From assembly GCA_020352895.1 (NCBI GenBank), contig CP070685.1, positions 2,845,724-2,878,781 of the forward strand: a DNA stretch of 33,058 bases, read 5' to 3'. Origin of the DNA: Phycisphaerales bacterium. Its GTDB lineage: Bacteria; Planctomycetota; Phycisphaerae; UBA1845; G020352895. Both the position numbers and the translations under genes were made by a program. The notes below the pieces were generated by a model, which was given only the letters and a program-made list of their open reading frames with translations, had not been told where the DNA came from and did no database searches. This document shows, one piece after another, positions 1 through 33,058 of the stretch (positions are counted from its first letter, which is position 1; each line of letters begins with the position of its first letter).

Positions 1-380
1 TCGTAGACTTCTCGCTCGGGCCAGTCGGCCCCTCTCCAGATGGCCGTCACCGACGGCACGGTCGGATCAGGATCGTTGACGAAGCACTTGACGAAGAGGC
101 GATGCTGATGCGTGGTGGAGTACAGGCTGTAGGTCACGCCGTAGCGATCGCGCGCCTGCGGGAAGTACAGGTAGTCCACGCAGGTGAGATCGGCAAGCAG
201 GTCAAACCGGGTTCGCGGATCGTCGTGCAGGAAGCGCATCACTTCCAACAGGCGATCGGGCGAGACGCGCACACGGATCTGTGCTCTTGCGCCCTCGCGG
301 CCGGGCACCAGTGGCGCAGCGGCGAAGTCGATGTCCGCAAAGCGCGTCTGCAGCGATTCCAGGCAATGGTCAACCGACAT
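1..380 (-). CDS. nuoC: NADH-quinone oxidoreductase subunit C, partial (3' end beyond window)
   Basis: About 126 codons are visible, starting at an ATG at 380 and running off the left edge. The protein is the 30-kDa subunit of the peripheral arm of respiratory complex I, which helps hold the Fe-S subunits next to the membrane. Recognisable family stretches are [22 protein letters not shown], and [20 protein letters not shown] near the cut, which matches the conserved W-x-x-A-x-W-x-E-R-E-x-x-D block. The start overlaps the end of nuoB by 11 bases, so the two are translationally coupled in a nuoA-nuoB-nuoC order. The carboxy end is not visible, so a nuoCD fusion cannot be excluded. Confidence 0.9.
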
Positions 381-969
381 CTTCGCCCTTCTTCGGCACG
401 TTCAACTGATAGGTGGGTTCGACGGTCATGCGAAGACCCTCGCCCCGCTCCGTGCTGGTCTTGACACCGTATTTCACCACGATGCGCTGTATGGCCATGA
501 GGCCTTCGAGCAGTGTCTCCGGACGGGGCGGACAGCCCGGCACGTACACGTCCACGGGCAGGAACTGGTCGACCCCTTGCACCACCGCATACGTGTCGAA
601 GACGCCGCCGGTGCTGGCGCAGGCCCCCATGCTGATCACCCACTTGGGCTCGGTCATCTGGAGGTAGATATTCTGCAGCACGGGCATGAGCTTGATGGGT
701 ACCCGTCCGGCCACGATCATCATGTCGGACTGCCGGGGGCTGAAGCGCATGGCCTCGGCCCCAAACCGGGCAATGTCGTAGCGGCTGGCCCCGGTGGCCA
801 TCAGCTCGATGCCGCAGCAGGCCGTCCCGAACGGCATGGGCCACAGCGAGTTCTTGCGGGCCCAGTTCACGCCGTTCCTGCGGAAGAAGTCCACCAGCGC
901 ATCGAGCCGCGTCGTGACAACTTCGTCCTGACCCATTTCGGGGGTCCCGCTGTATACTTCCCTGGCCAT
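370..969 (-). CDS. nuoB: NADH-quinone oxidoreductase subunit B
   Basis: This 199-residue subunit of complex I carries the terminal [4Fe-4S] cluster N2, which passes electrons to quinone. The four expected cysteine ligands are present: adjacent Cys51-Cys52 in [12 protein letters not shown], Cys117 in GACASTGG and Cys146 in VPGCPPRPE. Length is normal for the family. An in-frame reading extends far upstream, but homology begins close to the ATG at 969, which has a G-rich stretch about 11 bases before it. It lies 17 bases after nuoA and overlaps nuoC, so it belongs to the same operon. Confidence 0.95.
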
Positions 970-986
970 GTTTCGGTGATCCCCCT

Positions 987-1415
987 CTACTCCCATCGGA
1001 ACACGCCCTTGCGCCATTCGTAGATGAAGCCCACCAGAAGTATGAGCAGGAAGAGCGTACCGCCCACAAGAAGGTAGCCCGCGCCCACCACCATCCCGCC
1101 GAGTTCGGCCACCGGCTCGCCCGCCGCTGCGGAGGCGCGGTACAGCACCGCCCACGGCCATAAGAACACGACCTCGATGTCGAACAGCAGGAAGAGTACG
1201 GCCACGATGTAGAAGCGCACGTTGAAGCGCCGTTGCGCGTCGCTGAACAGCGGCATGCCTGATTCGTACGGGGCGTGCTTGACAGCGCCCTTGCGCCTCG
1301 GCCCGACGCCGTGGCCGAGTATCTGAATGACAATGGTCATGAAGAGGGCGGTGGCCACGAGCACGAGCACCGGCGCGTAGGCGGCGATGGTGCTGTCCGC
1401 TTGTGCGATCATCAT
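987..1415 (-). CDS. nuoA: NADH-quinone oxidoreductase subunit A
   Basis: A 142-residue membrane subunit of complex I with three hydrophobic segments (about residues 12-33, 66-90 and 105-130 from this start). The family loop is present: [19 protein letters not shown] followed by [21 protein letters not shown], with the conserved acidic residues of the second helix. I chose the double ATG at 1415/1412. An AGGAGG lies upstream, but at a rather long 13 bases, and the frame stays open to 1475. It is the first gene of the visible nuo operon. Confidence 0.92.
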
Positions 1416-1889
1416 GGCCGCTTCGATGCCTCCTGCCGTGTGCCTGCCAATGAGGAGCCGCAGAGTGTAGTGCAAAGCAGGCGGCTTGGCGATAGCCGTA
1501 ACGAAGCCCCACGGAGCATCCGTGAATGGGGGAATCCTCGGGCTTGGGTTGTTGCCGTGGAGGTCTCACGAAGGCCTCGTCGTCGGTTTGAGTTCCACGG
1601 CGTGTCGCGGTGTGAGGCGCCGGGCCGGGCTTATCGGGCCTTCGGAGCCGGCCTGCGGAGGGCATCTCGTTTTGAGCTGGGCAGCTCCGCCCGTCCCGCA
1701 GGTAACGGCGCATTCAGCCGCAGCCATCCGACGCTAAGTGCATATTTTATATAGAGTTGCGCGCGAAGGCGGGGTGGAAAGGCCAGGCTCGGATCCCAAC
1801 ATGCTCTCTGTCCGGCAGGCGGAACAGCAAGAATTACAGCCACTCCCGAAAAGTCGCTGGCAATCAAAATCCTGTACTAGGGGGATGAA
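1416..1889. other. Non-coding leader region upstream of nuoA
   Basis: No convincing gene. Read toward nuoA this would be the operon's 5' leader. It holds a perfect 8-base inverted repeat, GCCGTGGA at 1554-1561 and TCCACGGC at 1594-1601, and an AT-rich patch at 1741-1756 (TATATAAAAT on the minus strand). That patch could be a -10 region, but I see no matching -35 element. Open frames here have no recognisable protein features. Confidence 0.4.
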
Positions 1890-1917
1890 TTCACCCTGGG
1901 TGTTTTGCTAGTATACA
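1890..1917 (+). promoter_or_regulatory. Possible sigma-70-type promoter
   Basis: TTCACC at 1890-1895 and TATACA at 1912-1917 are 16 bases apart, each matching four of six consensus bases. Transcription would start near 1924, just at the beginning of the hairpin-rich segment that precedes the PEP-CTERM remnant. Prediction by eye only. Confidence 0.35.
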
Positions 1918-1923
1918 GTGAGG

Positions 1924-2197
1924 AATCGATTCTGGTGCCGCGCCCCGCCGTTCCTATCCGGGCACCGTGGCGAAAGGTCGATGGCCTTGCCGAGTCAGCA
2001 GGGAAGTGAAAGAAGCGGCCATCTCTTGGTTGAAAAGGTGAGAATACCGAGACCTGAAAGCAGCTTTCCTTGTATGATTGCGGTCCCTGCCCCTCGGACC
2101 GTACCCCTGTAAGCTTCGGTATGGGTCGGCGCCTAGCGCCAGCGTGGTGATCCGGGTGCATGCGGCTGAGCCCGAGCACCGTGGTTAACCACTTTTT
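1924..2197 (+). ncRNA. Hairpin-rich segment: candidate structured leader or small RNA
   Basis: This gene-free stretch has an unusual density of inverted repeats. They are GGTGCC 1934-1939 with GGCACC 1961-1966; GATGGCC 1980-1986 with GGCCATC 2017-2023; and ATACCGA 2044-2050 with TCGGTAT 2116-2122. The last pair encloses two hairpins, GAAAG-CAG-CTTTC at 2056-2068 and CGGTCC/GGACCG at 2081-2101, like a three-way junction. Further on are GGCGC-CTA-GCGCC at 2128-2140, GGTGC/GCACC at 2156-2180 and the palindrome GTGGTTAACCAC at 2181-2192, followed by five T. I do not recognise a known riboswitch or RNA class. It could be the leader of the broken gene at 2216 or an independent RNA; some of these stems may be chance in GC-rich DNA. 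Confidence 0.35.
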
Positions 2198-2215
2198 AAT
2201 GGAGGGCCAAAAGCC

Positions 2216-2607
2216 ATGAGAAGAACCTGCGTCTTACATGGGGTCGTTCGCCTAGTGACGCCGGCGGCGGGGGCGAACGACCGTAAACCGCCCGCCTGGC
2301 GCGGCGATCCGGGATCCGCCTTCGAGGGCCGGGTCTTTGGATCAGAGCCGGCCAGCCGGTCTGCGAGTGGGGTTCCCGCTTGCCATCGCGGACTCCCAGC
2401 TTAGCGTCGACCTGGGCGGTGTGTGGTGCTGCGAGGGCACGTCATGCCACGCAGGCCACGCCCCCAATAAAGAGTGGTTGACCCTGAAAAATGGTCTTAA
2501 TGACATCTCCATTGCGAAAGATGATTGATGCCATTTGCGCTCCAGAACCGGCCGCGAATTGCCTTCTCGCCGCCGGTGTGTTGGCGCGGCTGCGCCGCCG
2601 GCGCTGA
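2216..2607 (+). pseudogene. Frame-disrupted PEP-CTERM exported protein
   Basis: The protein signal is spread over three frames. Frame one starts at ATG 2216 behind GGAGG and reads NDRKPPAWRGDPGSAFEGRV, resembling the start of planctomycete PEP-CTERM proteins as I know them. A second frame, about 2340-2525, reads PLAIADSQLSVDLGG and ends NGLNDISIAKDD. A third, about 2521-2607, gives IDAICAPEPAANCLLAAG and then VLARLRRRR before TGA 2605. That is a complete PEP-CTERM sorting signal: PEP, hydrophobic stretch, basic end. Two frame changes are needed to join the parts, and the signal peptide looks eroded. It could be a decayed gene or consensus errors. A terminator follows at 2642. Confidence 0.6.
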
Positions 2608-2641
2608 AGACCAAGAGACTGTAATCACGATCTGACTAACC

Positions 2642-2673
2642 AAAGGGCCGATCCTGCGGCGGGTCGGCCCTTT
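2642..2673 (+). terminator. Hairpin terminator after the PEP-CTERM remnant
   Basis: Perfect 10-base arms, AAAGGGCCGA at 2642-2651 and TCGGCCCTTT at 2664-2673, with a 12-base loop. The stem ends in TTT and continues CCCTT, so it could stop transcription from the left. Confidence 0.6.
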
Positions 2674-2679
2674 CCCTTG

Positions 2680-3085
2680 GTACGACAATCATGGCTCGTT
2701 CGTTTGTGTTTTTCGAATAAAAGTATGATGATCACGCCGAGGGCCTTCCGCGTGCATTGCGCCGAACGTCATGTCGCAAGCCCGGCCGACCGGCGCAGCG
2801 CCTGGCCCGCCTGCTGTTGTCTACACTCAGCACAATAGACAGGAGTGTTGCGGCGCTGCCGACGAATTGGCGCCCATGATGGGCGCATAACGGCCGTCAA
2901 CTGCCTGCTGGGCATCAGCGGCGGCCGGACCGGCCTGATCGGCGCGCTGGTCAGGAGGCGTCCGGGACTCGGTTGTTCACTTCGCATCGCCGGCCAATGC
3001 TGCACCCCCGTCCGCGGTCGGGTGCTTGTCCAAGGCGGCAACGGGCGCCACCCTGTTATGTGTTTGTTATGATGGCTCGGTGTCT
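2680..3085. other. Intergenic region without a recognisable gene
   Basis: Short open frames on both strands show no domain, signal peptide or good ribosome site. The only notable structure is a hairpin with 8-base arms, GCGCCCAT at 2871-2878 and ATGGGCGC at 2880-2887. No clear promoter for the next gene was seen. Confidence 0.4.
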
Positions 3086-4048
3086 ATGCCGGTTCGCGAC
3101 TTCATCCGCCCGAGCCTGACTCTGGCCATGGTATGCATGCCGCCGGCCATCGGAGTCACCTCCGGCGTCGCCCTGTCACATCTGCCTTCGGCACCGCAGA
3201 TCGAATCGCTTATCCTGGTCATGATCACAGCGTTATCCATGATCATGGGGCTGCTTATCTGGCTGCACGTGATTGGATGGACTCTGCGGCGTGTTTTCGG
3301 CACGGCCGCTGCGAAAGCCACGGTTCTGGTGCACCTAGCCCTGTGGCACCCGGTCTACGACGTGGGTTGCATGAACGATGCTCTGATTGCGGCCCAGGGG
3401 CTGGTCATGCTCGGCCTGTACTGGTGGTTCGTGCCGCTGATCTGGTGGCTGGGCGGGCGTTGCAGCCGGTCCGCCGACCACGCACAAATGCGGACTGCAC
3501 AAGGGAGACTCTCCATGCACCGCCTTCCCATCGATTATTTGCGATCCGTCGCGCTTGTGCCGCTGGCCAGCGGTCTGTTCGTCATCGTGTACATGGTTGT
3601 TGAGGACATCATGCCCGGCTCATGGAGCGACGACGTGCCCTGGGTGACCGCCAATGCTCTGACTGCTGCGGTCGTCTCGGCTGGATGGGTGCTAACTTGG
3701 CGACGAGGCGTGGAGTGGAACCCGCTTCGCAGGCGACACACAGTGCTGCTGTCCCTGGCGCTCGTCCTGAGTTGTGGGGCTTGCGGCCTGATCGATGGGA
3801 GCACCGACTACATCGACACGCTGTGCCTGACCATTCCTCTTGCGCTCGCGGGGTTGTTCATGATCGCTACAGCGCGTCTGTGGCAGGGGCCCCTCGCGGC
3901 CGTCCCCGTCCTGGTCGAAGAATTTGTGCAGCCACACTGCCCGGCTTGCGGCTACAACATGACTGGCCTGGATCGGGCTCGCTGTCCGGAATGCGGCGAG
4001 GCCTACACGCTGGAGGTGCTGTTCGCGGCCAACGTGGCCAGCCGATAG
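3086..4048 (+). CDS. Multi-pass membrane protein with C-terminal zinc ribbon
   Basis: A 320-residue protein of unknown function. About six hydrophobic segments span residues 10-265, including SLILVMITALSMIMGLLIWL-type and LGLYWWFVPLIWWLGG stretches. The tail carries a zinc ribbon with Cys285, Cys288, Cys300 and Cys303 (CPACGYN...RCPECG). This CPxCGYNLxGL-type ribbon attached to membrane helices is typical of planctomycete proteins, where the ribbon is usually cytoplasmic. The frame is open upstream to a TTG at 3026, but the ATG at 3086 gives a more natural start; neither has a strong ribosome site. It stands alone between the PEP-CTERM remnant and korA. Confidence 0.75.
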   Translation: MPVRDFIRPSLTLAMVCMPPAIGVTSGVALSHLPSAPQIESLILVMITALSMIMGLLIWLHVIGWTLRRVFGTAAAKATVLVHLALWHPVYDVGCMNDALIAAQGLVMLGLYWWFVPLIWWLGGRCSRSADHAQMRTAQGRLSMHRLPIDYLRSVALVPLASGLFVIVYMVVEDIMPGSWSDDVPWVTANALTAAVVSAGWVLTWRRGVEWNPLRRRHTVLLSLALVLSCGACGLIDGSTDYIDTLCLTIPLALAGLFMIATARLWQGPLAAVPVLVEEFVQPHCPACGYNMTGLDRARCPECGEAYTLEVLFAANVASR

Positions 4049-4511
4049 GGCCGGGCGGCAGCGGGCGGGGCGAGGTGGTCATAACCCAAGGTGCTGAGAG
4101 GCCGCTAAGACGCTTACGGATGGCCGGGATGTCCTTGCCGGTGGGGCGGGTTCGGATGTGATACAGCTCGCGAGGGGTCCTCACGGTACGGGTGGGCACA
4201 GCGGGTTCTCCCGCAGGCCACCGGGTCTCCATGTTCCCGGAAGGGTCTGGCGCCGCTCCCGTCCGATTCAGCCGGAGACCCGCCAGAAGAATCATGGCGA
4301 AACTGGGTGCGCGGGGGCCAAAGCCGTGGATGCCGTCCGGGCGGGCAGATATAATCCGGCAATTCGCTGATGCGGCCCATCGGCTGCAGCAGCATACGAC
4401 GAGGCGTGAAGGCCCGGGGTTTGCCGGCCGGCGGAACCGACGGAGATGCGGGTCTCCGGTGGTCGGCCTGGTGACGCCGGGATTTCTTTTCCTCGCGTTT
4501 TGAGGACTGTC
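4049..4511. other. Intergenic region upstream of korA
   Basis: No convincing gene. It contains the hairpin GCGGG-TTCT-CCCGC at 4201-4214 and the inverted repeat GGGTCTCC (4223-4230) / GGAGACCC (4274-4281). A TATAAT hexamer lies further down and is listed separately as a possible korAB promoter. The inverted repeats could belong to an upstream control region. Confidence 0.35.
4327..4355 (+). promoter_or_regulatory. Possible korAB promoter
   Basis: A perfect TATAAT at 4350-4355 lies about 155 bases before korA. The hexamer 17 bases upstream, TGGATG at 4327-4332, is a weak -35 match. The perfect -10 is notable in such GC-rich DNA, but the -35 is doubtful. Confidence 0.35.
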
Positions 4512-6386
4512 ATGGTCACGAAGACACAGGCGGTGGCCCAGCCGATTCCGATTCAGGAGATGGAGACCGTCACGATCCGCTTTGCGGGCGATTCGGGCGA
4601 CGGGATGCAGTTGGCGGGCACCCAGTTTTCCAACGCGTCGGCCATATTCGGCAACGACGTGAGCACGTTTCCCGACTTCCCGGCGGAGATCCGCGCTCCG
4701 GCCGGCACTCTCTTCGGAGTATCGGGGTATCAAATCAACTTCTCGGCGCGTGACATCAGTACGCCTGGTGATCGGCTGGATGCTCTGGTCGCGATGAACC
4801 CGGCCGCCCTGAAGACCAACCTTCAGGATCTGGTCAAGGGGGGGATTCTCATCATCAATTCCGATGCGTTCACGGACGCGAACCTCAAGAAGGCGCACTA
4901 TGAGAACGACCCGCTCGAGGGCGAGGAACTCGATGGCTACCAGCTCTTCAAGATTCCGATCACCAAGCTGACGCTCGAGGCGGTCAAAGATACCGGGCTG
5001 ACCAACAAACAGGCGGAGCGGTGCAAGAACCTTTTTGCCTTGGGCGTCGTGTGCTGGCTGTTCGATCGTCCGCTGGATCCTCCGCTGAACTGGATTCACC
5101 AGAAGTTCGGCAAAACGCCGGCGGTGGACCAGGCCAACACGCTGGCCCTCAAGGCGGGTTACGCCTACGGCGACATCGTGGAGATCTTCCCGGTGCGCTA
5201 CAAAGTGCAGAAGGCGTCGCTGCCGCCGGGTACGTATCGCCGCCTGACCGGCAACGAGGCCCTGTCCCTGGGGTTGGTGGCCGCGGCTCGTCGAGCCGGG
5301 CTGAAACTCTTTTACGGATCCTACCCCATCACGCCGGCCAGCGAAGTCTTGCAGGAACTGTCCCGACACAAGAACTTCGATGTGATCACCTTCCAGGCGG
5401 AGGACGAGATCGCGGCCATCAGCGCGGTGATCGGAGCCTCCTTCGCGGGATGCTTGTCGGCCACGGGCACCAGCGGCCCGGGCCTGGACCTTAAACAGGA
5501 AGCCATCGGGCTGGCGGTCATGACCGAGTTGCCCATGGTCATCATCAACGTGCAGCGGGGCGGGCCGAGCACGGGACTGCCTACCAAGACCGAGCAGTCT
5601 GATCTGCTGGAGGCCGTCTGCGGCCGACACGGCGAGTGCCCCTTGCCAGTGCTCGCGGCCCTGAGCCCGGCGGATTGCTTCGGCATGGTCTTTGAGGCCG
5701 CCCGCATTGCTATCAAGTACATGACGCCGGTGGTGCTATTGAGCGACGGTTACATCGCCAATGGGGCCGAGCCCTGGCGGATTCCGGGGATGGATGAACT
5801 GCCCGGCCTGCACCCCACCTTCGCCTCCGCGGGGACGACCGGAGACGGCTTCCAGCCCTATGCGCGGGACGAGAACCTGGCACGGCCCTGGGCTCTCCCG
5901 GGCACGCCCGGGCTGGAGCACCGCGTAGGTGGCCTGGAGAAGAAGGACATCAGCGGGGCCGTGTGCTACGAGCCCGAGAACCACCAGCTCATGACCGAGC
6001 TGCGGCAGAAGAAAGTCGAGGGCATTGCCAAGGACATTCCTCTCCAGGAGGTGCACGGACCGGCGAGGGGCAAGTTGCTGGTGCTGGGTTGGGGCGGGAC
6101 GGCCGGTGCCATCCAGTCGGCCTGCGAGGCCGCACAAGCGAAGGGGCACGACGTGGCGTGGGCGACCATGCGCTATCTGAATCCCTTTCCACGTAACCTG
6201 GGAGATGTGTTGAAGTCTTACAAAAAGATCCTGATCCCTGAGTTGAACGCAGGCCAACTCCTGACCCTGGTCCGGGCCCGATACCTGGTGGATGCCGAAG
6301 GGCTCAACAAGATGCAGGGCCGTCCGTTCCTGATCAGGGAGATTGGCGACAGGATCGAGCAGATACTGAGAGGGGTGTCATCGTGA
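4512..6386 (+). CDS. korA: 2-oxoacid:ferredoxin oxidoreductase, fused gamma-alpha subunit (KorA type)
   Basis: A 624-residue subunit that with KorB oxidises a 2-oxoacid (most likely 2-oxoglutarate) to the acyl-CoA with reduction of ferredoxin. The N-terminal gamma domain (about 15-200) opens with [16 protein letters not shown]. The alpha pyrimidine-binding domain (about 235-440) contains [18 protein letters not shown] and the [20 protein letters not shown] and [18 protein letters not shown] blocks. The C-terminal domain (about 520-620) includes [16 protein letters not shown]. Start: ATG 4512 has GAGG six bases before it; an upstream in-frame extension has no homology. Its TGA overlaps the korB GTG by four bases. 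Substrate preference (2-oxoglutarate rather than another 2-oxoacid) is inferred from overall resemblance to KorA. Confidence 0.93.
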
Positions 6387-7408
6387 GCGCGAGCTCGGTG
6401 GAGTTAGATGTTCTGACGGCCAAGGATTTCGCCAGCGATCAGGAAGTCCGCTGGTGTCCGGGATGCGGAGACTACTCCATCCTGGCCCAGATCAAGAAGG
6501 TGCTTCCGACGCTGGGCATCCCGAAAGAGAAATATGTGTTTGTGTCCGGCATCGGCTGTTCCAGCCGGTTCCCGTACTACGTGGAGACTTACGGGATTCA
6601 CGGTGTTCACGGCCGGGCCTGCGCCATTGCCACGGGCGTCAAGCTGGCCAATCCTGAACTTTCCGTCTGGGTGGCCACCGGCGACGGTGACGCCCTCAGC
6701 ATCGGCGGCAACCATTTCGTGCACATGCTTCGCAAGAATATCGGGCTGAAAGTCCTGATGTTCAACAATCGGATTTACGGCCTGACCAAGGGCCAGTATT
6801 CACCCACGACCGAGTTGGGCAAGCGTACCAAGTCGACGCCTTGGGGCTCGGTGGACAGGCCGTTCAACGCCCTGTCGGTGGCCATCGGCGCCGAGGCCAC
6901 CTTCGTGGCTCGGGCGCTGGATTCCGATCCCAAACAGTTGTGTGAAGTGCTGGAGCGGGCCGCGCGCCACGAGGGCACGGCCTTCGTGGAGATCTACCAG
7001 AACTGTGTGGTCTTCAACGACGGGGCCTTCGAGTACTCGCACAAGTCCCAACGGGCGGATAACACACTTTATCTCGAGCACGGCAAGCCCATGATCTTCG
7101 GCAAGGAGCGCGAGAAGGGCATCCGCCTGATCGGCACCCATCCGGAAGTGGTGACCGTCGGCAAGGGCGGAGTGGCCATGGACGACCTGCTTGTCCATGA
7201 CGAGCGGGCGGCCGAGCCCACCCTGGCTTACCTGCTCAGCCGGATGCGGCATCCGGAGTTCCCCGAGCCGGTGGGCGTCTTCCGCTGTGCCGAGGAGAAA
7301 TCCTATGAGCGGCGCGTCTACGAACAGGTCGAGGAAGCCAAGAAACGGCTCGGAGAGGGAGATCTGGCCGGGCTCCTTCAGTCCGGGGAGGCCTGGGAGA
7401 TCACCTAG
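6383..7408 (+). CDS. korB: 2-oxoacid:ferredoxin oxidoreductase, beta subunit (KorB type)
   Basis: A 341-residue thiamine-diphosphate-binding partner of KorA. The GDGD at 100-103 and the following N128-N129 in [18 protein letters not shown] form the Mg/ThDP motif. Likely [4Fe-4S] ligands are Cys25 and Cys28 (WCPGCGDYS), Cys59 ([11 protein letters not shown]) and Cys208 (QNCVVFND), the usual set for the family. Start is GTG 6383 within a GTGA overlap with korA, with AGAGGGG just upstream, so the pair is translationally coupled. No korC, korD or ferredoxin gene follows; a terminator comes 29 bases later, so this is a two-subunit enzyme. Slightly longer than many KorB proteins because of the C-terminal stretch after about residue 280. 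Confidence 0.94.
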
Positions 7409-7436
7409 TCCCGCCGTACGAACGCATCTGAACCAT

Positions 7437-7468
7437 AGGCCCACTCCCCAAACGGGGGGCGGGCCTTT
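7437..7468 (+). terminator. Terminator after korAB
   Basis: Outer arms AGGCCC (7437-7442) and GGGCCT (7461-7466) enclose CCCC (7446-7449) pairing with GGGG, with an AAAC-type loop. Three T follow. A short T-run but a strong stem, placed 28 bases after the korB stop. Confidence 0.65.
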
Positions 7469-7516
7469 ACGCTGCTTGCAGGATGACTAGCCGGCAGTGG
7501 GCTTGAAGGAGCGCAC

Positions 7517-9382
7517 ATGGTGAGTGAGGGTGTGAGGCGAAGACAATTCTACGTTTGGACGCTGGCAGTGGTCGGCGTATGGATCTACCCGGCGGCGGCT
7601 CAGGATCAGAGTCCTGCTGAGCCGGCCGTCCATGTCACCGGGCAGGTGTTCGACCATCTGGGCGCTGGCGTCGCAGGCATGGAGGTGGAGGTGTACCGGG
7701 CTGAAGACGGGAAGCCGGTCGGTGAAGCGTTGGCCAAGTCGACGACCGAGCAATACGGCGACCTGTCTATCGAGTTGCCGCCCGGCTCCCAAGGGCGCTT
7801 CCTGGTCCGATTGAGCAAGACCGGCTACGCGACCGTAGAACAGGTTATCGAGATTCGGCCGGATGAGCCGCTGCCTTTCGTGGATGTTCGGGCCGTGGGG
7901 GCGTTTCAGATGGAAGGGCGGGTCAGGAGCGCTGCAGACGACTCACCCATCGGGCGGGCTGAAGTGACCGTCTCGGATGGCTTCGCCGTCTGGAAGGGGC
8001 GGTCCGACGAGCAGGGGCGGTTCATGATCAAGGACCTTCCGCCCAAGCGGCTCGAGCTGAAAGTGGAGGCCGAGGGACACGCCACAGTCCGCCAGCCGGT
8101 CACGATCGCCAAGCAGGCCGAGCCGATTGAACTTTGGATGGAGGCCGGGTGGTCCGCGACGATTCAAATCGTCGGCCCGTTGGGCACACCGATTCCCGAG
8201 GTTGCGGTCGAGATGCTGACTGATATGCGCGAAAGCCTTCACACCGGCGTAACCGACGAGAAAGGCGAGGTTACTTTCACGGGTCTGGATCCCGCTGCGG
8301 TGCTGTTGCAGATGCGCTTCACACACTTCGCCCTCCCGCGCACGGATGAGTTTGAGTACGAGTTGATGCGCTCCGACGAGGAGATGCACCTGCGGGAGCG
8401 GTTTGAGGTGGAGCTGGCCGGGCGGGTCAAGGGCGTGGTCCGCGATGCGGCCACGGGCGAGCCCGTCTACAGCGCCCGAGTGATGGCCGGCGAATACATC
8501 GGGCGCGGCATGCCCAAGGCGTGGACCGATCCCGATGGCCAGTACTCCTTGACTTCCCTGACCCCCGGTGCGGTGGTGCTGACTGCACATCATGCTGATT
8601 ATGCGCCCGCGCTGACTGAGGTGGAGATCGGCTCCGGCGAGACCAGAACGGTTGACCTGCAGTTGGAGAAGGGGAGGGGCATTCGCGGACAGGTGGTGGA
8701 TGTGGACGGTCGGGCGCTGAGCGGGGCGCAGGTCCAGGTGACCTTGTGGCGGGATTGCCAGACGGCCGGGCTGATCACTCTGACTGACGAACAGGGCCGG
8801 TTCACCCTCGAGCATGCGCCGAACGATTCGCTCGGCCTGGCGGCCAGCCTGAGTGGGTATCGGTCGCAGGAGCGCCAGATTACCGATGAAAGTGAGGTGC
8901 GCCTGGAGCTGAAGCCGTTTGCGCCCGATGCCGGTCCGGCCGCGCCGGCCGCCAAGTACGCTGTGGGAGACGCGGTTCCGGTCCTGGCAAGCTTTGAAAC
9001 GCTGGATGGCACGAAGATGTCACTGACCGGGCTCCGTGGCAAGGTCCTGCTGATGGACTTTTGGGCGACGTGGTGCGGGCCGTGCCTCGCGGAGATTCCG
9101 AACCTCAAGAAGGTATACGAGAGATTCGGTCAGCGCGAGGACTTCGTCATGATCAGTGTGAGCCTGGACCAGAGCAAGGCGCGCCTGGCCGACTTCGTGA
9201 AGGAGGAGAAGATCGCCTGGCCTCAGGTGTTCGACGGCAAGGCCTGGGAGGCGGAACTGGCCGAGGCATTCGGCATTCAGGCCATTCCGGCAACGTTCCT
9301 GATCGACAAGGAAGGCCGGGTCGCGGCCGTCAACCTCAGCGGTGAAGCCCTGGTGGGCCAGATCGGCAAGCTGTTGGAATGA
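7517..9382 (+). CDS. Exported protein with carboxypeptidase-regulatory-like repeats and C-terminal TlpA-type thioredoxin domain
   Basis: A 621-residue protein. A signal peptide (basic RRR at 7-9, hydrophobic core, cleavage near AAAQD at 25-30) sends it out of the cytoplasm. Four beta-sandwich repeats of the carboxypeptidase-regulatory type are visible; each starts with a G-x-V/R motif and has a DEQGRF or DPDGQY turn (near residues 41, 133, 306 and 393). The tail (about 480-621) is a TlpA/ResA-like domain with active-site WCGPC at 519-523 and the cis-proline loop IQAIPATFLID. It probably reduces or shuffles disulfides of envelope proteins. ATG 7517 has AAGGAG five bases before it. The next gene, also exported, starts 127 bases downstream and may be cotranscribed. 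Confidence 0.88.
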   Translation: MVSEGVRRRQFYVWTLAVVGVWIYPAAAQDQSPAEPAVHVTGQVFDHLGAGVAGMEVEVYRAEDGKPVGEALAKSTTEQYGDLSIELPPGSQGRFLVRLSKTGYATVEQVIEIRPDEPLPFVDVRAVGAFQMEGRVRSAADDSPIGRAEVTVSDGFAVWKGRSDEQGRFMIKDLPPKRLELKVEAEGHATVRQPVTIAKQAEPIELWMEAGWSATIQIVGPLGTPIPEVAVEMLTDMRESLHTGVTDEKGEVTFTGLDPAAVLLQMRFTHFALPRTDEFEYELMRSDEEMHLRERFEVELAGRVKGVVRDAATGEPVYSARVMAGEYIGRGMPKAWTDPDGQYSLTSLTPGAVVLTAHHADYAPALTEVEIGSGETRTVDLQLEKGRGIRGQVVDVDGRALSGAQVQVTLWRDCQTAGLITLTDEQGRFTLEHAPNDSLGLAASLSGYRSQERQITDESEVRLELKPFAPDAGPAAPAAKYAVGDAVPVLASFETLDGTKMSLTGLRGKVLLMDFWATWCGPCLAEIPNLKKVYERFGQREDFVMISVSLDQSKARLADFVKEEKIAWPQVFDGKAWEAELAEAFGIQAIPATFLIDKEGRVAAVNLSGEALVGQIGKLLE

Positions 9383-9509
9383 CAGTGCTGCCCTTCGCTG
9401 CCAGCCAGGTCGTCGCACTCGCGGCTGCAAAGCGCTTCTGCCTGTGTGCGGACGCGCTGCGAACCGGCACGCCGCAGCGTCCAACCCTAATCAGATCAAG
9501 GAGCGTTGT

Positions 9510-10895
9510 ATGGGAGATAACCGATACGGCGGTATCGTGGCGGCAGGGCTGACGATGGGTTTGGCGATCCCGGCGGCCGCTCCCCGGATCGCCGCCCAGG
9601 ACGCGCCTCGCTCACAACCGGTCGCGCTGGCAGAGGTGGAGCGACTGGCCGCCGACGCGCAGGAGGAGGTTGAGCGGCTGCGCGGATGGAAATTCAAAAG
9701 GCCGGTACCCGTCCGGTTGCTCACGCAGGAGGAGGCTCGGACCTGGTCTCAAGAGGTGATGGCCGAAGAGGCCGGCGACGCGCAGCACCGCGCCCTGGAG
9801 CTTGCGGCCGCGCGCATGATCGGCCTCCTGCCGCCGGACTGCGATCCCATGCAGGTCTTCAGCGAGATCATGTGTGGCAACGCTCCCGGCATGTACGACC
9901 ACCATGCCAAGGTCGTCTACGTCGTCGACGTTCCCGACGCCGATTACTGCACGCAGTTCGTCTGCACCACGCTTGTCCACGAGCTGACCCACGCCCTCGA
10001 CGACCAATACTTCGACTTGGTCAGGTTGTTGGATAGGGGCAAGCAGTGCAGCGACGCCCAGCATGTAATCGGAGCGGTCGTGGAAGGCTCGGCCATCGTG
10101 CTGCAGAATCGCTACAGCGCCATCTCGCGACTGCTCGGTCGTGGCGACCGCGAAGCCATGCGACGTTCCGTGAAGCGGGCCATGCAGGATGCCCAGAGGC
10201 TTATGGACGCTCCGCCATATGTTGCCGCCTTCATGGCCCGTTTCCCCTGCGGAAGTAGCTTCCTGGTGTATGGTCAGAACACGCTGCCCGGCGGGGGCGA
10301 GGGCGTCGGCGACGCCCTTCGCATTGCCGCCATTGACCCGCCATGCTCCACCGAACAGATCCTCCACCCCGCCAAGTATTGGGAAGACAACCGGCGCGAT
10401 GAGCCCGTGCAAGTGGATGAGAACGACGTCCGCGATCTGCTGGCCGACGCGGGCCTGCATTCCGTCCACACGGATACGATGGGAGAGCTCTATTGCGCGA
10501 TTCTGACCCGCCCCGAAGACCGGAAACTGAGTCCGACGGCAACCGTGATGCCTGGCTTCTGGACCAATCCGGCAGCGGCAGGCTGGGGCGGCGACCGCTT
10601 CTTCCTGCTGTCCGATGAGCCGCTCGAGGACGACGGGGAGGCCGTGCCTGCCGAGCTGTGCGGACTGTGGCTGACCGCCTGGGACACGCCCGCCGACCGC
10701 GAGGAGTTCATCACGGCATACGCCGAGCACCGACCGTCGTCGTCACGAACGGTACTAAGGCTTGGAACGGGATGTGCGGTGTTCTTCTACGGGATCGATC
10801 AGGGACAGAAGGATTTCCTGGCAGGACGCCTTCAAAGCAGCCCCCCGCGCTGCACGCATCATGGGTTGCCATGGCGAATCGAGGCCCCGGGTTGA
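9510..10895 (+). CDS. Exported putative zinc metallopeptidase (HExxH)
   Basis: A 461-residue protein with an N-terminal signal peptide (about 1-30, ending near RIAAQDA). The zincin motif TLVHELTHALDDQYFD has His157, Glu158 and His161. Thirty-five residues after His157 comes VVEGSA with Glu192, a plausible third zinc ligand, which suggests a gluzincin. The start at ATG 9510 has AAGGAG six bases before it; the frame is open further up, but that part has no signal peptide. It ends one base from the stop of the convergent gene on the other strand. I cannot name a substrate. Several cysteines are present, which fits with a thioredoxin-like neighbour upstream. Confidence 0.8.
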   Translation: MGDNRYGGIVAAGLTMGLAIPAAAPRIAAQDAPRSQPVALAEVERLAADAQEEVERLRGWKFKRPVPVRLLTQEEARTWSQEVMAEEAGDAQHRALELAAARMIGLLPPDCDPMQVFSEIMCGNAPGMYDHHAKVVYVVDVPDADYCTQFVCTTLVHELTHALDDQYFDLVRLLDRGKQCSDAQHVIGAVVEGSAIVLQNRYSAISRLLGRGDREAMRRSVKRAMQDAQRLMDAPPYVAAFMARFPCGSSFLVYGQNTLPGGGEGVGDALRIAAIDPPCSTEQILHPAKYWEDNRRDEPVQVDENDVRDLLADAGLHSVHTDTMGELYCAILTRPEDRKLSPTATVMPGFWTNPAAAGWGGDRFFLLSDEPLEDDGEAVPAELCGLWLTAWDTPADREEFITAYAEHRPSSSRTVLRLGTGCAVFFYGIDQGQKDFLAGRLQSSPPRCTHHGLPWRIEAPG

Positions 10896-10896
10896 T

Positions 10897-12081
10897 TTAC
10901 TCGGTCGCGTTGACGCGGATGCTCAATCGGTTGCCGGTCTGCTCAGTGATCTCGAAGGTCATGCCCTCGATCTCAAGCTCCTCGATGCGGTCGGCCAGCA
11001 TACTCAGCTCGAACTGCCAATCCACCTCGACCGAGGCCACTTCGTTGACCAATTCGCGCAGGCGAATACCGTCGGGTCCGGCCTGGACGCCGCGCACCTC
11101 CGCCAGGGCATCGCGAATGGTCTTGAACCGTTTACGCGAGCAGGGCATGAAGGAAAGCTGACACGTCGTGTAATTGACCGCGTTTGCGTTCCAGGCCGTG
11201 CCCAGATCGCGCAGAACATTGGGGGCCTCCTCGCGGGCCAAGTTCAGCAGGGCGTCGCCGCCGCTGCCCCGCGAAGTGCTGGTGTGCCGCCTTTCGGGTC
11301 GATACACGTTGCTGGACAGCACCCTGGCCGAGTCGGTCTGGATGGTCCGCACGGTCAGCGAAATGTCCCAGCGATGGGTCTGGCGCCCTCCGATATCGGC
11401 CGCGCCGGCGTACTTGGCGGAGGCCTGGCCGTAGACCACCACCTCAGCGTTGAAGGCGGCTGCTACCGATGCCAGCCTGTTGACATCGTCGTTGATGGCG
11501 GCCAGTGAAAGATCGCGTTCCCGCACTGAGTCGGTCTGCTGCTTGTCCATGAGCGTGACGCCCTTGGACAAGAAGAAATTCTCGATGACCGACTGAACGC
11601 CGCCGCCGGTGATGGGCGGCCGCGTGTCATCGATGTCGTCGTCCTCGGTGATCACGACCACCACGCGCGGATAACCGGCCCTCTTGTAGGTATGGGCAAA
11701 GGCGGCCCATTCCTTCTCCACGAGGGAAGTGCTGACCTCGGCGCGGATCGTACAATAGCTCAGCTCGGCGTCCTGCCATTCTCGCTCGACGCTGTAGTTC
11801 TCGACAAAGCCCGCGGCCAGTGACATGACGTGATCGTAGGTAGCCTGATAATTCTCCACTTGTGTCTGGGCATTGATGAAGGCCCCGCAGGCCTGCTGCA
11901 CGGCCTGGCGCAGGGCATCTGCGCGGGCCTCCTCCTGGGCGCTGAGGCTGAGTCCCACGGCCTTGCCGGTCACGGTGACGCTTTTTTCGGCATGGGCGGA
12001 GGCCTGGGGAACATTCCATCCCAGGGCCAGCATCACGCTGCAGCACACCCAGGCGGTTCTGGCAACGCGCGTCTCGAGCAT
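10897..12081 (-). CDS. Exported protein resembling FlgT/LPP20-type domains
   Basis: A 394-residue protein with a signal peptide (about 1-29, ending QASAHA). Residues 33-115 (VTVTGKAVGLSLSAQEEARA, then DALRQAVQQACGAFINAQT and a Y-C-T-I-R-A strand) look like the N-terminal domain of FlgT and related LPP20 proteins. The middle (about 130-270), with PRVVVVITEDDD, SVIENFFLSKG and AEVVVYGQAS, resembles the CsgG/FlgT middle fold. No flagellar genes are nearby, so a flagellar role is not implied; an outer-membrane or periplasmic role is likely. ATG 12081 has GGAG seven bases before it; an upstream extension of the frame is ignored. It is convergent with the metallopeptidase gene. Confidence 0.72.
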   Translation of the reverse strand: MLETRVARTAWVCCSVMLALGWNVPQASAHAEKSVTVTGKAVGLSLSAQEEARADALRQAVQQACGAFINAQTQVENYQATYDHVMSLAAGFVENYSVEREWQDAELSYCTIRAEVSTSLVEKEWAAFAHTYKRAGYPRVVVVITEDDDIDDTRPPITGGGVQSVIENFFLSKGVTLMDKQQTDSVRERDLSLAAINDDVNRLASVAAAFNAEVVVYGQASAKYAGAADIGGRQTHRWDISLTVRTIQTDSARVLSSNVYRPERRHTSTSRGSGGDALLNLAREEAPNVLRDLGTAWNANAVNYTTCQLSFMPCSRKRFKTIRDALAEVRGVQAGPDGIRLRELVNEVASVEVDWQFELSMLADRIEELEIEGMTFEITEQTGNRLSIRVNATE

Positions 12082-12338
12082 GATCGTTCTCCGAGCAGGG
12101 AGCTTGTCGGTGGCTAGCCTAAGGTTAGCGACTACCATGATAGCCGGGAGCGGCGAGGCCGTCGAACGGCGCGATTCCGGAAAAGGAGCGGCGCAGGATG
12201 TATTTCCCGTGGCCAACCGGGCTCCTGCGCCCGGGCGAGCGGCGTGGAGGTCTCGGGTTGGTGCTGGTCAAATGAGTGGGTTAAGATGCCCTGAAATCGC
12301 AGACGGGCGACCGCGTTTGCCAGAGAACATCAGAGACT

Positions 12339-13673
12339 ATGCCCCACAGCTCCGCATCAGCAGGTCCGTTCGCGAGGCTGGGCCTTGAGCCCCACCTTCT
12401 GCAGGGGGTCAGGCAGGCCGGCTTTGAGGACCCCACCGATATCCAGCGTGAGGTCATCCCTCTCATTCTGGAAGGTCGCGATATCCTTGGGCAGGCCCGC
12501 ACGGGCACGGGCAAAACGGCCGCTTTCGGGCTGCCCATTCTCCAGATGGTCAAACCCGGCCAAGGTTTCCAGGCCCTGGTCCTGGTGCCCACTCGGGAAC
12601 TGGCCGTCCAGGTCGCCGCCGAGCTGCGCCGGCTCGGCCAGTTCACCAATCTGCGCTGCGTGCCCATATACGGGGGGCAGAAGATCAAGCGCCAGCTTGC
12701 CGTTCTGGGCCGCAAGCCCTGCATTATTGTTGGTACGCCCGGTCGCATGCTGGATATGCTCGGCCGCGGGCACCTCGCTCTCGACAAGATTCGTTTTGCC
12801 GTGCTGGATGAAGTGGATCGCATGCTGGACATCGGCTTCCGTGACGATATCCGCGACATTCTGGGTCGAATCAAGTCCGAGCACCAGACCATCTTCTGCT
12901 CAGCGACGATCGGCGACGAAATCAAGCGGCTGGCCCGGCAATTCACCAAAGACGCGGTCGAGGTGAACGTTTCGCGGGACGAGCTGACCGTGGAGCAGGT
13001 GGAACAGGCTTACTGTACCGTCGATCCGTGGGATAAATTCAGGCTTCTGCGGCTGTTGCTCAGACAGGAGAATCCGCGGCTGGCCATCGTCTTCTGCAAC
13101 ACGCGACACGCGGTGCGTAAGCTGGCCCGCCGACTTCACGACGCCGGCATCAATGCCAAGGAGATCCACGGCGACCTGGTGCAGCAGCGCCGCGAGAAGG
13201 TGATGGACCGTTTCCGCCGTCACCAGGTGCGCGTGCTGATAGCCACGGACCTGGCCGCCCGCGGGATCGACGTGTCAGCCATCTCGCACATAATCAACTA
13301 CGACATCCCGCCGGACCCGCAGGTCTACGTTCACCGGATCGGCCGGACCAGCCGCATGGGGGCCGCCGGTCGGGCCATCACCTTCGTGACGCGTGAGCAG
13401 GGCAACCGGCTGACCGACGTCGAGTGCCTGATTAACAAAGAGGTACCACAGTACAAGGTGGAGGGATTCAAGCCGTCTCCGCCACCGCGCGACCTCAGGG
13501 AAGCCGAAGCTCGTGAGGCCGAGAAGGAGGCCGCGGCCGCGCCTGAATCACGCCTGACCAGCCCGCTTCATGACTGGCCCAGCGGCGGCGTGGCCGATGC
13601 CCAGGCCCCTGCTCGGCCGGTTCGCAAGACCCTCGGCTCGAAATTCAAGCCCGCCCGCCGGAGACGTCGGTAG
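12339..13673 (+). CDS. DEAD-box-family ATP-dependent RNA helicase (DEVD variant)
   Basis: A 444-residue RNA helicase resembling RhlE/DbpA-type proteins. Motifs in order: Q-motif region FEDPTDIQREVIP; motif I ARTGTGKT at 53-60; PTRELAVQ; TPGR; motif II reads DEVD at 157-160 instead of DEAD; SAT at 188-190; IVFCNTR; ATDLAARGID; and motif VI HRIGRTSR at 332-339, where RTGR is usual. The catalytic Asp and Glu of motif II are kept, so it should still hydrolyse ATP. The basic tail (KPARRRRR) probably helps bind RNA. It likely unwinds structured RNA during ribosome assembly or mRNA decay. ATG 12339 has no strong ribosome site. Confidence 0.93.
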   Translation: MPHSSASAGPFARLGLEPHLLQGVRQAGFEDPTDIQREVIPLILEGRDILGQARTGTGKTAAFGLPILQMVKPGQGFQALVLVPTRELAVQVAAELRRLGQFTNLRCVPIYGGQKIKRQLAVLGRKPCIIVGTPGRMLDMLGRGHLALDKIRFAVLDEVDRMLDIGFRDDIRDILGRIKSEHQTIFCSATIGDEIKRLARQFTKDAVEVNVSRDELTVEQVEQAYCTVDPWDKFRLLRLLLRQENPRLAIVFCNTRHAVRKLARRLHDAGINAKEIHGDLVQQRREKVMDRFRRHQVRVLIATDLAARGIDVSAISHIINYDIPPDPQVYVHRIGRTSRMGAAGRAITFVTREQGNRLTDVECLINKEVPQYKVEGFKPSPPPRDLREAEAREAEKEAAAAPESRLTSPLHDWPSGGVADAQAPARPVRKTLGSKFKPARRRRR

Positions 13674-14176
13674 CCATCCGCCGGCGCGGCCCGCTCTCCC
13701 TGCCTTATTGGCGGACTTCGCCCGAGACCCCGGCTTGGCTGGCCAGGATTCGACTTGGCCGAGAGTTATCATCAGTGAGGTCCGGTGGCTACGGGTGGCG
13801 GGTGGATCGAGCCAAGCTCCATGGCCTCGAAATGACGGTTCGAGCAACTCAGCCCACCGCACCTGGAGTCCTTGCTTCGGTCCTCGCTGCGGCCCCGGCC
13901 CCCCCGGGGGGTAGGCGGGCCACCGTCTGCGGGCTTTCCTGGACAGCAGCTTCGCCGGAGATAGGCTGCCGCGACCGGCTTTGCCCACCCCGGGCGTTCA
14001 CCCGCCTGTAGAAGGCGCCCGCCGCTGCGAGTTTGTGGGCCAACCGCATCATCCCGGCGGGAATCGTCGCGGCCGCGGCCACGCGTCTGCCGATGATTGA
14101 ACCAGGCCGTTAAAGCGGAACCAAACGTGCGGCACGCAGGTCCAACGTTTCGGGCCCGAGGTGCCGTGGGGCCCGG
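13674..14176. other. Intergenic region, no recognisable gene
   Basis: Open frames on both strands lack domains and good starts. It contains the GC palindrome CCCCCCGGGGGG at 13900-13911. Nothing resembling an intrinsic terminator with a T-run was seen after the helicase gene. Confidence 0.4.
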
Positions 14177-14205
14177 TTGACCGCTAAACGCCGTAAACGT
14201 ATACT
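14177..14205 (+). promoter_or_regulatory. Strong sigma-70-type promoter
   Basis: TTGACC at 14177-14182 and TATACT at 14200-14205 are exactly 17 bases apart, each matching five of six consensus bases. Transcription would start near 14212, about 92 bases before the STN-domain gene at 14304. Confidence 0.75.
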
Positions 14206-14303
14206 ATTGAGTGAGAAACGCGGTTTCTTGCCTGCAGACGACAATCCTTGTCAGGCCCGCCCGACACCGTGCAGCACAGCGTTCGAGCTGGTGGAGGATT
14301 CTC

Positions 14304-15110
14304 ATGGCTAAGAGATGGATTCTGACGACGGCGATCGGTATGGCAGCCATCGCGCCGGTCTGGGGACAGACTGCCCAGACGAGCGGACAGAGTTCAGCCG
14401 CCGATCTTGGACGCTCGATCCGCGAGCGGCAATCTCTGCGGGGCCTGGGCCAGCCAAGCCAGATCCAGAAATGGCTGAATCAGAACGTCGAGAGCGTGAG
14501 CTTCGACGAGGAGCTCTTCGAGGACGTGATCCGCTGGTTGCGCGAGCGGCCCGGCGAGGTGAACATCGTCGTGGAGTGGAATGTCATGGAGGGTCTGGGC
14601 GTAGATCGCGAGATGCCCATCACGCTCGAACTGAAGAATGTCCCGCTTTCCAAGGTGTTGCAGTTGGTGCTCAAGCAGGCGGGCGTGGACGTGCCCCTGG
14701 GTTATCGCGGCGAAGAGAATATTCTGACCATCACGTTGGAGGAAGAGCTGAACGCGCCCAGGAATTTTGTGATCCGCACCTATCAGGTTACCGACCTGGT
14801 CCGCACCTTCATCAACTTTGACAACCCTCCGTCGATTCGGTTGAGCAACCTTCAGCAGACGACGAGTGGCGGCGGTGCGGCGAGCAGCAACCTGTTTGCG
14901 GATGACGACGACGACGAGCAGGACGAGGAACTCGAGGAGCGCGTGCAGGCCATCATCGACATGTTGGTCGAGACCATTGAGCCGGAGACCTGGAGCCAGA
15001 ACGGAGGCCAGGGCACGGCCACGGCCGTCCGAGACGTGATCATCATCAACAACTCGATCGCCGTGCACGAGAAGATCGGAGGCGCCGTCCGGCTCCGGCC
15101 GGGTCGGTAA
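14304..15110 (+). CDS. Exported stand-alone STN (secretin N0-like) domain protein, copy 1
   Basis: A 268-residue protein with a signal peptide (RWILTTAIGMAAIAPVWGQ). Residues about 53-148 resemble the secretin/TonB short N-terminal (STN, N0) domain: VSFDEELFEDVIRWLRE, then ITLELKNVPLSKVLQLVLKQ and LGYRGEENILTIT. A second part (about 155-262), RTYQVTDLVRTF, an acidic patch DDDDDEQDEE, EPETWSQNGGQGTATAV and NNSIAVHEKI, looks like the follow-on N1-type module seen in planctomycete secretin-like proteins. No secretin pore domain follows. Start: ATG 14304 with GGAGG six bases upstream. It has a strong promoter before and a terminator after it, and a paralogue of identical length at 15542. Confidence 0.75.
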   Translation: MAKRWILTTAIGMAAIAPVWGQTAQTSGQSSAADLGRSIRERQSLRGLGQPSQIQKWLNQNVESVSFDEELFEDVIRWLRERPGEVNIVVEWNVMEGLGVDREMPITLELKNVPLSKVLQLVLKQAGVDVPLGYRGEENILTITLEEELNAPRNFVIRTYQVTDLVRTFINFDNPPSIRLSNLQQTTSGGGAASSNLFADDDDDEQDEELEERVQAIIDMLVETIEPETWSQNGGQGTATAVRDVIIINNSIAVHEKIGGAVRLRPGR

Positions 15111-15138
15111 TCGCGTTTCAGGCCAAAATGGATCGAAT

Positions 15139-15172
15139 GCGGCGGCTCGCGGGTGACGCGGGCCGCTTTTCT
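15139..15172 (+). terminator. Terminator after STN copy 1
   Basis: GCGGC at 15139-15143 pairs with GCCGC at 15162-15166, with additional CGCG/CGCG pairing inside, followed by TTTTCTT. It lies 29 bases after the stop codon. Confidence 0.6.
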
Positions 15173-15180
15173 TCCCGTCC

Positions 15181-15320
15181 AGCAATCGCCTTCTGTAACC
15201 CCTCTCGTCCCTGCTCGAGCGGCATCCCTGGAACATGGCAGCGCTCATGCCAGCCGGTCGTTCCGAACCCGACGCGCACCGCCGATCGCTCTATCTTCAG
15301 GGCTCTCGCCAGCAGCTCTC
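15181..15320 (-). pseudogene. Remnant of a DUF167 (YggU-like) gene
   Basis: Read on the minus strand, this stretch gives ELLARALKIERSAVR, then CHVPGMPLEQGREGLQKA. The intact DUF167 gene at 16409-16708 has ALLAKALRIKPAAVR and CRVTGMQIEQVRQCLERA in the same order and spacing. The N-terminal half (expected at about 15320-15480) is no longer recognisable and I see no start codon that would restore it. It sits about 70 bases after STN copy 1 on the opposite strand, just as the intact gene sits 60 bases after STN copy 2. I infer a decayed copy left by duplication of the two-gene unit. Confidence 0.6.
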
Positions 15321-15541
15321 CTGCTGTCCTTGGTTGATTCCAAGCGCGCGAGGGAACCGGGACTGCGCCTGCCTGTCTAAAACCTTGGCCCCTTGGCTCG
15401 GTCAACGCGCTGGCGGACTGAGGGGTCCGGCGAAGACGTGAACCTGGGCGAGAAGGGCGATTCCTCATTCGGAAGTGTTGATTCTGGTGGGGTCCGCCTC
15501 ACGGGAATGCGTGCGGTGTGTGTGCAAATGGAGATCATCCC

Positions 15542-16348
15542 ATGATCAGTAGATGGATTCTGGCTGCGATGACGACCATGGCGATCAGCGCGCCCGGCTG
15601 GGGCCAGATCGCCGGCTGCACCGGCCAGGGTGCGGCGGCTGACCATGAGCGCGCCACGCACGAACGGCAGTCGCTCAGGATTATAGAACCCGAGTCACAG
15701 GTCCAGCGATGGCTCAACCAGAACGTCGAGCTTGTCAGTTTCGACGAAACGTCATTCGAGAATGTGATCCGCTGGTTGCGCGAGCTTCCTGGCGACATGA
15801 ACGTGATCGTCAAGTGGCACGTCTTGGAGGTCATGGGCCTGGACCGAGAAGCACCCGTCACGCTCGAACTGAGGAATGTCCCGCTCTGGAAGGTTCTGCA
15901 CTTTGTCCTTGAGCAGGTCAGTCCCGATGCCCCACTGGGCTATCGTGGCGAGGACAATGTCCTGACGATTACTACTGTAGAAGAGCTGAACGCTCCCAGG
16001 CACTTCATCATTCGCGCCTACCCGGTGACCGATCTTGTTCGGAACTTTATGAACGTCCGCAGCGCCCCATCCATCAGTCTGAGCGGCCTGCAGCAGATGA
16101 CCAGCGGCGGCGCCGCCGCGGGCACCAGCCTCTTTGACGACGGCGACGGCGAAGAAGGTGACGAGGCGCTGGTGGATCGCGTGCAGAGGGTCTTGGATAT
16201 GCTGGTCAACACCGTCGAGCCGGAGTCCTGGAGCCAGAACGGAGGCCGGGGCACGGCCACGGCCGTCCGCCACGTGATCATTGTCAACAACTCGATTGCC
16301 GTGCACGAGAAGATCGGCGGCGCGGTCCGGATGCGGTCGGATTGGTAA
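15542..16348 (+). CDS. Exported stand-alone STN (secretin N0-like) domain protein, copy 2
   Basis: A 268-residue paralogue of the protein at 14304. The two align end to end without gaps; a count by eye gives about 172 identical positions (roughly 64%). Signal peptide (RWILAAMTTMAISAPGWGQ), STN-like segment (VSFDETSFENVIRWLRE, VTLELRNVPLWKVL, LGYRGEDNVLTIT) and the C-terminal SQNGGRGTATAV and NNSIAVHEKIGGAV blocks are all kept. The acidic patch is present but less pure. ATG 15542 has GGAG eight bases upstream; a longer start at 15518 is less likely. No clear promoter was seen here. Function unknown; the STN domain normally mediates protein contacts in secretin or TonB systems. Confidence 0.75.
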   Translation: MISRWILAAMTTMAISAPGWGQIAGCTGQGAAADHERATHERQSLRIIEPESQVQRWLNQNVELVSFDETSFENVIRWLRELPGDMNVIVKWHVLEVMGLDREAPVTLELRNVPLWKVLHFVLEQVSPDAPLGYRGEDNVLTITTVEELNAPRHFIIRAYPVTDLVRNFMNVRSAPSISLSGLQQMTSGGAAAGTSLFDDGDGEEGDEALVDRVQRVLDMLVNTVEPESWSQNGGRGTATAVRHVIIVNNSIAVHEKIGGAVRMRSDW

Positions 16349-16408
16349 GGCGTCACAGGTTAGTGCGGGCAGCACGTGGCGGCGAGCAGAGGATGTGCAT
16401 CGTTCTGC

Positions 16409-16708
16409 CTACGGCTCGTACGCTCGCTCGAGACACTGCCGCACTTGTTCAATCTGCATCCCGGTGACGCGGCAGTACTTGAAGTGGCTGGCGGCTCCAG
16501 ACTCAATGCGGACGGCCGCAGGCTTGATCCTCAGGGCTTTGGCCAGGAGGGCGACAACCGCCTTGTTGGCCTTGCCCTTCTCGGGTTGTGCCGACACGGC
16601 CACCTTTAGTGCCCCGCCAAGCTCCCCCACGATTCGCGAACGCGAGGCCCCGGGCACCACCTTTACGCGGAACTGCACGTCCCCTTTCGTGCTGCTCAGT
16701 TCCAGCAT
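16409..16708 (-). CDS. DUF167 (YggU-like) family protein
   Basis: A 99-residue small soluble protein. The family pattern is clear: VQFRVKVVPGASRSRIVG, then LKVAVSAQPEKGKANKAVV (the conserved P-x-x-G-x-A-N motif) and LLAKALRIKPAAVRI. The biochemical role of DUF167 proteins is not established. ATG 16708 has GGAG nine bases before it. It follows the lipoprotein gene by 45 bases on the same strand, so the two may be cotranscribed, and it converges on STN copy 2. A decayed copy lies at about 15181-15320. Confidence 0.88.
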   Translation of the reverse strand: MLELSSTKGDVQFRVKVVPGASRSRIVGELGGALKVAVSAQPEKGKANKAVVALLAKALRIKPAAVRIESGAASHFKYCRVTGMQIEQVRQCLERAYEP

Positions 16709-16753
16709 GCCCGACGACTCCAGTGAAGATGTCCGGCTAGAGGGCTGATGGGC

Positions 16754-17194
16754 TCAGTCCGCGCTGGCATCGGGCTGCTCGCCGGCTTCGGCCTCACCCT
16801 GCGTACTGGACGAGTCCTGATCTGCCCCGCCTGTTTCGATCCACTCCGGCCGTTCTATCTCCACTTTCACCGCCACCATCTGGACGTCGGATCCTTTGCC
16901 CTTTCGATAGCCGGTGACCTTGACCCGTTCCTTGAGCCGTATGTCCTTCAGTTCGGCCACGCGTCCGTTGATGAGGACCTCAGTCTGGTCGTTGACGATG
17001 CCTTCGATGATCTGCTCGCTTCCGGACTTCTTGTGGAAGAAGCGCAGGGCCACCTGGCCGGTGTCCAGGTTCAACTTCTCGGCCGTGCCTTCCAGTTGGC
17101 GGAACTCCGGTTCGTCGTCATCCTTTGAGCAACTTGGCAGCGTTATGAGAAGACCCGCCGCCATCACGGCTGGGAGCAACGTTCTTGTGGTCAT
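16754..17194 (-). CDS. Putative lipoprotein of unknown function
   Basis: A 146-residue protein. The N-terminus MTTRTLLPAVMAAGLLITLP is followed by SC, giving a lipobox-like LPSC with Cys22 as the probable lipid anchor. The body (about 30-120) alternates strands such as AEKLNLDTGQVALRFF, EQIIEGIVNDQTEVLINGR and ERVKVTGYRKG, suggesting a small beta-barrel like the OB-type DUF5666 domain. The tail is acidic and Gln/Glu/Ser rich. ATG 17194 has GGAG nine bases upstream; the longer open frame is rejected because it lacks a signal sequence. The DUF167 gene follows. Confidence 0.7.
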   Translation of the reverse strand: MTTRTLLPAVMAAGLLITLPSCSKDDDEPEFRQLEGTAEKLNLDTGQVALRFFHKKSGSEQIIEGIVNDQTEVLINGRVAELKDIRLKERVKVTGYRKGKGSDVQMVAVKVEIERPEWIETGGADQDSSSTQGEAEAGEQPDASAD

Positions 17195-17346
17195 CACCGT
17201 TCTCTCCGAATGCAGAAACCGCCCATTGCCCCGGAATCGGCCCCGCATGCTACCGCGCCGCCGGCGTGCTGTCGAACCACGTCCGCCTCCGCGATTCAAG
17301 GCGGCCGGCCCTTGCGGTCGATGACGGTAGCAAGTCGAGGAATGCC

Positions 17347-18342
17347 ATGCCCGATTCGCAGGCGGACGGCCATTCGATGTGCGACCCCGAATGCCTCGTG
17401 GTGATGTACCACTATGTACGGCCGCCGGCGGCGCCCGGTGAGAGCGCCCTCGTTGCGATGGATCCGGATGCTTTCGACCGGCAGCTCGAGCGCCTGGCCG
17501 CCAGCCGCGAGATCATCAGCCCGGATCGCTATCTGGACTTCCTGGCCGGCTGCGGCGGCCTGCCCGAGCGGTGCGCCCTGCTCACGTTTGACGACGGCGT
17601 GATCGATCACTATCGGCACGTGTTCCCTATGCTACAGCGGCGTGGCCTGTCGGGGGCGTTCTTCGTGCAGACCGATCCGGTGGAGAATCAGCGCATGGAG
17701 GCCACCCACATGAACCACATGCTGCTGGGCGGCCTGGAGATCGACGAGTTGATGGCCGAGTTCGATGCCGCCCTGGCGCGGCGGGCGCCCGGCCGGACGC
17801 TGTCCGATTTCGTTCTCCGTGACAAAGCCATGTCACTGTATCACTATGAAAGCGAGAACAGGGCTCTGTATAAGTACGCCGTCGCGTTCGGCCTGCCTTT
17901 CAATTTGCGCGACGAGATACTCACCGAGATGTTTCGCAGGCACTGGGGTGATCCGGGCGACTGGGTCCGGCGTTTTTATCTTTCGTGGGACCAGTTGGCT
18001 GAGATGCAGGCCGCCGGCATGCACGTCGGCGGACACTCCCATGGACACGATGTGTACCCGCGGCTTCCCCGCGACCGACTCGCGCAGGACACACGCCGGT
18101 GCTGGGACATTCTGACGGCGCGACTGGGGCGCCGCCGCCGCGCCTTCGCCTATCCCTTTGGCCGTTACAACCTTGAGTCTATCGAGGCGGTTCGCGTGGC
18201 GGGGTTCGCTGCCGCCTTCACCACGCATGACGGTCTCAATGCCGGACGCGTGCCAAGGTTTGAAATCGCTCGGACCGACTGCGTTGCCCTGGACGCCGCC
18301 CTGGCCGGCACCGTAAATGGAAGAAGTCATGCCCACGCTTGA
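17347..18342 (+). CDS. Polysaccharide deacetylase (NodB-type) family protein
   Basis: A 331-residue member of carbohydrate esterase family 4-like enzymes, which remove N-acetyl groups from glycans. Motif 1 is LLTFDDGV with Asp82 and Asp83; motif 2 is GGHSHGHD with His230 and His234; AFAYPFGRYN follows as the motif 3-like part. Motifs 1 and 2 are 146 residues apart, much more than the usual 50 or so, because an insertion of about 100 residues (about 115-215) containing an MxHYE-type helical stretch lies between them. No signal peptide, so it is probably cytoplasmic. ATG 17347 has GAGG six bases upstream. The stop lies inside the next gene. Confidence 0.87.
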   Translation: MPDSQADGHSMCDPECLVVMYHYVRPPAAPGESALVAMDPDAFDRQLERLAASREIISPDRYLDFLAGCGGLPERCALLTFDDGVIDHYRHVFPMLQRRGLSGAFFVQTDPVENQRMEATHMNHMLLGGLEIDELMAEFDAALARRAPGRTLSDFVLRDKAMSLYHYESENRALYKYAVAFGLPFNLRDEILTEMFRRHWGDPGDWVRRFYLSWDQLAEMQAAGMHVGGHSHGHDVYPRLPRDRLAQDTRRCWDILTARLGRRRRAFAYPFGRYNLESIEAVRVAGFAAAFTTHDGLNAGRVPRFEIARTDCVALDAALAGTVNGRSHAHA

Positions 18343-19474
18343 GGTCCAGGCCTGCCCGGCTTGCGGGCACGGGAACGACGCCGACGCCGTGTTCTGTGGC
18401 CGGTGTGTCGCCCCGCTTCGCGTGCGGAAGCTCGCGGATCTAGATGCCGATGATCTACGCCTCTGCGCGGCCGCCCTGGCCGAGGTGCTCGAGCCGCCCA
18501 CGGCGCCGAAGGGCCGCGACGTCGAAGCGGATGCCCACACGGCCGAGTTGCTGGACGCGTACTTGAACCTTTACTGGCTGCGGCCCGAAACCGCCCTCTG
18601 GCAGGCCATCGACGCGAGGACCGTGCACAGGTGGCGGAGCGAGCATGTGCGGGCTCCCGTTCTCGATCTGGGCTGTGGAGACGGCACGCATGTGGCCACC
18701 ATGTTTGGTACGCGTTTCGAGGATTCTTTCGATGTCTTCGCCGGCCTGGATCTTCAGGGTGCGGACATCTTCGATGCCTATGACCGCCAGGAGTATCGGC
18801 CGGCGGTTGCTCGTCGCGGCGATTCCGTCGCCTGCGGCGTGGACATCCGGCCGAACATGGTGCGGCGCGCAGCCTCCCTGGGTGTCTACGAGAAGCTGAT
18901 AGTGGGCGATGCGACGCGGCTGTCCTTGCCCGACGCCTCGGTCTCGACGGTTTACAGCAACGTGTTGCGTGACCTGCCGGACGCCGGGTGCGAAGCCGCG
19001 CTGCGTGAGGTCGGGCGCGTGCTGCGCCCCGGCGGGCACCTGATCCTCCCGGCCTGCACGCCGGCCTGGCGCGACAGTCTGTACTTCTACCCGCGGGGGC
19101 GGGCCGAGGCCGAGGCGGGGAATGTGGAAGCTTCGCGACGGATGGCCGAGCTGGACCGGGGACGGAGCATCTCATTTGCCCAGCAGATCTCCGAGCAGGA
19201 GTGGCGCCGCCGGCTTGAGCGTTTCGATTTGGAGATCGTCGCCCGCGAGCACACTCACTCGCGCGAGACGACGCGTTTCTGGGATGTGGGTCTGCGCCCG
19301 TTCGCCGTGCCCCTGCTGCGATGGGTCAACGGCCTGGACGCCCACGCTCGCCTCCTGATCAAGCGCGCCTTAGTGCAAACGCTCAAGAAGCCGCTGGCTC
19401 GTCTGCTCTCCGTCCCGCCCGGCGCCGATTGCCCTCACGTAACCTACCTTGTACGCAAACCGTCGCGGGTCTGA
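18329..19474 (+). CDS. SAM-dependent methyltransferase with N-terminal zinc ribbon
   Basis: A 381-residue protein. The N-terminus has a zinc-ribbon knuckle pair with Cys9, Cys12, Cys23 and Cys26 (CPACG...FCGRC). The class I methyltransferase domain (about 105-250) shows motif I VLDLGCGDGTH at 111-121, CGVDIRPNMVRRA, VGDATRLSLPDASVSTVYSN and REVGRVLRPGGHLILPA. The C-terminal third is less typical, with a hydrophobic stretch near FAVPLLRWV. It overlaps the deacetylase gene by 14 bases. ATG 18329 has GGAAG five bases upstream; an alternative ATG at 18317 adds four residues. Substrate unknown; the neighbour suggests a glycan or lipid intermediate. Confidence 0.87.
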   Translation: MPTLEVQACPACGHGNDADAVFCGRCVAPLRVRKLADLDADDLRLCAAALAEVLEPPTAPKGRDVEADAHTAELLDAYLNLYWLRPETALWQAIDARTVHRWRSEHVRAPVLDLGCGDGTHVATMFGTRFEDSFDVFAGLDLQGADIFDAYDRQEYRPAVARRGDSVACGVDIRPNMVRRAASLGVYEKLIVGDATRLSLPDASVSTVYSNVLRDLPDAGCEAALREVGRVLRPGGHLILPACTPAWRDSLYFYPRGRAEAEAGNVEASRRMAELDRGRSISFAQQISEQEWRRRLERFDLEIVAREHTHSRETTRFWDVGLRPFAVPLLRWVNGLDAHARLLIKRALVQTLKKPLARLLSVPPGADCPHVTYLVRKPSRV

Positions 19475-19547
19475 TCCTCGGGGACAGTTCAGCTTCGCCG
19501 GGGGAGGTGTGATGCGACCTCCAGGCGTGCATTTGAATCCGGGCCGG

Positions 19548-20468
19548 TCACGCGCTTAACCATCGGCGAGCTTCGTCGGGAAGCATTTGGCAAAGGTCCG
19601 CGCGCCTGGGGTGCACGTAGAGATAGTTCGAGAAGCGATAATCGGGGTCGCCACGAATGTCACGCTGGCAGATCAGGCCTCGGTCGGTAATCCAGAACCA
19701 ACGGTAGCCGTGTTCGGCGAGGACGGCCTGCTGCTCGGCTTCGTTTCTTCCACGGAGTACCTCGCAGAATATCATGGGGGCGTCGCGCTCCATGATTTCG
19801 CTCATGCCTTGCAGCACTTCGTGTTCGGTGGCTTCGGTATCGATCTTGACCACATCGATTCTGTCGAGTCCGTGCGTCGTGGCATAGATGTCCAGCGTAA
19901 TACTTGCCTTGCGAATGGCCGTGGCGGCTTGTCGGAAACCGGCCAAGGTGGAAGCGCTCGAGGGAAGGTCCACATCGGGAACGTATAGAGTCATCTCGCC
20001 TGCCTGGCCTGATACGATCAACGGCTCTGCGCGCACGTTTGCCAAGTGATTCAGCCGGATGTTCTTAATCAAATGCTCGCAATTCGGGGGCCAGGGCTCG
20101 AAGGAGATGACTCGGTTGGTCGGATTGGCTATCGCGGCCAACAAGGTGTAATAGCCGGTGTATGCCCCCACGTCGATGGCGCAGACGCCTCGGCTGCACA
20201 AATGGTAGAACAGGGCGGTTGTCTCCGGCTCGTATCCTTTGAACCCGTCCCAATAGAGTCGGATGGCCACGCCGTCCTCCGGCCCGGGGCAGTGCAACCG
20301 GGCCGACCTGCCGTCCGGAAGGGAAATGGAGAACTCGCCCGTCTCGGGCATAAGCCTCTTGACGTGGTCAGGAAGGAGGCGAGCTGTACGGGTGGCCCGC
20401 AGCACGCTGCGCGCATTGCGGCCGAGACGTTCATGGGCCAGCAGGCGGCGAATGCAGTTCTTGACCAT
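19548..20468 (-). CDS. FkbM-family methyltransferase
   Basis: A 306-residue protein. The SAM-binding motif is AIDVGAYTGYYTLLAA with Asp99, followed by VISFEPWPPNCEHLIKNI, the FkbM hallmark VVKIDTEATEHEVLQGM, and MIFCEVL. Such enzymes often O-methylate sugars of surface polysaccharides or secondary metabolites. It lies 169 bases after murJ on the same strand, with a possible weak terminator between. ATG 20468 has only a weak ribosome site. It is convergent with the methyltransferase gene at 18329. Confidence 0.88.
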   Translation of the reverse strand: MVKNCIRRLLAHERLGRNARSVLRATRTARLLPDHVKRLMPETGEFSISLPDGRSARLHCPGPEDGVAIRLYWDGFKGYEPETTALFYHLCSRGVCAIDVGAYTGYYTLLAAIANPTNRVISFEPWPPNCEHLIKNIRLNHLANVRAEPLIVSGQAGEMTLYVPDVDLPSSASTLAGFRQAATAIRKASITLDIYATTHGLDRIDVVKIDTEATEHEVLQGMSEIMERDAPMIFCEVLRGRNEAEQQAVLAEHGYRWFWITDRGLICQRDIRGDPDYRFSNYLYVHPRRADLCQMLPDEARRWLSA

Positions 20469-20577
20469 GACCTAGAGGGGCCCGAGCGTTGCATGTTGGC
20501 TCAGGGCCGGCGACGTATTCATTCGGTTATCGGCCAGGAGCCACTGCGTTTCCACGCTGACCGAAGCGAAATATCAC

Positions 20578-20609
20578 AAAAAGGGTGCTGCCGCGCGGAG
20601 ATCCGCGGC
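20578..20609 (-). terminator. Possible terminator after murJ
   Basis: Reading the minus strand, GCCGCG-GATCTC-(CG)CGCGGC forms a stem over 20591-20609 and is followed, after a seven-base spacer, by TTTTT at 20582-20578. The gap between stem and T-run makes it a weak candidate. Confidence 0.35.
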
Positions 20610-20637
20610 TCGACGCTGTTCCGGGTATCCCAGTCCT

Positions 20638-22236
20638 TCATCGCGACATTAGCTCGGGCAGTTCGCGGCTGCGGAGCAGGGCGGCGGAAAGCAGATAGGC
20701 GGCCACGCCGGTCACGACCAGGACCGCCAGGCGCAGGATGGGCCCGGGCTGGCCCGCCCAGGCGGCCAAGATCCTATCCGCGCCGAGAACGGCCGCGGCC
20801 ATCACCAACCCGCCGACCAGCGACCGCAAGCCCGAGGCGCCCAACTCAACCCAGGGCAGCGGGGCCAGTCGCCCGGTCAGAATCCGCCCCAACCAGAAGA
20901 ATTGCACCACGCCGCAGATGGCCGTGGCCGCACCCAGGCCTGCCTCCTCCCACCGCCAGACCAGCGTCAGGTTCAGGGCCAGGTTAACTACCACCATTGC
21001 GGTGGCGACGCGCATAGGCGTCAAGCGGTCACCCATGGCGTAGAAACCACGGATGACGATGTGGTTCAATCCGTATGCCCACACACCGGCCGCGTACGCC
21101 GCCAGAGTCAGCGATACTCTCCGCGTGTCTTCTGCGGCGAACTCGCCGCGTTCGAAGAGCCCCTGCACCAGTGGTTGGGCGGTCACGATCAGCCCCAACG
21201 TGGCAGCCACGCCGACGAAGAAGACGGTCCGCACCGACGTGGCCAGCGCGTCCCGCAAGCTCGCGCGGTCGTCGGCCGCGGCATGGGCACTCAACGTCGG
21301 GAACACGGCTGTCGCGAAAGCCAGACTGAAAACGCCCAGGGGGAATTGGTACAGCCGCTGGGCGTAGTAGAGCACCGCAGGCGCTCCTTCGTGCGGCACG
21401 CAGAGAAGGGCCACAACCGTATCGCCCAGCGTGTTGATCTGTACGGCTGCGAGTCCAATGATCATGGGCAGCATAGCCGTGGCGATGTTTCGCAGTCCGG
21501 GGTCGCTGCGATCAAAGCTCCAGCGGGCACGGAACCCGGCGGCCCGCAAGGCGTGCAGTTGCATGATGAGCTGAAGCACCCCAGCCACGAGGACCGCCCA
21601 GGCCAGCGCCCAGATTCGCCACACGGGGGCTTCCGGGCGCCATGCATTGGCCCCGAACAGCGTGCCAATCAACACCAGATTCAGCAGGATTGGCGCGCTG
21701 GCTGGCACGGCGAAGCGGCCCCGAACATTGAGCACTCCTCCCGCGGCGGCCACCAGGCAGATGAGCACGGCGTACGGCAGCAGTAGCGCCGTCATGGCCA
21801 GGGTCAATCCGGCCGGTCCCTCCAGCGGCAGCAGCAACCACAAGACCAGAAGTAGACCTTCGCCCAGCAGTACCAGCGCCGACACAACGAAGGCCAGCCA
21901 TGAGAACACGCGCCCTGTCAAGGCCGCGCCGCCGGCCTCGCCCTCATCGTGGAGCCGCTTGGCCAGCACCGGTATCAGTGCTGCGGAGAGGGCCCCCTCT
22001 CCGAACAGCCGCCTGAACAGGTTGGGGATGGTGAAGGCTACCGCAAAGGCGCTGGCCAATCCGGTGGCGCCGAAGAAGTATCCAAAGGTTATGTCTCGGG
22101 CGAACCCGGAAATGCGCGATATCAGTGTCAGCAGGGAGACCACCCGGGCCGAGCGCAGGAACCCGTTCCCTCCTTGTTCTGCCCCGGCTGCTCGATCATC
22201 GGTCATGAGCGCTTCGTGGGCCCTGGGCCGAGTCAA
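20638..22236 (-). CDS. murJ: Lipid II flippase MurJ (MviN family)
   Basis: A 532-residue membrane protein with about 14 transmembrane helices, in the MOP superfamily; it moves lipid-linked peptidoglycan precursors across the membrane. Family marks include SARVVSLLTLISRISGFARD, FGATGLASAFAVAF, IPNLFRRLFGEGALSAALIP and LYQFPLGVFSLAFATAVFPTLS. Start: TTG 22236 has GGAG nine bases upstream, the same spacing seen for several genes here; ATG 22206 is the alternative. It follows the second small Cys-terminal gene by 22 bases and is probably cotranscribed with it from the promoter at 22838-22866. Confidence 0.95.
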   Translation of the reverse strand: MTRPRAHEALMTDDRAAGAEQGGNGFLRSARVVSLLTLISRISGFARDITFGYFFGATGLASAFAVAFTIPNLFRRLFGEGALSAALIPVLAKRLHDEGEAGGAALTGRVFSWLAFVVSALVLLGEGLLLVLWLLLPLEGPAGLTLAMTALLLPYAVLICLVAAAGGVLNVRGRFAVPASAPILLNLVLIGTLFGANAWRPEAPVWRIWALAWAVLVAGVLQLIMQLHALRAAGFRARWSFDRSDPGLRNIATAMLPMIIGLAAVQINTLGDTVVALLCVPHEGAPAVLYYAQRLYQFPLGVFSLAFATAVFPTLSAHAAADDRASLRDALATSVRTVFFVGVAATLGLIVTAQPLVQGLFERGEFAAEDTRRVSLTLAAYAAGVWAYGLNHIVIRGFYAMGDRLTPMRVATAMVVVNLALNLTLVWRWEEAGLGAATAICGVVQFFWLGRILTGRLAPLPWVELGASGLRSLVGGLVMAAAVLGADRILAAWAGQPGPILRLAVLVVTGVAAYLLSAALLRSRELPELMSR

Positions 22237-22258
22237 GCCGTGCCACTCCGCGGTTGAC

Positions 22259-22456
22259 TTAGCAGCTTGTGGAAAGCCCGGGGAATACGAAATCGATGAA
22301 CGTCGGCGTCAGAAAGTCGCAGAAAGGAGGGCAGATTTGCGGCCCGCCGCCGGACGTCTGGGCCTTGACCACACTGGTCAGCCCCAGGACCAACAGTGTA
22401 GCCTGGACGAACAACCTCTTGACCCGGATCGTCACTGGAGCACCTGGTCCATACAT
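22259..22456 (-). CDS. Small exported protein with C-terminal cysteine (second of pair)
   Basis: Up to 65 residues. From the internal GTG (22435) the N-terminus TIRVKRLFVQATLLVLGLTS followed by VVKAQT is a good signal peptide, with cleavage expected after KA. The mature part is about 32 residues: SGGGPQICPPFCDFLTP, TFIDFVFPG and a final STSC. Three cysteines are present, the last at the very end. An ATG start at 22456 would add seven residues. It lies 22 bases before murJ. No known family recognised. Confidence 0.5.
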   Translation of the reverse strand: MYGPGAPVTIRVKRLFVQATLLVLGLTSVVKAQTSGGGPQICPPFCDFLTPTFIDFVFPGLSTSC

Positions 22457-22478
22457 CTTCTGCTAGCCCTTTCGGGTG

Positions 22479-22516
22479 GCAAGGCCCCCGGACTTGAGAG
22501 AACCGGGCCCCTTGCC
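22479..22516 (-). promoter_or_regulatory. Long hairpin between the two small genes
   Basis: On the minus strand GGCAAGG and CCCGG pair with CCGGG and CCTTGCC across an 11-base loop, with a two-base G-G mismatch in the middle. There is no T-run, so it may act as an attenuator, processing site or mRNA stabiliser rather than as a terminator. Confidence 0.4.
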
Positions 22517-22555
22517 GTGGTCCCCGACAAGTCACTCCACTGGCCGCAGGCTGGA

Positions 22556-22735
22556 CTAGCAGCCGCTCTGGTTGAGCCAAGTGCACGTGTCTCCCAGTAG
22601 TGGGGAGACAAAGATGTCGAGTAGCGCCACGCCGGCGAGCTGAAGCACGGTCTGTCCGATGCAGCCACCGATCTGATAAACCGTTCCCACGGCCGCTGCG
22701 GCCAACACAATCATCATCGCTTTTCTGTGCGACAT
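22556..22735 (-). CDS. Small exported or membrane protein with C-terminal cysteine (first of pair)
   Basis: A 59-residue protein. MSHRKAMMIVLAAAAVGTVY looks like a signal peptide or membrane anchor; QIGGCIGQTVLQLAGVALLD and IFVSPLLGDTCTW follow, ending LNQSGC. Three cysteines are present, one of them the last residue, as in the neighbour at 22259. The IGGC could also be a lipobox (Cys25). ATG 22735 has GGAG nine bases before it, and a near-consensus promoter lies about 100 bases upstream, which supports a real gene despite its size. No known family recognised. Confidence 0.55.
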   Translation of the reverse strand: MSHRKAMMIVLAAAAVGTVYQIGGCIGQTVLQLAGVALLDIFVSPLLGDTCTWLNQSGC

Positions 22736-22837
22736 CTTCGTTTACTCCATTGCCTGGTTCCGGGTTCGAGACGGGGAGGCACGGTCGCGCCACTGCACAA
22801 GGCCCCCACTTACATCCGTGCGCAGGCGACTCCCTGT

Positions 22838-22866
22838 ACTCTAAACGCCGCCAAATGGCCGGTCAA
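22838..22866 (-). promoter_or_regulatory. Promoter of the small-protein/murJ operon
   Basis: On the minus strand TTGACC (22866-22861) and TAGAGT (22843-22838) are exactly 17 bases apart, matching five and four of six consensus bases. Transcription would start near 22831, giving a leader of about 95 bases to the small gene at 22735. Confidence 0.6.
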
Positions 22867-23128
22867 ACGCACCGGGGCAGAGCCGAAACGTGACATCCCC
22901 CGCCTTGGGCGACTCCTGAGCGGTCCTCCTGGCCCTTGGAGCCGGTGCTAGTACTGGAACAGAGAATGGACAAGGTTTTGCTCGCAATATGTGGGGGTTG
23001 CCTTGTGAATAACCACGAAATCTGGAGCACTCGTCCTGCCCAGCGCATGAGCTTGAGAAATCTTCCCTGCGCAATCGGCGTTGGCGAATGAGCTTACAAC
23101 GATCGAGCCGAAATTCGCCCCCTTTCGA
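22867..23128. other. Divergent intergenic region
   Basis: Lies between the minus-strand promoter at 22838-22866 and the plus-strand promoter at 23129. No gene is apparent; the open frames lack any recognisable feature. Confidence 0.4.
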
Positions 23129-23157
23129 TTGACAGGCCCAAATTCATGGGTTATATA
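23129..23157 (+). promoter_or_regulatory. Promoter of the ribonucleotide reductase gene with overlapping palindrome
   Basis: A perfect TTGACA at 23129-23134 and TATATA at 23152-23157 with a 17-base spacer. GGGTT-ATATA-AACCC (23148-23162) straddles the -10 element and could be a repressor site. It does not match the NrdR box as I know it. Start of transcription would be near 23164, giving a leader of about 170 bases that includes the hairpin GCGAC-T-GTCGC at 23241-23251. Confidence 0.7.
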
Positions 23158-23337
23158 AACCCTTGCCCACTACATGTCGTGGGTGCCAGCCAGAAAAACT
23201 AGCGGGTAGAAGTTCATCTGAGCGATATTTGCAGGGGGATGCGACTGTCGCTCCCGGGGATTTTGTGCTCCCAGGTCGTTGCTTCTGCGCTGGGATGGAT
23301 CGAATGCCGGATCAGGCGTCGAACGGAGTCACCCGAA

Positions 23338-25962
23338 ATGATCGGTTCGCAGGATGCGCAGGTTACCCCTTCCGAGATTATCGAGGATTGCCCGGACGTC
23401 ACGGGTAGTGTCCTCAGTGAAAACGCTCTTCGCGTCCTGAAGGCGCGATACCTCAAGAAGGATTCAAGCGGGCGGATCATCGAGACGCCCCGAGGCCTCT
23501 TTGAACGCGTGGCCCGAACGATCGCCCAAGTCGAGGCGGGCACATACGGTGCCCCTCAGGAGGTCGCAGACGAGTGGAAGAGGCGCTTCTTCGACCTGAT
23601 GTGGTCGGGCCAGTTCATGCCCAACAGTCCAACCCTGATGAATGCCGGGCGGGAGATGGGCATGCTCAGTGCGTGCTTTGTGCTACCGGTCAAAGACAGC
23701 GTTAGCGACATCTTTGACACCATCAAGCACACCGCCCTGATCCAGAAGGCGGGCGGGGGCACCGGCTTCGCATTCGACGAGCTGCGCCCCACCGGCGATT
23801 ACATTCGGAGTTCCGGCGGGACCACCAGCGGGCCGATCAGCTTCTGGCGCGCGTTCTCTGAGGCTACCAATGCCATCCAGCAAGGCGCCTTTCGCCGCGG
23901 CGCCAACATGGGCATGCTTTACATCCATCACCCGGACATCCTCAAATTCCTGCATGCCAAACAGGATCTGACCCAGTTCAACAACTACAACATCTCGGTC
24001 AAGGTCACCGATGAATGGATGGACCGCTTCCTGGCTGATCCGGACGGGCCGCACGTCGTCCGCAATCCCCGCGACCAAAGAGAGTATTACCTGCCCAAAG
24101 ACCTGGACATTTGGTCTTACGAGATGCGCCATCTGAGGCCACGCCTGGGCGACGACTCCGACTTGGCCCTCCGCGAAGAAGTCTATTCACGCCGCGAAAT
24201 CTGGGACATCATCATCACTAACGCCCACGCGACCGGAGAGCCGGGCGTTGTCTTCATCGACCGTATCAATGAGCATAACCCCACTGCACATGTGGGCCGA
24301 ATCGAGGCCACCAATCCCTGCGGTGAACAGCCGTTGCTGCCCTACGAGGCCTGCAACCTCGGCAGCATCAACCTCGGCGCGTTCGTCGTGGACCCATGCA
24401 CGGACAACGCCCATGTCGACTGGGACGAGTTGCGTGAGACGGTACATCACGCGACACGCTTCCTCGACAACGTGATCGATGCAAACCGTTACCCGCTGCC
24501 TGAGATCGAACATATCTGCAAGTCCAATCGCAAGATTGGCCTGGGCATCATGGGATTCGCCGATGCACTCCACATGCTGGGCATCGGCTACAACGCCGAC
24601 GATGGGCTGCAATGGGGAGAGCGCTTCATGCGCTTCGTCAACGAGGAGGGGCATCGGGCCAGCGAGAAGCTAGCCCTGGAACGTGGGAGCTTCCCCAATT
24701 GGAAGGGCTCGACCTGGGACGTCGAGTTCCACCGCCCCATGCGGAACGCCACCGTCACCACGGTGGCTCCCACCGGCACCATCAGCATCATGGCCGACTG
24801 CTCCGGGGGCATCGAGCCGCTGTTCGGCCTGGCCTTCCAGCGGAACGTGCTCAAAGGCCAGGACCCCGGCAAGAGCCCCATGATCCAGATCAGCAAGACT
24901 TTTCGGCGTGTTGCCGAAGAGCGAGGGTTCCTGAGCGAGGGTTTGATGGAACGCGTTGCCAGGGACGGCACCCTCGCTCATTTGCCTGAGATTCCCGAGG
25001 ATGTGCGCCGCGTGTTCGTCTGCTCGCACGATATCGACCCGGAGTGGCACGTGCGCATGCAGGCTGCGTTCCAGAAGCATTGCGACGCTTCCATCTCCAA
25101 GACCATCAATTTCCCGCATGAGGCCAGCGTTCGGGATGTGGACGTCATCTACCGCAGGGCCTACGAGCTCGGGTGTAAGGGCGTGACCGTCTACCGGGAC
25201 GGCTGTCGAGAGAGCCAGCCCATGGCCCTTTCGGAGTCGAAGGGTCTCAGGGGCAGCCGGGTTCAACCAGGAGGGAGCTCCGAGGGCCAGACCGAGTCGC
25301 GCGATCCCAAGACGGGCGTGCTCGTTCCTCGGGATTTGCCGGAGATTGTCAGCGGATTCCGCGTCAGGCAAATGACTCCCTTCGGCAACATGCACGTCAA
25401 TCTTACCGTCAACCCGGCCAGCGGACGCGAACTCGAAGTATTCGCTCAACTGGGCAAGGGCGGCGATCTGGCCAACAGCGACTTGGAAGCACTCTGCCGC
25501 ATGATCTCGCTGTGGCTCCGTGCCGGCGGGTCGCTCAAGCAGGTCATCCATCAACTCAAGGATATCGGGTCCTCGCTTCAGGTGGCCACCAAGGAAGGCA
25601 AGATCATGAGCCTGGGTGACGGCCTGGCCCGGGCTCTGCTGAAGTACTACCGAGCCAAGACGCACTTCGGCCTACAGAAGTTGCTGCTCGGAGAGGTGGA
25701 CTTCAGCGAACTGGACAGCGTGCCGGGGGCCCCAAGGTCGCGGGCGCCCGGCAACGGAAACGGCCACAAGGGAGGCAACGGCCACGGTCCGTCGGCCAGT
25801 GAGGCACGCGCCGTGGCCGATTCGGCCCTGAGCACACCGTGGTCGCAGACGTCGAGGGTCCAGGGCTACAAGCTCAAGTGCAACGAATGCGGCCAGCCGC
25901 TCGAGTTTACTGAGGGCTGCGTGAAGTGTAGCAATCCGGAATGCGGTTACGCAGCCTGCTGA
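23338..25962 (+). CDS. nrdJ: Vitamin B12-dependent (class II) ribonucleotide reductase
   Basis: An 874-residue enzyme reducing ribonucleotides to deoxyribonucleotides using adenosylcobalamin to generate the radical, so it works with or without oxygen. It shows FMPNSPTLMNAG, LSACFVLPV with the first active-site cysteine (Cys113), GGGTGFAFDELRP, and the radical loop ATNPCGEQPLLPYEACNLGS with Asn326, Cys328 and Glu330. VTTVAPTGTISIMADCSGGI follows. The C-terminus (about 846-874) is a Cys-rich tail with six cysteines (LKCNECG...CVKCSNPECG) that may bind zinc or reduce the active site. ATG 23338 has GGAG nine bases upstream; an ATG at 23239 directly abuts its G-run and is less likely. No intein seen. 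Confidence 0.95.
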   Translation: MIGSQDAQVTPSEIIEDCPDVTGSVLSENALRVLKARYLKKDSSGRIIETPRGLFERVARTIAQVEAGTYGAPQEVADEWKRRFFDLMWSGQFMPNSPTLMNAGREMGMLSACFVLPVKDSVSDIFDTIKHTALIQKAGGGTGFAFDELRPTGDYIRSSGGTTSGPISFWRAFSEATNAIQQGAFRRGANMGMLYIHHPDILKFLHAKQDLTQFNNYNISVKVTDEWMDRFLADPDGPHVVRNPRDQREYYLPKDLDIWSYEMRHLRPRLGDDSDLALREEVYSRREIWDIIITNAHATGEPGVVFIDRINEHNPTAHVGRIEATNPCGEQPLLPYEACNLGSINLGAFVVDPCTDNAHVDWDELRETVHHATRFLDNVIDANRYPLPEIEHICKSNRKIGLGIMGFADALHMLGIGYNADDGLQWGERFMRFVNEEGHRASEKLALERGSFPNWKGSTWDVEFHRPMRNATVTTVAPTGTISIMADCSGGIEPLFGLAFQRNVLKGQDPGKSPMIQISKTFRRVAEERGFLSEGLMERVARDGTLAHLPEIPEDVRRVFVCSHDIDPEWHVRMQAAFQKHCDASISKTINFPHEASVRDVDVIYRRAYELGCKGVTVYRDGCRESQPMALSESKGLRGSRVQPGGSSEGQTESRDPKTGVLVPRDLPEIVSGFRVRQMTPFGNMHVNLTVNPASGRELEVFAQLGKGGDLANSDLEALCRMISLWLRAGGSLKQVIHQLKDIGSSLQVATKEGKIMSLGDGLARALLKYYRAKTHFGLQKLLLGEVDFSELDSVPGAPRSRAPGNGNGHKGGNGHGPSASEARAVADSALSTPWSQTSRVQGYKLKCNECGQPLEFTEGCVKCSNPECGYAAC

Positions 25963-26296
25963 AAGGCTCTTGGGGTGGACCTGGAGCCCCAGGAGTCGCC
26001 AATGCGAGGTTCAAGCTGCACTTCTCGTACGAAGGACTCATGAGCATCGCGCGACTTTCGAACGCCGCCCCGTGAACCACGGCGAGTTCTGCGGAGTATA
26101 AGTGGTGGATAGCCCTCGCGAACCGAGGTTTCGAGGCTGAGGAGAGTGCTATTTTAGGGCCTTGGCGAGGGCTCTCAGCAAAAAAACAGGAAGGGAACTG
26201 CCGGCGGCCCGGAGGTCGGAATTCCTGCGTAAAGTATTGCGAGAGCTGAAGATACGCGTATCGCAGGCAGGGCGGTGATCGGCACAGCACAAAATA
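25963..26296. other. Intergenic region after nrdJ
   Basis: No gene recognised. Contains the inverted repeat AGCCCTCGC/GCGAGGGCT (about 26107-26175) followed by an A-run, the pair CCTGCG (26224-26229) and CGCAGG (26262-26267), and the 12-base palindrome GATACGCGTATC at 26251-26262. Base composition becomes more AT-rich toward its right end. Confidence 0.4.
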
Positions 26297-26326
26297 TTGG
26301 TAGAAACCCGATAAATTCCCTATGTT
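26297..26326 (+). promoter_or_regulatory. Possible promoter of a small RNA
   Basis: TTGGTA at 26297-26302 and TATGTT at 26321-26326, 18 bases apart, four of six matches each. It lies in an AT-rich patch and would start transcription near 26333. Confidence 0.3.
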
Positions 26327-26332
26327 CAGGTT

Positions 26333-26470
26333 GGGTTTTGGGATTTATAGTTACAGCAAGAGTAGTAATCATACGGAGGCAGTTTTCGTCGCTTTGAGTA
26401 GTGACAGCTTTGGCTTCTTTCCCCTCCGGAAAGCACCGGGCATGCGATAGCACCCTGGTGCTTTCTTTTT
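26333..26470 (+). ncRNA. Candidate small RNA ending in an intrinsic terminator
   Basis: An AT-richer stretch of about 138 bases with no protein signal. CGGAGG (26374-26379) pairs with CCTCCG (26423-26428), closing a 43-base loop, and the terminator hairpin follows immediately. Upstream is a possible promoter. I do not recognise 6S RNA, tmRNA, SRP RNA or RNase P RNA motifs. It might instead be a long 3' end of the nrdJ message or a leader of the biotin ligase gene. Confidence 0.35.
26429..26470 (+). terminator. Intrinsic terminator
   Basis: Perfect 9-base arms GAAAGCACC (26429-26437) and GGTGCTTTC (26457-26465) with a 19-base loop, followed directly by TTTTT. It is the best terminator in the window, about 500 bases after nrdJ and 75 bases before the biotin ligase gene. 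Confidence 0.75.
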
Positions 26471-26544
26471 GTAGAATCACTTCCTGCCCGAGCTGCCCCG
26501 CCGGGGCAGAACATGTAACACTTGAGTCCTAGGCTCTTTGCGCT

Positions 26545-27330
26545 GTGCTGCTCAGTCCTGCACATGAACTTAAGCCACTCCAGCCAACCAAACGGGTCGG
26601 CGGACACATAGCAGTGGTTTCGGAGTGCACCAGCACCAATGATCTGGCGTTGCAGGGGTCCGGAGAGGGTGGCGATGGAGAGGTTTTCCTGGCCGAGCGG
26701 CAGACGGCCGGTCGGGGGCGGCTGGGACGCCGATGGGAAGCGCCGCGAGCAAGTTCGGTGCTTTGTTCGGTTCGCCTTTTGGAAAAGTACAGTGTGGCGC
26801 GTTGGGTGCACCTCTCCTTGGCCGCCGGCATCGCGGTTCATGACGCGGTGCGACAAGCCGCTGCTGTCTCTGCTACGCTCAGGTGGCCCAATGATCTGAT
26901 GGTCGGCGACCGCAAGTTGGCCGGCATCCTGATTGAAGCCAGGCCGCACAGGGCCAATCTCCACGTCGCCGCAGTAGGCGTGGGAATCAACTGTCTGCAA
27001 CATCGTGGGCACTTTCCTCCCGAGCTTCGGGGCCGCGCGACTTCCCTCGACATGGAAAGCAGTCAGCCGATTGACCGACGCGAGGTGGTGCGCTGTTTGA
27101 TCGCGGCCCTGGACCACTGGCTGGATCCCGAGGTTCTGACTGACCCGCAGCGTCTAAAAGACGAGTGGTGCGGGCGGTCCCGCCTGATCGGCCTCCGCGT
27201 ACGCCTGCGCGAGCGTGACCGGGTCTACGAGGGAATCGTAGTAGACCTGGATCCCAATGCCGGTATCCTGGTTGCGCTGGATGAGGGCGTTCAAAGGCTT
27301 TTCTGTCCGCTGACCACTTCCTCGCTTTGA
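26545..27330 (+). CDS. birA: Biotin--[acetyl-CoA-carboxylase] ligase (no DNA-binding domain)
   Basis: A 261-residue enzyme that activates biotin with ATP and attaches it to carboxylase carrier proteins. Motifs: SECTSTNDLAL near 26-36, ERQTAGRGRLGRRW at 51-64 (biotinyl-AMP loop), and LRWPNDLMVGDRKLAGILIE at 112-131 with Lys124. The C-terminal SH3-like domain is about 212-258. There is no N-terminal helix-turn-helix, so it is a ligase only and not a repressor like the E. coli protein. The frame is closed by a TAG at 26530, so GTG 26545 is the first possible start; no strong ribosome site is visible and the true start could be a later GTG. Confidence 0.92.
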   Translation: MLLSPAHELKPLQPTKRVGGHIAVVSECTSTNDLALQGSGEGGDGEVFLAERQTAGRGRLGRRWEAPRASSVLCSVRLLEKYSVARWVHLSLAAGIAVHDAVRQAAAVSATLRWPNDLMVGDRKLAGILIEARPHRANLHVAAVGVGINCLQHRGHFPPELRGRATSLDMESSQPIDRREVVRCLIAALDHWLDPEVLTDPQRLKDEWCGRSRLIGLRVRLRERDRVYEGIVVDLDPNAGILVALDEGVQRLFCPLTTSSL

Positions 27331-27400
27331 GCCGGAGCGGGAGGAGGCAGCCACGCGTACTCCACGTACGCCTCGGGCACCAGGTTTCCTGGGTCTAATC

Positions 27401-29719
27401 ATGGGGCGCACGATTCGTAGCGAGTCACATCGACGCAATCGTGCCGCTGTCGCGCCCACCAGCAGCAGGCCGCCTTTCGTTTGTTTGCTAATCAGTGTTC
27501 TGCTCGGAGTATCCATGGCCGGGCTGAGCGCGGCCATGCTGGGATTCTTTCGTGGCGCGTTCGATCCCTCGCCGCAGACAACGATCATCGTCCTGGTAGG
27601 CCTCATTACCGGTGTGGCTCTCGGGCCATGGCTGCCACAGGGCCTGATCCGCTTTTTCACATCACGGGCCGCGGCCATAGCGGCGCGCGCCCCGCGACGC
27701 GGCCGACGGCAGCCGCTGGTGCTGTTGACGGCGGCTGCGCCGGAAGCCAACGAAGACCGGCGGCTGCTTCTGGCCAGCTCCTGTCTGCTTGGTGCGCTGG
27801 CCATTCTGTTTGTCGCTGTGATGGCCGATCCGATCCGCGCACTCTGCGAGTGGCTGCGGACCGATTTCCTTTGGGTACCCGCCGTGTTGCGCCTCACGGA
27901 CCTGCTGGTCGCTACGGCCGTTCATTTCGTGCCCGCGAGCTTGCTCGGTGTCGCCCTGGTGTGCTCGCTGGGTATGGGCAGCGATTCGCCGATGGGGCGC
28001 GCGGTTGCGCGGCATATTGCTGCCGTGGCCCTCGGGCTGGGACTCGGCCTGAGCCTCTTTCTGTGGTGGTTTCGATTCTCGGTCGGCTCGTTGCTCATCC
28101 TGCTTGTTTCTTCGGTGCCCCCGTTGGTGGCCGTCATGATCGCGCTGCTGAGCGCGTCCGGAGCCGACCCGAAGGGCGATCAAGCGCGACGAGTCGGGAC
28201 GCAGCCCGGGCAATCCGCCGGGACTTTTCCCGAGCTGGGGGGCAGCGGCTTGGGGCTTCTGTTGGCCGCACTGGCTGTCTGGGCCCTGTCGCTGGCTCTG
28301 GCTGGTGCGGTGTGGCATGAGATCGGGCTGGCCCGCCCGGCCACTTACTTTCCACCAGCGGCAATCATGGCGACGTGGCTGGTCAGCATAGCCGTGGGTG
28401 TCCGGCTTGGCGTCCCGCGGGCCGAAGCTGCCAGTCAAACGCTCGGGGCAGGCGGCATACGCCTGTGCATGGCCGGTCTCGGAACGGCCCTGGCGGTGTC
28501 GTTGATTTGTGCGACGCCGCCACTGTTGGCGGTCTCACGGGGCACGATTACGGGCCGTAGCTGGCCGCTATGGCTGGCCATCGGCGTGCACGGGATTGTC
28601 GGCGGATTCGCACTACCAGCGATTCTGCGCGCCGCTCTGAGCCGATTCGCCACGCGAGGCCTGGCTCACGCCGTTATCGTTACGACTATTGCCGTGGCCG
28701 TCATGGTTGGTCTGGTCCCTTCCGGCCTCCGGCTGCTGACCGGTCCGCGCACGTTGATTGCAGCGTGTCTGGCTTGCCTGTTCCAGGTCATCGCTGGCGG
28801 CATCCTGGTCATATACGATCCGCTCGACGCCCGGCGATCCCACCGCCGGAAGCTGTTTGCCGTCTTTGCCTCGCTCCTGTTGCTGATTCTGGTTCTGCCA
28901 AGAGCTGCGCTGAGCTGGCCTCTGGGCCTAAGAGGCGTTTCAGCGGGACCGGAAGCCTTCGACGACTCCGGGGCGCGAGCGGCTTCAACAGGTACGCTGC
29001 CCGCGGGGCCTCTCAGTCCGGAGGACTCATCTGCAATGGCATCCCAATCACGCGGCGTGATTGACAGACTTTTGTCCCTGTGTCCACGGGGCAGCAAGGT
29101 TTGCCTGATCGGCGGTGAACTCAAATCTTTGCGAGGTCTTTCGAGCGGGGCCCGTTTTGCGGGGTTGCGCATCGACCATTGGCCCCATCAGGGCGACTTG
29201 AGTGTGGGTCGGCAGCTTGCGTCTCTGGCCCGGCTGCGCGTGGCGCATCAGCGCTACGACCTGATCATCCTTGGACCGGCCGGTCAGGGCGTTCGGCCGA
29301 ATCGAGATCTTTGGACGCTGGAAACGTTGCGGCGAGTCGCCGGGCTTGCGGCCCCGAAGGGACTCGTTGTCGTGCGCATTCCGACGACTGACCTCCGGGC
29401 CGCGGATATCCAAACGGTGGCGCAAACGTTTCGCAGTGCCTTCCGCGGTCACGGCGCGTGGTTCGTGTATGGCGGCGACGGCCGCCTGCCTGATGAGTTG
29501 TGGCTCTTGGGCCTTCGTGGGCCGCAGACATCGGGACTGCTGATCGCATCGTTAGCTGCCGGAGGTGCGCCTCCCGCGCCCATCCGAGATTTGTTGGCGG
29601 GAACGGATTCCCCTAAGACGCACAGCGCCGAGCATCCCCGCCTGCGCGGGGCCACGCCCTCCGCCTCATCGCAGACCCATGCCGAAATCGCCGGCCTGCT
29701 GACGCGCGCCGGTTCGTGA
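27401..29719 (+). CDS. Large membrane protein with spermidine-synthase-like C-terminal domain
   Basis: A 772-residue protein. About 13 hydrophobic segments span residues 25-510. The soluble tail (about 535-715) reads KVCLIGGELKSLRGL, YDLIILGPAGQGVRPNRDLW, LAAPKGLVVVRIPTTDLRAA and GAWFVYGGDGRLPDELWLL, in the order of the Rossmann fold of membrane-fused spermidine-synthase-like proteins. The glycine-rich SAM-site motif is degenerate and the usual catalytic Asp is not evident, so aminopropyl transfer is doubtful. The last 60 residues are low-complexity. ATG 27401 has no strong ribosome site; it follows birA by 70 bases and may share its transcript. Confidence 0.7.
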   Translation: MGRTIRSESHRRNRAAVAPTSSRPPFVCLLISVLLGVSMAGLSAAMLGFFRGAFDPSPQTTIIVLVGLITGVALGPWLPQGLIRFFTSRAAAIAARAPRRGRRQPLVLLTAAAPEANEDRRLLLASSCLLGALAILFVAVMADPIRALCEWLRTDFLWVPAVLRLTDLLVATAVHFVPASLLGVALVCSLGMGSDSPMGRAVARHIAAVALGLGLGLSLFLWWFRFSVGSLLILLVSSVPPLVAVMIALLSASGADPKGDQARRVGTQPGQSAGTFPELGGSGLGLLLAALAVWALSLALAGAVWHEIGLARPATYFPPAAIMATWLVSIAVGVRLGVPRAEAASQTLGAGGIRLCMAGLGTALAVSLICATPPLLAVSRGTITGRSWPLWLAIGVHGIVGGFALPAILRAALSRFATRGLAHAVIVTTIAVAVMVGLVPSGLRLLTGPRTLIAACLACLFQVIAGGILVIYDPLDARRSHRRKLFAVFASLLLLILVLPRAALSWPLGLRGVSAGPEAFDDSGARAASTGTLPAGPLSPEDSSAMASQSRGVIDRLLSLCPRGSKVCLIGGELKSLRGLSSGARFAGLRIDHWPHQGDLSVGRQLASLARLRVAHQRYDLIILGPAGQGVRPNRDLWTLETLRRVAGLAAPKGLVVVRIPTTDLRAADIQTVAQTFRSAFRGHGAWFVYGGDGRLPDELWLLGLRGPQTSGLLIASLAAGGAPPAPIRDLLAGTDSPKTHSAEHPRLRGATPSASSQTHAEIAGLLTRAGS

Positions 29720-30116
29720 ATACGGCGTCCGGTAACTCTCCTGTGTCGCTGCCGGGACGTGCCAGCGATCCTTTTGCTGCGCCCCGTTTTGCCTGTAGCG
29801 ATCGGGCGGCCTCTCTGGTGGGATAGAGCTGCAAAAAAGGGACGGTAAAAGCCGGTTTTAGGCTGCGCAGGTCAAGCTGCAGATGGCAGGCGAAACGGCC
29901 GAAAGATGCTTGGCCGCAGACACCGAATCAGAAACACGCAGCTCGGCAGATCGGCGTAGGGGGGTCGATCTGTCGAGCCCTTCTTTGTGTCCCACGGTCG
30001 CTGGCCAAAGAGACTACGCGAACGTTCAAAGACGATTATACCGGCGCAATACTCGGCCGGGTGCGCGATGGCGATCATCTCGCTTTCGGCGTCGAGAGGA
30101 GTTTCTGCAGCCGGAC
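29720..30116. other. Intergenic region between convergent genes
   Basis: No gene recognised on either strand. A short AGCC/GGCT stem next to T-rich sequence near 29845-29865 could be a weak terminator for the minus-strand gene. A TATAAT on the minus strand near 30033-30038 has no fitting -35 partner. Confidence 0.35.
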
Positions 30117-30722
30117 TCAGCGGTTTCGGCGATGACTGCTCCGCCTCTGATCGTGACCCGAGCGCGAGGAATGGTGCCGAGAGCTGCGTCTGTTATCCCG
30201 CGCGTCATGCCTTCGGTCACTGGAACGATGATGAGACGCATGCGAGTGTGAAGACCCACGACGGACTTCGCGCCCGCGGTAGTATGACCGGTCGCAGTCG
30301 CGCCGGTCGCGGTCTCCGAACCAGAACCCAAGAGAGAATCCGTCCCGGTCGCGATCGCGCCGATAGTCCCGGCGGCGGCAGTCGTCACGTCTGGGCTCGC
30401 AGTCGCGGCTTCTCCCACGATACACCCTATCACGGGATTCGCACCGCGTGTATGAGACGAAGGGGTCGCGTGCACTGCGGTAGATTGTCTGTCGATGGCC
30501 GGCCCGCGTACTGGTGTACACGTGGCGAGGGGTCCGATAGCAATCGTCGTCGTGGAAAGTGAAGCCGGCGCTGAAGCCGATCGGAGCACGCAAGTAGTCG
30601 GCCCGATAGAGTTCGCCGCCCGAATGGCCCTCGCTCCTGTAGATGACCGTTTGAGCCTGAGTTCCGGCCACTACACCGGAGAATCCCATCGCCGCCACGA
30701 ACATGGTCTTCCTGCTGAGCAT
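30117..30722 (-). CDS. Exported protein rich in Arg, Asp, His and Ser
   Basis: A 201-residue protein with a signal peptide (MLSRKTMFVAAMGFSGVVAG, cleavage near TQAQT). Residues about 28-80 are more ordered, with FSAGFTFHDDDCYRTP. From about 100 on it becomes low-complexity: RRDDCRRRDYRRDRDRDGFS, a short LGFWFGD block, then runs of RR, SH, HH and SS to the end (SSHRRNR). Such repeats of alternating Arg and Asp or Ser and His suggest a disordered, possibly metal- or polyanion-binding surface protein. ATG 30722 has AGGAGG seven bases upstream and a good promoter precedes it, supporting a real gene. No family recognised. Confidence 0.7.
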   Translation of the reverse strand: MLSRKTMFVAAMGFSGVVAGTQAQTVIYRSEGHSGGELYRADYLRAPIGFSAGFTFHDDDCYRTPRHVYTSTRAGHRQTIYRSARDPFVSYTRCESRDRVYRGRSRDCEPRRDDCRRRDYRRDRDRDGFSLGFWFGDRDRRDCDRSYYRGREVRRGSSHSHASHHRSSDRRHDARDNRRSSRHHSSRSGHDQRRSSHRRNR

Positions 30723-30789
30723 GGTTCTGCCTCCTGCGGATATCCGCTCGCCCGATAAGGGGTCCTCCCGGCGCCATCACATCACAAAC

Positions 30790-30817
30790 AGAATACCACG
30801 CTTGGCGGAAAAGTCAA
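30790..30817 (-). promoter_or_regulatory. Promoter of the Arg/Asp/His-rich protein gene
   Basis: On the minus strand TTGACT (30817-30812) and TATTCT (30795-30790) are 16 bases apart. The 10-base palindrome AACACGTGTT at 30816-30825 overlaps the upstream edge of the -35 and could be a regulator site. Transcription would begin near 30783. The promoter overlaps the end of the HAD gene. Confidence 0.6.
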
Positions 30818-30823
30818 CACGTG

Positions 30824-31516
30824 TTAATGATCGTGCAGGAAAAAAAGTTCATTGAGAGTTGAAATCGTCCACTCCGGGTCGGCCTTCCCGATGTCCAGAA
30901 TGCGGTCAGATCGTCGCACCCAGATGGCCCGCAGCCCGGCCCCGTGAGCTCCCATGACATCACTGTACAGGGAATCCCCGACATGCAGCACGCTGTCACG
31001 TGACCATCCGGTTCGGGCCAGAGCTGCCTCGAAGATGCGGCTGTCTGGCTTGTAACTTTTGGTTTCTTCTGATGTTATGATCTGATCGAAGTGGAGCTGA
31101 TGATGCTCACATGCATGCACTATGTCGGCCGTATCCACATTGGACACGATACACGTGGGAACCGGCAGCGAGGCAAGAGCCCTCTTGGCCTCCTCGAACA
31201 GGGGCGGCCGCCGCCAATACTCCACCAACTCTTGCACCAGCGGAAACGGATCGAACGGCCCGACCTGGGCCCCTACGGTTTCGACCAGCGATAGCGCCTC
31301 CAACTCCGTGAGGGAGTAGAACCGCTCGCCGTTGTGGCGATCGATATAGCCGAAGAAGACCTCGCCCCAGCGCACAGCGAGTTCCGGCGCGGTCATCGAA
31401 AGACCAAGGGCGGCGATCACATTTGCGCAGCAGCGCTCGACGGCGGCCCGGTCGCCGCAGGCGATGGTGCCGTAAAAGTCCATGAAGACACCGTCCAGGC
31501 TGGAGATCAGCTTCAA
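30824..31516 (-). CDS. HAD-superfamily hydrolase
   Basis: A 230-residue phosphatase-like protein. Motif I is VFMDFYGTIAC, with the nucleophile Asp but Tyr in the usual third position (DxY), as in haloacid dehalogenase-type members. Motif II is CIVSNVDTAD; the motif III lysine lies in EETKSYKPDSRIFEAAL; motif IV is VLHVGDSLYSDVMGA. Start: TTG 31516 has GGAG nine bases upstream and places motif I near residue 13, as usual for the family. Longer starts at 31606 and 31681 are possible; the latter would overlap the start of the divergent gene. Substrate unknown. Confidence 0.85.
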   Translation of the reverse strand: MKLISSLDGVFMDFYGTIACGDRAAVERCCANVIAALGLSMTAPELAVRWGEVFFGYIDRHNGERFYSLTELEALSLVETVGAQVGPFDPFPLVQELVEYWRRPPLFEEAKRALASLPVPTCIVSNVDTADIVHACEHHQLHFDQIITSEETKSYKPDSRIFEAALARTGWSRDSVLHVGDSLYSDVMGAHGAGLRAIWVRRSDRILDIGKADPEWTISTLNELFFLHDH

Positions 31517-31679
31517 GGTTGCATGCTCCGATCTGTTGCAGTACCCCCGAGCGGCGTACCATGGGCCGACCCGAAGGTTGCCGCCCCATGGATTCGCTGG
31601 TTTCATGGCGTGGCACCCTGCCCGGCCGCGCCCAGTGCTAACCGATCGAAGAAGTTCACGCAAGCGGAAAGACTCAGTC

Positions 31680-33058
31680 ATGCTTCGGTTATCCGAGAGC
31701 GCGACACCGCCGCTAGGTAGGTCGGACCTCGTCGTGCTGTTGACGGCCGGCGCCCTGCTGGTCGCGCTTCGGGCTCACGCTTTCCCCGCTCCACTTGAAG
31801 CGGACGAGTGCAACTATCTGTACGTCGGACAGCGACTGAATGCCGGGGATCGGCTCTACGAGTCCGTGTGGGACCATCAGCCGCCGTTGATGTTCGCTCT
31901 GGCCGCTGCGCTCACGCGTATGGCAGGCCCTGGAGCGCTGGCCTACCGCAGCCTGGTCACAGCCGTCTCGCTGGTGAATCTGCTGTTGGTGTTCCTGGTT
32001 GCCAGGCGAGGCGGTGGTCGCGCCGCTGGATGGCTGGCGGCCGGGCTGTTCGCTATCTGCTCCAGCGATCCGGGCACGGCCGGCGAAGGAGGCAACCGCG
32101 AGCTGTTTATGAACGCGCTGCTTTTGGCGGCGTTCCTATTATGGGCGCGCCCGGCAGGTTCGCGGCGCTTTCTACAAGTTCTTGCAGGTGGGTTCATCCT
32201 GGGTCTGGCTTCGGTGCTGAAGACCGTCGTCGCGGCTCATTGGCTAGCCGTGATAATATGGCTGGGCCTGACTGCGTGGCACAGAGACAAACGCGTGTCT
32301 GGTGTCGCCGCTGACAAGACCGCGTTGACCGTAGGCCCGGTTGCGGTCTGGCTGATCACGTGGCTCTATTTCGTTGGCACTGGACGCCACAGTGCCTTCA
32401 TCGACGCTGTCTTTCTGTACAACCTCGGCTACAGCGGCGTGGATGGGTCATGGTGGGCGCGTTTCATATCGTTCTTCGACCAGGCCGCCGTGTTTCGCAC
32501 GGCCTGGCCGCTGTGGCTGGCCGGCTTTGCAGGGATGGTGGCGCTGCCGTGGCGTCGGAACGGCCCCCTGGCCGGATCGATCGCGGCCATGGTGATCGGC
32601 AGCTATGTGGCCGTCTGTCTGCCCGGCCGCTTCTGGCCCCACTACTATTACCTCCTGGTGCCTTGGCTAACAATCTGCGCGGGGCTGCTGCTGCGCCGGC
32701 TGATTGGGTTAAGCCGCAGAGAAACGCTCGCCTGGCTCTACGCCTTGGCGGCGATGGCCCTCCTCGTGTACGTCCAGGCCCGGCACTATCTGCTGGTTCC
32801 GCCTGACGGTATCGCGGTGTTCCGTTACGGTCATCGTATGGCGTGGGCTCGCGACCAGGGCCGCCGTGTTGGTGAGGTCACCGGGCCCGAAGACACGGTG
32901 TACGTGTACGGTTCGGACACGGGAATCTACTACTACTCCGGAAGACGCTGTGCAACGCGCTTTACCATGATCGAGCCGCTCAGCGCCGAGCGGGACGGCG
33001 TTCAGGAGCGGCGCGAGCTGTTCATGGCAGACTTTTTGGAGAACCGCCCGCGGGTCGT
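31680..33058 (+). CDS. GT39/ArnT-type membrane glycosyltransferase, partial (3' end beyond window)
   Basis: An open frame of 459 codons from ATG 31680 to the right edge. Family signs are a first helix (about 16-34), then EADECNYLYVGQRL with Asp42 and Glu43 in the first external loop, and LYESVWDHQPPLMFAL with the conserved HQPP at 66-69. Many hydrophobic helices follow. Such enzymes transfer a sugar from a lipid-phosphate carrier to lipid, protein or glycan outside the membrane. The tail part TVYVYGSDTGIYYYSGRRC (about 408-426) fits the soluble domain of this family. No strong ribosome site is seen at 31680; the start is tentative. Confidence 0.85.
   Translation, partial: MLRLSESATPPLGRSDLVVLLTAGALLVALRAHAFPAPLEADECNYLYVGQRLNAGDRLYESVWDHQPPLMFALAAALTRMAGPGALAYRSLVTAVSLVNLLLVFLVARRGGGRAAGWLAAGLFAICSSDPGTAGEGGNRELFMNALLLAAFLLWARPAGSRRFLQVLAGGFILGLASVLKTVVAAHWLAVIIWLGLTAWHRDKRVSGVAADKTALTVGPVAVWLITWLYFVGTGRHSAFIDAVFLYNLGYSGVDGSWWARFISFFDQAAVFRTAWPLWLAGFAGMVALPWRRNGPLAGSIAAMVIGSYVAVCLPGRFWPHYYYLLVPWLTICAGLLLRRLIGLSRRETLAWLYALAAMALLVYVQARHYLLVPPDGIAVFRYGHRMAWARDQGRRVGEVTGPEDTVYVYGSDTGIYYYSGRRCATRFTMIEPLSAERDGVQERRELFMADFLENRPRV

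Follow-up and report, generated by a model that had tools for sequence, protein, structure and literature searches.

Tandem duplication of a gene for an exported secretin N-domain-like (STN) protein beside a partial copy of a DUF167 gene in a Phycisphaerales bacterium

The closest described systems to the proteins analyzed here are the N-terminal periplasmic domains of secretins (N0-N1 of PilQ and GspD, and the Amuc_1098 family), the STN signalling domains of TonB receptors (PupB, FecA) and of FecR, and DotD of the Legionella Dot/Icm apparatus. DotD is a small exported protein with a secretin N0 fold and no pore domain; it belongs to a type IVB system, where it is a lipoprotein of the outer membrane, and provides a precedent for a stand-alone N0-fold protein within a secretion complex (PMC2951367). 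The second protein at the locus belongs to the DUF167/YggU family (PF02594, TIGR00251). The titles and abstracts searched for the DUF167 family and for STN proteins of planctomycetes gave no function.

Here, we describe a locus from a Phycisphaerales bacterium (GenBank assembly GCA_020352895.1, contig CP070685.1) in which two genes for exported proteins, STN1 and STN2, lie in tandem with DUF167 sequence behind each. Positions refer to the window, that is, the whole stretch of 33,058 nucleotides that was analyzed. The features are as follows:

14304..15110, plus strand: STN1, an exported protein of 268 residues with a signal peptide, a domain predicted to have the N0/STN fold (about residues 52-150), a linker rich in Gly and Asp, and a second alpha/beta lobe
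14940..15077, plus strand: 3' part of STN1 (codons 213-258) in which synonymous divergence from STN2 is unusually low; the STN2 counterpart is 16178-16315
15187..15315, minus strand: DUF167 remnant, corresponding to residues 54-96 of the intact protein (44% amino acid identity, 60% nucleotide identity)
15316..15541, no strand: segment between the remnant and STN2, with no similarity to the N-terminal half of DUF167 or to the region upstream of STN1
15542..16348, plus strand: STN2, 268 residues, sister copy of STN1
16409..16708, minus strand: intact DUF167/YggU-family protein, 99 residues (PF02594, 73.5 bits; TIGR00251, 79.9 bits)
16754..17200, minus strand: gene for a small lipoprotein-like product, located upstream of DUF167 and read in the same direction, a pair conserved in family f2

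Pfam was rejected as the basis for the name STN, since STN1 falls below the gathering cut-off of PF07660 (13.6 against 28.4 bits, E=0.059) and STN2 has no match; the label rests on partial matches to NCBIfam secretin models and on fold comparison. These partial matches of STN1 are weak (Amuc_1098, 4e-5; PilQ, 1e-4), and a sequence profile search of the PDB returned only the N0 domain of PilQ, at a non-significant E=0.99. Within its own genome, STN1 has only three matches: itself, STN2, and a segment of a 1067-residue secretin (L082:3995-7198) whose pore domain lies at residues 871-1051 (PF00263, 9e-21). STN2 matches residues ~500-695 of this secretin (34%, E=2e-24), a segment upstream of the pore domain, and this similarity shows homology of the STN proteins to the periplasmic segment of the secretin. 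Unlike secretins, both STN proteins end after the N-domain-like segment at 268 residues; the pore domain PF00263 is present only in the 1067-residue protein. The alignment consensus shows that most members of the family begin with a signal-peptide-like stretch ending in A-x-A-Q. Most also have a linker rich in Gly (in Gly and Asp for the two window proteins), after which comes a second lobe that contains an invariant V-H motif.

The predicted STN model is well resolved in the core (residues 52-150, mostly pLDDT >85) and poor elsewhere, with a mean pLDDT of 69. Its top Foldseek hits in the PDB were PilQ N0 (4ar0; probability 1.00, E=5e-3), a FecR-type anti-sigma protein (4m0n), Dot/Icm core proteins, the PupB signalling domain and DotD; there were 0 hits at E<=0.001, and TM-scores were low. 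By comparison with PilQ N0 and the FecR-type, DotD and PupB structures, the model has an N0-like alpha/beta fold, and the N0/STN fold of these proteins is a prediction only. With TonB receptors and FecR, the STN proteins share this fold and, in some relatives, ECF sigma and anti-sigma neighbours, but they lack a receptor barrel and have no sigma or anti-sigma genes adjacent in the window. They differ from the DotD lipoprotein in having the Gly/Asp-rich linker and second lobe, and no sequence relation between the two was shown.

The original prediction described two proteins of 268 residues that align without gaps at about 172 identities. Indeed, BLASTP aligns STN1 and STN2 at 172 of 265 positions with 0 gaps (E=6e-124), and the genes are 75% identical over 651 bases at the nucleotide level. 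Separate lineages for the two genes, which would speak against a duplication, were examined in a phylogeny of 46 members of the protein family, taken from order-level Phycisphaerae relatives (the same order as the window, whose own family is f1). STN1 and STN2 are exclusive sisters with 100/100 support; their common stem is long (1.09), their end branches measure 0.25 and 0.26, and a repeat tree gave similar values. Their cores are 66% identical to each other and <40% identical to all other members, so that each is the closest relative of the other. The duplication and the sisterhood of the two copies are thereby shown, and the exclusive sisterhood makes the duplication lineage-specific.

Both copies appear to be under purifying selection and evolve at equal rates. 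Between them, dN is 0.243 and dS 0.953 by NG86 and 0.226 and 2.10 by maximum likelihood, which gives a pairwise dN/dS of ~0.11-0.26; relative-rate tests show a symmetric pair (p 0.12-0.85). Low dN/dS and symmetric rates support retention of both copies, in line with the earlier suggestion of selection to keep two STN proteins. In the stretch of codons 213-258 (14940-15077 in STN1, 16178-16315 in STN2), only 5 of 35 same-residue codons are changed (permutation p=0.0096), and this stretch is a possible gene-conversion tract.

Tandem STN pairs also occur elsewhere, in family f4 (G034, G038, G050, G067), f8 (G021, G045, G053) and f2 (G001). A topology that groups the upstream copies of the window, G053 and G034 pairs was rejected (AU p 5e-41), which indicates that STN genes were duplicated independently several times; an ancient duplication common to the families is ruled out by the tree and this test. 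Several of the other pairs have one faster copy (0.96 vs 0.20; 0.88 vs 0.23). In the G001 pair (L097:2803-4586), the frame of the second copy is broken in the Gly-rich linker, by a frameshift or a sequencing error. No DUF167 remnants were found beside the tandem pairs or single STN genes of other genomes.

Behind STN2, the DUF167 gene lies 60 nt past the STN gene on the opposite strand, and its product is a clear family member, with 73.5 bits against the PF02594 cut-off of 30.9. Conservation of the lipoprotein/DUF167 pair in family f2 makes the small lipoprotein-like gene a likely co-transcribed partner of DUF167. Behind STN1, the original prediction placed a C-terminal DUF167 remnant, to be abandoned if the minus strand of 15181-15320 lacked similarity to the intact gene. 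That similarity was found by tblastn (19/43 identities, E=8e-10): the raw score of 89 exceeds the maximum of 59 from 500 shuffles and of 47 from 206 other stretches of the window. A DUF167 profile built from relatives and the intact gene, with the remnant left out, ranks the remnant second in the window after the intact gene (E=7e-4). The remnant covers only residues 54-96, the C-terminal half, with no complete PF02594 domain above cut-off and no Pfam match, and it has lost the family's invariant Lys. Its short length of 43 residues and the missing Pfam call would suit a similarity that arose by chance or a piece of some unrelated sequence, but the tblastn E-value, a raw score reached in 0 of 500 shuffles, the independent profile match, and a strand and spacing that match the intact copy leave that reading a negligible probability, and the shuffles effectively rule out chance resemblance. 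The observation of duplicated STN genes with a DUF167 fragment is therefore real. The fragment sits within an ATG-start open frame of 116 residues (15118-15468, minus strand), which is probably a chance frame in G+C-rich DNA.

The remnant lies 76 nt past the STN1 stop, and the corresponding stretch of DUF167 lies 72 nt past the STN2 stop, which places the two STN/DUF167 blocks in register, as expected from in-register copying of flanking sequence. It is also closer to the intact gene (44% identity) than any of 32 DUF167 relatives (maximum 42%). Differences by codon position are nearer to even in the remnant (17/12/22 of 43) than in the STN genes (61/53/116 of 268). The N-terminal half of DUF167 is the better conserved half (median identity across the 32 relatives 57% vs 30% for the C-terminal half), and yet the 226 bases beyond the remnant carry no trace of it: its DNA score is 16 against a shuffle mean of 19, and its protein score is at background, reached by 280 of 500 shuffles. 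The C-terminal signal lies above 500 of 500. In simulations, an N-terminal half decayed to the divergence of the C-terminal half exceeds the 99% null in 96-99% of runs; detection drops to 75-84% at 45% divergence and to 31-52% at 50%. Because equal decay would have been detectable, the remnant was most likely cut inside the DUF167 gene, as far as these comparisons of sequence indicate.

The original claim that the STN/DUF167 pair was duplicated and one DUF167 copy then lost stands in part. Tandem duplication of STN with at least the 3' half of DUF167 is supported by the sister relationship, the spacing and the identity of the remnant; gradual decay of a full DUF167 copy is at odds with the traceless N-terminal half. 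Duplication of the complete pair followed by decay of one DUF167 in place through point mutation would account for a C-terminal half at matching spacing, and the divergence of the remnant, estimated from codon counts, is consistent with neutral decay on one branch. It would require an extra deletion or replacement to remove the better conserved half, and we consider it unlikely. Compared with decay of a whole copy, a duplication that ended inside DUF167 or a single deletion is the better fit; a full copy that lost its N-terminal half to an early deletion fits as well as truncation at birth.

Altogether, we propose that a tandem duplication within the lineage of the window would have produced STN1 and STN2. 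The duplicated segment would have extended from a point upstream of STN to within the part of the convergent DUF167 gene that encodes the C-terminal half. With its right end inside DUF167, a single step gives a half gene inside and a complete gene at the outer edge, so the complete DUF167 would be left at the right-hand end, behind STN2. The copy behind STN1 would have been truncated at birth or by one deletion and then decayed, and both STN genes would have been retained under purifying selection at equal rates. No similarity between the regions upstream of STN1 and STN2 was found when they were aligned for a duplication junction, as expected at such divergence, so we infer, rather than see, the endpoint of the duplication and the position of the breakpoint within DUF167. 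As a whole, this account, with the STN proteins kept as secretin-accessory proteins, is in our judgment probable.

Related genomes show whether the STN/DUF167 arrangement extends beyond this locus. The convergent layout recurs in three or four families: adjacent convergent genes are present in f7 (G024, G028, G040, G048), f8 (G017, G060, G069, G073, G075), the window itself (f1) and one odd f2 genome (G013). The flanks differ, with ECF sigma and anti-sigma genes and/or proC in f8 and HslV in f7. The same layout in related genomes, which the original prediction proposed as a check, is thus present, but "module" is too strong a word, given the opposite strands, the other neighbours of DUF167 (in f1/f2 the small lipoprotein gene that shares its strand, and in f8 proC), and the many relatives that retain STN with DUF167 missing or elsewhere. 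Persistence of the adjacency despite differing flanks could point to a functional pair duplicated as a module. Against this, none of the f4 loci examined has DUF167 next to STN: SHOCT and frequently ClpX accompany STN there, and DUF167, if present at all, is located elsewhere. The genomes G021, G025 and G063 have proC behind STN, and a search of each gave no DUF167. In G062, both genes are on the same strand. In two f7 genomes, the 3' ends of STN and DUF167 overlap by 25 nt, which could alone hold the genes adjacent. A functional pair is thus very improbable, and we read the adjacency as inherited synteny, in which DUF167 would be a conserved neighbour of STN with no functional partnership.

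Two further observations come from these loci. In G013 (contig C106, L096:269-946), a frame convergent with DUF167 encodes an RRM RNA-binding domain (PF00076, 3.6e-23), then a Gly-rich stretch, then the C-terminal half of an STN protein; either two genes have fused at the Gly-rich linker or the assembly is chimeric. STN lies near clpX in f4 (L073:8108-9388) and near hslV in f7 (L067:7503-8264), both of which encode ATP-dependent protease components, and this proximity may be coincidence.

The STN proteins are related to the N-terminal periplasmic segment of the genome's secretin but stand alone. We infer their partner and function: as DotD is thought to do in its own complex, an exported STN protein could pack, as an accessory subunit, against the N-domains of that secretin in the periplasm (type IV pilus or type II-like). 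The likeliest role is thus that of a periplasmic accessory part of a secretin machine, and two copies could raise the dose or serve two different partners. The gene for the 1067-residue secretin lies away from the STN genes, and no pilus genes were found among the neighbouring proteins scanned beside it. Gene order in four f8 genomes, where ECF sigma and zf-HC2 anti-sigma genes lie directly upstream of one or two STN genes (L070:4333-5858, L065:6159-7708, L076:3649-5168, L077:4200-5675), is compatible with another role, that of a periplasmic sigma regulator acting on the anti-sigma and sigma factors in the manner of FecA/FecR/FecI and lacking a TonB receptor; FecR-type and PupB signalling domains are also among the fold hits. 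No such pair lies beside STN in the window or in the compared f4 and f7 loci, the gene upstream of the window pair is by sequence a DEAD-box helicase, and the window ORFs gave no match to the f8 sigma and anti-sigma genes. We therefore regard a sigma regulator as unlikely. Similarly doubtful is the broader notion that Phycisphaerae hold a widespread stand-alone family of exported secretin N0/N1-like proteins serving as soluble periplasmic signals or adaptors, tied in some lineages to ECF sigma/anti-sigma pairs and repeatedly diversified through tandem duplication.

The duplication is an ordinary event of a common kind, in a poorly known family, and its practical weight is modest. The locus clearly illustrates how a tandem duplication, with an edge that apparently fell inside a convergent neighbour, can leave one copy as half a gene, in this case probably from its origin. 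It also draws attention to a widespread exported secretin-N-domain-like family in Phycisphaerae that has been recurrently tandem-duplicated.

Follow-up and report, generated by a model that had tools for sequence, protein, structure and literature searches.

Two very small genes ahead of murJ in a planctomycete belong to lineage-restricted families and probably encode exported envelope proteins

The window analysed here, a stretch of 33,058 nucleotides from a Phycisphaerales genome held in a single contig of 3.6 Mb, carries ahead of murJ two open reading frames so short that one must ask whether they are genes at all and, if so, what kind of protein they make. ORF1 (22556-22735, minus strand) starts with an ATG and encodes 59 amino acids; ORF2 (22259-22456, minus strand) encodes 65 amino acids from its ATG. 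An in-frame GTG at 22435 would shorten ORF2 to 58 amino acids, in agreement with the likely GTG start of its nearest homologue, found in genome G031 (labels in G, L and f are working handles for genomes, loci and families). The original prediction described two tiny genes of 59 and up to 65 codons, with three cysteines each and the C-termini QSGC and STSC, and they are present as claimed, the cysteines of ORF1 lying at positions 25, 51 and 59. The next gene downstream of the pair, on the same strand, is indeed murJ (20638-22236, minus strand; Pfam MurJ, E = 2.5e-101).

The expression signals attributed to the pair were largely recovered. The sequence TTGACC-17-TAGAGT lies where it was said to lie (22838-22866, minus strand) and qualifies as a sigma-70-like promoter-like site by consensus match alone; it has 9 of the 12 consensus bases, and shuffles of the 1.2-kb stretch average 0.2. 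As for the ribosome sites, both of which had been called good, ORF1 has a good Shine-Dalgarno sequence (GGAG, 9 nt ahead of the ATG) and that of ORF2 is weaker. The GC content by codon position, 0.58/0.45/0.73 in ORF1 and 0.53/0.50/0.73 in ORF2, is like that of MurJ and of the RNR gene, whereas an overlapping frame of 186 amino acids, with 0.74/0.59/0.50, is unlike them. A hairpin between ORF1 and ORF2 was considered and rejected, being no better than in shuffled sequences (z = 0.21). An Rfam scan of the 2.2 kb around the pair (21500-23700) gave no relevant match, and a sub-threshold match to a plant snoRNA (E = 0.21) was discarded. Elsewhere in the window, a 772-amino-acid ORF (27401-29719, plus strand) has no Pfam or NCBIfam match, and a protein of 621 amino acids (7517-9382, plus strand) combines carboxypeptidase-regulatory-like repeats with a C-terminal redoxin domain.

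ORF1 is one of many short lipoprotein-like proteins that form a family extending throughout the order. Used as a lone query, it found short frames carrying the same leader, and a profile model, A4, was built from 40 rows, namely ORF1 and 39 of 71 translated places; the places left out nearly repeated a row already kept, were unclear or longer, or plainly did not belong (e.g. L126, L132, L142, L143, L145). A4 matches 112 of the 114 genomes of the window's order, with 633 matches in all, a median of 5 per genome and a best E per matched genome that is always 8.5e-4 or lower. Since the rows were drawn from 25 genomes, 89 contributed none, and 87 of these were matched too; the two order genomes without a match have a completeness of 77% and 55%. 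Beyond the order, the family is nearly absent: in a sample of 294 genomes of the phylum, A4 finds the window's own genome and two weak matches (E about 8e-4, in frames of 419 amino acids), and in a sample of 397 genomes of the class, 98 of the 106 matches fall within the order, the remaining 8 being weak (E from 4.8e-5 to 8.1e-4). The matching frames listed are mostly of 55 to 160 codons. ORF1, itself a row of the model, scores E = 2.3e-13 in its own genome, and has in a short frame the leader end that defines the family, F/Y/L-Q-x-G-G-C. The window's genome encodes at least five proteins with this common leader and differing tails. Neither Pfam (a single DUF1392 match, E = 0.009, was taken as chance) nor NCBIfam recognised a family in the 40 rows, and comparison of the ORF1 model with the PDB revealed no solved relative, matches to proteasome subunit 2 (E = 0.0085-0.023) being also taken as chance.

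ORF2 represents a second family of small secreted-type proteins. As a lone query, it retrieved relatives mainly in family f7, in frames without stops, the best being that of G031, of f5 (E = 4.5e-10). A profile of 17 rows, ORF2 itself among them, was searched in the 397-genome sample of the class and found 17 clear genomes (E ≤ 8e-18; the next match is at 6e-4): the window's own (E = 5.8e-18), G031 and 15 of f7. G068 is a further f7 carrier, so that relatives exist in 16 of 17 f7 genomes, G048 being the one missed, and in two others. The consensus of the family reads xSWxRIxTxAGLxVLGxTPWAxAQLPxPxxPAxCPPLTAFATPTLFDxFWGTTPIRFP, and ORF2 has its core, L-G...A...P..CPP...TPTxxD. Inspection of the alignment shows small residues at -3 and -1 (VKA, LSA, AQA etc.) before Q or A, and by the -3/-1 rule the mature part of ORF2 is predicted to be the 33 residues that follow VVKA (22262-22360, minus strand), containing the core CPP...TPTxxD. 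Among 14 members from f7 (91 pairs), pN averages 0.218 against a pS of 0.606, a value near saturation; the closest pair has 0.016 and 0.302. The family is thus under purifying selection. Pfam gave no family for any of the 17 rows, nor did NCBIfam for ORF2 itself, and the ORF2 model had no match in the PDB. The literature listings searched showed no description of the ORF1 family, which does not prove that none exists. Small lipoproteins are already known as a kind; what appears to be new is an order-wide, multi-copy family with a Q-x-G-G-C leader.

The anatomy of this leader suggests what becomes of ORF1. Residues 1 to 25 (22661-22735, minus strand) carry a net charge of +2 and 19 uncharged residues and end in YQIGGC, in which Cys25, the invariant cysteine, is predicted to be the lipidated residue; I-G-G-C fits the strict lipobox. 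A variable tail, IGQTVLQLAGVALLDIFVSPLLGDTCTWLNQSGC (22559-22660, minus strand), completes the protein. In the 40 chosen rows of A4, to which the following counts refer, the cysteine is present without exception and the leader is net positive throughout (+1 to +5), with an uncharged run of 13 to 19 residues, mostly 15 to 17, ahead of the cysteine; Q occupies position -4 in 34 rows, F position -5 in 23, and G position -2 in 24. The lipobox is loose: the strict pattern [LVI][ASTVIG][GAS]C fits 13 rows, a relaxed form of it 34. The part from the cysteine onward has 18 to 55 residues, is usually acidic and contains 2% K+R. The glutamine at -4 is kept in L182, L183 and L184, copies from the window's own genome that lie outside the rows, and is absent from all 15 long lipoprotein-like ORFs picked by pattern in stretches of the same genomes. 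Because of this absence, the leader is more than the standard signal used locally; it has the look of a lipoprotein signal to which a family-specific residue has been added. The genome of the window encodes both Lgt (PF01790, E = 4.2e-36) and LspA (PF01252, E = 1.2e-27). The idea that the tails form amphipathic helices was dropped, the effect being weak (mean z of 0.76 over 39 rows, -0.17 for the tail in the window).

The two outcomes by which the original prediction would have fallen, lack of conservation and disrupted frames, were looked for in relatives of both ORFs in other genomes and not found; in these relatives the genes are short, of the exported type and with their reading frame kept. 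We consider it probable that both ORFs function as genes, each for a very small exported protein of the envelope: ORF1 for a lipoprotein and ORF2 for a secreted protein of the signal peptidase I type. The ORF1 signal would direct the protein through Sec; Lgt would then attach a lipid to Cys25, and cleavage by LspA just ahead of that residue would yield a lipid-anchored peptide of 35 residues. The ORF2 leader would be cut by signal peptidase I (at VVKA|Q here and at AQA|QL in relatives) to give a free peptide of 33 residues. Both genes might be co-transcribed with murJ, and their products would act in the envelope in a structural or accessory role. Such a role, also raised in the original prediction, is plausible and is in keeping with frequent envelope-gene neighbours, MurJ here and a lipid A acyltransferase, SH3_3 or Amidase_2 proteins elsewhere; against it, the constant neighbour of ORF2 in f7 is a POT peptide transporter and no wall gene.

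The alternative that survives best, unlikely as we hold it to be, is that ORF1-type proteins are single-span membrane mini-proteins and no lipoproteins, with Q-x-G-G-C closing the span as a motif for helix packing or redox chemistry. A hydrophobic stretch does precede the cysteine, the strict lipobox is found in only 13 of the 40 rows, and the glutamine, as said, was not seen in 15 ordinary lipoprotein-like ORFs. AlphaFold2, run on the single sequence of ORF1, gives one long helix of modest confidence (pLDDT 70.6, pTM 0.35), a model that does not discriminate. The invariance of the cysteine and the glycine at -1 in 35 of the 40 rows speak for a lipoprotein, as do the near-constant uncharged run that stops exactly at the cysteine and tails almost devoid of lysine and arginine. 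A bolder reading, which we regard as speculative and rather improbable, takes the FQxGGC leader to be a signal reserved for sorting or processing in a single planctomycete order: it would carry about five unrelated small tails per genome to a special envelope site by means of a machine that reads the glutamine at -4, and ORF1 with ORF2 would be one such pair ahead of murJ.

Two features to which the original prediction gave weight, the terminal cysteine and the linkage to murJ, do not extend to the relatives examined in other genomes. Besides ORF2, its alignment has 16 rows, none of which ends in a cysteine, and among the 83 ORF1-type members examined 2 do so, both from the window's genome; the absence of a terminal cysteine from relatives outside that genome rules it out as a mark of the families. 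The second of the two is L182 (6012-6287, plus strand; C1:2841550, about 4 kb before the start of the window), an ORF1-type gene of the DPTVR tail class that, like ORF1, ends in Cys (DKLC). The conserved cysteine in each protein is the first one, Cys25 in ORF1 and Cys42 (65-residue numbering) in ORF2, that of CPP, the sole cysteine common to all rows of the ORF2 alignment; the other two of ORF2 occur in none of the 16 other rows. In the window's genome, three of six small leader proteins (ORF1, L182 and ORF2) end in Cys versus 12 of 632 long ORFs, a difference to which a post-hoc binomial test assigns a probability of about 1e-4; these ends may be a trait of the lineage or luck.

They could also be taken to mean that ORF1 and ORF2 are precursors of modified peptides, of the RiPP-lipoprotein hybrid type, with a conserved leader, a variable core and a C-terminal cysteine that is modified. 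Precursors of MNIO enzymes with an SPII or SPI signal and a C-terminal Cys motif are described in a preprint (PMC12636315), and in the ORF1 family the leader positions near the cysteine are better conserved than the tail. We nevertheless find this reading very improbable: relatives have no C-terminal cysteine, 39 of the 40 A4 rows have no cysteine in the tail, Pfam recognised no modification enzyme among the 18 other window ORFs scanned, and the tail classes keep housekeeping neighbours.

As to murJ, 29 other loci of the gene were compared (the best 29 from 101 matching genomes, six of them with a cut flank), and in none does a relative of ORF1 or ORF2 lie within 1.5 kb; nor do the flanks of ORF2 relatives, at 17 loci, contain a murJ. 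The murJ operon as a conserved unit is ruled out by these two sets of loci. Among the window's neighbouring proteins that were tested, the DEAD-box helicase alone is matched in the surroundings of these 17 loci, and at a single one. In f7, a POT-family peptide transporter lies near the relative of ORF2 at 16 of 16 loci, and at 12 of the 16 a lipid A acyltransferase lies beside it; of the 17 loci, 10 contain an OPT transporter and 8 an M20-family peptidase. The f7 loci L093-L108, with POT and OPT transporters and an M20 peptidase by the ORF2 relative, have the look of a peptide-uptake neighbourhood.

The neighbours of ORF1-type genes vary with the tail. At all 6 loci examined for the tail class ..FVFGAFN.., the window genome's own copy L183 among them, the gene comes after that of an SH3_3 protein, and at 4 of these 6 it adjoins the gene of a GpsA-type dehydrogenase; genes of the class DPTVR.. 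come after an Amidase_2 protein in 3 of 7. At L146, in the window's genome, and at L189, in G001, an ORF1-type gene adjoins the same three genes, one of which is of the TsaD family (Pfam). The other two are, from the look of their sequences, presumably phosphoesterase-like and YidC-like. The tail closest to that of ORF1, QLIGGLLLDAVVGPLLGDP, is found in G005 (L144/L201), in a gene two genes away from an acyltransferase that shares 35% identity with one next to ORF2 in f7; and an ORF1-type gene lies within about 8 kb of the ORF2 relative in 4 of 16 f7 loci. These shared surroundings are a loose, circumstantial link between the two families, and between them and envelope genes; guilt by association is weak here because the neighbours differ between families.

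ORF1-type genes also occur in tandem, by twos at L189 and L110; at L193 (6449-7637, plus strand; genome G021), four stand in a row with four different tails. Short, hydrophobic, several to a genome and arrayed in this way, they might be small toxins or bacteriocin-like peptides, which we hold to be highly doubtful: the leader is of the export kind, the Rfam scan around the pair gave nothing relevant, and the near-universal presence in the order, together with neighbours fixed for each tail class, indicates a housekeeping function and so argues against a toxin. That ORF1 and ORF2 are chance open frames ahead of murJ, in a window that has 238 frames of 50 amino acids or more, is refuted by homologues that preserve frame, size and leader across many genomes, the recurrence of both frames marking them as more than chance, and in the ORF2 family by a pN well under pS.

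If very small exported envelope proteins are what these genes encode, several of them per genome, defining an order and matched by no Pfam or NCBIfam model, would amount to an innovation of this lineage, of a kind that could account in part for the unusual envelope of planctomycetes. By means of the leader, all the members could simply be found, and one could ask whether the glutamine at -4 directs sorting.

Among known systems, the nearest in kind are the prolipoproteins processed by Lgt and LspA, of which Lpp is a very small bacterial example. The ORF1 family resembles them in its positive N-terminus, hydrophobic run, [GSA]-C where the cut is predicted and short mature part, and both enzymes are encoded in the window's genome; it departs from the standard in the conserved Q at -4, the frequent F at -5 and a loose -3 position, and unlike that of Lpp, the tail of the window's ORF1 ends in Cys and not in Lys. 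With the MNIO-dependent RiPP-lipoprotein hybrids such as DybA (PMC12636315), ORF1 shares small size and a lipoprotein-type signal, and the copies in the window share a cysteine near the C-terminus with hybrids that exist in SPII and SPI versions; the enzyme tree of that preprint counts Planctomycetota with its smaller clusters. In contrast to these hybrids, the Cys motif of ORF1 and ORF2 is not conserved in relatives, no modifying enzyme was recognised among the 18 window ORFs scanned, and the ORF1 family is distributed like a housekeeping family. Near-universal in one order and almost absent elsewhere, the ORF1 family is reminiscent in its distribution of the gene families of unknown function, synapomorphic at the level of orders, of the FESNov catalogue (PMC10849945), which may already contain parts of it.
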